Part shown: one piece after another, positions 1 to 64,000 of the stretch
Layout: every line of letters starts with the position of its first letter
Numbering within the stretch: the first letter of the stretch is position 1
Assembly: GCF_003144245.1 (NCBI RefSeq)
Contig: NW_020289982.1
Location: 620,001 to 684,000 of the forward strand
DNA: 64,000 nt
Reading direction: 5' to 3'
Source: Jaminaea rosea
Taxonomy: Eukaryota; Basidiomycota; Exobasidiomycetes; Microstromatales
Notes under the pieces: generated by a model
Seen by the model: only the letters and a program-made list of their open reading frames with translations
Told to the model about the DNA's origin: nothing
Database searches by the model: none
Position numbers and translations under genes: made by a program

Positions 1-111
1 CTGCAGCACCAGAACAACAAGGCCGCCTACGTCGACACTGTGTGGAAGGTCTTCAACTGGAAGGAGGCAGAGAAGCGCTTCCAAGATGCTCAGCAGAAGG
101 CTTCTCTCTGA
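1..111 (+). CDS. C-terminal end of an unidentified protein (5' cut by window edge)
   Basis: The first frame is open from the left edge to a TGA at 109-111. It encodes the last 36 residues of a protein, ending QDAQQKASL. The fragment is charged and probably helical (it contains KVFNWKEAEKRFQDA). Only the tail is present, so I cannot assign a family. The coding sense is supported by the open frame and by the following gene starting about 430 bp downstream on the same strand. It could be part of a larger last exon or a chance open frame. Confidence 0.4.
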   Translation: MQHQNNKAAYVDTVWKVFNWKEAEKRFQDAQQKASL

Positions 112-537
112 CTCCCTGGCAAGCAGGCAAAGAGCAGGGCGGCGCTTTGAAGTGTGAGATGGCAGGATTTGATCTTGCACGCCTCGTCGGATAGTGTCGC
201 GACAGAAAACTGAAAATCGAAGCAATGTGTTTCTGGTCGAGCATTAGGGTGCCTTCCAAGCCCAAGTCGCAATGTGCGTTTCTCTCCTCACCATCACTGA
301 GTATCACCGCCTCTTGCTTGCCCTACACGATGTCCGTCCGTGCCGCTCTCGCTCGTGTGGCTTGGTCCAAAGTCACAGGCTCGCTCCCCGCCTTCCGTCG
401 CCCCGCTCGCTCCATCCGTCCGGTCATTGGCTGACTTCGCGCCTCGCGATCCCCAACTCTGACCCTCATTTCCACATCATCAACGCAATCATCGCACGCC
501 ACCGCTGACCGAGCTAGAACGCAGCATCAGCTCAACG
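112..537 (+). promoter_or_regulatory. Intergenic region / promoter of the chromatin remodeller
   Basis: These 426 bp lie between the upstream stop and the ATG at 538. Several short pyrimidine-rich stretches occur (for example around 410-480), typical of fungal core promoters and 5' leaders. No clear TATA box is visible, and the short open frames here start with weak codons and look like chance. Confidence 0.4.
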
Positions 538-3500
538 ATGCCCGCTCTTCGGTCACGAGGTGGCGAAGCTTCACCTTCGCAGCAGAAACAGCGGTCATTG
601 CGTAGCCAGGCGCCGCCGAGGTCATCTCAGGCTGGTGCGAGGACGACGCGAGCGGCAGCGGCAGCTTCTACCTCATCAGCTGGGCCATCGACGAGCAGAA
701 AGAGGACGAGGAAGCAGTCCAGCGAGGGGGAGGATGAAGAGAGCGGAAACAGCAATGGCGAAGCTACGCCGCCTCCGCCTCGTCGGCCCACAGCAAAGAG
801 GACCGGCGGTCCGCCAGGTATCACCGCTGCTCGACGTCGTCCCTTCTACGCTGCTGCCCGGCATGCCACGGCCGCAACCGACACAGATGAGGATGGAGAC
901 GACAAGTCGCCTTCTCCGACGCCCCCGAGAGCTACGAGGCGCTCGTCTGGCCGGCTCTCAGGCACAAATGCGACGCCTGCATCTTCGAGGACAACGCGCA
1001 GTCGTGCCAGACCCAGAACCAATGACAACGCAGCCGCGACCAGGTCGCGGATCAGTCGACGGACGAATGTCAAATACGACGACAGCGAAGAAGAGGATGA
1101 GCTTAAAGAGCTAGATGTCGATGATGAAGAGGAGGACGAAGAGGATGGACCTAGCACTTCGATGAGGACACTGCGCAGGTCGACTCGAGGAGGTGATACA
1201 AGGCAATCAAGAGCCGGGAAGACAAAGCTCAATGCCCCGAGCAGGACTTTGCGAGGCACCAGGTCTGCTCAAGAGCTGAGCGAAGAGGACGACAGCCAGT
1301 CGGACGACGACAAAGACGACGACGACGAACCTGTCACTCAACGCACCATGCGAAGCAACAACGGCAAAGCACGTCGAGCATCAATGCGTCCCTCGCCGCC
1401 GGCCGTCACTAGGCGAGGTCTACGAGCCAGTAGACCCAGACTTTCGACCTTCTCTATCATACCAACGCCGCCGAAACGCCTAGCACTCGATGGCGAGGAC
1501 GAGGGCGATGACGAAGATGAAGATGATCGCCTCGTAGCATCTACCACCAACGGAGTCAGAAAGCCGCCTGCCAGGCGAAATGTCCAGCGCGTGCGATACC
1601 GTCTTGACAGAAGCGAAGAAGAAGAGGAACGAGGCGTTGGATCGAGCGATGACAATGAGATGACGAGCGACGAAGATGCTCTTCAAAGACGCCGCCAATC
1701 GCAGACCACCAGGAGCACTCGCAATCGCCAGACAGCTCTCAGGACCGAATCACGCCGTGCTCACACGTCCTCGGCATCCTCATCTTCATCATCCTCCGAG
1801 GTAGAGGTGATCGCAACGGCAAGGAAAGTGGCTTCCCGACAACCAGCTCGCAAGGCTGACAAGGCCCAGCCAAGATCACAGCCAGCTCGCACTCGCCAGC
1901 GCAGGGAGCGACTCAACATACTCGACACTGCAGCAGACGAAGAGCTGGATGAGAACAGCAGTAGCGAGACCAGCGAGGGATTGTCCGAGTCGCTGAATGG
2001 CAAGCGCAGCAAAGCAACACAGTCCCGAGCACGCAGGATGCTCGATCGCATCGAGATGAGCGATGAGGACTCCTCTAGCGACGCGAGCAGCTCGAGCGGA
2101 TCATCGACAAGCGATAGTGACGAAATTGAGAGCAGCCAGTCGGAGGAGGAGCAGGAGGAGGTCGACCCTGCCGAGCCTGTTGACATCGACGACAGCGAGC
2201 TGCAACCCTTCAGCAGCATCTCGCTTCCGACAATGCCCGCTGACGAGGACGCCGAGTTCGTCGACATGGTGAGCGAATTCGCAGGCTCGATGTCAGAGCC
2301 AGAGTCAGAGCAGCGCTTCACATCGCGCGGCCGTAGAGTGCACAAGAGGAGGCGTTTGGGCGTCGAGTCTGACGAGGAGCGGACGAGACGCAAACAACGC
2401 GCGTCGATTGTGGCCATTTCTTCCGACTCTGAGGACGTCACAGCCATCAGCGACGACGATGGACGATACGCCCTCAGTGAGGACAAGATCGACGACGCCA
2501 CGCAGCACCACTTTGATACTTGCTACAGCTGCGGCGACAGGCCTGGCTGGCTGCAATTCACTGCCCTCAAGCAGATGCGCTCACGCCTCCGCAAGCAGCA
2601 AATGAAGCAGGAGAGGAGAAATCGCAAGAAGAGGAGGCGCATGCGCAGGGGCGACGGCTCACGCAGCTATCGCGCTGGCGGACGATATGACGAAGGAGCA
2701 TTTGAGGATCTGCATGCTCTAGGAGTGGCTCAGAGCGCCCTTCACGACCGCTTCCAGGACATCAAGACCAAGGCTGCCTGGCTTCGCTGCTCGACATGCT
2801 CTGCCTCGATTCACACGGGGTGTTTGGCCGAAACAGACCCCGCAAGACTCGTTCGTGAGATCAATCGCGACGCCACAGCTGTACACCGCGTACTCAATCT
2901 TGAGGGCCCGCCGCCAAAGACCCGTACCGAGTTGCAGCCGAGCGACGTTGTAGAAGGCTTGCAGTGCTCGCTGTGCGCTGAGGCCGACTGGATGTGCATG
3001 ATCTGCGCCGGCAAATGCGTGCAAAAGCCGTCCAGGATCCCGTCATCTGAGCCGATGGTGACCGCTTTTCGATGCAAGCGCTGCTCGCGAGCTGCTCACT
3101 ACACCTGCCTCGAGGGTGTTACAGGCGAGGAATCTACGCAAGAGGCTGCCCTCTCTCGACAGAAGGCAGGCTGGCGATGCCTCGACTGCGAGTCATGGGG
3201 CGACGTCGACGTCATTCTAGCATGGCGTCCTTTGCGCAACCCCGCCGAGCCTGATGGTACTCCCGAGCCCAAGGAGAGTTGGCAGAAGCTGCACAAGGTC
3301 AGCGAAGATCTCAAGCGCGAGTACCTCGTCAAGTTCAAGCACACGTCCTTCAAAGAGACGCAGTGGGTGCCGCATCTGTGGCTCAGGTCTGTCGCAATGA
3401 TCAATCTGCGACACTTTCTCTCGCATGGCAGTCGACTGGAACTCGATCCCAGCGCAACGGCGAGCAGCAAGAAAAAGGAGGATGAGGAGCAGACTGCGAC

Positions 3501-6500
3501 TGTACAAGAATTGGAGCAGCAACGCAAGCAGCGTCGACGCAGCAAGCGCCTTCAGCTCGCTCTTACTGTCTCCCGCGAGACTGGAGAGGTTATGCGAGGT
3601 CCGCCAGCTCCTGAGTCAGACGCTCAGGAGCGCATCCCAAAGACGTGGGTCACCCCTGATCGCATCCTCGACGTATACCTCTCCGTCTCTGCCGTCTCTG
3701 CTGCCGATCTCTTGGACCCAGCAGAATGCGAGATGTTCCACCGACGACCGCGCAAGATCACCAAGATCGGGCAGGGCGCAGGCATCTCTGCTCGCAAAGA
3801 TCAGCTGGAGCAGAGCACCGAGCACATCCACATCAGCAAGGTAAATCAAGATGTTCTGGAGGGCTTGTCCGAGGGGAGGATGTTTGACCTGCTGCAGGAC
3901 GCCAAGGTGCTCATCAAGTGGGAGGACCTCGAGTACGAGCAGTCTACCTGGGAAGAGAGCGTCAGCCCCGTCTCGTACGGCGAACGGTGGCGCTCCTTTG
4001 TCAGCGCATTCCGTCGCTACTTGCACTCGCGCAAAGTCTACGTCAAGCAAATGACTAGCCAAGACCTGGCCACGCTCGACCGTCAGCGCAGTCGTAGCCG
4101 GTTCGAGAGCATAGAATCCCAGCCTACGTACATCAAGGGCGGCAAGATGCTCGACTTTCAGATCGAGGGGCTCAATTGGCTGCGGTACAGCTGGCATGTC
4201 AGGCAGCCAGGAATCCTGGCCGACGAGATGGGACTGGGCAAGACTGTGCAGGTCATTGCCTTCATTGCGTCGCTGCACCATCAGTTCGGTGGACTGGCAC
4301 CCTACCTCGTCGTTGTGCCCAACAGCGTCGTCACGAATTGGGTACGAGAGTTTGAGCACTGGTGCCCGCACCTCCGCGTCGTGCCCTACTTTGGCGGACG
4401 AGAGTCGCGCGGCGTCATCGAGCGCTTCGAGATGTTTCACCTTGAGTCGATCAAGGGTCGCCAAGACCTGAGAGCAGAGGTTATCGTCTGCTCAGACACC
4501 GTCGCTCGCCTTGACCCTGCACCGTTTCGCCGCGTTCAGCAGTGGCAGGTGCTCGTGGTCGATGAGGGCACCAACCTCAAGAGCGGGTCTTCCATTCTCA
4601 TCTACAAACGTCTCGCTGCTCTCAATGCAGCGCACCGACTCATCATGACTGGCACACCGCTCAACAATAACATTGGGGAGCTCTTCAATCTGCTCAACTG
4701 GCTCAAGCCCGACGCCGAATGGAAAGACCTCAAGAGCCTGCGCGCCAAGTACGAGACCCTGACCCCGGAGCTCATCGCGGAGTTGCAGCCACTGCTTCGC
4801 CCGTACATCCTCCGTCGACTCAAGAAGGACGTCGTCAATCTGCCGCCTCGATCTGAAATCCTCATCCCTGTCTCGCTCACCCCGCTGCAAAAGCGCGTCT
4901 ACAAGGACGTGCTGGAGCGCAATGTCGAGGATATCCAGACTTTGACCGACCTGCGTGGCAAGAGGCAACAGAAGTACCACATTGGCAACCTGCTCAACGT
5001 CCTCATGCAGCTACGCAAGGTTTGTCAGCACCCTTACCTTGTAGCTCCGACGCTCGAGAACTTCGAAGGAGCCAACATCAATTGGAAGCTGGAGGCTCAG
5101 CGCCTGGTGGATGCCAGTGCCAAGCTCAAGCTGCTCCAGAAGATGCTGCCCATTCTCAAAGATCGTGGACATCGCGTGCTCATCTTCTCGCAGTTCGTCA
5201 TCTATCTGGACATCGTCGAGTCCTTCCTGCTCAATGAGGGCAACTACAAGTACCAGCGGCTGGACGGCAGCATCGGCAATCGACAGCGTCAGCAGGGCAT
5301 TTCTGCGTTCAACGCTCCCGGCTCAGACCTCTTTTGCTACCTTCTCAGCACCCGAGCAGGTGGTGTTGGCATCAACCTTGCCAGCGCAGACACGGTCATC
5401 ATCCTGGACCAGGACTTCAATCCTCACCTCGACATGCAGGCCATCGCTCGCGCGCATCGTATCGGGCAGAAAAAGAAGGTCATTGTCTTTACGTTGGTGA
5501 CGCAAGACACGGCGGAGGAGAAGATCGTCACCATGGCGCGCAAGAAGCTGGCCCTCGATCACATCATCCACAATATGGACGACGAGGAGAATCGCATCGA
5601 GTCGCTGCAGGATGTGCTGCGATACGGCGCTCGAGCGCTCTTTCAGGCTCGCGGGACGGAGGCGTCACGCAAAGACATCCGCTTCACCGATGCCGATGTA
5701 GAAAAGCTAGTGACCGACTGCGAGAACGGAGAGGATGTAACCCAACAGGGCGGCGGGGCGACGAGTTTGCTCTCCTTTGCAAAGGTATGGGAGCGCGATG
5801 AGGCGGATGAGGCGGAGGAGCCGAGTGATCCGACGGCAGACATGGCTGAAGAAGGTGAGCGAGCGCGACTGAAAATTCTTGGTGAGCAGCGCTCTGACTA
5901 TCCCGCCGATCTTCGCGTGTCCGCACAGGCTTCTGGGCATCGCTCCTCGAACGTACCCGAGCTCAACAAGAAGCACGTCAAGAGGCTGAGGAACAGATCG
6001 TTGGTCGCGGCGGACAGCGCAAAGCTAAGCTGCAAGCCATGGGTCTGGCTCCTGCCAACTTCCCAGGTCTCCGCGTCGGCGATGATGAGAGCGAGGACGA
6101 GGCAGAGGTTGAGCAGAGCGCCCAACTCCAGGGTCAAAGCCAAGGTGCACAGGAGCCGACGTTCGACTCAACATTTGACGACGGCCCTGACTTTACGATC
6201 GAAACGAACAATGGTACAATGTCCTCATCAGGCACTTCAGACGAGGGGACACCAGAGCGCGATGGCATCACTCCACCAGCATCTGCGGCACCAGCTCCAC
6301 CCATTAAGCGCGGGCGAGGAAGGCCTCGCAAAAACCCATTGCCTCCAGAGCAGCCGCCGACGCTTCTGGACCTTGCCTTCAGCAACACCTCGCGTCGACT
6401 CAAGGTGCCGAAGCCTCCAAAAGAACCGAAACCTCGCGGTCGTCCTCGCAAGCAAAAGGTGCCCGCGCAGCCAGGAGCTCAGCCCTCGATGAACAGCGGC

Positions 6501-8324
6501 AGTGGCAGCGAGCCTGTAGAGACGAACATTTATAACCGTATCGCCGAAGTGACGGACCCTGCTGTAGCTCGCGAGATGGCCTTTACCAACTTCCCAGGCA
6601 GGCCGGAGCTGGCCATGGCTCTGTTCCGTGCGTGGTCCGATATCATTCAGAAGAGGACGGGCACCAACCCGATGGCAAAGAGGCACAATGTCGATGCTGC
6701 TGCGGCTAGAACCGCCGCTCAGGCTGCTTCTATGTCGGCCTTGCCACCTGTAGCTCGTCTGGCAGATCCCGAAAGCGGAGGAGGACAGCTTACGACCCCG
6801 GCAAAGCGGCGCCGTGGTCGACCCAAAAAGAACCAGGCCCCTCCCGCGGCGTCTGTCGCAGGCACACAACCGTCTGGCGACTCGGCATCATCTCTTCCTC
6901 GACCACGCCCTCGTCCTTCGGTGCAAGCTGCCACGGGAGATGCACCAACTGCTCCTTCCCATCCGCCTGGACCAGCATCGGCTGTCGGCTCAGAGCAACC
7001 ATCGACATCGACGGCCACTGCGTCTTCGTCCTCGCTAGACTCAAGCAAGTACATGCACTCGCGTCGCTCGGTCACCGAGCTCAAAAAGATGCTGCGTGAC
7101 CTGCCTGAAGACTTCGTTGAGCAGGTCCGTGCTCGTCACATCGCCAAAGGCCCTCCTGCTCCTCTTCTCGTGCATGCCGGTCGCTCTCAACTCACGACGC
7201 AGCACATGGCCTACTTCTCGCTTCGTGTTCTGCGCTCCATCACTGGAGTGCATCCCCTCTTTCACGATGCCTTTACACTGGTCCAGTCCGAGCAGGTACC
7301 GCCGACATTGCGCGCTCAGCCATTCGAGGGCGCAGAGATGCTCTCGACGCCCATTATCACGGAGCGATTGGTGGAGACGGCGTATTATTTCTTCGCCCAG
7401 CTATGGGCCGTAGAGGGCGGTGCTCCTCCCACGACGGCGACAGGACATCCCTCTGCAGCTCCGCCTGCTGCCAAGAAGGCAGCGCCCAAGAAGCCGAGGC
7501 AGTCCAAGGCGGCAAAGGCAGCTCAAGCTCAGACGGCCAGCTCTACACGCACATCTTCTCAGCAGCAGCAAGAGAGCAACGTGCCGCAGCCTCAGGCCAA
7601 TCAATTTGCAGCTGCCGTAACTAGCCGTGCGGGCCCGATCTCAGCTCCATCGCCCATGACTGTCGACTCGGTCCTGAATCATGGCGGCGAGAACGTCGGA
7701 CGCTACGGGCAGCAGCAATACCAGCAGCACGATCAGCGCAATGAACGTCGTCCCGCCGTCGAGGCTGGACACTCCAACTCGTACCTGTACCACGGCGGGC
7801 CTTCGACACCGGGTGCCGCAGGCTTCGGTCATTTGCAGGCAGCTCAGTCCTACGGCTCGAATGCCTGGGCGTCCGGTGGTGACAATGGCGCGGCATCGTC
7901 GATGGGTCCACCCTCATCGCAACGTCGCGGTCGCCACACCAGCAGCGCTCAGGCAGCAGGTCAGGCTTTCTCATCGCCAGCATCGTGGAGCGGCAGCGCT
8001 TCTCGACCCAGCGGCAACGCGTCTTCGAGCAACAACTTCAGCAACTTCTCTCAGACGGCCTCGGACGCGTCGTCGATGCAACTCGACCACACTACTGCCC
8101 AAGCGGATAGCTCCAGTAGCAACGACCAGCAGCTAGCACTCTACTGGTTGGAAAGCATTGACTCGCTCAACCTTGCCGGCTTGTCCAAAGCTGCTCGTAT
8201 GTGGCTCATACACCCAACGGGCCATCAGAGGGATGTGATGGGGGCGGAAATCAACTCGAGGTTGGCGACCGAGTTGGACAGGAGGAGGAGATTGGGGCAG
8301 GGGGTCCCTGACTTCTTTCGCTGA
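538..8324 (+). CDS. CHD/Mi-2-like SNF2 chromatin remodeller with PHD-like fingers and AT-hooks
   Basis: Two exons, 538-5854 and 5929-8324, are joined across a 74-bp GTGAGC...ACAG phase-1 intron and give 2570 aa. Residues 1-650 are acidic/basic, Ser-rich and probably disordered. Cys/His clusters at about 657-760 and 808-860 look like PHD fingers (CMICAGKC, CKRCSRAAHYTC). Two chromodomain-like blocks follow (WVPHLWLRS near 945; VLIKWEDLEYEQSTWEES near 1124). The SNF2 ATPase has DEMGLGKT near 1229, MTGTPLNNN near 1370 and ARAHRIGQKKK near 1640. Right after the intron comes FWASLLERTRAQQEARQEAE, as in Mi-2/Mit1-type proteins. Three AT-hooks (KRGRGRPRK, PRGRPRK, KRRRGRPKK) sit in the C-terminal third. 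The role is nuclear ATP-dependent nucleosome remodelling, perhaps in a SHREC/NuRD-like complex. Motif II reads DEGT rather than DEAH. The family is clear; the Mit1-like assignment is inferred. Confidence 0.88.
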
Positions 8325-8684
8325 TGAGGGGAAGCGCGCGTAAGCCAGGGCTAAGCAGCTCCTCCATCTTCTCTACTTTCCGCCCACGATGTACCATATT
8401 CACATTTCAGAAGACAAGCAGATCGATGATGGCAGTGAAAGAGGGGTCGCCTGATGAACGTCTGAGTAGGGGGCCTCAAGCCGAGCACTCTGTTTCACGA
8501 TGTCTCGCACAGAGGCTGGCCAAGCTGAAAAGGGAGCTGGCAACAAATTGAGCATGAATGAGAGAGAGTTAGAGGAACAAAGGACAGAGGAGAGGCGGAT
8601 TGGGCCGTACCATTCAACGGCCCCGCATGCGGAGGAGTGAGAGCTACTCGGGGCTTCAGAAGGAGGGGGAAAAGGAGGGCAGAC
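8325..8684. other. Intergenic region between convergent genes
   Basis: About 360 bp separate the stop of the remodeller (+) from the stop of the next gene (-). It should hold both 3' UTRs and poly(A) sites. I see no conserved element or convincing small gene. Confidence 0.4.
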
Positions 8685-9437
8685 CTAGTCGCGGCGTCGT
8701 TGGGGCTTTGGCGGTAGAGGATGGGACTGGCGAGGTAGGTTGGTGAAACCCGTGTCGCATGCTGAGGTGGTGAGGCGGCTACGCCTGGTGAGGAGCTCTG
8801 CTCGGACCGCCTCATACTCTTCTTCGAGATCGAGGAGCTTTCTCTCCGTAGAGCGACGTTGCTGCTCGCGTCGCTCTTCGGACGTTCGATTAGGCCTACG
8901 ACGGCGGCTGGAGGCCGCTGCGGGAGGAAGCGCAGTCGGCAATGGATCGAGGCTGCTATGGCTGGAGGTGACCGGACCGGCGTAGCGAAGAGGCGCTGTG
9001 TGGACGGTGGTAGGCTGAGGCTGAGGCAGAGGCAGAGGACCAAGGCGAGAGCGGAGGTCTGTGACCCGCTGACGCTCTATCGTGTCCCCTTCAAAGCGAT
9101 CACGGTAGTTCGTGATTTGGTCGATGTCGCTCGCTGATTTCCGGTGTGCTGCGTACTGTCGGGTGTGATCATGAGGGACGCTGCAACGAGGCTGGTCCCA
9201 AGTTTCGCGGTAAGGGTGGTACCAAGCGGCGTGAAGTGAGCTTCGATGGGAAAAGTGGTATGATGGGTCCGGAGCCGCAGGCCAAGGATAGTAGTCCACA
9301 CGGTCATCATAGCCGGAGGCATGGCGCCGGGTGAAGGAAAAGACTGGGCTCAGGTACGGGATATGCAATAGACCATGGCGATTGGGCGAAAGCCTCTCGC
9401 GGTCTCGACCGACGTCATGAGTGCGAAAAGGGGGCAT
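8685..9437 (-). CDS. Hypothetical Arg/His-rich protein with a basic coiled-coil-like tail (copy A)
   Basis: A single-exon frame of 250 aa starts at an ATG in a CAACATG context and ends PPKPQRRRD. I do not recognise a family. The N-terminal half is rich in His, Tyr, Pro and Arg. Residues from about 175 form a strongly basic run (SSRRRRPNRTSEERREQQRR) followed by a predicted helix (ERKLLDLEEEYEAVRAEL). This recalls a degenerate bZIP, but the diagnostic Asn-x3-Ala/Arg pattern is not clean, so no function is assigned. The gene at 10089-10844 on the same strand has the same length, start motif (MP-F), central basic run and Arg-rich C-terminus, which suggests a diverged tandem pair. Long chance frames are common at this GC content, so the gene itself is uncertain. 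Confidence 0.5.
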   Translation of the reverse strand: MPPFRTHDVGRDRERLSPNRHGLLHIPYLSPVFSFTRRHASGYDDRVDYYPWPAAPDPSYHFSHRSSLHAAWYHPYRETWDQPRCSVPHDHTRQYAAHRKSASDIDQITNYRDRFEGDTIERQRVTDLRSRLGPLPLPQPQPTTVHTAPLRYAGPVTSSHSSLDPLPTALPPAAASSRRRRPNRTSEERREQQRRSTERKLLDLEEEYEAVRAELLTRRSRLTTSACDTGFTNLPRQSHPLPPKPQRRRD

Positions 9438-10088
9438 GTTGAGGGGCTCCTGGACGGTGGCGTAGCAGACAGGGCGCGAGGTAAGGAGTCGCCTTGTGAG
9501 CCATCGAGGCGGGCTATATGCTGGCGTTCCAGACGATGCTGCGTAAGCGGCGGAGACTGATTGAGTCGATAGGGATGGTAGAGAGAAAAGAGCGGCAGAC
9601 TATCGAGCGTGTGCGGCTGTTGAGCGGGCGGCGCGCTGCTACACCAATGGCACACGCATGCGCAGCACGAGAGCGGATCAGGCAGGAATGAGGCGGTCTG
9701 GACGCAGTCTTCACGAACGACGTCACCAACGAGTCGTCGTCTCAGATCCAAATGCGTCTAATTAGACAGGACTACGCTTGTCCAGCGCTGCAACGGTGGC
9801 GACGCGAAGTAGCTTGAGCGGCACAAAGGACATGCCCGTGCGCCACAGCTACGAGCATGGCCAGCTGTCACTCAATGATGCATTCAAGAGATGGTCCAAT
9901 CTGATGACGGGTGTAAATGCCAAAGAGAGAGGTACAAAAGATCGGTGGAGTGAAGTGATGCCAGGGCTGGGGCAAAAGCCCGTTCAGCCACCAAAGGCGT
10001 AGCTCCGAGTGATGGCCAGATTGATGCTACTACGCTCCGAGCATGAGTCTTGGCGACGTCCATGAGGCTGGAGAGAAACGCATCTTTT
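9438..10088. other. Spacer between tandem hypothetical genes
   Basis: These 651 bp contain the presumed promoter of copy A and the 3' region of copy B. Open frames here (such as 9778-10002 +) lack an ATG at the listed start or any recognisable domain. Nothing else was seen. Confidence 0.35.
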
Positions 10089-10844
10089 CTACCTACGGTG
10101 ACGTCGAGGAACTTGAGGGAGACGACTGGCAGTACATGCGCTTGATTGGGTGGCGGGGTACCTCGTGCTGCTGTCGCTGCCGTTGCTGCTGTTCACGGTC
10201 CAGCCTGCTCCACGACGACCATAGCGGTGGTAGTCTGCTTCCATCCGCATCCACCAAGCGTGCTCTTCTGCAATCTCGCGGCGCTTCCTCTCCTCTGAGC
10301 GCTGCTTCCTGGCCCGACGCTGGGCTGACGTTTCTTTGTGACGATTACTATCGCGTCGTCGTCTGGGCCCAACGGCTGGTGTGCCGCTGCCTCCATTCCT
10401 GTTGCTGGAATTGAGTGGGCCATGTGCCAAGGCGACAGCCGCATGAGGTTCATTGTGGTAGTTTTGCAGGTGCTCGTTGTGCCACGCCGCTTCAGCCATT
10501 GCCCTCCGCTCGGCGTCGCGCCTGTACTGCTCCCTCGAGATATCCTCTTGACGCATCAGCTCTTCGATGTGGTAGGCAAAGGGCCCACGGCCATGATTCG
10601 TCGACCTGCCAGTCGAATGCGGTTCTTGACGGTGGTGATGCATAGCTCGCTGGCGAGGATCTCGTGGGTGATAGTCCATAGCACGGTAGCAGAGATCCGT
10701 TGGCGCGCCTCGGCGGTCTGGACCGGCAGAGCTGCGAGGATAAGTTGGTGGCAAGTACGTCTGCGCCAGCATGAGGTGAGGCGGAGGCCCTCTAGAGTTG
10801 CTCGAAAGATAGTTGTAACCGGTCGACGGGCCATGGAAGGGCAT
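10089..10844 (-). CDS. Hypothetical His/Arg-rich protein with a basic helical segment (copy B)
   Basis: The single-exon frame gives 251 aa from the first ATG at 10844 (CAGCATG context). The open frame extends further upstream but only from a TTG. The protein has a Pro/Tyr-rich start, a His-rich middle, a charged helical stretch (QYRRDAERRAMAEAAW), then a basic run (GPRRRRDSNRHKETSAQRRA) and a helical segment with aromatic residues, ending VPRRHRR. No known family is recognised. Length, order of compositional blocks and both termini match the gene at 8685-9437, suggesting paralogy with fast divergence. It could be nuclear given its basic content, but that is only inference. Confidence 0.5.
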   Translation of the reverse strand: MPFHGPSTGYNYLSSNSRGPPPHLMLAQTYLPPTYPRSSAGPDRRGAPTDLCYRAMDYHPRDPRQRAMHHHRQEPHSTGRSTNHGRGPFAYHIEELMRQEDISREQYRRDAERRAMAEAAWHNEHLQNYHNEPHAAVALAHGPLNSSNRNGGSGTPAVGPRRRRDSNRHKETSAQRRARKQRSEERKRREIAEEHAWWMRMEADYHRYGRRGAGWTVNSSNGSDSSTRYPATQSSACTASRLPQVPRRHRR

Positions 10845-11430
10845 GCTGAAGGATACTGAGTGGTAAAAGGCCGGATTGTCGACTGAGCACCCGGGCCGTG
10901 TCCTGAGCAAAGGGTGGAAGGGAAAGCTCAGTCGCCTCGCGACATGTGCAGAGGTGCCTCCAAGCTTGATACCTGGAGAAACTGAGGAGCTGAGAGAAGG
11001 TCGTTATGATCCGCAGATACGCGTCGTGGTAGGGAAGGAAGAGAAGAGCGTCAACGAACCGCCGCTTGCAAGTGAGCGAGCAACCCGCCTTTGGCAATGA
11101 GCAGCCGAAGCGCGCCCGGGCCCCTGGCCTCACGACGCGTGCTGTGCTCCTCTCCCTCTTGCCTCCCTACCGACCACCTGATCCTCGCTCACCACCACGC
11201 TTCCAGCTCAAGCAGCTTGGACAGCTGTACAGCTGTGCTCTTCCAACATCTCGTGAGTGCGGAAGAAATGCAAATGAGTAGCAAACTGATGCAAAGTACC
11301 CTGTACAGTATGCTACCCCCAGGAGCAGTCCAGCGCCCCACCGAGTCAACGCCCAAGCCACGGGAACAACGTTCTGAGTCCGCGACCACCCTTACTACGC
11401 CTGGTCTCCCCCCCGCTGCTTGAGCGCACC
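10845..11430. promoter_or_regulatory. Divergent promoter region between copy B and the zinc-cluster gene
   Basis: This 586-bp region separates a minus-strand ATG at 10844 from a plus-strand ATG at 11431, so it must serve both. It includes pyrimidine-rich tracts near 11140-11200 and 11390-11420 on the plus strand. No clear TATA box was found. Confidence 0.4.
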
Positions 11431-12716
11431 ATGGCGCCTACGTCCGCCGATTCTAAAGCCTCGTCCAAGGCTTTATCCTCCTCTACATCCAAAGCTGACG
11501 AATCCAGAGGCAGTAGATCTACCCACACCAAGGTCGTCAGCTTCAAAATTGCGCCGAACGAGGTGCCTGCGACGACTTCCGCTCAGTCTTCTCATGCTCA
11601 AAGGCCCCATCAAGCTGATGTAGCCGCCCAGCCAGCCCATAAAGCTTCCAGTGACAAGTTATCCGCTCAGACAGCCGACGCTGCCGCTTCTGCTAAGGCT
11701 TCCACCAGCGCCAAAGCCTCTGAACAGACCACCAGCTCCCCATCGAAGTCATCCGCTGAGTCTCCTATCACGCCTCACGGTCCCAAAGGAAGTCGCGTCG
11801 AGATCAACGCAGACGCAAACGCAGTCGTCATCAACACTGCTTGCGAGAAATGCATCGAAGAGAACGTCCGCTGCGTGGTAGACAGCAAAGGTCAGGCGTG
11901 CACTCACTGTCAGAAAGATAAGCAATCCGATATCGCTTGCAATGCTCATGGACTGAGTGAGTGCAGCAAAATATCGCGCTATCCAACGACGCTAGCGGAA
12001 AAGCTGAGACGTGCCTTCGCCCTTGGGTTGCAGTCCCCGTCCTGGATACTCTTTGGCCGTGCGCAGCAGCAGCCGTCTATATTGCAGGCTACAGGCACGG
12101 TGCACAGCGTCGTCACTTCGAGAGCCCGCTGTCACCATGGCCCGATGGCGATTGCTTGGAAGGCATTCATGACATGCTTCTCTGGTACAAAGAGTGGAGC
12201 TGCCTCCCAGATGATTTTCCTGAGCTGGACCTAGAGCCTCGGGGCGATGACACCTGGCTAGACGCAGAGGACATCGAAGATGTTCCTGCTAGAGCGCTCG
12301 CCGACATGCTCAAGTGGCGCGTCTGGCAGAAGCACTGTCCCTATCCTCAAGGAGTCCCCGACTTTCACTTCCGCAACGATTGGCTCAACAAGATCCTAGC
12401 GGGGGAAGAGAAGCAGCAGGATGAGACGCAGAAGCGTGTTGACCAGGACAGATCAGGATCGACTGAAAAACTCTCTGCAACCACGTCGACCTCGCTTTCA
12501 ACTGAAGACGCATTCGTCGCATCGCCCAGGCAGCCCACGCTGCTTACCCGAGTCGTCAAGACCGTAGAGAAGACCATCGACGCTGGCTCAGCAGCCGCTC
12601 ACAAGGAGATCGAGGTGACGGAGACAACCGCGACCGTTCCTCTCTCTCCTAGGAAAGTCAAGGGTCTCGTCGACGCCAGCATGGATCGTCTTCCCAAGAA
12701 GCGGCGCGTGCAGTAG
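11431..12716 (+). CDS. Zinc-cluster-like protein with C-terminal SV40-type NLS
   Basis: Two exons (11431-11956 and 12034-12716) flank a 77-bp GTGAGT...TTGCAG phase-1 intron and give 402 aa. Residues 1-135 are Ser/Ala/Thr-rich and probably disordered. Residues about 138-171 carry six cysteines in a C-x2-C-x6-C-x8-C-x2-C-x8-C array (CEKCIEENVRC...CTHCQKDKQSDIAC). This spacing resembles the Zn2Cys6-like clusters common in basidiomycete regulators, but it lacks the basic residues that usually flank GAL4-type clusters. A conserved-looking block follows (WPDGDCLEGIHDMLLWYKEW, YPQGVPDFHFRNDWLNKILA), and the protein ends PKKRRVQ, close to the SV40 NLS. The likely role is a nuclear regulatory protein. 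The start has a good context (CACCATGG). Confidence 0.75.
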
Positions 12717-13142
12717 GACAGCAGACGCATGACGGTCATGGGTCGCCTGCATCATCCGAGTAGCCGACCATCTGGTCGTCAATTTCGCTCACAAGGTCAA
12801 CTCACGTCAGTCGCTCGCAGGGAGACGGCACAGATCGGCCAGCTTCTCAAGGTGAACCGTCGTCTGCCTGCCTCTTCGGCTTCTAGATTCCGTAAGCGAG
12901 TTCCACGTCGCCCTGATGACCCCTCTTCATCATCCCCAAGACACCCGCCTATCCAGGAAATTTACCGTAGAGCCCACCATCGTGACAAAGTCACTCCTCT
13001 CCGCACCTGCATTCAATGATACACATTCTTCAGACCTAGACACAGCGGTTACCTACCGAGAGAGTGGCGCAGCACGCAACGCACAGTTTACTTTGCGGCC
13101 CTCCTAAATTCAGCACTTTCACATGTCCCCATAGCTTGCTTC
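12717..13142. other. Intergenic region between convergent genes
   Basis: These 426 bp lie between the stops of the zinc-cluster gene (+) and the thioesterase gene (-). Short overlapping frames here look like chance. No repeat or RNA gene was recognised. Confidence 0.35.
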
Positions 13143-13956
13143 TCAATCCCTCCTCCCGTAGGTGCGCAACGCCTCGGCCAGCTCCACGGGCATGTCTGCC
13201 CTGGCCAGCTTGTCGTAGTCGTACGTCACGCATATCTGATCGGCCGTCGCGACGGGTCCTGGTATCCTCTTTGCCTCGCCCTTGTTTTGCTTGTCCAGAT
13301 AGTCTTCCCAAGCCTTCAAACTGTACATGCCAGCGCGGATGGTGAAGCGGTCCTTTTCCAGCTCGACGGCCTCGCCCGCGATGAGGAGTGTGTCTGGCCA
13401 GACTACAGGCCGGCGAAACTTGATATTGAGCTGAGCGAGAATCATGCCTAGCCCTCTGGCGCGAGCTAGTCCGTCGTGGAGTTGCTGTGAGAGGGACGAA
13501 ACTTGGCAAAGCTGAGTGATCCAGGTCAGGCGGGCGGACTCGAAGTAGCGGGCGTAACTGGACGTGAGAGCAGGGAACATGACGTGAGCTGATAAGTAGA
13601 CTGAAATTCGCCTTCTCTCGCACCCACAGGACGTTGTTGAGGTGCTGGAAACAGTCCTGATCGCCCCATGCGACATATTGAACGTGAGGGATGATGTGCG
13701 CGGGGTAGGAGTGCTTGGAGGAGGTCGTCAAGTGTTGGGCAAGTGACTGAAGGGCTTCCGGATGGGGCGGTATTGGGCCTGATGGCGGTGATGATGAGAT
13801 TGTTGCGGATGACGAGGTGAGTGTGGATGAGGAGAAGGAGGCGCACGTCGGCATGGCGCGAAGGAGAGGAACAGGGCGACTGCACGCAGCTCCGCTGTTG
13901 CCAAGGAGCGACGTCGCTGGTCTCAAGAGGGATCTCGGTCTAGCGAAACGGATCAT
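13143..13956 (-). CDS. Hotdog-fold acyl-CoA thioesterase, probably mitochondrial
   Basis: Exons 13628-13956 and 13143-13557 are joined across a 70-bp GTGGGT...CCAG phase-2 intron and give 247 aa. Splicing restores the family core HLNNVLYARYFES, the hallmark of 4-hydroxybenzoyl-CoA thioesterase-like hotdog proteins, following WGDQD, whose Asp occupies the usual active-site position (about residue 95). The N-terminus is rich in Arg and Ser without acids (MIRFARPRSLLRPATSLLG), a good mitochondrial presequence. Downstream strands LNIKFRRPVVWPDTLLIAGE and FTIRAGMYSLKAWEDYL complete a single hotdog. It likely hydrolyses acyl-CoA esters; the substrate is unknown. Confidence 0.85.
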
Positions 13957-14217
13957 AGCTGCGAGCGGGGGATGACAGAGGTGCCGAGGATGCCTGCTGA
14001 GGAGCGGCTAGAAGGGCGGAGGAAGGGAATGCGACGAGAAGAACAACGCAGCCTGTCCCCCGGCCAACCGAGACCAAAGTCTGCTTCTCCTCCCCGCTGA
14101 GGCCGATGCACACCGGTGGAGGCCCGTGCTGCCGAAGAGGGTCCGAAGTCTCGCTCTCTGACATCCAAGAACAAACAGTAGCACGGGTCGTAGTGCATGG
14201 TATTACGATGCAATCGT
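13957..14217 (-). promoter_or_regulatory. Promoter of thioesterase gene / 3' region of IPI1
   Basis: A 261-bp spacer lies between the IPI1 stop and the thioesterase ATG, both genes running leftwards. It holds the IPI1 3' UTR and the thioesterase promoter. No distinct motif was found. Confidence 0.35.
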
Positions 14218-16761
14218 CTATGTGGTCATCATGGCCCCATGATCCTTCTGCGGAAGAACGCCAGTCTTACGCATCGCTCCACTCAGCGATTCATCGTCCA
14301 GATACTCGGCCAATGCTCTCGCAACTGCGTCCATCTCCCCACGAGCTGCAGGAGGCGTCCTCTGCACTGCTCGCACGTACGGTCCAGGTGTCTCCTTTCT
14401 TGCTACAACGCCTCCCTTCTTGATCACGGCTGGAACCCAAAAGAGCGGGCAGAGGGAGGCAGCTAATCGCGACTCGACGTCCTGGCCCGCAGGGGTGATT
14501 GTGCCAGTACCTCCAGCATCGAGGAGCGGCGAGTGACTTCTCACTACCTCCAACAGACATCGAATCGACCCAAGCAGCTCCGCCTCCCTTCCTGCTTTGG
14601 CCGCCACCTCGTACAGCGCCCTTCCCAACCCGCCACCTCCCCCTCGTCCCGGCGCGAGGAAACCATCACGCAGCGCCACCCTCACGTCGGACCGCGGTCT
14701 AGCAAGCAACGTACGCAGCGACGGCGCAAGTGAGCAGCTAGGCTGAGATGCTACGAGGCATATGCAAAGGAGGAAGCGCAGGCCCAAGCTGTGCAAGCTG
14801 GTCGACGAGCTGCCAGGTCCGCTACTTTGCGACCAGTGCGAGATGAGTGTTGAGAGGAGGGAAGCTGCCGATGAGGATGAGGGCATGGCATCCTCAACCT
14901 CGTCGCTCTCATCACGAGCGTGGCAGACAAGATGCCATACGGTTGGTAGTAGGGCCAAGTATTCCTCCTCTGAGAGACGGCCTTGCTGAGTCGAAGGCGC
15001 GCCGATAGTAGAGAGGTCGGCACCACTGCTGGAAGGTTGGGCAAGAAGTGAAACGAGGTATTCCTCGACGGATGAGAGGTGGGCAGCAGCTGAGGCAGCA
15101 TTTGCCCTCTTCTTCTTGCCCTTAGCCGCAGCAGCTACTACAGCAGGTTTTGCGCTGTCCATCGGTTCAGTCACCATCCTGCAAGCTCCCACGAGCTCAC
15201 ACCAAGCTGCGCTCATTCTCCGCAAGAGGCCTGTGCGCTCGTCAACCAGAGCGCTAGCTCGCTGCTCAAAGGGGAAGTAGATCGCTGCCCGGTCCAGCAG
15301 TGACCAGAGATTAGCGATGGCGGCTCTATCGCCTGATGAGATGGTCGCTGGCCCCGAGTGAGCACTTGAAGATCGCAAAGCTGCTCGACCGAGGGTGCGT
15401 GCCAGACTGAGTACGGCGTCGATGAGCTTCAGGCCAAGGGGCACTTCGCTACCTCCTCTCGAAGATGCATCTGGGCCGAGGGTAGCCGGTGCATGATCGA
15501 GAAAGGTGGAGAGGAGGAGCGGGTGGAGCGAGGCATACAGCGCCAGATAAGGATTTGAGGATGAAGATGAAACCGAAGGAGCGGTGCCGCTGCTGCCGCT
15601 GAGGTTCGCGACCGCGCTGACTGCAGCGAGAAGTTCGCCATCAGAAAGGCTTCTGCCCGCTGAGGCATCTACATCGCAGAGGGGAGCGGAGGCTGCTGCC
15701 ATCGAGTGCTCAACGAGTGCATATCCCGCCGCGGATGGGACGAATTCGGAGTTGCCTTGGCTTTCGGCCGTCTTTGCGCCATGCCTGGCAACGGAGACGA
15801 AGGCTTCCCAATCAGCGCTGGAGGTGAAACACGAGCGGAAGATCCAGAGGGGAAATTCGGACGTCGTAGCTGCGGCACGACGATGGTGTGGTCCTTGTGT
15901 CTCTTCGCTCGGTGAGCCAGCGACGAGACCGCTCTGACATCGCACCAGCTTGTCGAGGCAGCGCATGAGACGCATCTTGCTGAGTGGGGATGATGAGAGG
16001 TCCGTCTGGATATTGACTGATGGTGTGGACGAAGATGAAGAGGACGACGACGGCCCGGCGCCGTAATGCGATACGCCCAGCGAAGTCAAGAGGGAGGCAA
16101 AGAGGCGCTGTCCATTGTTGGTATTGGCATCTTCTGCCCGATTGCTGGTGGTGGCGGTAGCATCTTGTGCGCTGGTCGCACCTAGCTGCCAACCTCTGAC
16201 CATGTCGAGCCCGACGAAGTCTAGTACGGCTTCTGCCAATCGAGCTGCATCCTCTCGTACCTCCTTCCAGATGTGGTTCATTCCGCTGGTGAGCCACAGC
16301 GTCATCGTCGTCGCATAGGGCGCCAGAGCATCGCGAGGCAGGTCTTGCAGTGCTGTGACAACGAAGCGATGCAGAGATTTGCGTGTATGCTCTGCGCTCG
16401 ATGTGATCAAGGGCAACACGATTGGCAGCAGGCCGAGGGTAGTGGTAGTCGAGTCGGGCAGTCGAGGCAAGAGGGCGCCCAGCGAATCCAATGCCTCGCT
16501 CTTACTTGCTCCACCCTGGCCAACCCCTCTCAAGATGGTGACAAGCTCTGCTACACCTCGTCCCTTGTCATCGGTGAGCTTGGTAGCTCGACGCTCTTGT
16601 ATGTCGGTGATCGTCGATTGGTTCGGCAGCACAATGGAGCGCGCTTTGAACGACGTGTTCGTCGCATTCGAAGGGACGGCACGCTGCTTGGCCTTGAGCG
16701 ACGACTTTGACTTTGTGAAGTCGGAATGAGCCGGTGGCTTCTTCTTTTTTGCGGCCACCAT
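14218..16761 (-). CDS. IPI1: Ipi1/TEX10-type pre-rRNA processing protein
   Basis: A single exon of 847 aa. The N-terminus has the family signature: a Lys-rich start (MVAAKKKKPPAHSDFTKSK), then NATNTSFKARSIVLPNQ and helical repeats (ALDSLGALLPRLPDS, HIWKEVREDAARLAEAVLDF). Ipi1 is a subunit of the Rix1/Rea1 (PELP1-TEX10-WDR18) complex that promotes ITS2 processing and 60S pre-ribosome maturation in the nucleus. At 847 aa it is closer to animal TEX10 than to the short yeast protein. The frame continues 64 codons upstream to 16953, but I chose the ATG at 16761 because the conserved Lys-rich start begins there and the context is ideal (CCACCATGG). It faces LRP1 across a 193-bp spacer. Confidence 0.88.
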   Translation of the reverse strand: MVAAKKKKPPAHSDFTKSKSSLKAKQRAVPSNATNTSFKARSIVLPNQSTITDIQERRATKLTDDKGRGVAELVTILRGVGQGGASKSEALDSLGALLPRLPDSTTTTLGLLPIVLPLITSSAEHTRKSLHRFVVTALQDLPRDALAPYATTMTLWLTSGMNHIWKEVREDAARLAEAVLDFVGLDMVRGWQLGATSAQDATATTSNRAEDANTNNGQRLFASLLTSLGVSHYGAGPSSSSSSSSTPSVNIQTDLSSSPLSKMRLMRCLDKLVRCQSGLVAGSPSEETQGPHHRRAAATTSEFPLWIFRSCFTSSADWEAFVSVARHGAKTAESQGNSEFVPSAAGYALVEHSMAAASAPLCDVDASAGRSLSDGELLAAVSAVANLSGSSGTAPSVSSSSSNPYLALYASLHPLLLSTFLDHAPATLGPDASSRGGSEVPLGLKLIDAVLSLARTLGRAALRSSSAHSGPATISSGDRAAIANLWSLLDRAAIYFPFEQRASALVDERTGLLRRMSAAWCELVGACRMVTEPMDSAKPAVVAAAAKGKKKRANAASAAAHLSSVEEYLVSLLAQPSSSGADLSTIGAPSTQQGRLSEEEYLALLPTVWHLVCHARDESDEVEDAMPSSSSAASLLSTLISHWSQSSGPGSSSTSLHSLGLRFLLCICLVASQPSCSLAPSLRTLLARPRSDVRVALRDGFLAPGRGGGGGLGRALYEVAAKAGREAELLGSIRCLLEVVRSHSPLLDAGGTGTITPAGQDVESRLAASLCPLFWVPAVIKKGGVVARKETPGPYVRAVQRTPPAARGEMDAVARALAEYLDDESLSGAMRKTGVLPQKDHGAMMTT

Positions 16762-16954
16762 GGTGGGCGAGAGGGTGGGCGGTGATGATGGGGGACGTGG
16801 ATTCGACGTCAAGCAACGTCGAAACGGAAACGACTTTTGTTTGCCAGTCCGCCTTCCGCTCTCGTCTCCCTGGCGATTTTCTGACGAGGCCGAGCTGGAG
16901 ATTGACGACGCCTCCGCTTTCTCTCCGCCCTCTCCATCACTGGACTTCACCAAG
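16762..16954. promoter_or_regulatory. Compact bidirectional promoter IPI1 / LRP1
   Basis: Only 193 bp separate the two opposed ATGs (16761 minus, 16955 plus). At its left edge lies a perfect palindrome, CCACCATGGTGG, which holds the IPI1 start and also a plus-strand ATG at 16760 in frame with LRP1. Both genes act in nuclear rRNA maturation, so co-regulation is plausible. Confidence 0.55.
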
Positions 16955-17764
16955 ATGGCATCCGAATCGATTCAGTCCCCACTACCTACGCTTAATGAGC
17001 TGTCTACCGCACTCAAACAGCTGCAAAGTACGCTGGACCCACTCATGGCTCGGCCTCTGGCAGACACCCTCGCCAAGCTTCAAGCAGCGCAGCCCACTCA
17101 ACCAACTCAGATGGACAATAGTAATGGCAGCTCCTCGTCATCCTCGTCGTCCTCACACCGACTCGACTCGGCAAAGCTCCAGACATCCATCGCATACGTC
17201 CTCCTCGACCTCGTATGGATTCATCTCCGCCTCAAGGGCGTCGACCCTCATTCGCACCCAGTGGCAGCTGAGCTAAAGCGGGTCCAGGGATACTTTCAGA
17301 AGATCCGCAATGTACAGCAAGCTGGACCAGGTGGGGGAGGCGCTTCGAGAGGCATCGCGGGGGAAGAGGGTCAGCAAAGGATGAGGCTCGACGGGGCGGC
17401 CGCAAAGAGAATGGTCAAGGGCGCCATCGCTGATCAGCATAATGGCAAGCATACAAAGTTCGGAGCTGAGCAGAGCGCGATTGTTGCACCGGTCAAGGAG
17501 GCTGCCACTACAAGCAACGCTGCAAAGCAGAAGCAAAAGAGAGCAACAAAGGACCCATTCGATGGCTATCAAGACGATGAAAAGGCGGTAGCCTCAGCGC
17601 AGAGCTCTGGCGGATCGGCGAGAAAAGGGGCTGGAGACAAGGAAGACGGATCGAAGGGCAAAGCAGCCAAGAAGCGTCACAGCCAAGAGGCAAGCGTTGA
17701 AGCTGATGGCCCGAGAAGCACAGGCAAAGAACACAGAAAGAAGCAGAAGAAGCAGCGTCAATGA
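16955..17764 (+). CDS. LRP1: C1D/Lrp1 (Rrp47)-type exosome cofactor
   Basis: A single exon of 269 aa. The N-terminal half fits the Sas10/Utp3/C1D fold: an initial helix (LNELSTALKQLQSTLDPLMA), a low-complexity Ser insert, then SAKLQTSIAYVLLDLVWIHL, LRLKGVDPHSHPVAAELKRV and a third helix (QGYFQKIRNVQQ). The C-terminus is Lys-rich (KEHRKKQKKQRQ), as in Lrp1/C1D, and binds RNA in known members. The protein partners Rrp6 of the nuclear exosome in 5.8S, snoRNA and snRNA 3' processing. The frame is open back to an ATG at 16760, which would add 65 residues. I prefer 16955 because the conserved helix begins there. The stop lies 48 bp from that of the convergent GNL1 gene. Confidence 0.85.
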   Translation: MASESIQSPLPTLNELSTALKQLQSTLDPLMARPLADTLAKLQAAQPTQPTQMDNSNGSSSSSSSSSHRLDSAKLQTSIAYVLLDLVWIHLRLKGVDPHSHPVAAELKRVQGYFQKIRNVQQAGPGGGGASRGIAGEEGQQRMRLDGAAAKRMVKGAIADQHNGKHTKFGAEQSAIVAPVKEAATTSNAAKQKQKRATKDPFDGYQDDEKAVASAQSSGGSARKGAGDKEDGSKGKAAKKRHSQEASVEADGPRSTGKEHRKKQKKQRQ

Positions 17765-17812
17765 CCAGAATGAGAGGGGGCACTGCAATTGACATCATCT
17801 TGTGCTGTACAT

Positions 17813-19842
17813 CTACTCCTTATCGCTCTCGTCCTCGTCTGACTCTGTTTCGCGCTCATCCCCGTCTTCGACGGCCAGAGCATCAAACATGCTCTTCACC
17901 TTCGTAGTCTGCGCTTCTCCTTCTTCTGAATCTTGTTCATCTTCGCTTCCCTCACTCGACTCATCTGACAAGCCTCCCTCGACGTCGTCGCTGAACTGTA
18001 CGCTCTTTGAAGCGCGACGCTGCTCGCCCTTGATCTTCTCTTGCTGCCAATCGTCTTCATCATCGTCATCGTCGCTTTCATCCAACGAGAGCAGCGACGT
18101 CTGGCGCTCATTCGATTGAAGGACAGCAGCTTCATCCGTGCCGTCTCTCAGCCAGACGCCATCTCCTGTACTCCCCTCCTCCGCCTTCCAGCCCGGAGGT
18201 CGAAAGGCCCACCTCACTCTTCTTCCCTCCGCCACTATGCGCAGTACCAGATTCCCAGCACGGTTGACGTCGTACCTGCCTGCCTTTGCCGTCCGATAGC
18301 CATGCCTAGCGCAGATGGCTTCCAGAATGGTAGTAGCTGTCCACACCCTGGCTTCAGGCCCCGTCGCCTCTTCCTCGTTGGCAGGCATCTCCAGCCCGAA
18401 AACCTCTTCCAGTGGTATCTGCTCGGCCACGAAGCGTACGGCCTGCAAGACGGCCTGCGTCTGACTGATGGGTAGAATGGCGCCCATTGTCTGCAGCTCT
18501 TGCCCTGCAGAGGAGGGGAAGACGAGGCCAGGGCAGTCACATAGCTCGACGACGGAGCCGGGGTTAGAAGTAGGGAGCCGATGTGTTTGGAACGTCTTGG
18601 TCTTGCCTGGTGTGCGAGAGGCGTGGACTACTTTTCGGCCTAGGAGCGCGTTGAGGAGGGAGGATTTGCCGACATTGGGTTGTCCGATGAGTCCGAGTGT
18701 CAATGGTGGGAAGGATGATGATGAAGAGCTCGATGTGGCTTGTGACGTTTCAGCAGCTGCTGCGTCGTCGGCGGCGGCGATGATCGCTGCCCAGTCTATC
18801 GTATCATTGCACGACGGCTGCCACTCCTTGAGTCTTTGGGGGTCGCACTGCACTGAGGCTGGAGGTGTAACGAGGCCTGCGTGTACGTTTGCGATGGCCT
18901 CGACGAGTTCCCTACGGGATGTCGGCGAGAGGTATGGCACAATGCGTGACCTCGACCCTTGGCCCTCTAACCTCTCCTTCTTTGCGTAGCTCTCCGTACA
19001 TACGACGCTCCAGCCCAGCTCTTGCTCCTTGAATCTCTCCTCGAGCCATTGCTTCCACTGTTGCGCCACTTCTTGACCTACAACGTCCTTCTTTGTCAGC
19101 ACCACGACCACTCGCCGCCTTGCGAAGCGCCGAAGGTACCCGACCAAGCTGTTGGGCAAATGTAGCAAGGGGCAACGGCAATCTGCTAGGACGAGGAGGA
19201 TCTGCGAGCGGTCCATGACGCGCCAGAGCTGGCGATAGACTGCGACGTTGCGCTCAAAGAGGCTCGGCAGGAGCGTTTGCGTTGGGCGTGGCTTGGGTAG
19301 CTGAGGTACGGGAATGGCCTCGGTGAAGAGGCGTTGATTGTCAGCGCCGAGGTGACTGCGCGCTGATTGACGCTCGTCGATGTCCTCGAGCCAGTTGGCG
19401 AATACGGATTCCTGCAGCGGCAAATCAGTCACTGTCAGTCTCGTGTCGCTCACTTTGTCATGCTGCTGAGGATTCGTGCGCTCACCTCATTGCTTTGAAC
19501 CTCCTTCTTCTCCATATCATGCCTCCAGCGTGGCTTTTTCGGCAAGGTCCATGCTGCCTCTTGATCATCGCCGTCGCTGCCATCAATCCTCTGCTGCGTC
19601 ATAGTAGCGACTCGATCCGCATCGATGGGCCTCTGCAGAGGCGTATATGTGGCAATGAGATTCATGTTCTCGAGTGCTTGGCCATTGAGCTTCGAGAAGC
19701 GCGACTCGATCCCCGCCGCTTGCTTTTGGCGTTGGCGCCTGACGGCCTCTGGCTTGGGCAGTGAGGCTTTCGCCAGGGTGAGCGCACTTCCATCGTTTCC
19801 TCGCCCATTGGCAGCCTTCTTACTTGCCTGCTTGCGGGGCAT
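17813..19842 (-). CDS. GNL1: Circularly permuted GTPase, GNL1/HSR1 type
   Basis: Exons 19486-19842 and 17813-19411 are joined across a 74-bp GTGAGC...CTGCAG phase-0 intron and give 651 aa. The N-terminus is basic, followed by PKKPRWRHDMEKKEVQSNE, the usual GNL1 lead-in, then FERNVAVYRQLWRVMDRSQI. The G motifs are in permuted order: TKKD (G4, about 222) precedes GQPNVGKSS (G1, about 360), SRTPGKTKTFQT (G2) and DCPGL (G3, about 410). A HGYRTAKAGRYDVNRAGN block follows, and the tail is acidic. YlqF/YawG-family GTPases act in ribosome assembly or export. Sequence matches in the G1-G3 region and the TAKA block favour GNL1 over LSG1. Confidence 0.88.
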
Positions 19843-20572
19843 GTTGAGCGTCGTCTTTTTGGGTCGAGGAAGTCAAAGTCGCTCGCCGCGATTGCTTTCC
19901 GTCCTTCCGCGCTCGAGACGAGTGGAGGAATCCGTCGTTTCGCGGCATCGAAGCTCAAGTCACTTGGATGTTTGTTGCTCTCAACCATCGTGCCCGCGAC
20001 GGTGCAGTCGACGGAAGGTCTTACGGGATCACGAGTTGAGCGCGCCCTTGCCGCTCCTGCTCAGCACCATAATGTTCGTAACACGGTGTCGAAGATGCAT
20101 TGCAGGTGGTGCGCAACGTTCTCGGGCTTAAGCGCGCGTGAACGGAGCAAAGGCCTAAAAACAGGGGGGTCCAAGCTTGGACTGGCTGAGCGCAGTAGCG
20201 CTAGGCCGGCGGATCTGCAGCATCGAGGTTCCCAAGTTTCATCGGCAGCTTCGGCGCCGATTCTGCAGGCAAGCCAACGATGCCGCATCTGCCGGTTGGG
20301 AGCGGGAGGGAGAGCGGGAGGGAGAGCGAGCGGGAAAGCTGACGATGCTGCTCAGCAGACGGCTAAAGCTGAGCTGACGGCGCTTCAATCAGGCCAGCCT
20401 CAGTATTGATCAGCGTAAAGTCATCAAAAGCTGCGGGGAACGAGGTCACTTTCCTTTCACCCGCTTTCCTTGTCATCCCAGCTTCCCTCCCACTTCTTGA
20501 TTCATCCATCCACAACCACTCACCTACCTCATCCATACCCGCTCCTCGCGCCACACGCGACACGCCACCACC
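19843..20572. promoter_or_regulatory. Divergent promoter region GNL1 / ABC transporter
   Basis: This 730-bp spacer lies between opposed ATGs. At 20296-20335 there is a short purine-rich direct repeat (units of GGGAGCGGGA and GGGAGAGCGG), followed by pyrimidine-rich stretches and a CCACCACCATGG start context for the transporter. No TATA box is evident. Confidence 0.4.
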
Positions 20573-23500
20573 ATGGCCGTGCTAGAGGAGACTAGCACCT
20601 CGTCGTCGCGAGCATCGTCGTCGTCGAGACGGGCAGCCGCCGCTCGTTGCTCTCCAGCCTCGGAAACCTCAGACGAAGAGAAGCGGCAAGTGGCAAAGAC
20701 GCCCAGCAGCGATGAGGAGACCAAAGATGAAGAGGAAGGTTTCAAGTACAACCCTGGCGAGAGGCGCAAAGCGGAACTCAAGCTACGACAGCATGCCTGG
20801 CAATTCTGGAGGTGGAAGGAGCCGCCCCCTCCACCACCCTTGAGCATGGACGACGCCAAAGTGACTCCAATGGCCAATGCCAACATCTTCAGTCAGCTTG
20901 CCTTTCAGTGGGCCACGCCCATCATGGTTCTGGGTTGGAGAAGAGCTTTGGAGGCAACGGACCTCAACAAGTTGCCCTCACAACGAGAGAGCGACCATAT
21001 GTCGGCGTTGCTGCTGGAAGAGTGGGATAGGCAGTCGGCTGAGGTGGCCGAGTTCAATCGCAAGCTTGAGAGTGGCGAGTCCCGCATCAGCCTAGCTCGT
21101 AAGGCGCGATGGGCCATCAACATTGGCCTCAAGAAGGCTACCGGCCGCAAGCTAGAGGCCGGTGCGACATTGGCAGAGCGAGAGGCTATTTGGCGTCGGC
21201 CGCCACCGCCAGGAGCATTGGCGCCTCCGGTACCCAAGAAAAAGGGGCCCAACAAAGGCAAAAGTGCGCCTCCTGCGCCACCACGCCCACCCAACTACAG
21301 CGGTCACAAGCGCGCCTCGGTGGCGTGGGCATTACACAAGCAGCTCAAGTGGCTCGTATGGTCAAGCGTGGCCGTCAAGGCATTGGGAGACATCTCGCAG
21401 GTCACCTCGCCCCTCGTCGTCAAGCAGATTATCAAGTTTGGTCAAGAGCGCTACGCCGCAGCTCACATGCCCGCCGCAGCCTACGAGCAGGCCTTTGGCG
21501 GTTCACCTCCGCCACTCGGCCACGGCATCGGGTACGCATTCCTACTCTTCTTCATGCAGTGGTTTGCCAGCATCTTCACGCACCAGTTCTTCTACCGAGC
21601 CATGTCAGTAGGCGTCTATTCCCGATCCGCTCTCATTGCCGCCATCTTCAAGCGCGCCACCAAGATGAGTGCCAAGGACAGGTCGCCGGGCAAGCTCCTG
21701 AATCACGCCTCGACCGACGTCTCGCGCATCGACTTTGCTTCGGCGTGGTCCTTCATGATCTTCACGACCCCAATTCAGCTCGGCATATGTCTGGGTCTGC
21801 TCATCGGACAAATCGGACCCTCTGCCCTCGCCGGCTTCGCTCTGCTGATCATCTCGTTCCCTTTCCAGGGCTTCATCATGAAGATCATGTTTGCAGCTCG
21901 TGGTGGCTCAATGGTGTTCACGGATCAGCGCAGCAAGCTCATCAATGAATTGTTGGGCGGGATGCGCATCGTCAAGAGCTTTGGCTTCGAGGTCAACTTC
22001 CTCAAGCGACTCGACTTTATCCGACGCAAAGAGCTGCAAGGAATCCGCAAGATACTCACGTTGCGCAGTTTCGTTAATGCCGTCTCATTCTCCCTGCCCA
22101 CCCTGGCCGCCGTCATTGCGTTCCTCATTTACAGCGCACTCGGTCATGACCTCAACCCGGCCAACATTTTCACGGCTCTCACCTTGTTTCAGCTCCTACG
22201 TATGCCGCTGATGTTCTTGCCGCTATCCCTCTCCGCGGGTACCGATGCCTACAACGCCTTCCTTCGACTTCAAGGTGTCTTTGAGGCGCCGCAGATGAAG
22301 GACACGTCCGAGCTTGACCCGGACGCCGCGGACGCCGTGCAGATCGTCGACGCTACATTCCAGTGGTTCGAGGTCACCAAGTCGGACACGATGGGTGGCA
22401 AGAAGTCGGATGGCGCTGAGACCCCTCGACTCAAGGGCCGCAAGAGGATGCTGATGCGCAAGAAGGCCGAGGCCTCGAAGATTGACGCAGCCGATCAAGC
22501 AAAGGCGGAGCAGGCAGCTGGAAGCGCAGGTGACCAGAGCGAGGCCACTGCAAATCTGGCTCAAGTCGGTCCTAAGATCACAGACGCTGGTGCGCCTGCT
22601 GCCGCAGCAGAGCAAGAGCCCTTCGCGCTTCGTCACCTGGATCTCTCCATTGCGCGCTCGCAGCTGTGCGCCGTCGTAGGGCCAGTGGGCAGTGGCAAGA
22701 GTTCGCTTCTTGCTGCTTGCCTGGGAGAGATGCCGCAGAAGGAGGGCAGAATCATTTGGGGCACCAAGTCGATTGGTTACGTACCTCAGCAAGCGTGGAT
22801 CCAAGCAGCTAGCCTGCGTGACAACATCCTCTTCGGTCGCACGTTTGAGCAGGAGCGATACTGGCGCTGCATCCGTCTCGCGGAGCTGGAAGGTGACCTG
22901 GCTGCTCTGCCTCAAGGCGACCTGACTGGTATCGGAGAACGCGGTATCACGTTGAGTGGTGGCCAAAAGCAGCGTGTCTCCATTGCACGTGCTCTCTACC
23001 TCGACCCGGACATCTACCTCTTTGACGATATTCTCTCGGCACTCGATGCTCACGTCGGCAAGTCGATCTTCCAGAATGCCATCCTCGGGCTCAAGGCGCG
23101 AGGCAAGACGGTGCTACTCGTCACGCACGCTCTTCACCATCTCCACGACGTCGACCGCATCATCACGATGGAGGACGGTCAGATTGCGGAGAGCGGCACG
23201 TACAAGGAGCTGAAAGGCCGCGAGGACGGGGCATTCGCTCGCTTGATGGAAGAATTCGGAGGAACTGCTGAGGAAGAGGACGAAGAAAAGAAGGAAGAGG
23301 AAGAGGGAGGCATCGAAGACGCCAAGCACGACGATAAGGAGGACGCCAAGCGCAAGAAGGAGGCTGGCTCAGGCATCATGACGCAAGAACAGCGCAACAC
23401 CGGCTCCGTCTCTGGCAAGGTGTACAAGGATTACATCCGCGCTGGGCGGGGAAGCTTCATGCTTCCCCTGATCATCATCACCATCTGCATCGTACAGGTC

Positions 23501-25255
23501 ATCACGGTGCTCAACAGCTACTGGCTCGTCTGGTGGCAGGAAGAATACTTTGGCGTCGGGCGCCAGGGTCTCTACATGGGCGTCTACGCTGGGCTTGGAG
23601 TCGCGCAAGCCGTCTTCCTCTTCTTTTCGGGCTTCTTTACGAGCATGCTCAGCTTCTGGGCATGTGCGAATCTGCACAACGACGCGATGACGGGGATCAT
23701 CTTTGCCAAGATGTCCTTCTTTGACACGACGCCGGTGGGTCGCATCATGAATGTCCTCACCAAAGACATCGACGTTGCGGACAATCAGATCGCCGACGCC
23801 TTCCGTATGGCCTTGAACACAATTGGGCAAGTCTTGGGCAGCATCATCCTCATCACGGTCCTGACGCATTACTTTGTGGTCGCAGTTGCCGTCGTCTGCA
23901 TCGGCTACTACTTTGGCGCCCTCTTCTACCGCAGCTCTGCTCGCGAGCTCAAGCGGTTGGATGCCATTCTACGCTCCAGCCTCTACGCCCACTTCTCCGA
24001 ATCTCTCACTGGGCTGACCGTCATTCGCGCCTACAATGAGGTGCAGACGTTCACGCGCGAGAACATGAAGCGCAACGACGAGGAGAATCGGGCGTATTTC
24101 ATGACGATCATCAATCAGCGCTGGCTGGGTGTGCGCTTGGATCTTCTGGGCGCCATTCTGACATTCGTCGTCGCGCTACTGGTCGTCTGCGCCGACACAA
24201 TTAGCCCTGGCAATGTGGGTGTCGCTCTAAGCTACGTGGTCACGACGACGCAGTCCTTTAGCTGGATGACGCGCCAGATCGCCGAGGTCGAGAACGACAT
24301 GAACTCCATCGAGCGCTTGACGTACTACACCAAGTCGCTGGACCAAGAGGCCGAGCAGGAGGTGCCGAATAAGGTCGGCCCATCGTGGCCTGAGCGAGGC
24401 GAAATTGACATCTCCAACATGGCTCTACGCTACAGGACTGGGCTTCCGCTGGTCTTGCACGACGTTAATCTCAAGGTGCACGCCGGCGAAAAGGTGGGCA
24501 TCGTCGGGCGAACGGGCGCGGGCAAGTCCAGTCTGCTCACTGGGCTCTTGCGACTGGTCGAGCTTGAGCGCGGCAGCGTCCACATCGACGGCGTCGACAT
24601 CTCGAAGATGGGCCTGGCCGAGCTGCGACGGAAAGTGGCGGTGTTGCCGCAGGATCCGCTCATCTTTAGCGGCACGCTGCGCAGCAACCTCGACCCCTTT
24701 GGCGAGTACGACGATGCGCGACTCAATGATGCGTTGAAGCGGGCGTACCTCATCGACGCCGACGCAGAGGAGACGCCGCCGCGTCCAGCTACGCCGGCCA
24801 GTGGGCTCGACGAGAAGGCCGGCGACGACAAGGCGGGCGACGACAAGGCTGTCGCAGCGACTCGCCAGCAGCGCTTCAGCTTGGACACGCCCGTTGAGGA
24901 GGAGGGCGCCAACCTCAGTCTGGGTCAGCGATCGCTCGTCTCCCTCGCTCGCGCCCTGGTCAAGGACTCGCAGATCATCCTTCTCGACGAGGCCACGGCG
25001 TCGGTTGACGTCAAGACGGACGCTCGCATTCAAGAGACGATTCGCACCGAGTTTGCCTCGCGCACGCTGCTGTGCATCGCCCATCGACTGCGCACCATCA
25101 TCTCGTATGACCGCATCGCCGTGTTCGACGCGGGCAGGGTCGTCGAGTTTGCGAGCCCGCTGTCGCTCTTTGACCGCCCAGACGGCATCTTCCGCGACAT
25201 GTGTCTCAAGGCTAGCATCACGAGAGAGGAGATGGTTGCGGCGGTGCGGACGTAG
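20573..25255 (+). CDS. Full-length ABCC (MRP/YOR1-type) ABC transporter
   Basis: A single exon of 1560 aa in the order TMD1-NBD1-TMD2-NBD2, without a TMD0, which fits the Yor1-like branch. NBD1 has Walker A GPVGSGKSS (about 703), signature LSGGQKQR (about 794) and Walker B IYLFDDILSALD, with Asp in place of the catalytic Glu, as in the degenerate site of MRPs. NBD2 has GRTGAGKSS (about 1313), signature LSLGQRS (about 1448) and ILLDEATASVD. Pro/Lys-rich inserts occur before TMD1 (about 205-245). An acidic linker follows NBD1 (about 900-935), and a low-complexity insert lies in NBD2 (about 1402-1435) ahead of its signature. The likely role is ATP-driven export of organic anions or drugs at the plasma or vacuolar membrane; the substrate cannot be read from sequence. 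Confidence 0.92.
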   Translation: MAVLEETSTSSSRASSSSRRAAAARCSPASETSDEEKRQVAKTPSSDEETKDEEEGFKYNPGERRKAELKLRQHAWQFWRWKEPPPPPPLSMDDAKVTPMANANIFSQLAFQWATPIMVLGWRRALEATDLNKLPSQRESDHMSALLLEEWDRQSAEVAEFNRKLESGESRISLARKARWAINIGLKKATGRKLEAGATLAEREAIWRRPPPPGALAPPVPKKKGPNKGKSAPPAPPRPPNYSGHKRASVAWALHKQLKWLVWSSVAVKALGDISQVTSPLVVKQIIKFGQERYAAAHMPAAAYEQAFGGSPPPLGHGIGYAFLLFFMQWFASIFTHQFFYRAMSVGVYSRSALIAAIFKRATKMSAKDRSPGKLLNHASTDVSRIDFASAWSFMIFTTPIQLGICLGLLIGQIGPSALAGFALLIISFPFQGFIMKIMFAARGGSMVFTDQRSKLINELLGGMRIVKSFGFEVNFLKRLDFIRRKELQGIRKILTLRSFVNAVSFSLPTLAAVIAFLIYSALGHDLNPANIFTALTLFQLLRMPLMFLPLSLSAGTDAYNAFLRLQGVFEAPQMKDTSELDPDAADAVQIVDATFQWFEVTKSDTMGGKKSDGAETPRLKGRKRMLMRKKAEASKIDAADQAKAEQAAGSAGDQSEATANLAQVGPKITDAGAPAAAAEQEPFALRHLDLSIARSQLCAVVGPVGSGKSSLLAACLGEMPQKEGRIIWGTKSIGYVPQQAWIQAASLRDNILFGRTFEQERYWRCIRLAELEGDLAALPQGDLTGIGERGITLSGGQKQRVSIARALYLDPDIYLFDDILSALDAHVGKSIFQNAILGLKARGKTVLLVTHALHHLHDVDRIITMEDGQIAESGTYKELKGREDGAFARLMEEFGGTAEEEDEEKKEEEEGGIEDAKHDDKEDAKRKKEAGSGIMTQEQRNTGSVSGKVYKDYIRAGRGSFMLPLIIITICIVQVITVLNSYWLVWWQEEYFGVGRQGLYMGVYAGLGVAQAVFLFFSGFFTSMLSFWACANLHNDAMTGIIFAKMSFFDTTPVGRIMNVLTKDIDVADNQIADAFRMALNTIGQVLGSIILITVLTHYFVVAVAVVCIGYYFGALFYRSSARELKRLDAILRSSLYAHFSESLTGLTVIRAYNEVQTFTRENMKRNDEENRAYFMTIINQRWLGVRLDLLGAILTFVVALLVVCADTISPGNVGVALSYVVTTTQSFSWMTRQIAEVENDMNSIERLTYYTKSLDQEAEQEVPNKVGPSWPERGEIDISNMALRYRTGLPLVLHDVNLKVHAGEKVGIVGRTGAGKSSLLTGLLRLVELERGSVHIDGVDISKMGLAELRRKVAVLPQDPLIFSGTLRSNLDPFGEYDDARLNDALKRAYLIDADAEETPPRPATPASGLDEKAGDDKAGDDKAVAATRQQRFSLDTPVEEEGANLSLGQRSLVSLARALVKDSQIILLDEATASVDVKTDARIQETIRTEFASRTLLCIAHRLRTIISYDRIAVFDAGRVVEFASPLSLFDRPDGIFRDMCLKASITREEMVAAVRT

Positions 25256-25287
25256 AGAGACGTTCGTTGTGTCTGGAATCGTTGTTG

Positions 25288-26400
25288 TCATTGTAAATCC
25301 ATTTCTTCCCCTGCCTCGAGGCGTGTGAGAATTTGAGCGAAGTCGTGGCTCGATGGGTCGAGGAAGGACATGTGCAGGGAACGTCGCGTAATCGCACGCA
25401 GATCGTCTGCGGAGAGACTGAAAGCGGCGATGGCAATGGCACATTCGTTGCTCAGGCTGCTACCGAATACGGCGCAGTCGTCGGTGCATAGCGCAACCGG
25501 GTGTCCGCGGCCGTGGTGGAGGGCGAAGTGATGAGCTGCGTACGTGGGGATCGTCGAGGAGCAGGTGAGGACGTTAGACGTCAAGCAGAGCTCGATTGGG
25601 ATGCCGCTCGCCCACAGCGACGACTGATTCTCGCTCGAGAGGAAGCAGAGGTGGCCAAAGCGGTCCTGTCGAGGAACGAAGGGAAGCGGGCAGGTCAGCG
25701 ACAGGGGCTCGTAATCGGCGATGTGGCTTCTGCTCACCGGCTTGAATGCGATCATTCTGCGAGTCTCTTCGTCCACGTCGGGCACCTCGCCTGCATGTAG
25801 AGTGATCTTGAGCCCACTCTCTCTCGCCCTCGTCAGCGGCCCTAACCACGTCTCCCATCTCCCCTTGGTAGGGTCACCACTCAAGTCAATGCCAACGACG
25901 CCTCGATCGCGATACCGCAGCGCCAGATCGACAGTTGCCTCGGCCACCTCCGCAGGGTCTCTCCGGTCGATGGAGAGGATAAGGCGGGCGAAGCAGCGGC
26001 GGTCGCGCTGCGCTGTCTCCTCGTAGTCCTTGAAGCCCTGCAGCACGCTCTCGACATAGCCCACCTGGTCGAGCCCGCACTCCGTGTGCGCTCGCGGGGT
26101 CGTCCTGAGCTCGAGGTACACGACGCCATCAGCCTCTGCGTCCTCGAGTACCTCGCGAGCGATTCGTCGAATGGTCTTGCCCCCTCTGACGGCGTGGTGG
26201 ATGACATCAAAGACGGCGAACATCTCGCTGACCGTGCGCGCGTCTCCCCTGATGATCTGGCTCTCCCGTGCGTTCAAACCAGCGGCAAGCGCCAGTTCTT
26301 TGAGTGTTGACCGCCGAATGGAGCCATTCAAATGGGCGTGAAGCTCGATCTTGGGCAAGCGGCGGGCCAAAGAGACTTGAGCAGCCGTGGGCGTCACCAT
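25288..26400 (-). CDS. ADAL: N6-methyl-AMP/adenosine deaminase-like protein (ADAL/MAPDA)
   Basis: Exons 25738-26400 and 25288-25665 are separated by a 72-bp GTGAGC...ACAG intron and give 346 aa. The intron is a multiple of three and has no stop, so it can be read through. Removing it restores IAFKPDRFGHLCFL, the family motif. Catalytic elements are metal-binding HAH in LPKIELHAHLNGSI (about 21-23), HAGE (about 200), the FGH histidine and CTDD (about 283). The signature IPIELCLTSN and the ELRTTPR block place it with ADAL, which deaminates N6-methyl-AMP to IMP in the cytosol, rather than with adenine deaminase. The frame extends 41 codons to an upstream ATG at 26523. I chose 26400 because the conserved region starts there. 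The stop lies 32 bp from the convergent ABC gene. Confidence 0.88.
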   Translation of the reverse strand: MVTPTAAQVSLARRLPKIELHAHLNGSIRRSTLKELALAAGLNARESQIIRGDARTVSEMFAVFDVIHHAVRGGKTIRRIAREVLEDAEADGVVYLELRTTPRAHTECGLDQVGYVESVLQGFKDYEETAQRDRRCFARLILSIDRRDPAEVAEATVDLALRYRDRGVVGIDLSGDPTKGRWETWLGPLTRARESGLKITLHAGEVPDVDEETRRMIAFKPVSRSHIADYEPLSLTCPLPFVPRQDRFGHLCFLSSENQSSLWASGIPIELCLTSNVLTCSSTIPTYAAHHFALHHGRGHPVALCTDDCAVFGSSLSNECAIAIAAFSLSADDLRAITRRSLHMSFLDPSSHDFAQILTRLEAGEEMDLQ

Positions 26401-28237
26401 GGCCGCAGCGGGCCGGGTGGTGCTATGGGTAGGAAGGCAAGAAGGGCGCGCCGCGCGGAGGCGCGTCAAATCGTTGTCGGCAGCACGGGCGCGGGAGCCA
26501 AACGTCTCAATACGCTGATGCATCGTAGGTGACAGAGAAAAGAAAGTCGCGAATACTGCTGACCGCAGTCAATACAAGACACCAAGATTGCGGCGCACAC
26601 TCGGAGGTGAATCGAAAGCCACTGACTTTACCGCAATCGCAGCGCATGGCAAGGTAGTGGAAACAGATAAACACATGAAAGAGCAGGCGGGCGCCAGGAT
26701 GAAGTGAGCTCAACGTCATCTGATCGCCTCATATCGCTACAGTGAGAGCGGCGCGGAGAAAATCAAATAAAACTTGGACGATAGAAGACAGGCGAAAGCC
26801 GACCGGTAGATTCGGCCCCAGCAGTAATGCGTCCACGTGCGCAAACAGTGCAAAGACATCGCATCCGATGCATGCGTGACGCAGAGCGTAACGCGACGCG
26901 GAGCGCGAAAAGATCAACGCTTATTCGATGCCGTTACGACTCAAAGCGCATAAATTCCAAGCTTCAGACAATGTCATGCAATTTCTCTGGCCGCCAACAA
27001 CGCTTCAGAGGCTTCGAGATGATGTTCAAGCATGAGTAGCAACCCTTCATCAGCACAACACATCCAAAGTGCAATTGTGGACCGTTAGAGACGTGGATGT
27101 CACTTCTTGCCAATGTCAACGCGCAGCCTCGCATAAGATGCATTGGCACAGCATCTGCCTATGGGCTTTGTGCTGAGTCGCCGTCGAGCTAAGCAGCCGA
27201 GCAAGGACGTCTTGAAGACGCTGTCATCAATCTCTATAGCTATCACGTTCTTTGCAAGGCTTGCCAGCTCGGAGCATCAAGTATGAGTACAGTGACCTCA
27301 TCACCGAAGTGGATGCGCTGTACTGCAATTCGCAGGATCGGTGGGAAGCAAGCGATATCCAGCGGCCGAAGTTTGTGCTTCAGAGAAGCTGGATGTCACC
27401 TAGAGTGCGTCAAGTGTCAGAGTGTGGTATCATCGCACGCTCCTGCTTACAGTGGACATAGCGCTACGGTGGCCGACTCTGTCCCCTGGCTTTGCGGTAG
27501 GTCGCCATTGACGTTGCCTACACACGTTACGCGGCTGCACAACACGAGGTGGCGATGCCCTCCGAAGCTCCCAGTTTCGAGAGACAGAAATGTCAGCATT
27601 CTGGGCGTGATCGAGATTGTCATTGACCTGAGGAGCTGGGTGATCTGCTGCATGCAAGTCTTTGTTGTCTGCGTCTCCGTCGTGTGTCTTTCCTTCATTG
27701 CAACTTGCAGCCTTGAGGTCGGCGAAGGGAGTGCTGTGTCACGAAAGATATCAGGGAGCCATCGTTGTCAGCCAGTCGAGCTCAGATGGCTGCGCTTTGC
27801 ATTACCGGTGCCTTCGAAGAAGAAGCGGCGACGTCTCTCTGCTTCGGCATGGACGGGCATCTCTTCTGTACCTGATATACGACGGAGCAGGAGGCCATGG
27901 CAGATGGCAGCGGCAGAAGAGTATTCACCTCTGCGGTCCGCCTTCTCTGACTCTCTGTTCGCGAGCGCGAGCTCTGGACCTTCAGCATCTTTTGCGCCCA
28001 GACACGAGCCGCGAGCCTCACAGCAAGCTCATCGATTGGTCTTTGCCAGCCAGGTCAATTTGGAGGGCAATTAAAGTTGAATCTCGCGTCTGTCCCGGGG
28101 CGGGCTCGAGGGTCAGGCGACGCGGGGAGCGGGGAGCGGCTTGTGGAGGCGGGGTCGAGTCGAGATGCCAAGTTGCAACCGCCGGCTTCGCGCAGACCTT
28201 TTGCCCTCTCTACCACCCCCACTCCACACGAACTGCA
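26401..28237. other. 1.8-kb gene-free stretch
   Basis: Apart from the ADAL promoter at the left end and the hydrolase promoter at the right end, I see no gene I can defend. The stretch 26750-27250 is visibly lower in GC than its neighbours. A plus-strand frame at 27283-28074 (263 codons) shows no domain and low-quality composition. The part nearest 28238 is pyrimidine-rich, as expected of a 5' leader. Confidence 0.35.
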
Positions 28238-29259
28238 ATGACACCCGAACCCATTACCCACGTCTTCAAAAAGGCTTCCGACCTCGACATTAGCCTCGAC
28301 GTCTACGTGCCCAAGTCGGCGAGCGAGTCGTCGCCATGCTCCACCGTCCTCGTCTGGTGGCATGGCGGCGGGCTACTGCAGGGCACGCGCAAGGCGGCTG
28401 CTCCCCACTTGCTACGAGCCGTTGATGAGCACAACATCGTCGTTGTTTCGGCAGACTATCGCCTGGCTCCTCAAACGAGGCTGCCACGCATTCTTGGCGA
28501 CGCTCGAGACGCCGTCTCCTGGGTCCAGCAAGAGGGATCGCTCAGCAAGCTCACGGGAGGTCGCGCTCGTCCCGACAATGTCTTTGTGAGCGGCAGCAGC
28601 GCAGGAGGATGGCTCGCTCTCCTCGTCGCCAACAGTATCGGCTTCAAGGAATGCGGCGTACCCGACCTCCCTGCCAAGGTCAAGGGCTGCATCGCCATCT
28701 ACCCCATTACCGACATCAGCGACTCATTCTGGACGACGCCGCAGCGCCCAGTCTCGTACATGAACGGGCGCATCCTCGATGGGCGAAAGGACCTGGGCGA
28801 TCACATTCTCAACTCGTCTTCTCCGCCTACGACTTCGAGTGCGCCAGACTCTCGACGAAGCCAGTTCTATCACTACATGATTCAGGAGGCGCTGGAGCAG
28901 AAGCTTCTCCTCGATGAGACCAACGTCAAGCCTCGCGACGTCGCCGTTGCCCTTGCGATCAAGGAGGGAAGAGTGGCGGCACCGGTTCCTACTATGCTGA
29001 TCCACGGAGAGTGAGTGGCGAGAGAATGGAGCGCAAAGGTGGGCGTGTTACTGACAGGCCCACTGGACGCGCGCGCAGCATCGACGACAAGGTGCCCATC
29101 TCACAAGCAGACGACGTGGCCGCAGCCCTCAAGGCAAAGTCGGGCTGCGACGTCGAGTACATGCGACTGCAAGGCAAAGACCATCTCTACGACGTCGATC
29201 CAAAGGAGGAGATGCGCGAGATGTACGACTGGATCAAGAAGCACGTCAAGGGGGCGTGA
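28238..29259 (+). CDS. Alpha/beta hydrolase, hormone-sensitive-lipase type
   Basis: Exons 28238-29010 and 29079-29259 are joined across a 68-bp GTGAGT...GCAG phase-2 intron with a CTGAC branch site and give 317 aa. The oxyanion motif is WWHGGG (about 40-45). The nucleophile elbow is SGSSAGG (Ser about 118). The acid lies in LIHGDIDDKVP, formed exactly by the splice (about 256-262), and the base is His in GKDHLYDVD (about 290). No signal peptide is present, so a cytosolic esterase/lipase-like enzyme is likely. The substrate is unknown. The open frame runs upstream of 28238, but the first family-like residues follow this ATG (context GCAATGA). Confidence 0.85.
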
Positions 29260-29452
29260 GGGCGGGCGTGGCGAGCACGGTGAGCGCGGCGAGCGCAGCG
29301 AGCAGACGATAAGGGAGCTACGAGGAGGGCAGACATACAAATTCAATTCCACGGGTAATTACGAAAAGATCGAAATGTACAAGACGAAGAAACATCAACG
29401 ACATGGTCATCATCACGCATCACGTATTACGGCCCCCCGCGCCGGCCGTGCC

Positions 29453-31312
29453 TCACTCGCGGTAGTCTACGAGTCCTGCCGTCAGGACGAGCGCATTGAG
29501 CCAGTCGGTCCCAATCGAGTCGTCGCCGTAGAGGAATCGCAGCCCCGAAACAATGTTGGCAAAATAGGGCGCAGAGACGTCGTCGCCAGATCCAGTGTAC
29601 GAGCTGTCGCCATCAACAGCAGGGCCAGCGACCCACGATCCGAGTCCAGTGAGGATGGAGCGAGGTAAGCCAGAGCAGACGAGGCTGGCCGTCTCTGCGC
29701 TCTGAGCAGACGTCATCTTGGTGTAGAGTGCCGACGATTTGGCCGCCGCGTACGAAGTCTCTGCACTTCGAGCCGCCGCAGCCTTCTGAGAAATGTCGGT
29801 CCATGAGTAGGGGTCGCATGACGACGTGCGTGCCAAGTTACTCTGCACCCATGTGCCCAAGTGAATGTTAACCCACGGCCTGAGCAGATCCTCCTTTGTC
29901 AGGGCAGAGAGAACCATTTGCTGGCCGGTGGCGTAATCGATGAGCTCGCCCTGCGTGCCATTGACGGCGCTCCACGAGTACGAATTGTAGCCGACGCGAC
30001 TGTGGCCCATCCAGAGGGGAAGCTCTTGCGCTCCAGAGGCTGGACTGACCTGCATCAGACCGAGTGAAGCACCAGAGTCCAGGCGACCGCCATTGTAAGC
30101 CGCGGGCAAAAAGTCAGACTCGGCCTTGATGTCGGCGAGGAGGTAGCGAACAGCATCCTGCTGCTTGAGCTCGGGCAAATAGCGACGGGTGGCAGACAGC
30201 AGGGCGGCCACGGTCTCTTGCTTTTGCGTCGAGTTGAGGTTGTCGCTGTCGCCCGCCCAGGCCATGATGGCATTGAGGTCGGCGAGGGCGGAGGCAGACG
30301 GGTAGCTGACGTATGCGGATGTAGGGGAGCCGCTCGAAGTGGCAGCAGCAGTCGAAGCGCGAGTCGTCGTTGTCGTCGTTGTGCGCGTAGTCGTGGCGCT
30401 GACAGTGCGCGTCGACGTAGTGGTCGAGGAGAAGGAGGAGGAGGTGGAGGTCGAGCTTGTGGCGCGGGCAGTAGCAGAAGAGGTCTTGGCGGACGAGCTG
30501 CTCTTGAGCGTGCTCGATGACGCTTTCGTGGTCGTTGACGACGTCTTTGTAGTCGAAGTGGCAGTCTTGGTCGACGAAGACGTCTTAGATGTTTGGCTGA
30601 CGGCCTTGATCGTCGTAGGCAAGCTCGTCGTGGCTCGCAGCGTGCTTGTCGTCTTGCGACTGCATTGAGCTGACTTGCGTTGGATCGACGTGCTGGTGGC
30701 CTTGGCAGCGGCTGCCTTGGATGCGGCCGCTGCTTTGGCCGCCGCAGCTTTAGCCGCCGCCTGCTTCCTCCTTCTCGCTGCCGCAGCGGCCTTCTTTCTC
30801 CTGGCGGCAGCGCTCAGCTTCTTGGTAGCGCGAGGGTGGACGTCCGCGGCGTGGCTTTCACTCTCAACGTCTGCGTCTTCGACCTGCCGCTCGTTGATGA
30901 CGGGGAAGTCTGCATTGCCTTGGCCCGCGGCAGATGTGCGACGCCTGGCCATGTGTCCGAGCCTGCCGTATCCAGGAGTGACGGCAGCCTTGGCCGCTTG
31001 CAGAATACGCCCCGCGTTGGCAGGCGCGAATCGCACAGCGTCTCGCTCCTCGAGCTGGGCCTCTACGATGTCGCGAATGGCCATATGCCCGAGTCTACCG
31101 TAGCCCGGGGTCACAGCCGCCTTTGCAGCCTTGAGAACCTTTGCTGCATTGGCCGGGGCGACACGCGCAGCATTGCGTCGGTCAAGAGGATGAGGGGCCG
31201 ACTCTCCACGATCTGCGAGCTCGCCGGCAGTCATGGGCTGTATGACCGCTGCCATGGACGTTGTGGCGATCCAGACGAAGAGGAGGAGAACGAGGCGCGC
31301 CTGTTTGTTCAT
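29453..31312 (-). CDS. Secreted protein with tandem peptide repeats and a lytic-transglycosylase-like domain
   Basis: A single exon of 619 aa from the ATG at 31312, where a signal peptide begins (about residues 1-21, LVLLLFVWIATTSMA). Residues 49-78 and 93-122 are two near-identical 30-residue repeats sharing AKAAVTPGYGRLGHMA. Dibasic sites LDRR (43-46) and ARRR (122-125) flank them, as in Kex2-processed precursors. Residues about 150-205 are an Ala/Lys/Arg-rich helix, followed by a Ser/Thr-rich linker to about 335. The C-terminal domain (about 345-619) carries IKAESDF (Glu398) followed by GASLGLMQVSP, matching the catalytic and second motifs of SLT-type lytic transglycosylases. The likely location is the cell wall or outside the cell. 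A muralytic function is inference from these motifs. The N-terminal repeats match nothing I know. Confidence 0.75.
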   Translation of the reverse strand: MNKQARLVLLLFVWIATTSMAAVIQPMTAGELADRGESAPHPLDRRNAARVAPANAAKVLKAAKAAVTPGYGRLGHMAIRDIVEAQLEERDAVRFAPANAGRILQAAKAAVTPGYGRLGHMARRRTSAAGQGNADFPVINERQVEDADVESESHAADVHPRATKKLSAAARRKKAAAAARRRKQAAAKAAAAKAAAASKAAAAKATSTSIQRKSAQCSRKTTSTLRATTSLPTTIKAVSQTSKTSSSTKTATSTTKTSSTTTKASSSTLKSSSSAKTSSATARATSSTSTSSSFSSTTTSTRTVSATTTRTTTTTTTRASTAAATSSGSPTSAYVSYPSASALADLNAIMAWAGDSDNLNSTQKQETVAALLSATRRYLPELKQQDAVRYLLADIKAESDFLPAAYNGGRLDSGASLGLMQVSPASGAQELPLWMGHSRVGYNSYSWSAVNGTQGELIDYATGQQMVLSALTKEDLLRPWVNIHLGTWVQSNLARTSSCDPYSWTDISQKAAAARSAETSYAAAKSSALYTKMTSAQSAETASLVCSGLPRSILTGLGSWVAGPAVDGDSSYTGSGDDVSAPYFANIVSGLRFLYGDDSIGTDWLNALVLTAGLVDYRE

Positions 31313-32981
31313 CGTGAATGCGAGGGAATGGAGGGAGGGGGTTTGCAGGAAATCAAAGGAGTGTGGGGTTGATGCGACGAGGACGAGGTCCAGCCTTGTT
31401 TCGTCGATCGAGAGGGGTGGAATGGAGAGAAGGGGTGAAGAGAGGTGAGGACGAGGGAAAAAGAGGGTCGAGCACCAGGCTGCCAAGATGATAAAGAGAG
31501 GAGCGGATGACAAAGAGGCCGCACTCGCGATCCTATCTCAAGGGGTTCGGCCTCTTAGGATGAGCGGAGCTCAGGCCCAGATTCGGCGGAGAGGGAGAAA
31601 GAGAATGGGGAGAGGAAGATGTCATCGTGGCCGCGGCCGCTCGTAGATGTTTGCGTGTCATTTGTCCATTGTGCTCATGGTGCCTGCGTCGGAGACTAGG
31701 TGTGGCTTGACTCCGTATTGACATGATCCAATGGAAGGAACCGCGAGCGCGTCTGGCGTGCCTTTCCGACGCCACTCCGCTGCCGCGAAGCCGGAACCAT
31801 CAGGCACCGCCGCGCCGAGGCATCCAACACTTCCATCCAACACGACCATCGCCGCAACCATCGCCCACGATCTCGCGCATCACGCAGACAGCCGCAGCTT
31901 TTCCTTCCCAAACGAGGCAAGTCAGGAGGAATGATGACACACAAGACGTGGCCACACAGACCTTGAGTAGTGGCAATCGCTAGTCCGCTGCCAGCACGTT
32001 CAGGGGCTCGAGCGCCAGAAAGATCGCTGGTGGTACGGCAAGCCGGACCGCCCGGGCAGCCTGATTGAGAGGTGGTCGAGCAACGCAAAGATGGGATTGT
32101 TCGTAATGGCCTACGGACGGCGCAAGCAATTGACGCTCTTAGAGCACATTCTTCAAGATGGTCATTACGCGCGCCGTCCAGTGCCTCCCTCATTCTCCTC
32201 ACCTTGTCATGGGTTCTCGAATGCTCATCATGTGTCCCCTTCGGCAAGGTCAAAGAGTCTTCCATCCAGCTCACTCTGAAGGCAGCAGCGGCTAAGCGCG
32301 GTAAGTGGCGAGAGGTATCGTGCGTGCTCAGAGGCACTTGCTTTCCAACCAGCGGCTACCTCCAACTCAGCCTCAACGTCGACGAGCAGGGAGTGGTATG
32401 GTTCCCTGACTTTTGCCCCTCTCACATGGCTACTGTGACTCGGCTTCTTTTTGCGCAAAGACGGGCATCCCGCTGTAACGAAGCTGCCCAGGCGTCGTCC
32501 AAAATTGAGGCGGGAGGTCTAGTGACGAGGGGCTCGAGCGTATGACCATTTGCCGAGCGAGCGGGACACCACCCCGCTACTTCGATGGGACGAGCTGGTT
32601 CCATCCGGAGCAACAAGCGGTCCCGCCTGTTCGCTTCAAGATGCGAGATTGAGTGGCTCTCACTCTGTGTAAGGGCGGCATGATGGCAAGTGACTCTCGC
32701 AACTGCACCAGGCTAACTGTAGTACTCGATCAGGTCGCGGGACCCGTCGGCTGCTAACCATGTTGTGGCTTCGTCCGCACGCTGGCAGCGGATTCGCGCC
32801 CATCGTCATGATACCCAATGACGGGCTCGCTAGGTAGCTGCTAACGTTCGAGAACGCGGTTCGACCGCTGTGCCCTCAATCGTCGCAGAGCGCTGCGATG
32901 TCTTAAGTAGGCACGCCCTCTGCTGATCCTCGCCCTCACTCCCCCTGCCACCTCCTCGCTCATTCATCCAATCCTACCACC
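31313..32981. promoter_or_regulatory. 1.7-kb divergent intergenic region
   Basis: This region lies between two secreted-protein genes transcribed away from each other. Near its right end are elements shared with the other two His-Pro gene promoters: CCATTTGCCGAGCGA at 32546-32560, then GCGGGACACC...CCCGC at 32561-32577, and a TTAAGTAGGC box about 80 bp before the ATG. Overlapping open frames at 31696-32545 have no recognisable domain. Confidence 0.45.
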
Positions 32982-34028
32982 ATGAAGCTCTCATCGGCAC
33001 CAATTCTGATCGCCATCTTCATGGCTGCGACTGCAGCCGCGAGGCCTGCTCCGCTCGAAGCTCGAGGCGGCGACAAGCATCACCCTGCGCCCTCTCCTCA
33101 TCCTCACCCGCACCCTCACCCCGAGGTGAACCATCCTCACCCTCACCCCGATGTGAATCATCCTCACCCTCACCCCGAGCCGCACCACCCGCATCCTCAC
33201 CCTGAGCCTCTGCATCCTTCTCATCCGCAGGCTAGAGGGCACCCGGCTGAGGCCCATCCTCATGCTCATCCCGATCATCCCGCTTCGCACCCGCACCCTA
33301 AGAAGGAACATCCGCATCCGCAAGCTCATCCCCAGCCCGATTCTAAGCACCCTCAATCCCACCCAAAGGGAGAGAAGCCCAAGAATCAGCACCCTCATCC
33401 TCACCCTGCTGCGAAGCATCCTCACCCCAAAGATCACCCTGCTCCAGCCCATCCTCACCCTCATCCTCATCCTCACCCGCACCCCCATCCCGACCCTCAC
33501 CCTCACCCGAGCTCGACCTCTCCAACTTCTTCCGGACCTACCACTGAGCCCACCCCGGCCCCAGCACCGAGCCCGCCTACCTCTGGCCAGTTCTCCTACA
33601 TCGAGGTCGACAGCACTAAGCCGGCTCAATTGTTGGGTGACAACGTCGAGAGCGACGGTCTCTTTTCGGACTCGTCTTTCGTCCACGTCGTCAGCAGTGG
33701 TCAGATTTGGACGCTGACCAGCGAGATGAAGCTGCTGTCGCCCAATGGTCGTATCCTCTACAGCGGTGGTGAAGGAGGCATCTCATCGGTCAAGCCCGAA
33801 GACTCTGCGACCATGGACCCATCCGCGGCGCCTTATATTTGCACAGTCAATGAGGCCTCGTACAGAGGGCTCGCCATCCTCGACTGCACCGCCACGACGC
33901 CTACAGGTAATGCCGACTCTTTTGTGGTCTGCAACGATGGCCAAGTCCAGGGAAGTGAGGACCTGTGCAATGCCTTCTTTGGCGGCGTGCAGACAACTTT
34001 CACTCAATTCACCCTCACCGCGTCCTGA
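32982..34028 (+). CDS. Secreted His-Pro-rich protein, paralogue 1
   Basis: A single exon of 348 aa. A signal peptide (MKLSSAPILIAIFMAATAAA) is followed by LEARGG and then about 165 residues of HPHP-type repeats (roughly 30-195), including runs such as HPHPHPHPHPHPHP. A Thr/Pro hinge leads to a C-terminal domain (about 205-348) that starts GQFSYIEVD and ends QTTFTQFTLTAS. Four cysteines are spaced C-x14-C-x14-C-x11-C, allowing two disulfides. Two paralogues follow in tandem on the same strand. Dense histidines suggest binding of Zn or Cu, as known for histidine-proline-rich glycoproteins, but metal binding here is inference. I do not recognise the C-terminal domain. The start context is CACCATGA. 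Confidence 0.85.
   Translation: MKLSSAPILIAIFMAATAAARPAPLEARGGDKHHPAPSPHPHPHPHPEVNHPHPHPDVNHPHPHPEPHHPHPHPEPLHPSHPQARGHPAEAHPHAHPDHPASHPHPKKEHPHPQAHPQPDSKHPQSHPKGEKPKNQHPHPHPAAKHPHPKDHPAPAHPHPHPHPHPHPHPDPHPHPSSTSPTSSGPTTEPTPAPAPSPPTSGQFSYIEVDSTKPAQLLGDNVESDGLFSDSSFVHVVSSGQIWTLTSEMKLLSPNGRILYSGGEGGISSVKPEDSATMDPSAAPYICTVNEASYRGLAILDCTATTPTGNADSFVVCNDGQVQGSEDLCNAFFGGVQTTFTQFTLTAS
33091..33515 (+). repeat. Coding His-Pro hexanucleotide repeat
   Basis: Recurrent CCTCAC/CATCCT hexamers encode His-Pro in paralogue 1. Related shorter arrays occur at about 35094-35148 (paralogue 2) and 36820-36970 (paralogue 3). The near-pure CCTCAC runs would be prone to length change. Confidence 0.7.
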
Positions 34029-34804
34029 AACTGGTAGAGATGCTCGCCATCACTCACGGACAATCGCTGCCGTAGTCTTCAACTTCCTCCGTGACAACTC
34101 GACGCTTTCAATCACCTGAGTCTGTGTCCCGCGCCTGCGCTGCTACTGTGTCACTTCAATCTGTCGAGTTACCAATCTGTATTTCCTGTTCTTTGCTACC
34201 GAATGATGATGCCCGTAGTGTCTGAGATCTCATATGAGGCGTTGTCCCGCCCCAAAGGGCCCGAGTGTTCGAATAGAGCATTGTTCGCGTCCCGTCGTGC
34301 CATTTGCCGAGCGAATCTTGTCCACCATCTCGCTGGTTCCCATGGAAGCGTGGAAGTCGGCAAGCGAGGAAGCGGGGAAGCGGCGCAGATCCCGTGTTGT
34401 CATTTTGAGGTCAGACGCGGGCCGCCTGATACAACCGTCTTTCGATCCACGCTGAATCTCACTGTCACGCATTGGTTTCGACGGTCAGATCGCGGGATCG
34501 CGAGCGCTTCTAGAACGTCAGCCGCCTGTAGCAGTGGAAAGCGGCCCATTTAATGCGACAGGACCAAAGGGCTCGGTCACGGGCCCATCGAGGTATCCCG
34601 TCTCGACGATCGTCCCGCCATCGAAAATTCTCTGTTCATTCAGGCTCCTCGCCGGATTTGAGGGACGACGGCGGCTCTTTCCTTTGGCAGCTCAATAGAC
34701 TGGATGCAACGATATAAGTAGATGCGCTGACCACTGCGACAACCTCTCCATCTTCACACCTCCCACCTCAAGCCTCAAGTCCCTCACGCCCACTCATTGG
34801 CATC
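34029..34804 (+). promoter_or_regulatory. Promoter region of His-Pro paralogue 2
   Basis: It carries a TATA-like GATATAAGTAG at about 34710-34720, roughly 90 bp before the ATG. CATATGAGGCGTTGTCCCGC at 34231-34250 is closely matched upstream of paralogue 3. CCATTTGCCGAGCGA at 34300-34314 is identical to a 15-mer upstream of paralogue 1. Several GTCCCG/CGGGAC sites lie in between. Confidence 0.55.
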
Positions 34805-35668
34805 ATGAAGCTCTCAAACCTCACCCTCTTCGTCGCCGTTGCCATGGCCGGCACCGCCGTGGCTATGCCCGCCCACCTCGACGCTCGAGGGGGAAAGCAA
34901 GACCACCCGAAGGATGTGGCTCACCCCAAGCACCCAGACCACCCCAAGCACCCCGCAAAGGGCGACCACCCCAAGCACCCCAAGCACCCGGCAAAGGGTG
35001 ATCACCCCAAGCCAGCTCCGAAGCACCCCAAGTCGAAGCACCCAAAGAAGCAGCCGTCGAAGGACCCTCATCCCACCAAGGGCAAGGGCGAGCCTCACCC
35101 TCATCCCAAGCCGCACCCTCACCCTCACCCTCACCCTCACCCTAGTCCCGTCACTCCCACTCCTCCCGGGCCCACCGACCCCGTCCCGACGCCGCCGGTC
35201 AAGAAGGACCCACCCACGGCGGGTACCCTGTCCTACATCGAGGCGGACGGTGATAAAGTCGCGCAACTCCTCGACGACGATGACGAGAGCATCAATGGAG
35301 ACCCAAACTTTGACTACTCCAACGTCCACACTGTAGACGAAGCTCAGGCGTGGTCGCTCAATGACAAGAAGGAGCTCATGTCTTCCCGTGGACGCATTCT
35401 AGCCACAAGCGGCGGTTTCATCGGGACTTTCGGCGCTGCGAATCCTGACCTGCAAGACCCCTCCGTCGCAACTTTCAAGTGCGCGACGAATCAGGCCTCG
35501 GATGAGACTACCGCCATTCTCGACTGTGTGGCCGCGACGGATGTCAACAGTGTCGACACCTTCTTCATTTGCAATAACGGAGGACTTGAAGGTGACAGCG
35601 AGGTGTGCGAGAATAGGTTCGGTGGTACGCAGACGACTTTCACTCAGTTCACGCTCACCAAGGCCTGA
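34805..35668 (+). CDS. Secreted His-Pro/Lys-rich protein, paralogue 2
   Basis: A single exon of 287 aa. A signal peptide (MKLSNLTLFVAVAMAGTAVA) is followed by LDARGG, then a Lys-His-Pro region (about 30-90, units like KHPKHPAKGDHP) and a pure HPHP block (about 95-115). After a Pro/Thr hinge, the C-terminal domain (about 140-287) begins GTLSYIEAD, contains QAWSLNDKKELMSSRGRI, and ends QTTFTQFTLTKA. The cysteine spacing is C-x14-C-x14-C-x11-C, identical to paralogue 1. The Lys-His-Pro repeat adds a strong positive charge, which could favour wall or nucleic-acid binding (inference). It lies about 780 bp from paralogue 1 and 970 bp from paralogue 3, in the same orientation. Confidence 0.85.
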   Translation: MKLSNLTLFVAVAMAGTAVAMPAHLDARGGKQDHPKDVAHPKHPDHPKHPAKGDHPKHPKHPAKGDHPKPAPKHPKSKHPKKQPSKDPHPTKGKGEPHPHPKPHPHPHPHPHPSPVTPTPPGPTDPVPTPPVKKDPPTAGTLSYIEADGDKVAQLLDDDDESINGDPNFDYSNVHTVDEAQAWSLNDKKELMSSRGRILATSGGFIGTFGAANPDLQDPSVATFKCATNQASDETTAILDCVAATDVNSVDTFFICNNGGLEGDSEVCENRFGGTQTTFTQFTLTKA

Positions 35669-36633
35669 TTTCTCGGCAACTCCACAACATGTCTCCGTCT
35701 ACATCCGTCCCTCCGCGGTGGTGGCGGCTTCACACTCTCTTTGACGCGGACTTTGTGCTTCCTTCGCCTTCATTGCGTACGGTCTCTTCGTTACTTAATC
35801 TGACCACTTGCTGCTCTCCTTCCTTTCCTTGCAACGTCCGAGGGATCTGGCTCGATGTTCTCACCTTGCTTGCGAAGATGACCCCTACGAAGGCAGCGCC
35901 GAGCGTCTCAGTCAAGTCTTCTCCTTTCCGCCAAGTCAAGTCGAGCGGACGAGCCACCGCTGGGCTGGTTCTGCTGGCCAGCAAGCGGGAAGCGACGCAA
36001 AGGCGGATCTGTGTTTGACCGCGGCGCCTGACGTACCGTACAAAGAGCCTCAAACTGCCGCTGAATTCCGATTGCGTCTCCCCTCCATGGTCGCTTGACA
36101 TCCTCGAAGTCTGAGATTCTCGAATGTTGCATCTCTTCGCCTCATTGTGCGCCACGTTTCTATGCTCGCAGATCTTCTGTCAGCTCCTCTTCGCTACAAA
36201 GTGCTGGCGTCTCCTATGAGGCGTCGTCCCGCGTCGCTTCGAAGACGACTCCCGCTTCAAGAGGTCCGAGCGTTGTTGGTCCCGTCTCATCTTGCCACGA
36301 TCTGAGTCGTCTAGCGAATGGAACATGGTCCCGGTGATTCGAATGTTCGCAGCAAGGCGGGACACATCCCGTCGCCTCACTGTGATGCGCCGCTCCGGGC
36401 CAGTAGGCTTGAGATCGATGTCCGTGAGATCGGAGATGCTGCTGTCAGCGAAGGTTCTGACGTTCAGATCGCGATGAAGGAAAGCAGCTACCTACGCGAC
36501 AGAGCAGGAGTGACTCAGTCCACCTGCAGGTGCCGACATATCGTCCAAGATGTGAGGTCCCGGGTGAAGGATATATAATCAGCAGCCATGAGATCCCTAG
36601 TTGCTGAAGGCCCTCACGCATCTACCCGTTGCC
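35669..36633 (+). promoter_or_regulatory. Promoter region of His-Pro paralogue 3
   Basis: A TATA box ATATATAA is present at about 36571-36578, roughly 60 bp before the ATG. CTATGAGGCGTCGTCCCGC at 36214-36232 matches the paralogue 2 promoter. GCGGGACACATCCCG at 36357-36371 resembles the paralogue 1 site. TTCAGATCGCGATGAAG near 36460 has a counterpart near 34484. No other gene was seen in the 965 bp. Confidence 0.5.
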
Positions 36634-37656
36634 ATGAGGCTGTCTACGTTGTCCATCTTCGTCGCCTTCGCCATCTCGGCTGCGGCTGCAATGCCTACGC
36701 AGCTTGATGAGCGAGGTGGCAAGAACCACAAAAAGCACCCCGCTCAACATCACCCAGCAAAGGGCGGCGACGGACACCCCAAGCACCCTCTCAAGAAGCC
36801 TCACCCCAAGCCCAAATCGAAGCCTCACCCTCACCCGGCCAAAGGAAAGAAGGATAAGGGAACGACGAAGCATCCCCACCCTCACCCGAAACCCAAGAAG
36901 GACAAGCCGTCGCCGCACCCTCATCCCCATCCGCACCCACACCCACTTCCGCATCCCAAGCCTCACCCAAGCTCACCTACTCCTGGAGACAATCCCCCCA
37001 GAGGTGACGACCCAGCCGACACACCTCCCAAGGACGATGGTGGTGACACAACGACTCCTCCCGGTGATGGTGGTGACAACACAACTCCTCCTGGCGAGGG
37101 TGATGGCAACACGACTCCTCCAGGTGACGACGGTGACACGACGCCTCCTGGCGACGACGGTGACACGACACCTCCCGGCGATGATCCAATCGAGAGTCCG
37201 TCGCCGCCCACCAGGGGCGTCTTGTCCTACAACGCCGATGAAGGCGTCTATCTCCTGGGTGACAACCTGTCCAACGATCCCGAGCCGGACAATTCAGAAC
37301 TGGGTTTGGTAGCGTACCCTCAGACGTGGTCGCTGTCCCAAGAAGGGTTCCTCGTCGCCCCCTCGGGCCGCTACGTGTACGCTCAAACTCCCGACTACGC
37401 CTACTACGTTCAACTCGCGAAGCCTAACAGCCCAGTCCTCGACCAATTCCCTGCCGCGCCCTACAAATGCACGGTAAACTCTGAGGCCTCGAATGAACAG
37501 GCTGCCGTCCTGGACTGTACAGCGACGACGACGGCTGGCAGCTTCGACTCCTTTACAATTTGCTATGACCACCGCATCGAGGGCGACGCAATTGGCTGCG
37601 GAGGCGACGACGAGGTCATAAGATCGTTCAAGCAGTTCACCCTCACCGCGGACTGA
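36634..37656 (+). CDS. Secreted His-Pro/Lys-rich protein with TTPPGDDGD repeats, paralogue 3
   Basis: A single exon of 340 aa from the ATG at 36634 (the upstream part of the frame has only a TTG). A signal peptide (MRLSTLSIFVAFAISAAAA) is followed by LDERGG and then a Lys-His-Pro region (about 28-125) with HPHPHPHPHPLPHPKP. Unlike its paralogues it next has an acidic minisatellite-encoded stretch, TTPPGDDGD-type units (about 130-185). The C-terminal domain has YKC, LDC, TIC and IGC cysteines spaced C-x15-C-x14-C-x11-C and ends FKQFTLTAD. The opposed basic and acidic repeat blocks are odd. It is the last of the three-gene array, and POL3 lies convergently 209 bp downstream. Confidence 0.85.
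   Translation: MRLSTLSIFVAFAISAAAAMPTQLDERGGKNHKKHPAQHHPAKGGDGHPKHPLKKPHPKPKSKPHPHPAKGKKDKGTTKHPHPHPKPKKDKPSPHPHPHPHPHPLPHPKPHPSSPTPGDNPPRGDDPADTPPKDDGGDTTTPPGDGGDNTTPPGEGDGNTTPPGDDGDTTPPGDDGDTTPPGDDPIESPSPPTRGVLSYNADEGVYLLGDNLSNDPEPDNSELGLVAYPQTWSLSQEGFLVAPSGRYVYAQTPDYAYYVQLAKPNSPVLDQFPAAPYKCTVNSEASNEQAAVLDCTATTTAGSFDSFTICYDHRIEGDAIGCGGDDEVIRSFKQFTLTAD
37043..37191 (+). repeat. Coding minisatellite (TTPPGDDGD units)
   Basis: Imperfect tandem copies of a unit near 27-30 bp encode variants of TTPPGDDGD within paralogue 3. Adjacent units at about 37120-37180 are almost identical (GACACGACGCCTCCTGGCGA-like), which suggests recent slippage or unequal exchange. Confidence 0.7.
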
Positions 37657-37865
37657 GGACACGATTCTCCAACGACTGTGGCTACTCTCCCCCTACGTCT
37701 CCCCGCGGTAGTTGCTCGACGCTTTTGCCCTCTGTGATTCTCGAGGTGTGCCTGCGGAAAAGTCACCCAATCGATCCTTTTCTGAGAATCCGCGAGCGTG
37801 TGGCGTGCAGCAGTCGTGAGCGGGCATGAAAGAGTACGACATGAGATTGCGTGTGCCCGGCGCGA

Positions 37866-40800
37866 CTACCACGTCAGGTCAAACCTCGCCAGATTCCTCA
37901 CCGCGTCCTCTACATCCTTCTGCGCCCTCTTTCGCTTGAAGAAGATGGGGCAGTCCTTGTTCGTGCAGATGACATCGGACGCTAGGGAGCTCTGGCAACG
38001 TTGGCAGCAGACCCAGAGTCGCGCGAACTCGACCTCGAGCGCTGACGCTTGGCTCAGCTTGGCGTGGTAGATCTCGCCCAGTCGCGGCTCGCAGTTGGCG
38101 CAGACTGCCTGCTTACTGTCGCGAAGCGGGGTGCGGCAGCCTAGACATTGAGCCGTCTTGACAGCAAACTTCATGAGGGAGCCGACAGCTGAGCTGGCTT
38201 GGACGACGGTGCGCGTGTGGTCGCCGTTGAGGAGAGTGGACGACTTGGATCCCATGATGGGCTCGAAGATGCGCATGAGGGGCTTGGAGAGCTGATTGTC
38301 GAGGTAGTAGCGTGTGTCGATGGGGATGTTGTTCTCGAGGACGTACAGCGGGCTGTGTGCGGGCCAGGAGGGAATTGTGGTCAACGCTTCGCAGCCCATG
38401 GCGGCGTAGTCCCCGCATGCTCGCCCGCACTCACTCTTCGGACTTCTCGTAGGCTGCCGCTCCCTTGGCCCCCTTGATGATGACGTACGCCACACGATCA
38501 CCCAGCGCCGGCGCTGACCCCGCATCACGCTTCCTCATCCTCTCTGCAAGCTCAACGTGCGCTTGCTTGGCCGCGTAGTCCGACTTAGAGAGCGCCTTGG
38601 TAATAACGAGCTGCGACATGTCGACCTTGTTCTGCAGCAGATCTTGAATGACGCGCTTCACGTACTCTTCCGCACCCTTGACATCGCGGTCGATGAGCAT
38701 CTTGCGCAGACTCGTGTCGATAACCGTCTGTACGAGACGGCAGTTGTCTCGTCGCACCGTCTCGATACCCTTGGTGTCCATTTTGTCGTACTTGCTAGGC
38801 TGGGTCCAGTAGAGGCCGGCGTAGCGCTTCTTGCTGATGAGCAGGTAGGGGAAGTAGACCTTCTCGAATTCGAGCTTAATAGGCTTGATAAATGTCTCAC
38901 TGACCTTGGCAGCTGCCTCTGCGCCGAGCTCCATCGCCTTGGCGAGGTCTTCGACGCCAAACTTGACCATGACCGAATCTGTGTCACCGTAAATGACCTC
39001 TGCATCGTGCTCGTAACCATTTTTAATCGTGTAGTGCGACTCGACGGCCTGCTTGGTGGCGTCAATCATCTGACGACCATACGCAGTGACGGACATGGAG
39101 ATCTCGAGGCAGGGCAGCTTACCGATGGTAGCGCCGGTGAAGCCGTACACGGAGTTGGCAGAGATCTTGAGGGCCAGTTGACGACCGTCCAGGACAGCAC
39201 GGCGGAACGGGTCGCTGCGGGCGAGAATGGCGAAGGTAGGTCAGCGGTGCGAATTGCACCTCCACGCTGCGCGCACTCACGTTTCCTTCTTGAGATCTGC
39301 CTTTGCTCGCTTCCTCGCAGCGAGAAGGTCCTCCAAGACCGTCGGAAGCAAGCCTTTCCTCTTGCTCGCCTTGACGAAGAAATTGTTGTTGGGCGTTAGT
39401 ACGTAATCGACGTCCTTGACCAAGCCGAGTCGATCGATGGTAGACTTTTGCAGAAGCGTCGTGTAGCAGAGGTTGTGCGCCATCATGATGGACGGGTATA
39501 GCGAGGCGAAATCGAGCGTGGCGATGGGTCGGTCATAGTAGCCCGCTTTGGGCTCGAGGACGGTCGCGCCCTCGTAAGCGTCATCCGATCCTTCGCTCTT
39601 GGTCGAGGGGACGAGGTAGCCATCCTCCATAGCCTTGCGGAAGAGTTGGCTAATGACCTTGATCTGCTGACCGCGGGAGAGGAGGTAGTTGAAGGGGACG
39701 CCAGTGACCCTGGCCATCTCGATGTAGTTGATGAAGCCTGCGCGCCAAGCAAGAGGGTGGTCAGCTTCGTTTTATCACGCCGGCTGGCGCCCACTTACAC
39801 ATCAGCTTGTCCATCAAACGCTGTGGCAAATACGCGTCCTTAAGACAGTACACCGCCAGACGACGTCTCGACTCTGGCCCACCGTTCTGCAGCTCCGTGA
39901 TGAGCGAGTGGTGCACATCCTCCTTTTGCTCTCCCAAGAACTCAAACGAGACGCTATTGAGACTGTAGCTGCGCAGCTTGTGATCTCTTTGCATGACTTG
40001 AAGCATGTCGAGCTGGAGTCGGCCTTGCAATTCGGTATTCTTGGAGTCACGCGTGCCGTAGGCCTTTGACGAGAAGTGCGTGTCCTTTGCCTCTGTGCGC
40101 GTCCCCTTCTCTCTGCCCAGATACGCAAATTTGGTACTCTTGAGCGCTTTCGCTCTGTCGAGGAGGTAAGGAAAGTCGAAGTTGGCAATGTTGTAGCCGA
40201 TGACAACGTCGGGGTCGACAATGCGGACGAACTCTGCCCACGACTCAAGCATCTCGAGTTCCGAGTCAAAAGATTGGACGTGGGAGCCGACGATGGTCGC
40301 ACAGGTGTTGAGAGTGTAGACGGTCTTGATGAAGGGCGCCTTCTCACCCTGCCGCGTGACCATGCAGCCAATTTGGATGACTGGGTCGATGGATGCATCG
40401 GGGAAGACGCCCTTTCTGCCTGCACACTCTATGTCGAAGGACATGATTCGCAGAGGAGCGATATCTGCCCACTCTCCATCAGGCGCGTGTGAGACAATCT
40501 CATCGGCTGGACAGTCGACTTCGATTTGGGCGAGGGAAACTTTGCGGCCCTCGTCTCGTAGCTGGTAGTTCCCGGCCTTGAGGCTCAGCCAATTCATTCC
40601 GACGATCTGCGTTTGCGGGGTGAGGGAAAGGATTGGTCATCAGTATCCGCATCGCAGCTTCGTCTAGGGCGGGTCTTTTTCGCGCCCGCACCTGATTGTC
40701 GATCATGAAACGCAGCGTGTAGGCGATGTTCTCGTAGGTGAGAATTGACTCGCCGGGAACAATGATGTCGCGGAATCCAACCTCACCCCTCTCCATGGAC

Positions 40801-41387
40801 CCTCTGATCCTGGTGAGAGCGCGTATCTCCCCACATGTAATCTTGATGAATGCTACATCCTCATCGCCACGATACTCCATCAAACTCTTTTTCGCACACA
40901 TCTCCGTCTTCTCGACTGCGCGTGCGGCAGTGGCGCTGCTAGAGCCAAAGAGGGAGTTGAGATGGTTGGTGAGGTCTTGACAGTCTGCTGGTCTGAAGCC
41001 TCGTGGTGCTGCGATGTAGAAGTAGGGTAGGAAGGAGTGGACATGTACGAGAACCGAGTTGCCCTTCTTTGTCACACCGTAGATGCGGACGGTGGGAGGT
41101 GATCCAGGTGATGCATCCTCCTCGCAATCAATCTGCTGGAACGTGATGTCGTCTTCTTCTGCTACAATGGTATCGACGGATGGACGAGGCCATTTGGTCT
41201 CCTCGTCGACGGTAGCATCAGCAGCTGCGTCTGCCTCTTCTTTGAGCCTCTTGAGGGTATCGGCGAATGAGCTGGGGGCGGCCATGTCGAGGGCAGATGA
41301 CGAGTGGACCATCTTGCGCTTCTTCTTTGGCGACAAAGTCGGCGCCATTGTTGCCTGAGAAGGCTTGACATCGATCGAGGGCGCCAT
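37866..41387 (-). CDS. POL3: DNA polymerase delta catalytic subunit
   Basis: Five exons (40692-41387, 39799-40606, 39281-39737, 38435-39214, 37866-38352) are separated by introns of 85, 61, 66 and 82 bp and give 1075 aa. Each junction restores a conserved block: [39 protein letters not shown] and [16 protein letters not shown]. The exonuclease has FDIEC (about 286) and [12 protein letters not shown]. The polymerase has [10 protein letters not shown] (about 575), [12 protein letters not shown] and YGDTDS (about 728). The C-terminus has CysA (CLGCRTPL..., about 981) and CysB, the 4Fe-4S ligand cluster (CQRC...CTNKDC, about 1028). An NLS-like SPKKKRK lies near the start. It performs lagging-strand synthesis and repair with PCNA. 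All catalytic residues appear intact. Confidence 0.95.
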
Positions 41388-42166
41388 TGTGCGCGCACAG
41401 AGATGATGATGGTCGATGTACGAGAAAGTGAGTGTTGGAGAGCTGCGCCTTGCAGTCCCACATTGGCATTGAGTCGCGCCTCTCTCTCAGTCCGACGCGC
41501 CCGCGAGTCGCGGATCAGCATGCACGAAGGGCCAAAGCTTCCGGTCCGGCTTTCTTGCCCTGCCCGCCCGACGTCTGTCTGCAAGGGGCTTGGCGGTCTG
41601 CCTGGGCCACTCGATCTCGACGTCGTCACTCGTGCCGCTCGTGCTCAGCCGCGTCCCGTCGCCTGCCTCTCCGCTTCGTTCAAGTGTTGGAAACGACGAG
41701 CGAGGACGAGGACCGAGATTAGCCCGCCCCCCCCGCCCTTTGTCTGCCTGCACAGCCGCCAGTCCCTCGACGCGCTCCTCACTACCACGACCTTGTTCTC
41801 CTTCTGCACCATCTTCACCGCCGACAAAGGCGTCAACCTCTCAGAGGGCATACCATATCACGGCACACAACGGCAGCAGGCTTGCCACACGTCGCGTCGT
41901 TGCCCTCTTCCTCGTCCATCAACCCCCTGGCGTCGCGTGCTAAAAGTCCATCTCGACGCGACGAGGCTGCATTACCAAGAGGTGGCAAAGGCTCCAGCAC
42001 GCCCAGGATAGCGCTGCTACGTCTCGGTAGTCAAGGTGAGAAGGCCGAAAAGTCTCGCCAGCGCATTGAGACAAGCAAACGATGCTGTCGTCACGCGCGT
42101 CTTTTTGCATATGGAACCTTCTGCTGACACAAATAGATTTGCCTCCTTTCCTCTCCTCGCACCAGC
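41388..42166. promoter_or_regulatory. Divergent promoter region POL3 / forkhead gene
   Basis: These 779 bp lie between opposed ATGs. A candidate frame at 41304-42011 overlaps the POL3 start and has no domain. A polypyrimidine run (CCCCCCCCGCCC) occurs at 41727-41738 and a pyrimidine-rich leader just before 42167. I did not identify MluI-box (ACGCGT) elements in a clear array. Confidence 0.4.
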
Positions 42167-45100
42167 ATGACTGCCTCTGCCTCATCCTCATCCTCATCCT
42201 CGTCTCCTCCTCCTCTTAACGAGGGAATCACGTCATCCCGCCCATCGCGTCGCTCGATGGCCCCTTCTTCCTCATCCACGACCAAGCCGCCGCAGCCAGC
42301 CACGACGTCGAACGCGAGTGCTCCATCTCAGCGTTCTGCCCTTGCCAAGGGACCATCGACTACTTCGCGCAGCAGCCCATCCCTCTCTGCCTCATCCATG
42401 TCTACCTCGTCGCCATCCGCAGGCGCGTCCAACACGGACTTTGAGGATGCCTGCGCACGATTCCAGGCCATGGGTAAGCGCCTGACGCGCGAGGAGTATG
42501 ACAGGACGCGAGCTGGCGTTACTGCTTTTCTCAGGGCGGAGCGACCATCCCCCTCGCCAGCGGTAGCTTCGAGCTCCGCTGCGACTGCCTCTTCTTCTCA
42601 ACCGCAAGCATCGCGACCAACCGCTCCATCGTCAACGCCCTCCTCGACGAGCGATAGCAAAGGAACGGCGCAGAGCAGCGGCGCTCCTCAGCGATCCTCT
42701 GGCTCCCTCTCCTTCTTCACGGCCGTCGTCGCGCCCGAGACAAAGCCGCAGAAACCAAAGCCGAAGCTTGAAGACATCTCCAGCATGGCAGAAAAGAAGC
42801 GACGCGAGCATCGCCGAGAGCGACTGCAACAGAAGCTCAACTCGTCCCTCAGCGAGCCAGCATCCACGCCTCGCATCTCAAGCCTTCAGTCACCTAGCAT
42901 CGACGGTCATCCTTCCAGCAGCGCCTTCGCATCCGGCAGCAGCGCATACGCTTCGTCCCCTCAGTGCGGTTTGGGCTTGCAAGGGGTACCTTCTGCCAGC
43001 AGCTCCGTCGTCGGCGCAGCTACACCAGGCTCATCTCCACTCGAGGCCTTTCCTCGCGGACGCCGACATCGCACCACCAGCGAGCGATCCAGAGCCGCCC
43101 TTTCATCGTCCGCCGACTTGCAAGCAGCCACCTCGAGCGATGCTGAACAGAGAGGTGTGGGCAACCGAGCGTGGCTCTCTCCCAGCGGCAGACTCACGTT
43201 GATGTCGACTAGCGACGGTCAAGCGCAGAAGACGACTCCCATCTCGTCGCCTCAACTAGGAGGAGTTTTGGACCCAGACGATTCCGGCGTGGTGGTCGTA
43301 GACAGCGGCTTCGACGGTGCTAGCAAGGCCGGGTGGGGATCGCGACGACGCGCAGAATCAGCGGGATCAGCAGGTGTTTCGGAGAGCATGGCAAAGCTCG
43401 GCCTCCTGGAGCGGGTCATGAAGGACAAACGCAGCCCGAGGCGTCTAAGGCAGGAGGCAAAGGCAAAGCGAGCGGCCGAGCGCTTGGCAGAGGAGGAGCG
43501 CAGCGAGCGCAGCGGTGCAGAGCCGCAGGCAAACCTGGGCCCCTCGTTGCCCATCAACGAGATGCGCAAGCACTCGCGACAGATGTCAAAGAATGTGCGA
43601 TGGGGTCCGACGCTATCTGCAGCCCCATCCAGCCACGAGAGGATGACGACGCGAGATCACTACGAGTTCTTTGTGCATGGCATCGCGCCAGGACAACCAA
43701 GTCTCGGCGACCTCGACGTAGACGACGAGATGTCCTCAACCCCAGCATCCGTTCACGAGGCAATGCCTTGGTTGTTCAGCTCTCACTCGCAGTCTTCGCC
43801 CACGGTCCAGCGCCGCGGCACCTTTGTCTCGGATGACCTTGCCGTGGACCTCACATCGATGATCGAGGGAGACATGGATGATCTCTCCTCGACGAGCCTC
43901 TTCAACCCACGCCGTGGTCTTCTCTTCCCCGGCTCTTCCCTCGTGCAGCAATCGCCCACGCAGCCTCGCACGAGCTCAGCAGGACTCAACCTCTTCAGCG
44001 CCGGCTTTACGGACCCCTCGCTGAGCCAATCACCGGCTCGCCCGCTGCTTCACCACATGGCCAGCTCGCCCGCTCGTCTGAGTATCAGTGGCGGTCGTGG
44101 TCGACCCCGTGCTGGCAGCATGGACGCTACAGGCTCGCCGAGCATGGTGCGATCCAAGCCACAGCACCAGCAGCAGCACCGCCTGTTGGGCAACGCGCTT
44201 GACACCATTAGCCCTGCTGCAGTCTTTGGAGGTGGGGTAGTTGCCGGAGATGCAAGCGGCGCGAGTCTGTCTATGCCACCACCTCCTCTTCCAGCTCAGG
44301 TCACCCGACAAGCTCCAGAGCAGCAGTCAGCGCTGCCCGAGCCCACAAAGCGTGCGCCCGATGACAGCACCAGCCTTGAGTCATCAGCCAGCGGCTCGGA
44401 CAGCCCAGTCATTGAGCCGCCCGTGGCCAAGATGCCAGGTCAAGCTCGTCTCATGGTCGGGCAGAGTGCGACGCTCAATTGGGGCGAGGGGGACAGCAGC
44501 ACGGGTACCGCAGACTTGGTCATCTCAGCCGCCCCTGACGCATCAGCGGCCAAGGCCAAGCACCCCAAGAAGGGGTCTTCTTCTTCCAATCGACGCCCCG
44601 CTGCAGCACCGTCCAGCACGCCAGCATCTTCGTCCTCGACCACATTCTCCCTGCCTCCGGGTGCAGACATGAGCAAGACTGAGTGGGATCGACCAGACGG
44701 CTCTCGCATCGTCAAGCTCGTTTCCGAGGAGCTGCAAGCGGCCATCGAAGCAGGCGGCGCGGACTTTGTCGAGCCTCCACCACGTTACTACGTCCTGCCG
44801 CCTGGCTTTGGCTCGACCAAGGCTAAGCCCAGTCAGGTCTCGTACGCCGGGCTCATCGGTCAAGCCATCAAGACGTCTTCGGATCAGCGACTCAGTCTCG
44901 CCGAAGTGTACCAGTGGATCAGCACGGTGCACCCCTTCTTTGAGCGCGGCGACCGCGGCTGGCAGAACTCGATTCGTCATAATCTCAGCTTGAACAAGAG
45001 CTTCATCAAGGTTGAGAGGGAGTCAAACATGCCGGGCAAGGGAGGGTGGTGGGCCATCAAGGAGGGCCATGCCGAGCGCTTCCAGAATGGCGTCTACAAT

Positions 45101-46732
45101 GCTGTTCCCTCTAAGCCAGGATCAGCGCTCCCATCCAAGAAGAAGGCTGCAGCAACGATGCCTGGCCCTCCTACCGCCTCGACTCCTGCCGCTGCTGCCC
45201 CTCCAGCTGCACGCAAGCGTCAGCCTACGAACGAGGCGGACTCGGCTCACTCGTCGCCATCACGAAGCAGTCCTCCGCGACAGGTAGCAGACGGCAGTCG
45301 TCGCTCTAGCAAGTCGGGCAAATCGCTCAAGAAGCCTAAGCTTGGTGCGCTGGGCGGAGCAAACGAGGGCGCTAGTCGTCTCCCGCTCGGCGTCATCAAC
45401 CACAATCGCATCACCGCGCAGCAGCAGCAGGTTCACCACGCCGCGTATGCCAACGTCTTTGAGTCGACGCCTGTCCGCCCAGAGAATGCTCCTCACTACA
45501 TTGCCTCGAGCGGCGGCATGCCCATGCTCACGGATAGCGCCAGCTCCCCACCATCGAGTCCACCTCCAACCTCGGACGCTGTCATGCCTCCCCCTTCCTC
45601 ATCGTCCTTCGGTGGCCTTGGCGGTAGTGGCACTTCTTCTGGCAAGAAGAACCGCGCGCGTATGAGCAGCTACGGAGGGCAGGATGGTCAGCTGTATGCT
45701 GGTGGAGTCTTTGGCAATCACTTTGCTGCGGCCGGTGGAGGCAGCCAATTCACCAATCCCTTCTTCAACAGCGGCGGCGGCGGCGGCAATGGGCACGGCT
45801 ACCAGGCTTCTCCTCTGGCCAATCGTGTGCGCGGTGGTGCCAACGCGCGAGGCAATGGCAACGCCGCGAGCGGGGCCACAGCGCCTGGATCTCCTCTGCG
45901 ACGACAGGCAGTCAACAGCTCGTCGTCTTTGACCGGCTCTCCGGGCAAGATTGGCTCTCCAGTCTCTTCGGTGCGAGAAGACTCGCAGTCTTCGTTGGCA
46001 GGAGCTTTCACTATGCGTACCAGCAATCCCTTTGCCACCGCTCGTGCTTCGCCTGTGCGGGGCGGACAGCAGCACGCCAACCTGTCGCCCGTACGCGGCT
46101 CTGTCTCGAGGATGAGCGCGGGAGGCAACAATACGAACAGCCCATTGCGCTTCGCCCAGGCAGTCTCCTCGCCAGCGACGAGCGCTCAACTTCAGATGGC
46201 CATGCACCAGCAGCAGCCGCACTCCTCGTCACCCAGCATCATGGCTGCCCTTGGCTCCTCGTACGGCGGTCTCGGCCTCGGCATGACAAAGACGGGAGCT
46301 GCATCAGGCTCGCAGCTCACGCCAGCCCGCAATGCCAATGGCAGCGCGCTCCTCGGTATCAGTCCTTCGCCTACGGTGCGCCGCTTTCAGCAACAGCAGG
46401 CCGCGAGCACTTGGCTCGAGGACCCATTTGACTATCAAGGCGTTCTGCAGCACGAGCTGGAGAGCATGGGCTTGCCCACAGCGACGGCTTCTCCGCAGAA
46501 TGCGCAGATGAGTGGCGGGCATAGCGGCAGCGGCAACGGCCTGCTGGGCATTGGTGGATTCGCAAGCAATGGAGGGCAGGGTGGAGGATGGGCGACGACG
46601 CCGATGATGGGTGTGAGCCCGATGCGTGGGGGCGGTGGTAGCAGCAACTGGCTCGGTGGGCAAGACAACATCTCTGCAGTGCGAGGCAGTGGCGGCGGCG
46701 GCGGCGGTAGCGGCGATGCGCAGCACGAGTAG
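42167..46732 (+). CDS. Large forkhead-domain transcription factor
   Basis: A single exon of 1521 aa. The forkhead domain lies at about 887-981: SYAGLIGQAIKTSSDQRLSL, VYQWISTVHPFFERGDRGWQ, and the recognition helix NSIRHNLSLNKSFIKV, followed by the wing residues GKGGWWAIKEGH. These DNA-contact residues are canonical. The rest is Ser/Pro/Gly-rich and probably disordered, with two short ordered blocks: FEDACARFQAMGKRLTREEY near 92 and DGSRIVKLVSEELQAAIEAG just ahead of the forkhead. Basic KKPKLG follows it. No FHA domain was seen, which argues against Fhl1/Fkh2-type proteins and leaves Hcm1/Sep1-like or lineage-specific roles open. It is nuclear. The start has the context CAGCATGA. Confidence 0.88.
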   Translation: MTASASSSSSSSSPPPLNEGITSSRPSRRSMAPSSSSTTKPPQPATTSNASAPSQRSALAKGPSTTSRSSPSLSASSMSTSSPSAGASNTDFEDACARFQAMGKRLTREEYDRTRAGVTAFLRAERPSPSPAVASSSAATASSSQPQASRPTAPSSTPSSTSDSKGTAQSSGAPQRSSGSLSFFTAVVAPETKPQKPKPKLEDISSMAEKKRREHRRERLQQKLNSSLSEPASTPRISSLQSPSIDGHPSSSAFASGSSAYASSPQCGLGLQGVPSASSSVVGAATPGSSPLEAFPRGRRHRTTSERSRAALSSSADLQAATSSDAEQRGVGNRAWLSPSGRLTLMSTSDGQAQKTTPISSPQLGGVLDPDDSGVVVVDSGFDGASKAGWGSRRRAESAGSAGVSESMAKLGLLERVMKDKRSPRRLRQEAKAKRAAERLAEEERSERSGAEPQANLGPSLPINEMRKHSRQMSKNVRWGPTLSAAPSSHERMTTRDHYEFFVHGIAPGQPSLGDLDVDDEMSSTPASVHEAMPWLFSSHSQSSPTVQRRGTFVSDDLAVDLTSMIEGDMDDLSSTSLFNPRRGLLFPGSSLVQQSPTQPRTSSAGLNLFSAGFTDPSLSQSPARPLLHHMASSPARLSISGGRGRPRAGSMDATGSPSMVRSKPQHQQQHRLLGNALDTISPAAVFGGGVVAGDASGASLSMPPPPLPAQVTRQAPEQQSALPEPTKRAPDDSTSLESSASGSDSPVIEPPVAKMPGQARLMVGQSATLNWGEGDSSTGTADLVISAAPDASAAKAKHPKKGSSSSNRRPAAAPSSTPASSSSTTFSLPPGADMSKTEWDRPDGSRIVKLVSEELQAAIEAGGADFVEPPPRYYVLPPGFGSTKAKPSQVSYAGLIGQAIKTSSDQRLSLAEVYQWISTVHPFFERGDRGWQNSIRHNLSLNKSFIKVERESNMPGKGGWWAIKEGHAERFQNGVYNAVPSKPGSALPSKKKAAATMPGPPTASTPAAAAPPAARKRQPTNEADSAHSSPSRSSPPRQVADGSRRSSKSGKSLKKPKLGALGGANEGASRLPLGVINHNRITAQQQQVHHAAYANVFESTPVRPENAPHYIASSGGMPMLTDSASSPPSSPPPTSDAVMPPPSSSSFGGLGGSGTSSGKKNRARMSSYGGQDGQLYAGGVFGNHFAAAGGGSQFTNPFFNSGGGGGNGHGYQASPLANRVRGGANARGNGNAASGATAPGSPLRRQAVNSSSSLTGSPGKIGSPVSSVREDSQSSLAGAFTMRTSNPFATARASPVRGGQQHANLSPVRGSVSRMSAGGNNTNSPLRFAQAVSSPATSAQLQMAMHQQQPHSSSPSIMAALGSSYGGLGLGMTKTGAASGSQLTPARNANGSALLGISPSPTVRRFQQQQAASTWLEDPFDYQGVLQHELESMGLPTATASPQNAQMSGGHSGSGNGLLGIGGFASNGGQGGGWATTPMMGVSPMRGGGGSSNWLGGQDNISAVRGSGGGGGGSGDAQHE

Positions 46733-47192
46733 AGGGCAGCGGCAGTTTGCTCGAGCAACAACCAGAACGAACGACGAGCATTGTATCATTTCCATCCATC
46801 GATCAGATTCTTCCCCTTCCTTGCGATTCCTGTACTCTTCCCCGGCGATCCTCGTCGACTACCGCGCAGCCCTCCTCGCGCGCTCCTCTCATTGCTCCTT
46901 CTCCTTGCCCAAATGTATCATCAATCAATCCTGACCCAGATGTGGGCGGCGCGACTGATGCGGGTGGCCAGGAGAGATCACACATCTTGCATCCCATCTC
47001 GCCCGCCCGTAGTGACCGCCGGCCAGGGCAAAAGGCTGCTATCAATCTATGCGTGAGCCGGAATGGGTCAACCGAGCCGTCTCCACACGGACCCCGGCGG
47101 GGCTAAGCTCTCTCTCCCTCGCCCTCCTTTCCATCCTCTCCTTATAATGATGCGTTGCACGGATTCCACCGCTCGTGTCAATCACCGACGCC
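46733..47192. promoter_or_regulatory. Spacer: forkhead 3' region and methyltransferase promoter
   Basis: These 460 bp lie between two plus-strand genes. CTTATAATGATGCG at about 47140-47153 is a TATA-like box some 45 bp before the ATG at 47193. No other gene was seen. Confidence 0.45.
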
Positions 47193-48280
47193 ATGTCAGA
47201 ACAGGCTGCTCCGCACCGCCCTGAGAACTACTACGCCGATGCCGACTGGGCCAAATACGCTCAGCTGCGCCCTCACTATCCGGCAGAGATCTTCTTTCTC
47301 CTCTCCAGCTATCTCGATCAATACAACCCAGCCAAGGCAGGTGCTCGACGAGCCATCGATTATGGCTCCGGCTCTGGAGTCATTGTGCGTGATCTACTCG
47401 AGCGATGTGGGGTGGACCAGGTCCTCGCTACCGACTTGAATGCCAACGCCTTGGAGGAGGGGCAGCGCATCCTCGGACCGGAGCTAGGAGAGCGATACTC
47501 GACGCTGGCCGGCAGGGCTGGGCATTTGGATCCGAAGGATGTGCCAGACGAGAGCTTCGACCTCGTCGTTTCCGCTGAGGCTGCACACTGGTTCGATCAG
47601 GAGGAGTGGATCAAGGAAGCTCACCGTATCCTGCGTCCAGGCGGTACGCTTTGCGCTTGGTTCTACCCGTTCCCGGCCTACATTTTGGATTGCCCGGCGG
47701 CCGTATATCCGCTCTGGAGGATGTGGCTGTGCGCACGATGTAGCGAGGAGGCGAAACAGAGGCGTCGATGACTGACGTCCCTCTCCTCTCGCCCCGCAGC
47801 TACATCATTCGCTACGGCGACGAGAGCATGCCGAATCATCTCCCTTCTGGTCTCTGCAATGCGGCGGCCAGCCTCTTCTCCAGTATGCCTCTGCCCGATT
47901 CGGACTGGAAAGACCACGTCCACGTCAAACGCATGCTGCCCGTCGCTTCGGTACAGGCGCACTACGCGAGCATACCCGTTGAAGCTCTGGCTCGTAACTT
48001 TGACCCCACAAAGCTTGCGGATGGACTGCGAGGCCATGAGGCGACGAGCGATATCAAGACGGCAACCACTTCGACGGAGGTGCTGCTGAAGGAGAGGGGT
48101 TGGAATATGGAGAAGTTCCTAGGCTACATCTCTACGCTTCACTTCTTCCCAATGGAGCAGTTTCTGGCGGTGCCGGAAGTGAAGGAGGCGCTGCATCAAG
48201 TAGAGGTGGCTGTGGGTGGACCGGAGGCTACATTTGATGTTGGGTGGCCTTTTGGCGCATTCTTCGTGACAAAGAAGTAG
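47193..48280 (+). CDS. Class I SAM-dependent methyltransferase (type 11/Crg1-like)
   Basis: Exons 47193-47728 and 47800-48280 are joined across a 71-bp GTGCGC...CGCAG phase-2 intron with CTGAC near the branch position and give 338 aa. An alternative donor 6 bp upstream (GTGGCT at 47723) would delete two residues. Motif I is AIDYGSGSG (about 53-61), motif II is VLATDLNANAL, and motif III region is LVVSAEAAHWFDQEEW with HRILRPGGTLCAW. This order is typical of Trans-aconitate/Crg1-like small-molecule methyltransferases. The second exon carries a C-terminal substrate cap (TTSTEVLLKERGWNMEKFLG). It is cytosolic with no signal peptide, and the substrate is unknown. I use the ATG at 47193; upstream in-frame codons offer only GTG. 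Confidence 0.82.
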
Positions 48281-49669
48281 GGCGAAGCGTCGGGGGGCGA
48301 GACGAGGAGCAGCAGCAGGAGAAGAAGAAGCAAGGGGGGTCTGGGGCTGAGGCAGAATTGACGGTCTCTCGTACGCAAATGCTCAATCGTACTAGCGCTA
48401 TGTCAGCGATCATTCACTTATCATTGGCCCCGCCGCGCCTCAAGCCACCAAGACTTCCTCCCACCCGTCAATGCCGGGCCGTCATCCTCAGCCTACGGGG
48501 CGTTGCGGCGCTCCACGGGCGAAGCCGGAGGAGATGAGGCACTGAACCAGCGAGCCAAGTCATTGACCTCACGACCATGATCAACTCCGCATGGATATTG
48601 CGGCGAAGCGTCCGAGGATAGCGGCGGCATAGCAACGGCGATGCAGCGGCGATGGTCAGGAGCCGTCGATCGCCGGCGACAATGATGGCAAGTAGTGCGC
48701 CCTTGGCAATGGGGAGTTTGAATGGCGGGCGTGCTCATTGAGGTCCGATGCGTATCGTTCCCGCGGTGGGAGGGAAGGAGTACGGGGTTCGAGCGGCAAA
48801 CCTGGGAGCGCGCTTTGCCCGCGAGCATCATCACGGCCTGCCATTCTTCGCTTGTCTGTGTAAACTCATTGCCAAGGATAGAAAGAAGAGTAGGCGAGGA
48901 GGGAGGGCTCGCGTGCTCGAGAGCTGTCAAGGCGCTGCACCACAAGCTCTTCGGGCGGGAAATGGTCAGGGATTTGATTGAGGAGGTGGCAATGCGGGGA
49001 GACCCATCTCACCACCTTCTCCCCAATGAAGCTGCATAGAAAGCTCTTGCTCGAAGCAATCGACGAGTGGCGCTCCCACAGCTTGCAGGAAGCTCCTTGT
49101 CGCTCTTTGGAGCATGCGGCTGCGCTCGGTGGGCAAGATAGATGAGGAAGCAGGAACGCGCTAGCGCTAGACCTGCGTTGCTGCACCCCACCTCCATCCC
49201 CGCGTCCTTGAGGCAGTAGGCGAGCAACCTCGAAAGCCTCGCGAATCTGTCACAATGTCTTGGCAGGCGGCTAAAAATCGCGCTCTCTCTCCCCCGGCCT
49301 CCGCAAGACGCGATTTAGCATCACACCCATGTCGCTCACACCCATTTGCAGCCCAACGACGGCTTCGACGCAACGGTACCTTGCGCCGCCACTGATCATC
49401 CTGTGCTGCTGCTGAGTTGTTAGCTCGTCAGGTCCGGACGCCTCCGAAGCGACACAGAGTTCAAGCTACCCCGCGATGCGCGATCGAAGGACAGGTTCCA
49501 CCCCACACGATGCGCTACGGGCACCAGAAGAGTGGTTGACGGTGAGAGGGGGTGAGAAAGAGTAGGGGAGCTCTCAGTACGGGCCAATTCTGTGCCCCAT
49601 TACAAAAGGCAGACGCCTCAAGGAGCAATTACCACCCTTTTCCCCTCACTCACACCCCTCCTCGCCACC
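48281..49669. other. 1.4-kb intergenic region with a possible unrecognised spliced gene on the minus strand
   Basis: No certain gene lies here, and the transporter promoter must occupy its right end. On the minus strand, short frames read like protein and can be joined by plausible introns. One is an exon at 49013-49115 (MLQRATRSFLQAVGAPLVDC, then FEQELSMQLHWGEG), followed by a GTGAGA donor. The other is an exon at 48802-48923 (containing NEFTQTSEEWQAVMMLAGKA), preceded by TTGACAG. I recognise no family. This remains a guess. Confidence 0.25.
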
Positions 49670-51516
49670 ATGTCCTCCGTCAAGACATCTGTACGCGATC
49701 TCTTCCGATGGCGTCAACGCCAGGTCGAAGTCGACGAGCACGGCTTCGAGCACGTCACGTACGTCAACCCGCCTAAGCCTGCCAACCCTATCAAGCTGCT
49801 GCGCTCCATCTCCATGCTGGGCTGGGGTGCCTACCTCGTCGGCTTCTTCTGCTGGACGGCCGACGCGTACGACTTCCACGCTCTCTCCATTCAGAGTGTC
49901 AAGCTGTCAAAGCACTTTGCAACGTGAGTCGGTGCGGCGACGTGGCATATATCGCGATACGCAAGCTCATCTCTGCTTTCTCGATTCCCCCACCCGCGCA
50001 GCTCCAAAACGGAGATCTCGACTGCCATCACCCTCACTCTTCTGCTCCGCTCCGTAGGCGCTGCCATCTTTGGTGTCTTCAGCGACTACTTTGGGCGCAA
50101 GTATCCCCTCGCCATCAACATGTGGATCCTCGGTGCCCTCCAGGTTGGCTCCATCTACGCTCCAGACTGGCATACCTTCCTCGCCATCCGCGCTCTCTTC
50201 GGTCTGGGCATGGGCGGTGTTTAGTGAGTGCAGGCGCGGGGGACATGCTGTGTTACGGTGCTCTGACCAAGTCTCTCCTGCTCGCTATTGCAGCGGTGCT
50301 GCAGCTTCCATGGCCCTCGAGACCATCCCCGCCGAGGCTCGTGGTCTCATGTCCGGTATCTTCCAGCAAGGGTGAGTAACGGCTTGCTCCTCGCTACCGC
50401 GACGCGTACATGACTGATCACGACCTGCCTGTGCCTACAGCTACTCATTCGGCTACGTTTTGGCGGCCTGCTCGTTCCTCGGTGTCGGCGGAGCTGTAGA
50501 GACTTGGACGACGATGTTCTGGATCGGCGCTGCCCTCAGCTTCGCCGCTGGCTTCGCTCGCCTTGTTTTCCCCGAGTCTCAGCAATTCATCGACGCTCGC
50601 AAGGACAAGAAGGGCTCGGGCACGTCGGACTTCATGGCCAACTTCTGGATCATGCTCAAGAAGGAGTGGAAGGTGTGCGTGTACGCCATCGTGCTCATGT
50701 CTTGGTTCAACTGGTGTAAGTAGGCATGGCGCCCCGACCGTAGACGCGTCGACCCGTCGACGCACCTGGCTTACATTCTCCCCTCTTCGCTCGCTCACAG
50801 TCTCGCACTCTTCTCAAGACTCTTACACGACGTTCATGCTCGTGGGCAAGAAGCTGAGCAACCCGGCCTCGTCGCGCGCGTCGATCCTCATGAAGACGGG
50901 CGCATGCGTCGGCGGCACCATCATCGGCTACACCTCGCAATGGCTCGGCCGTAGGCGCGCAATGATCCTCTCCTGCTTCTTCTGCTGCTGCCTCATTCCC
51001 GCCTGGATCCTTCCCACATCGGAGTCTGGACTCGAGGCTGGCGGATTTATGCTCCAATTCTTCGTACAGGGAGCATGGGGCGTCGTACCCGTCTACCTGA
51101 GCGAAGTATCACCTCCAGCGTTCAGGGCCATCTTCGTTGGCCTCACCTATCAATTGGGCAACGCTATTAGCTCGCCATCTACGCAACTTATCAACTATTT
51201 GAGCGAGAACAACTACATTACCAACCATTTGGGCGAGCGCGTACAGGCCTACGGTCCCGTCATGGGCATCGCGACCGCGATCATCGCCATCGGCCTCGCG
51301 CTCACGGCTGCCGTCGGACCGGAGAAGCGGGGCGCCCTCTTTGAGAAGGGAGCCGCTGCTACAGTGGCTGGTGCCGGAGAACAGGAGGTCCAGACCAAGG
51401 AGGAAGAGAAGCTCGCCGCCGCTCGTGGCGCTGACCATGTCACGTCGCAGGCTGAGTCGGACGAGGACGGCAAGAAGGAGGGGGGAGCCACGATGACCTA
51501 CACCACGACGCGCTGA
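49670..51516 (+). CDS. MFS carboxylate transporter, JEN1-like
   Basis: Five exons (49670-49923, 50002-50223, 50294-50371, 50441-50715, 50801-51516) with introns of 78, 70, 69 and 85 bp give 514 aa. It has about 12 predicted membrane segments. The MFS signature after TM2 is FGVFSDYFGRKYPL, and AIRALFGLGMGGVYGAAASM is the family-typical TM4 with LETIPAEARGLMSGIFQQG. The second half has SWFNWFSHSSQDSYTTFML, corresponding to the JEN SHxSQD-type motif, a hallmark of Jen1 lactate/pyruvate/dicarboxylate symporters, and SQWLGRRRA. The C-terminal tail is charged and cytosolic (EEEKLAAARG), as in other regulated permeases. Plasma-membrane proton-coupled uptake of short carboxylates is expected. This is the most intron-rich small gene in the window. 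Confidence 0.88.
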
Positions 51517-51722
51517 TCGTGTGCGGAGGATGAGACTGCACGAGGGCTTCACTACGATTGACTACGATTTGTTCTGTATCCATTGCGATTCATTCGACGC
51601 GTCCAGAATGTAAAGTGGTATATGAGCTTGTCCATGGTGTGCTACGACGCGTCGCGCGCGTCGCTTCTTCCCGCCTCGCCTTCGCCTCGCCGCCTGGTAC
51701 CTGGTTCCTGACTTTCTCTCTC
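51517..51722. other. Short convergent 3' spacer
   Basis: These 206 bp lie between the stops of the transporter (+) and glycosyltransferase (-). The CGACGCGTCGCGCGCGTCG stretch at 51647-51665 is a CpG-rich near-palindrome. No gene was seen. Confidence 0.35.
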
Positions 51723-53450
51723 TCAGAGCCAGACTAGTTCTATGACGCTGTCCAGTCCATCTGCGCCACCGCGCTTCACGTACGTGTGCCTCGCCGGCTC
51801 GCTGCCCTCCGCAAGCTTCACCTCCGCGAGCAGCCAAGACTCCTTCCACGGCCGATCGGGCTTGGTCTCGCGGGTACGCTCCTCGACCTTGTCTCGCAGC
51901 GGGCCCATGCCGTGCGACCAGTAATCTTGAGGGGCGTGTTCCCACGTGAGCTCCGTGCGGCCAAAGTCGGGTAGATGAGCGGTCGGGTAGCGAACGATGG
52001 ACCAGCCGTGCGTGAGCATGAAGCGCGTGGACGACGAGGAGGGTGAGGCGCGATTCTCTGGCAAGAGGAAGCGTTGGAAAAGACATTCGCTGCGGCTCGA
52101 TCCGCAGGCCTGAGCAGCAAAGGCGAAGAGCGTCTCGTTGTGTTGTCGCTCTCGCCACGAGAGGTCTGCGTACGCGGATGTGCGTGGGGGAAGTAGAGGA
52201 TCAGCGGCTGGCTTCCTCGCTCATCCACACCCGACATCTTGCGCCTGCGACTCACGATGAAAAGTGCCGAAGCGTTGGCCCGACTCAATCAGCCCTTGAA
52301 TATCCCCCTCTGCATCATTCTGCGTCAAGACAGTAGGCTCCCAGCTCAACCGCGCGTAGCTATTCTCAAAGACGCACCAGCTCATGCGCTGATCGCCTCC
52401 GATCAACCACTCCCGTTGGGCGTATGCCTCCCAATGCGGTAGGAGATGCTTGACGAGGGGCAAGCTCAGGAACGTCCCGCCTCCACCGAATGACTCGGGT
52501 CCAAAGACCATATTCGCCCACTTGTCGGAGAGGGTGCCGACAAAGTGGTGCTGGCGTGGATCGTACTTGTCCAGGACGGCGAGGATGCGAGGCAGGCTGA
52601 GCACAAAGGAGTCGTCATCGCTGACCATGATCCATTGCGTATTGCGGTCGGCGAGCGGGTAGAGGACCATGGGCAGGCGAGCCCATCTGATGCGATACTC
52701 GGCGTCGTCGTGGATTATTGAGGTGCGGATGCCCAGCGCATTGAGGTCGCGAGCCAGGTCGACACCATCTTCGTTGCCGGGCAGCTGGAGAACGAGGTGA
52801 AGGCCTGTGTGGGCGAAGGAATGCTGCAGCATCGGAGTCCATTTACGGATGCGGGCCGTGTTGGTTGCGTAGCCGACCATGATGTTTTTGCCCTGCGTGC
52901 GGGTCGAGTGGTGTGGGGGAAAGAAGGGGACGTCCACGATGTTGGAGACGGAGCATGTAGAAAGTCGGGCAGTAGCGAGGCTGTTGCTGTCCAGCTCGTC
53001 GAATTTCTGGGCCAGCTGAGCTCTGATCTGTCGAGGATGAGGATCAAAGCGGCCAAAAGCGAGCGTAGGGTCCAGCTCTCGGTCTCGGGTAGATGGAACG
53101 ACGAAGTTGCGGGAGTAGTGGAAGCGGGACGAGAGGTCAAAGCGCTGGACGAGGCCGTGCACGTCGAGATGACAGGCATCATAGCGGGAAGAGATCTTGC
53201 GAGTGGCGCGATAGTTGGGTGGCTCGATCCATGATGCGCAAAGAAGAAGAAGGAGCACGACGGCAATGCCCGTAGACAGGAGGGAGTCGATGCGGCGGAC
53301 AAATGAGTCCAAGCGCTTGGCTGTGTGCTGCCCTAGAGGATAGGCGCCGCCGCCGCCGCCGCCATCGCCGTTCATGGCTTCGTGAATGCTGCTCTTGCGC
53401 CCACTTGTGAGGCTCATCGTCTCCTCTGCATCGAAACGATGTCGCGACAT
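51723..53450 (-). CDS. Type II membrane glycosyltransferase, GT31/Fringe-like
   Basis: Exons 52256-53450 and 51723-52165 are joined across a 90-bp GTGAGT...ACGCAG phase-1 intron and give 545 aa. A short cytosolic tail is followed by one membrane anchor (TGIAVVLLLLLCASW, about 58-72), typical of Golgi type II enzymes. The lumenal catalytic core has WIMVSDDDSFVLSLPRI (about 270-286), whose DDD is the metal/nucleotide-sugar DxD site, then FGGGGTFLSLPLVKHLLPHW and WLIGGDQRMSWCV, as in fungal Fringe-like (DUF604) proteins. The second exon adds LSWRERQHNETLFAFAAQAC and GRTELTWEHAPQDYW. The likely action is transfer of a sugar to a glycoprotein or glycolipid in the Golgi; donor and acceptor are unknown. 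I chose the ATG at 53450; the frame further upstream has only TTG. Confidence 0.82.
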
Positions 53451-53985
53451 GGTCGTGCGAGCGAGAGTAAGGTGTTGTTGTTGGGACGAGGATGGCAAGA
53501 TAAAAGAATAGGCTCGAATGCCTTATCCGACGAGGCGACCCAAGCCTAGCGTGGGACGATGCATGCGCGCCACTTCACTTCACCTCGCTCGCTCGCTCGC
53601 GCCCACTGACGCCCACTCGCGTCACTCAATCGAACCAAGACACCGGCTCAAGACGCCGCGCTGGTGCTATCACGATGCGATTCTCTTCAATCAATCGGCG
53701 GACAGGAGAGCGGCAGCGACGGCGGCGGCGGCAGCGGCAGCGATCTGAGTGCATGTATTGATCTAGAGAGGTAGCGAGGCTGTGATTAAGAGCTGAGACA
53801 GAGACGGGAAAGGAGAAACAAGAGCTGGAGCGGGGAGCGTTTCGTGCGCGATGGTGACTTGGGGGAGAAGGTATCGCAGGTAACGCTTGATAATGATCTA
53901 TGTGGAGAGGGGGAGAGACCGAGAGTCCACCATCCCATCTGCAGCGCGTATATGAGAGGGCAAATGGAGAGGCGGAATCGCATGC
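53451..53985. other. Intergenic: glycosyltransferase promoter and lipase 1 3' region
   Basis: These 535 bp include a GGC/GCA-rich simple repeat at about 53711-53745 (GCAGCGACGGCGGCGGCGGC-like). The remainder shows no gene, and the plus-strand frame at 53518-53748 is low complexity. Confidence 0.4.
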
Positions 53986-55626
53986 CTAGACGAGGAAGCG
54001 GAAGGAGGAGCGGATCTTCTTGTGGTAGCCCGGCGAGCCAGTCGTGAGCGGGTTGGCCTTCTGTGGCGTGGTGGGAGGACGAGGGTGCGTCTTGCCCTGC
54101 TCCTCCTGCTGAGACTTGGTGTCCTTGGCCTTCTGAGGGGCGTCCGAATTCTGGACCTGGCTCTGCTGCTGCTGCATCTGGCTGTTGGCCAAGGGACCCA
54201 GGATGTTCTCAGCCACGTCGAGAGGGTTGGGGTACCAGAGCGTCTCGGGGTAGGAGCAGGTGCGGGTGGGCTTCTTGCCTGCTAGCTTGTCTGCAAAGTA
54301 CCTGCGTAGGCGGGTGATGAAGACGGGCTGCGCTTGAACACCAGTGAGGACGTGGATTCCGCTAGCGAGGGATTCAAACTCGATGGTGGCTCCCTGCGCG
54401 CACTGGCTCTCAGCGTAGGCGCGAGACTGGTTGTAAGGAACAATCTCGTCACCACGCGAGTGCATGAGGTAGATGGGGAAGTTGACGATGGGAGGCTGGT
54501 TGGCTCCGAGGTTCTCCTGCGCAAAGACTGCCTTGAGCGTGGGGTCCTCGGAGATGTTCCTGCCCTGGGCGTCGAGCCTGAATCCATCATCGAGCTTGAG
54601 GGGACCATTGAGGTAGGCATCCTGCGCACATGAGACGCCGGTGTGAACGGCCTCGAAGATGTCGGCGGGCATTCCAGGCTTGACACGCTGGCGCAACATT
54701 CTGTCGAGCTCCGGGTAGCCATTGCCCAGGCCAGCTGCGCCAATGTAGCCGAGCGTGGCGGAGCCGGTGCCATCGAGGTAGTGAACCGTCTCCTCAACGT
54801 TGGCGGGGAGGCCTCCTGCTACGACGCCGGCGATGTTGAGCTCAGGTGCGTAGGTAGAGGCGAGTTGAGCAGCCCACATGACAGCGTGAGAGCCGCCGGA
54901 GTAGCCGTTGATGCCGTGGATGGCCTGCTTGCCCAATGCGGCGGGCATCGTCTCGACATGGCGCTCGGCCACGCGCATTGAGTCGAGCATAGCCTGTCCC
55001 TCGATGTGGCCTACGAGCCAGGCGGCCTTGGACCCCTCGAAGTCGGGTGAATTGGCCCACCAGCCCTGGTGGACAGCAGAAACGGGAGTGAGGAGAGCTG
55101 TGACCTCGAGAGTGTTGTTCGAAGTAGTGCCGGCGATGTAGGTGTAGCTGGGAGCACAGTCGATGGCAGCCGAGTTGACTGGCGTACCGACGGTGACGAT
55201 GCGGGGCGGGCCAGGTGCGGGGAACTTTGGAGCGACGAGGGTCGTGACCGTAGCGTCTGGGACGGTCTGATTGCCACTTTGACCCGTGGTGCGGTAGAGG
55301 ACGTGGTAGGCCGAAGCAGCCTCGGGACCAAATGAGCTGAGGTCGATGGGGCGCGAGCGGATGACGTCGCCGAGCTTGTACGCCGAGAGATTGGCAGGCA
55401 GCCTGAGCGGGAGATGTGAGCGGGCGAGGCGCGGAGCTGTGAGCGAGAGGGTAGAGAGCTGCTTCGCTCAGCGCCGCACCACTCACTTGTAGAAAGGGTC
55501 CATGGAAGGAGGCGGGAATGCTGGCTTTGGCTTGGGACCAAGGGGACCAAGGAGGCGAGGGTGTATAGAGGCGCCAGCAGCGACCATGGCGGAGGTGGCA
55601 AAAGTGACGACCGTCGATGCGAGCAT
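53986..55626 (-). CDS. Secretory lipase (LIP family), copy 1
   Basis: Exons 55487-55626 and 53986-55402 are joined across an 84-bp GTGAGT...CTCAG phase-2 intron and give 518 aa. The first exon is a signal peptide (MLASTVVTFATSAMVAAGAS) plus PSMDPFYK, and splicing gives DPFYKLPANLSAYKLGDVI. The family core is present: SAAIDCAPSYTYI, NGYSGGSHAVMWAAQ (Ser about 213), YLMHSRGDEIVPYNQS (Asp about 361) and ASGIHVLTG (His about 397). Members hydrolyse triacylglycerols outside the cell. Beyond the fold it has an unusual 85-residue Gln/Lys/Pro-rich tail (QMQQQQSQVQNSD...), missing from the neighbouring copy. The large second exon has no ATG for its first 137 codons, so gene finders that need ATG would truncate it at 54990. 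Confidence 0.88.
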
Positions 55627-56524
55627 GGTGTGCGTGAGGGTGTAGGGTGGGGAAGGAAGAGAGGGAGGAGGAGAGGAAGTCTCGAGTAGTCTCGGGGGGA
55701 TCGTGAAGCCTCGAGGAGGGCAGCGGGGTGATGCTGAGCTCCGGATTGCTTCGGAGGAGGTCAGCCTATATGTAAGTCGTCGTGGGTCGTCGTGGGTCGT
55801 GTGGATCGTGTACGTCGTGGTACCGCCACCGCCAGCCGTCAGGCGCGTAGAAAGGAGCGAGGAGACTGAGTCGGCACAGGCTCAGGAGGTTCAGTAGGCG
55901 AAAGAAAAGGGGTTCTAGAGTTATGTCGTCAGGACAGGCGCGAGAAAAGGACGCGAAAGGGAGGGGTGTCAGGGGGCGAAAGTGAATTGGTATTGAGGGG
56001 TAAGAAGGGAAGAAGGGAGAGAGGAGCTCGACGCGCCGCTCTGACCCTATCGAGCCGCTCACGTCGGAAGGCCGTCAACGCTCGAGCCGCTTCGTAGAGG
56101 CACGGGCGTTGGATGAGGGCGGCCCGCTTAGACCTCTTTCGAGGCGAAACGAGCTCAGTGAGGCGGACGCAACAGAGCGAGAGTGTTTTCGGAAAGTTAA
56201 CATTGGGCGCAAGAGACAGAGTGACCTGTCGTCTCGAGCCGCCATCGGAGAAGAAGGAAGGAGTAGAAGCTTGCGCAACAGCAAAGGGACCTTTGCGGGA
56301 CCACTACGACACACGGGAAGCCGTGCGAGGTCGAGGACTTGTATTACGAGCAGGAAAGCGCCGCAGCGGTCATATGATGACGAGGGAAATGAAGTGGTGG
56401 TCACGATGAGAGTAAAGAGCGTCTATAACAGTGGCGATGAGATGGTGTTGAGGCAACGACGCGAAGGTACGGGAAGTTGAGCAGACTGTACTGTAGTGTA
56501 GGAGGAGAAGCGGCCTGCGCCAGG
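55627..56524. promoter_or_regulatory. Promoter of lipase 1 and 3' region of lipase 2
   Basis: About 900 bp contain short frames without domains. CCTATATGTAAG-like sequence lies at 55764-55776, reading CTTACATATAGG on the minus strand, about 140 bp before the lipase 1 ATG. It is a possible TATA box. A direct repeat of GTCGTCGTGGGTC occurs at 55777-55800. Confidence 0.4.
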
Positions 56525-57978
56525 CTAGAGTGGGAAGAGACCGTTCTTGGCTTGGGCCCGCCAGTAGGCAATCGAGTTTGCGGCGCCGTGACCAATGAGA
56601 TCCGTAAGACCTGGCCCGCCTTCAGGGACAGGAGGAATCGACTGCGCATCAATGCCGCACGTCTTGACTTTGTAGCCCTGCTCCAGCACCTGGACAAGGC
56701 TGTTCAGCATCGCAGGCATGAAACGCAGTCCGCTCAAGATGTGTCCCGTCGCCGTAGCCCATGAAAGTTGGAGACGAGCACCCTCCTGCTCGCATTGCTG
56801 GTTGATATAGTGAACCATCTGGGGCCAGGGAACAATCTGGTCATTGCGGGCGTGGTAATAGATGGAAGAGATGCGATTGACCCTTTTGCCTAGCTTCTCC
56901 TCCTCCATGTGCTTGGCAACGACGGGATTCTGGAAGATGTCGCCGCCTGTGAAAGCAGTCTGCACGGGAACTCCAGAGAGATTTCGTGACGACTGGATCA
57001 AGCACCACTCGCCGCTCAGCATCTTGGTGAAGTTGGCTCGACCTGCGTGCGTGATGTGCTGGTCGAATACGGCTTGGACGTCTGGGCGTGCGTGTCCCAT
57101 TGCTGCTGCGCCTTGGAAGCCGAGGGCGGAGTATTCGCCGCCATTAAGGGTGTAGAATGTGTTGTTCGTATCGGCAGGCATGCCTCCGGTGACCATGCCA
57201 ATGATGGGAGAGTCAGGGTAGTAGCTGGCTGCCTCCTGCGCCGCCCAACCGACGGTGTGACCACCGCCCGAGTAGCCCATCATGGCAAAGTCTGCATTCT
57301 TGAGGGGAGCTGCGAAGTTGCGAGAGGCTCGGATGCCGTCGAGCATTGCGCGACCCTCGGTCAAGCCATTGAGGAAGGAGGACTGCGGGGAAGCTAGAGT
57401 GAGCGCGATGTAACGGCAGTGAGGTACTATGCTGCTCTCACCTTGGATCCCAGCGCATCAGGGATGACGACGTACCAGCCGCGAAAGAGGGCAGCGGTGG
57501 AAGCGGGCGAGTCAACGATGTTGACTAGGGGTAGATTCTTGGACTTGTCTGGGTTGGCATAGGCGAAGCTGGGACTGCAGTCGATGCTGGCCGAGCCGAC
57601 TGCGCTGCCAATGGCGAGTGCCTTGGGCTTGCCAGGTCGAGGAGCAATGGGGATGACGATGGTGGCTACCGTTGCGTCTGGTGCGCCCGTGTAGTCGGTG
57701 GTGAGGTAGAGGATTTGGTGGGCCTCTGCAGCAAATTGGCCAAAGGCGTCTGCGTTGCCCTGACGAGTGCCCAAGATGGCGCCCAAGGGATACTTGCCAA
57801 CGTCGGCGGGCACGCGATAGAAGGGATCCTTTGTTGGGAAAGCGAATGATGCGCCGTTCTTCTGCTTGGGCTGAGGGAGCAGGCGGCGGCCAAGGTGGGA
57901 TTGCGAGCGATGGCCATTTGATGCTGCAGCAGCGAGAGCAGCGACCAAGGCGTAGACGAGGCAGCTGATGAGTAGCAT
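56525..57978 (-). CDS. Secretory lipase (LIP family), copy 2
   Basis: Exons 57442-57978 and 56525-57382 are joined across a 59-bp GTGAGA...CCGCAG phase-0 intron and give 464 aa. A signal peptide (MLLISCLVYALVAALAAAAS) precedes GRRLLPQPKQK, a possible dibasic propeptide site. The core is KDPFYRVPADVGKYPLGAIL, SASIDCSPSFAYA, GWYVVIPDALGSK-SSFLNG across the splice, MMGYSGGGHTVGWAAQ (Ser about 214), YYHARNDQIVPWPQ (Asp about 356) and ATGHILSG (His about 390). The catalytic spacing matches copy 1, yet intron position and phase differ, so the duplication is old or the copies arrived separately. It lacks the Gln-rich tail. It is an extracellular lipase. Confidence 0.88.
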
Positions 57979-58931
57979 CGTGGGCGTTGTGCGTAAGAGG
58001 ATGGAGCGAAGCCGAGGCAAGGTAGGGACTGTGGTGATCACGGGGGTCTGGTAGGGAGCGCGGCGGTGGAGGAGGATCGGCGTTATGGGACCGCCTCTGA
58101 AGATGGTGTGGGAGGCGCAGCGAGGCAAGAAAGAAAGGAGCAAAGTGTCGAGGAGGAAGGGATGGTAGGAGAGAGAAAGCAGTGAAAGGGAAAGAGAAGG
58201 GGTGAGCGGGGGTTGTGAGGGCAGGCGGCTTCCCAGTGGCTGCAATGTCCGGCGTGCGGGCGAGAAAGCAGAGGCGCGAGGGGAGGGGGAGATGAGCGAG
58301 GCGTGAGGTGTGACGGACCGAGGAGTCATTGATTCTTGAGCCAATCATTGTGAGTCTTGCATCTCGTCTTCGTGGACTGCTATGCCCCTTCGCCTTGCGG
58401 CCCACATAGGAGAGAGGAGGCGGCTCTAGGGGCCCACGCTAGGTGTGGTGAGGCTCGTGCTCAGAGCGGTCCATCGATTCTCTCGAGTGTCGCGGCGCCA
58501 TTCGCCCTCGAGCTTCCCTTCCATGCTGAGCGGGACTTGGCCCGATTTTCATTGCCTTTTGCTGACCAGACGACGACGACGACGACGTTGCAGAAAAGTC
58601 GTGGGCTGAACGAGCGGTAGCAAAGTGTGGCTTGCCTTGCCTTTCGTGTGGAGCTCGCCGTCGTCGTTGCCGAATGTCGAGTCGAGGGTCAAGCGTCGAG
58701 CGAGCAGGGCGGGGCGGAGCGGGGCGTCAGCGGCGGCGAGTGAGCCCAGTGCGCCTGTCTCTGTCCGTCTCGGCGTGCGTGTGTCGTCCTCGTCGTCGTC
58801 GAGTGGGCAAGCGTGCGTGCGTGCGTCGAAGTGGACTCGAGTTCCTTTCCGTCTCGTTACCAACCATCTCACACCGCCACGCCGCCTCGTCCTCACTCTC
58901 GAATTCTCGAACACCTCTGCTCCTCGCTATC
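57979..58931. promoter_or_regulatory. Divergent promoter region lipase 2 / cullin-3
   Basis: These 953 bp lie between opposed ATGs at 57978 (-) and 58932 (+). Long overlapping frames here are low complexity. A GAC trinucleotide run lies at 58571-58586. GTGCGTGCGTGCGTCG occurs at 58812-58827, and tandem GTCGTCGTC occurs near 58788-58800. No TATA box is clear. Confidence 0.4.
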
Positions 58932-61917
58932 ATGAGCGCATCGGGCTCGACTTCCGCGTCGGGCGCCGGTGGGCTTAGGAGGCCCGGCACGATGAGAGGA
59001 AAGCTAAAGGCGCCAAAGAGGGTGAGTAGCGCAAGAGACAGCGCGAGACGGCTCACTCAGACACTGACTTCTCCGACATCACGCACCATTCTGCACCGCA
59101 GTATGGCCTCGACGTTGCACCTGCAGAGATGTGGAGCAGGCTCGCCAACGCCATCGGCCAGATTCAAGGCCACAACGTGTCGTCCCTCAGTTACGAGGAG
59201 CACTATCGCTATGCATACAATCTAGTCCTCTTCAAGGAGGGAAGCATGCTCTATGACGGCGTCAGGCGACAAGTCGAGGCACACCTCAACAAGCAATGCG
59301 TCGACTATCTCGTCCCAGCATTCCCACCAGGAGGGCTAGCTTCGCTCCCCTCGGACATTGTCCTCCCTCGCAACCTGCCAACGGGCGCAGCGTCGGCGTC
59401 CACTTCGAAGCAGCCGAATCTCAAGGGCAAGGGCAAAGCCAACGAGCCCATCGTGCTCAGCGACGATGATGATGAGCCGAGGAGCGCTGCTCGAGCTACT
59501 GTCAGCGGCAGTGAGCCAGCCTCATCGATGGCTGTTGGATCCGCAAGTGGTGGAGATCGTACGGACGCGGCTTCTCGCAGTCAGAGCGCTGAGCGACTAC
59601 TCAAGGCAATGAAGCAGGTATGGGACGACCATTGCGCATGCATGGGCAAGCTCAGGGATGTATTGAAGTACGTCGATCGAGTCTACGTGCCCGAGAACAA
59701 TGTGCTGCCCATCTGGGATCTCGGATTGGAGCTCTTTCGCGATACGTGAGTGCGCTGGAGCACTAAGGAGCGAAAGAGATCGTCGCGGCTGATCCATCTC
59801 GACCGCACCCAGGGTCATCCTGTCCAAGAAGCATCCCATTGGCATGCATCTCTTCTCGGCGCTCCTGACGCAGATCCAGCTCGAGAGGCAAGGACAACTC
59901 ATCAATCGTGAGTCACACGGAGAGCGCGCACTGGCATATGGTACGAGTCTTGCTGATACAGCCTCCTGCTCTTCGCACGCGCAGGCTCATCAGTCAAGGC
60001 CAACACCGACATGCTCGCCTCCCTTACCCAACCGCGCCCAGGGGTGCCCATCGCAGGCCGCCCTACCGTCTACAAGCATACCTTCGAACCCGCCTTCCTC
60101 GCCACCTCCGCCGAGTTTTACAAGAACGAAGCAGCTCGCCTTCTCGACAGCAGCGATGCGCGCGCATACCTCCGCCACGCAGAGAAGCGCTTCATCGAGG
60201 AGGAAGGGCGAGTTGCTGTATTCCTTGCAGCGACGACCGATGCAGAGCTCAGGCAGATCCTCGAGCGCCACCTCCTCTCCACACACCTCAAGACGATCCT
60301 CGAGATGCCCGGCAGTGGCTTGCACAACATGCTCGAGAACCATCTCAAGGACGATCTGCGCAGGCTGTACAAGCTCTTCTCGCGCATCAAGGGCGACGGA
60401 CCGCAGCAGCTCAAGGCCGGGCTCAAGTCATTCATCACAAAAAAGGGAGCGGACATCAACGCGGGCGTTGTGGCGGTCACCCAGGGTGCTGCGTCAGGGA
60501 CGGCGGCAGCAGCTCCTGCCTCTTCACCACAGGCCACGCTCGCACTGCGCTGGGTCGAGGACGTCCTTGCCTTCAAGACCAAATTCGACGACATCCTGCG
60601 CACCAGCTTCGACGACGACAAGGGCGTAGAAGCCGTGCTCAACGAAGCATTCGAATCGTTCATCAACGTCAACAATCGCGCGCCTGAATTCATTTCCCTC
60701 TTTATCGACGAGAACCTCAAGAAGGGCCTTAAGGGCAAAACGGAGGAGGAAGTCGAGGACACGCTCAACCGCACCATCGTCGTTTTCCGTTTCCTACACG
60801 AGAAGGACGTGTTTGAGCGCTACTACAAGGCGCATCTCTCCAAGCGACTGTTGCAGAACCGCTCTGTCTCGGATGACGCTGAGCGTGGGATGATGGCCAA
60901 ATTGAAGATTGAGTGCGGGCATCAGTACGTGCAGAAGCTGCAGGGGATGCTCAACGACGTCAAGGTCTCCGAGGAGACGGGCAACGCGTTCAGCGAGCAC
61001 TTGAGGAAGGTGCGTAGGCGCGGAGTAGGCACATCGACGTCGAAAAGGAGCATGCTGACCATGTCTTTCGCTACCCGCCCGCGCAGACGAATCGACCCAT
61101 GCCCTTTGACCTGAGCGTATCCGTCCTCACCTCGACCTACTGGCCCATCTCCGGCCAAGTCCAGCCCTGCACCATGTCCCCCGCGATGCTCTCAGCCCGT
61201 CAAGCATACGAAAACTTCTACCAGTCCCGTCACTCCGGCCGTGTCCTCTCCTGGCACCCGAACCTAGGCTCGGCAGACGTACGCGTCCAATTCAAGTCGC
61301 GTCGCCACGAGCTCAACGTCAGCACGTATGCGCTCGTAGTGCTGAGCCTCTTTGAGAGCACGGGCAGCGAGGAGAGCCTGAGCTACTCGACGATCAAAGG
61401 GGAGACGGGAATGCCGGAGAACGACCTGAAGCGTACATTGCAGAGTTTGGCGTGCGCAAAGTACAAGATCCTGCTCAAGGAGCCCAAAGGCCGGGACGTG
61501 GGGGAAGGGGATCGATTCACCTTCAACGAGGGGTTCAGCTGCCCGCTCGCCCGCATCAAGATTGCAACCATTGCTGCCGGGTCCGGAGGAGGGGGCGCTA
61601 GTGGCTCAAAGGATGGGGCAGGAGGTGGCTCAGGCTCCGGTGGTGGCGGGAGACTGGAATCCGACGCCGAGCGACGCGAGACGGTCGAGAAGATTGAGGA
61701 GGAGCGTAAGCTTGCCGTGGAAGCTTGCGTCGTTCGCGTCATGAAGGATCGTAAGACTTCGACGCACAACGATCTGGTCAATGAGGTCATCAGGCAGTTG
61801 GGCAGCAGATTTCAACCGCTGCCGGCTATGGTGAAGAAAAGGATTGAGAGCTTGATCGATCGCGAGTATTTGGAGAGGAGGGAGGGGGAGAGGGGCGTGT
61901 ACGACTATGTGGCTTAG
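58932..61917 (+). CDS. CUL3: Cullin-3 ubiquitin ligase scaffold
   Basis: Five exons (58932-59021, 59102-59745, 59813-59907, 59985-61009, 61087-61917) with introns of 80, 67, 77 and 77 bp give 894 aa. Cullin repeats include YEEHYRYAYNLVLFKEGSML (BTB-protein-binding end), NMLENHLKDDLRRLYKLFSR and NNRAPEFISLFIDENLKKGL. The cullin-homology domain has HEKDVFERYYKAHLSKRLLQ and MPFDLSVSVLTSTYWP. The C-terminal WHB has VEACVVRVMKDRKTSTHNDL with the neddylation Lys (about 838). It scaffolds BTB adaptor and Rbx1 ligases. It is longer than most cullin-3 because of a disordered insert (about 110-180) carrying PIVLSDDDDE, a SUMO-interaction-like motif, and a Gly-rich loop (about 785-815). Confidence 0.92.
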
Positions 61918-62066
61918 CGCGGCGGGGAAGGGGGAATCATCATCAGCGGCGTCGTGGTTTTTGTCGCCTATGCATCTATACATTCGTTCAAATCAGAGAT
62001 GACAATTGCGTCTCGACACGCTGGAGCACGGAGTGACCAAAAGGGACAAGTAGCAAGCCAGTCCAT
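61918..62066. other. Short convergent 3' spacer
   Basis: These 149 bp lie between the stops of cullin-3 (+) and the HMG-box gene (-). They must hold both poly(A) sites. No gene was seen. Confidence 0.35.
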
Positions 62067-64000
62067 CTACGCCTCATCGTTTGGACTACCAGTACGATCC
62101 TCTTCCCCCTCACCTTCTTCCTCCCCACTCGCCTCCAATAATCGCTTGAGCTCCTTTGCCGTGTACGCGCCATTGAGGAGAAACTCGGTGCGCCTCCCCC
62201 TGCTGCCTTGGCGACGAGGAGAGGATTCTGTCACGCCCGCCATCGTGGCTGCGGAAGAGCCCTCGTGATCCGCGAAGCTGCGCGCAGGACGTTGCGATTT
62301 GGATTGGAGGGAGAGCGAGGAGGAGGAGGAGGATGATGAGGAGGCGATCGAAGAGCCAGAGGGCTCGCCTCGATGTGCCTGAGGCCGGAGAGATGTAGGC
62401 GTCGCCCTGGTCTTGCACAGCGACGGCGGCGGCGGCGACGACGAGGGCCCGGAAACCTGCGCAGGCAAGCGTAGTCGAGCAGCGCGTGGTCGTGGGAAAC
62501 GGTGAGGCGATACAGGGGTGGGTGAGCAGGGACGCGAACGCGAAGTCTCTCGTGACGGTATTGGAGCTCCTGGAGGGTCGCGTCTCGTCATCGGCATAGG
62601 GGAGAGGTTCGAGCTTGTCCTCGAGTGAGGCGAGACTGGTCGAGCAGCAGATTCGGTGTCGTTGACCCAGGGGGGACGGGGCGATGGTGAAGAGGGCGCA
62701 GCTCGCGGTGCTGTGATTTCGGACGAAGAGAGGATGCTACTCGAGGCGAGCCTATTCCACGCAAATGTCCCCGTGCCCGTAGCCGTGCCCTCGCCCTCGC
62801 TCTCCTGCTGCTGCTGCTGGCGTTGCTCCCTCGCCTTGACTTCAGAGGGTAGGACGCATCGATCGACCGGATCGGCGAGGAGGTGCTCTAGGCGGGAGGC
62901 ATCGAGGCTGAAGGAGAGGTGGCAGAGGGTGTCGTCCCCTGTAGCTGCGGCTGCGGCTGCGGTGCTGTCACTGGCGGGAAAAGGTGCCGTCTGAGGAGGA
63001 GGAGGAGCTGGTGGTGGTGCAGGGAGAGGGGTGGTGAAAAGGTCCGTGAAGGCCTGATTACTAGCGTTCATTGACGAGCAAGGGCCCGCGCCTCCAAGCT
63101 GGAGCGGATCCGTCCTCGACCACTTCGAATCAACGTCCATCCCCACCATTTCCCCCTGCGAAGCCGCAGCGACCTGCGCGTGCGCCGCCATACCAGGCGG
63201 GGAAGGCAACGGAGCAAACGCATCAGCCGTCTGCGCGTTGAGCCAGTCCATCAGTTCTGGATCTAGGTCGAAGTTGGCGCCGATATCGGTTTCGCCGCCG
63301 AGCTGGGAAGTAGCTACTTCCCCTTCCCCGTGGTGGTGGTTTGTCAAGCCCAAGGTGCGCGCCAATGTCGGGCTCGGGCTCAGGCTCGGGCTTGGGGACT
63401 GCCAAGCTGCCACGGGTGGTGCAAGAGCGTCGTGTAGGCCAAGGGGCGGGGGTGCACCGAAGATGTAGTCGTGACCTGATCGCAGAGAGTGGCTCGAAGG
63501 GGTGGTGTCGTGGACGATGCACGTGTCCGCTGTAGTGGCCGTGGCATTGCTCGACGAGCCGCTCACGGTGCGATAACCGGATGTAGGCGAGGGATCACCA
63601 GGCGTGGCAGGCGCAGTGGCCTTGTCGAAGGGACCAGGTGTTGGATTGCTGAGCATCTTGACCCTCTCTCTCACAGGCGTAGAAGGATAAGGCGCCACAC
63701 TCTCCCTCACCGGGCTTCCACTACGTCGCTCCCCATTCGCCCCTACACCGCGCAACGGGCTCCCCTCGAGCCTACTGCTCACTGGCTCGCCATCCCTCCC
63801 CCTCCTGCGCCTCGCGCGGGCCCGCTTAGCCTTGTCCGTCACGCTCGGCTTGTACTTATAGTCTGGCCAGAGGCGCTTGTGCTCCTCCTCCTTCTCGCGG
63901 GCGAGGGCGTGGAAGGATTCTTTCACTTGGGGCGGTTCGGTGGCCCATAGTTGGGCTATGAGGGTTGAGACATTTGGTGTCGTCGACGATGACGCCGTGG
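62067..64000 (-). CDS. HMG-box (MATA-type) transcription factor, N-terminus beyond the window
   Basis: An open frame runs leftwards from the right edge to a stop at 62067. The start is not in view, so the ATG at 63926 is not the true start. The first visible residues, NVSTLIAQLWATEPPQVKES then FHALAREKEEEHKRLWPDYK, are the second half of a MATA-type HMG box, followed by a basic tail (KAKRARARRRRGRDG). The remaining 570 residues are Ser/Pro-rich and disordered, with a short acidic block (DLDPELMDWLNAQTADAF, about 210 residues downstream) that looks like an activation patch. HMG factors of this type in smut fungi include the pheromone-response regulator Prf1 and Rop1, but which orthologue this is cannot be told from half a domain. 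Confidence 0.8.
   Translation of the reverse strand, partial: TASSSTTPNVSTLIAQLWATEPPQVKESFHALAREKEEEHKRLWPDYKYKPSVTDKAKRARARRRRGRDGEPVSSRLEGSPLRGVGANGERRSGSPVRESVAPYPSTPVRERVKMLSNPTPGPFDKATAPATPGDPSPTSGYRTVSGSSSNATATTADTCIVHDTTPSSHSLRSGHDYIFGAPPPLGLHDALAPPVAAWQSPSPSLSPSPTLARTLGLTNHHHGEGEVATSQLGGETDIGANFDLDPELMDWLNAQTADAFAPLPSPPGMAAHAQVAAASQGEMVGMDVDSKWSRTDPLQLGGAGPCSSMNASNQAFTDLFTTPLPAPPPAPPPPQTAPFPASDSTAAAAAATGDDTLCHLSFSLDASRLEHLLADPVDRCVLPSEVKAREQRQQQQQESEGEGTATGTGTFAWNRLASSSILSSSEITAPRAAPSSPSPRPPWVNDTESAARPVSPHSRTSSNLSPMPMTRRDPPGAPIPSRETSRSRPCSPTPVSPHRFPRPRAARLRLPAQVSGPSSSPPPPSLCKTRATPTSLRPQAHRGEPSGSSIASSSSSSSSSLSLQSKSQRPARSFADHEGSSAATMAGVTESSPRRQGSRGRRTEFLLNGAYTAKELKRLLEASGEEEGEGEEDRTGSPNDEA

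Follow-up and report, generated by a model that had tools for sequence, protein, structure and literature searches.

What kind of protein joins a signal-peptide-like start and a long His-Pro-rich tract to a small C-terminal domain with four cysteines, and what might such a protein do? The question is raised by three adjacent genes on contig C8 of the Jaminaea rosea assembly, which lie on the forward strand of the window, that is, the whole 64,000-nucleotide stretch of DNA that was analysed. A preliminary description had placed the three same-strand genes at 32982..37656. Their starts and ends proved exact, and each consists of one open frame.

Three genes for His-Pro-rich proteins

Gene 1 (32982..34028, plus strand, 348 aa, open from ATG to stop) encodes a His-Pro arm followed by the four-Cys domain. 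Gene 2 (34805..35668, plus strand, 287 aa, open frame) encodes a Lys-His-Pro arm and the domain, and gene 3 (36634..37656, plus strand, 340 aa, in the frame from the ATG at 36634) a Lys-His-Pro arm, acidic TTPPGDDGD repeats and the domain. The three proteins share, as had been described, a signal-peptide-like start, since a hydrophobic core is present in all of them. Judged from hydropathy (KD) and by eye, the putative signal peptides extend approximately over 32982..33041 in gene 1 (mean KD 2.59 for residues 8-18), 34805..34864 in gene 2 (2.27 for residues 6-16) and 36634..36690 in gene 3 (2.45 for residues 8-18), all on the plus strand. After this core the mean hydropathy of 19-residue stretches in the three proteins reaches at most 1.23. 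With an N-terminal core and no later hydrophobic 19-residue stretch the products therefore look both secreted and soluble, and the trio proteins are probably secreted. The previously noted L-(E/D)-x-RGG junction reads LEARGG in gene 1, LDARGG in gene 2 and LDERGG in gene 3. It provides all three window genes with a Kex2-type motif after a short pro-piece (LEAR, LDAR and LDER). L-x-x-R is given as a kexin site in a report which also calls Asp at P3 unfavourable (PMC8528282), and Asp occupies this position in genes 2 and 3. Kexin trimming is thus plausible by motif, with an unfavourable residue in two of the three proteins.

The arms lie between this junction and the domain. That of gene 1 (residues 29-200; 33066..33581, plus strand) contains 45 His, 58 Pro, 10 Lys plus Arg and 13 Asp plus Glu, and that of gene 2 (residues 29-138; 34889..35218, plus strand) 19 His, 36 Pro, 20 Lys and 9 Asp plus Glu. 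The arm of gene 3, delimited by composition and tandem repeats and including the acidic repeats (residues 28-193; 36715..37212, plus strand), has 19 His, 46 Pro, 22 Lys plus Arg and 23 Asp plus Glu. The His-Pro and Lys-His-Pro repeats are present as earlier described, and HP dipeptides are far more frequent than in shuffled sequences: 42, 19 and 17 were observed for genes 1, 2 and 3, whereas 2000 shuffles of each whole protein gave means of 8.9, 2.9 and 3.3 and maxima of 17, 8 and 12, respectively.

At the DNA level, adjacent His-Pro pairs use the same codons in two out of 21 cases in gene 1 (3.8 expected), in one out of seven in gene 3 (1.0 expected) and in four out of five in gene 2 (1.1 expected). 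Slippage of the DNA as the only origin of the tract was rejected, since the codon pairs of genes 1 and 3 are mixed. This mixture suggests that in these two genes it is the peptide that is maintained. For the tract of gene 2, recent slippage is possible.

The four-Cys domain and its family in the genome

The domain occupies 33582..34025 in gene 1 (copy W1), 35219..35665 in gene 2 (W2) and 37213..37653 in gene 3 (W3), all on the plus strand and as defined by alignment for W1 and W3. W1 matches W2 with an E value of 3.3e-32 (47% identity) and W3 with 6.6e-21 (41% identity), and W2 matches W3 with 1.0e-13 (36% identity). Since the pairwise E values range from 3.3e-32 to 1.0e-13, the likeness is beyond chance. 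The cysteine pattern C-x14/15-C-x14-C-x11-C reported before was recovered, with spacings of 14/14/11 in genes 1 and 2 and 15/14/11 in gene 3, and so were the shared FTQFTLT or FKQFTLT ends, as the three proteins finish with FTQFTLTAS, FTQFTLTKA and FKQFTLTAD. The trio thus shares the domain, but the view that it is held constant is too strong.

The domain is not confined to the three window genes. The assembly (21 contigs, 16.6 Mb) was searched with one protein at a time, the queries being the three window domains and two domains from outside the window, and every search recovered an identical set of 10 copies (E ≤ 0.0102 throughout). Three of the searches gave one extra match each (E 0.21-0.52), which was left out of the count. 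The search scores the best candidates only, and the genome contains at least 10 domain copies in seven genes. These are the window trio, a second trio on contig C11 (locus L035) and a single gene on contig C4 (L036) with four copies in a frame of 1033 residues. All seven genes encode a signal-peptide-like start and, after it, x-(E/D)-x-R, which begins with Leu in five of them; His-Pro stretches are likewise common to all seven. In addition, a Cys-rich module, C-x5-C-x-SG-x-C, precedes the His-Pro part in the C4 gene and in two genes of the C11 trio, but not in the first C11 gene or in the window trio. An apparent GT-AG intron, as read from the DNA alone, lies within or at the end of this module, and Pfam searches with the module gave only sub-cutoff matches (EB, Dickkopf_N, UPF0506 and others). 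In a tree built from these 10 domains the branches are long and six of the seven inner ones open, so that it supports no duplication order.

An alignment of the 10 copies shows no variation at the four Cys, at one Trp and at seven further positions, and the cysteine spacings range over 14-15, 14-16 and 11-14 residues. Acidic residues outnumber basic ones in nine domains, the exception being C4d1, which is balanced (15 and 15), and each copy has 0-2 His. The domains look constrained, with a dN/dS of 0.29-0.40 at a dS of 1.6-1.9 that is near saturation. The functional diversification proposed for the trio is compatible with its differing arms; the constraint concerns the domains.

That the domain was not recognised as a named one agrees with Pfam, in which no family is matched by any of the 10 copies at E ≤ 1. 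In NCBIfam only two weak matches were obtained, for one of the three window domains (E 0.038 and 0.096, far below the cutoff). PDB sequence searches returned nothing significant. Immunoglobulin chains among the matches were taken as chance, and lectin chains were kept as a lead because the fold comparison agrees with them. Searches of plasmids found no relative, and none of the stretches picked up in viral contigs (127, which matched a pattern) or in prokaryote genomes (30) was confirmed as one.

Yeast PIR wall proteins have the same order of parts, namely a signal peptide, a kexin site, repeats and a four-Cys end. A structural wall protein built in this way, from a pro-piece, repeats within the chain and a glucan-linked four-Cys domain at the C-terminus, is nevertheless highly improbable here. 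The PIR1-like_C model (PF22799) matches none of the 10 copies and recovers the end of yeast PIR, used as a control, with 4.3e-35; a single hhalign comparison gave a probability of 3.6% (E 0.012); and the yeast proteins differ from the trio in their domain and in their Cys spacing.

The regions upstream of the trio genes share the 7-mer GCGGGAC. On the plus strand it is found at 32561, 32620 and 32737 upstream of gene 1 (region 31982..32981), at 34126, 34244 and 34612 upstream of gene 2 (34029..34804) and at 36226 and 36357 upstream of gene 3 (35669..36633). Thus, eight of the 15 sites in the window, where the 7-mer is not enriched overall (13.5 expected), fall into these 2741 bases. This concentration has a p of 5e-8, compared to 1.6e-7 for the best of 300 random segment triplets of the same lengths, drawn from intergenic and genic DNA alike. 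In L035, the roughly 1105 bases upstream of genes b and c contain six out of seven sites, and the remaining one precedes gene a by about 860 bases; one of 200 shuffles of L035 reached seven sites. The C4 gene has a single site about 180 bases before its ATG, which is within chance (1.4 expected). GCGGGAC is not a general mark of His-Pro genes, as 0, 2, 0 and 0 sites are present in L002, L005, L038 and L039, respectively. It was picked by eye in both loci before counting, and its clustering is a lead only towards shared control or common promoter ancestry.

The predicted fold and what it suggests

Structure prediction, which had been proposed as a check, gave one usable model out of two. The W2-led model (pLDDT 79.6, pTM 0.79) was assigned by fold comparison to the beta-trefoils and has the twelve strands in three four-strand units of this fold; the W1-led model (pLDDT 46.6) is not usable. 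Based on the W2 model we consider it likely that the four-Cys domain is a beta-trefoil, a fold that would extend to W1 and W3 by homology. In a viral fold library the model found no match at E ≤ 0.001. Many lectins and protease inhibitors are beta-trefoils, and hisactophilin is another His-rich trefoil. The fold does not bind metal by itself, and any metal role must therefore rest on the His-Pro arm alone. As to R-type lectins, all 10 copies were without a match to the ricin-B Pfam models at E ≤ 1, and one Q-x-W is present in six copies and none in the other four, whereas R-type lectins need it in each of three repeats.

Might the domain instead be a secreted protease inhibitor of the fungal mycospin, mycocypin or cocaprin type, which the arm would space or anchor? 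Lectin and designed trefoils score equally well in the fold comparison, where rows within one Z are tied, and no reactive loop can be assigned in the domain. CCL2 and the cocaprins resemble the trio in having a small trefoil domain (predicted in the trio), and the cocaprins are acidic 15 kDa proteins encoded by tandem genes (PMC9104457). However, CCL1, CCL2 and the cocaprins have no signal peptide, and the available parts of their descriptions mention no His-Pro arm (PMC9104457, PMC3355094); the trio domain, for its part, lacks a Pfam match. An inhibitor function is doubtful.

Sequence-unrelated beta-trefoil candidate effectors have been described in plant-pathogenic fungi (PMC9493481, PMC11872807). 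The trio genes are clustered and their products probably secreted, as would be expected of an apoplastic effector or elicitor whose trefoil acts on the host or is perceived by it. The Ecp32 family of Dothideomycetes, compared here by description and not by sequence, is similar in that it is a small gene family of likely apoplastic, predicted beta-trefoil proteins, which have none to five Cys (PMC9493481). But in the parts of these accounts that were available no His-Pro arm is mentioned (PMC9493481, PMC11872807), and we regard an effector of the Ecp32 kind as unlikely. The DELD proteins of Serendipita (Piriformospora) are also His-rich, presumed secreted and specific to one basidiomycete. Unlike the trio they are predicted to be helical, have no Cys and end with RSIDELD (PMC3192844), an end that is absent from the window proteins. 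Limited literature searches on His-Pro repeats, His-rich effectors, His-rich secreted beta-trefoils and Exobasidium found no account of the present family in the text retrieved. The gene family is real, and it combines an unnamed domain, by the model probably a beta-trefoil, with an unusual shared arm.

The His-Pro arm and its possible role

Elsewhere in the genome, His-Pro runs directly follow what looks like a signal peptide in four proteins whose loci contain none of the 10 domain copies. They are encoded on contig C15 near 90.4 kb (L002) and near 49-51 kb (L003), on C4 near 1100 kb (L005) and on C19 near 379 kb (L039); the frames of L002 and L039 were seen in part, as both extend past the stretch examined. 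They were found with a short protein query and with a DNA query that passes over simple repeats, so that there are at least four such proteins. The His-Pro tract is not specific to the four-Cys domain, and its presence in domain-carrying and domain-free proteins alike is the most unusual feature found here.

His-rich secreted proteins that possibly bind metal are known in fungi. The arms, with 45 His in gene 1 and 19 each in genes 2 and 3, could make the trio secreted metal scavengers, as proposed in the preliminary description: Zn or Cu would be chelated by the arm in the extracellular space, and the domain would then attach the metal-loaded protein to the cell. Yet the His content is very unequal between the arms, and no metal-uptake gene was recognised among those trio neighbours that were examined. 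Since, moreover, the domain has just 0-2 His per copy and the same tract is found on domain-free proteins, a scavenger is possible but not favoured, and we put it rather low.

We favour, with a probability of about 0.38 for the explanation as a whole, a secreted two-part protein in which the arm is a reversible anchor and the trefoil a specific binder. The signal peptide would be removed and the short pro-piece perhaps trimmed at L-x-x-R by a kexin-type protease, leaving exposed a flexible, proline-stiffened arm of His-Pro (and Lys). At acidic wall pH the arm would become more cationic, and it could bind Zn or Cu. It may concentrate the protein, in a reversible, pH- and metal-dependent manner, on acidic wall or matrix polymers of plant or fungal origin, or at metal. 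The small acidic C-terminal trefoil, with its four invariant Cys, would then bind specifically, most likely to a glycan or else to a protein, for example a protease, and the four-domain paralogue would add valency.

Among arms of this type that have been tested, the nearest is that of Arabidopsis AGP31, a protein that is alike in layout and shows no sign of kinship. At pH 4.8 in vitro, the bridging of pectic RG-II by boron is promoted by native AGP31 and also by its His-Pro peptide, although with the peptide it is slow and incomplete (PMC9555800, PMC10707938). The Cys-bonded C-terminal PAC domain of AGP31 is reported to interact with wall polysaccharides (PMC7177597). Like the trio, AGP31 is described as secreted, with a stretch ending HPHPHPHP close to the N-terminus, a Pro-rich middle and a Cys-bonded C-terminal beta domain. 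In contrast, PAC is a beta-barrel with six Cys, whereas the trio domain is a predicted beta-trefoil with four; four Cys are present in each of the 10 copies, none of which matches the Pfam model of PAC / Ole e 1. The arm could, more generally, be a portable secretome tag, a pH- and metal-switched electrostatic anchor directly after the signal peptides of several otherwise unlike secreted proteins, which is convergent with the His-Pro stretch of AGP31, perhaps acts on boron-bridged host pectin and has the trefoil family as its largest user. We think this improbable.

Because the arm is common to proteins without the domain in one genome, its role can be tested separately from that of any domain, and the parallel in layout to a pectin-acting plant wall protein suggests a concrete experiment. 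If the two-part reading holds, the four-domain C4 paralogue would be a multivalent cross-linker. The family, which has no Pfam name, adds to the beta-trefoil proteins now being reported from fungi, and in it a predicted trefoil is joined to a natural His-Pro polycation.

The Cys-rich module and the four-domain paralogue

In three paralogues, the His-Pro part is preceded by a Cys-rich module with the pattern C-x5-C-x-SG-x-C. Two of these lie in the contig C11 stretch that carries the second trio (L035, 4254-5092 and 5748-6655) and one in the contig C4 stretch (L036, 2059-2400); the window genes are without the module. Searches of the module against Pfam gave only sub-cutoff matches. The C4 paralogue comprises four copies of the four-Cys domain in a single frame (L036, 2280-5378), and copies 3 and 4 are set apart by a long stretch rich in Glu, Ala and Lys, with the appearance of a helical spacer. 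GCGGGAC sites are clustered 5' of family genes, at 31982-36633 in the window and at 3804-5747 in L035.

Other neighbours of the trio

A 619 aa minus-strand frame (window 29453-31312), secreted by appearance, matched nothing in Pfam at E <= 1, and towards its C-terminus it is, by eye, reminiscent of lysozyme-like transglycosylases. This frame also contains a near-duplicate of a roughly 30-residue segment, APANAGRILQAAKAAVTPGYGRLGHMA. Two minus-strand frames, at 53986-54990 and 56525-57346, match the secretory lipase (LIP) family of Pfam (E 4.9e-32 and 1.4e-26, respectively).

His-Pro runs elsewhere in the genome

Two further minus-strand frames, both secreted by appearance, contain His-Pro runs. 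One, on contig C19 (L039, 1-1701; ~379 kb), continues from its run into long TTTEEGSTPATYTTTSNSQPLIVVKTTPVPK repeats and, judged by eye, is adhesin-like; the portion within L039 had no Pfam match. The other, on contig C15 (L003, 1301-3070; ~49-51 kb), resembles a repeat precursor: it has His-Pro runs at both ends and about 12 repeats resembling DDDLVDAKDVNGGIFGLNNI, spaced by RR or KR, an arrangement like that of Kex2-processed repeat precursors.
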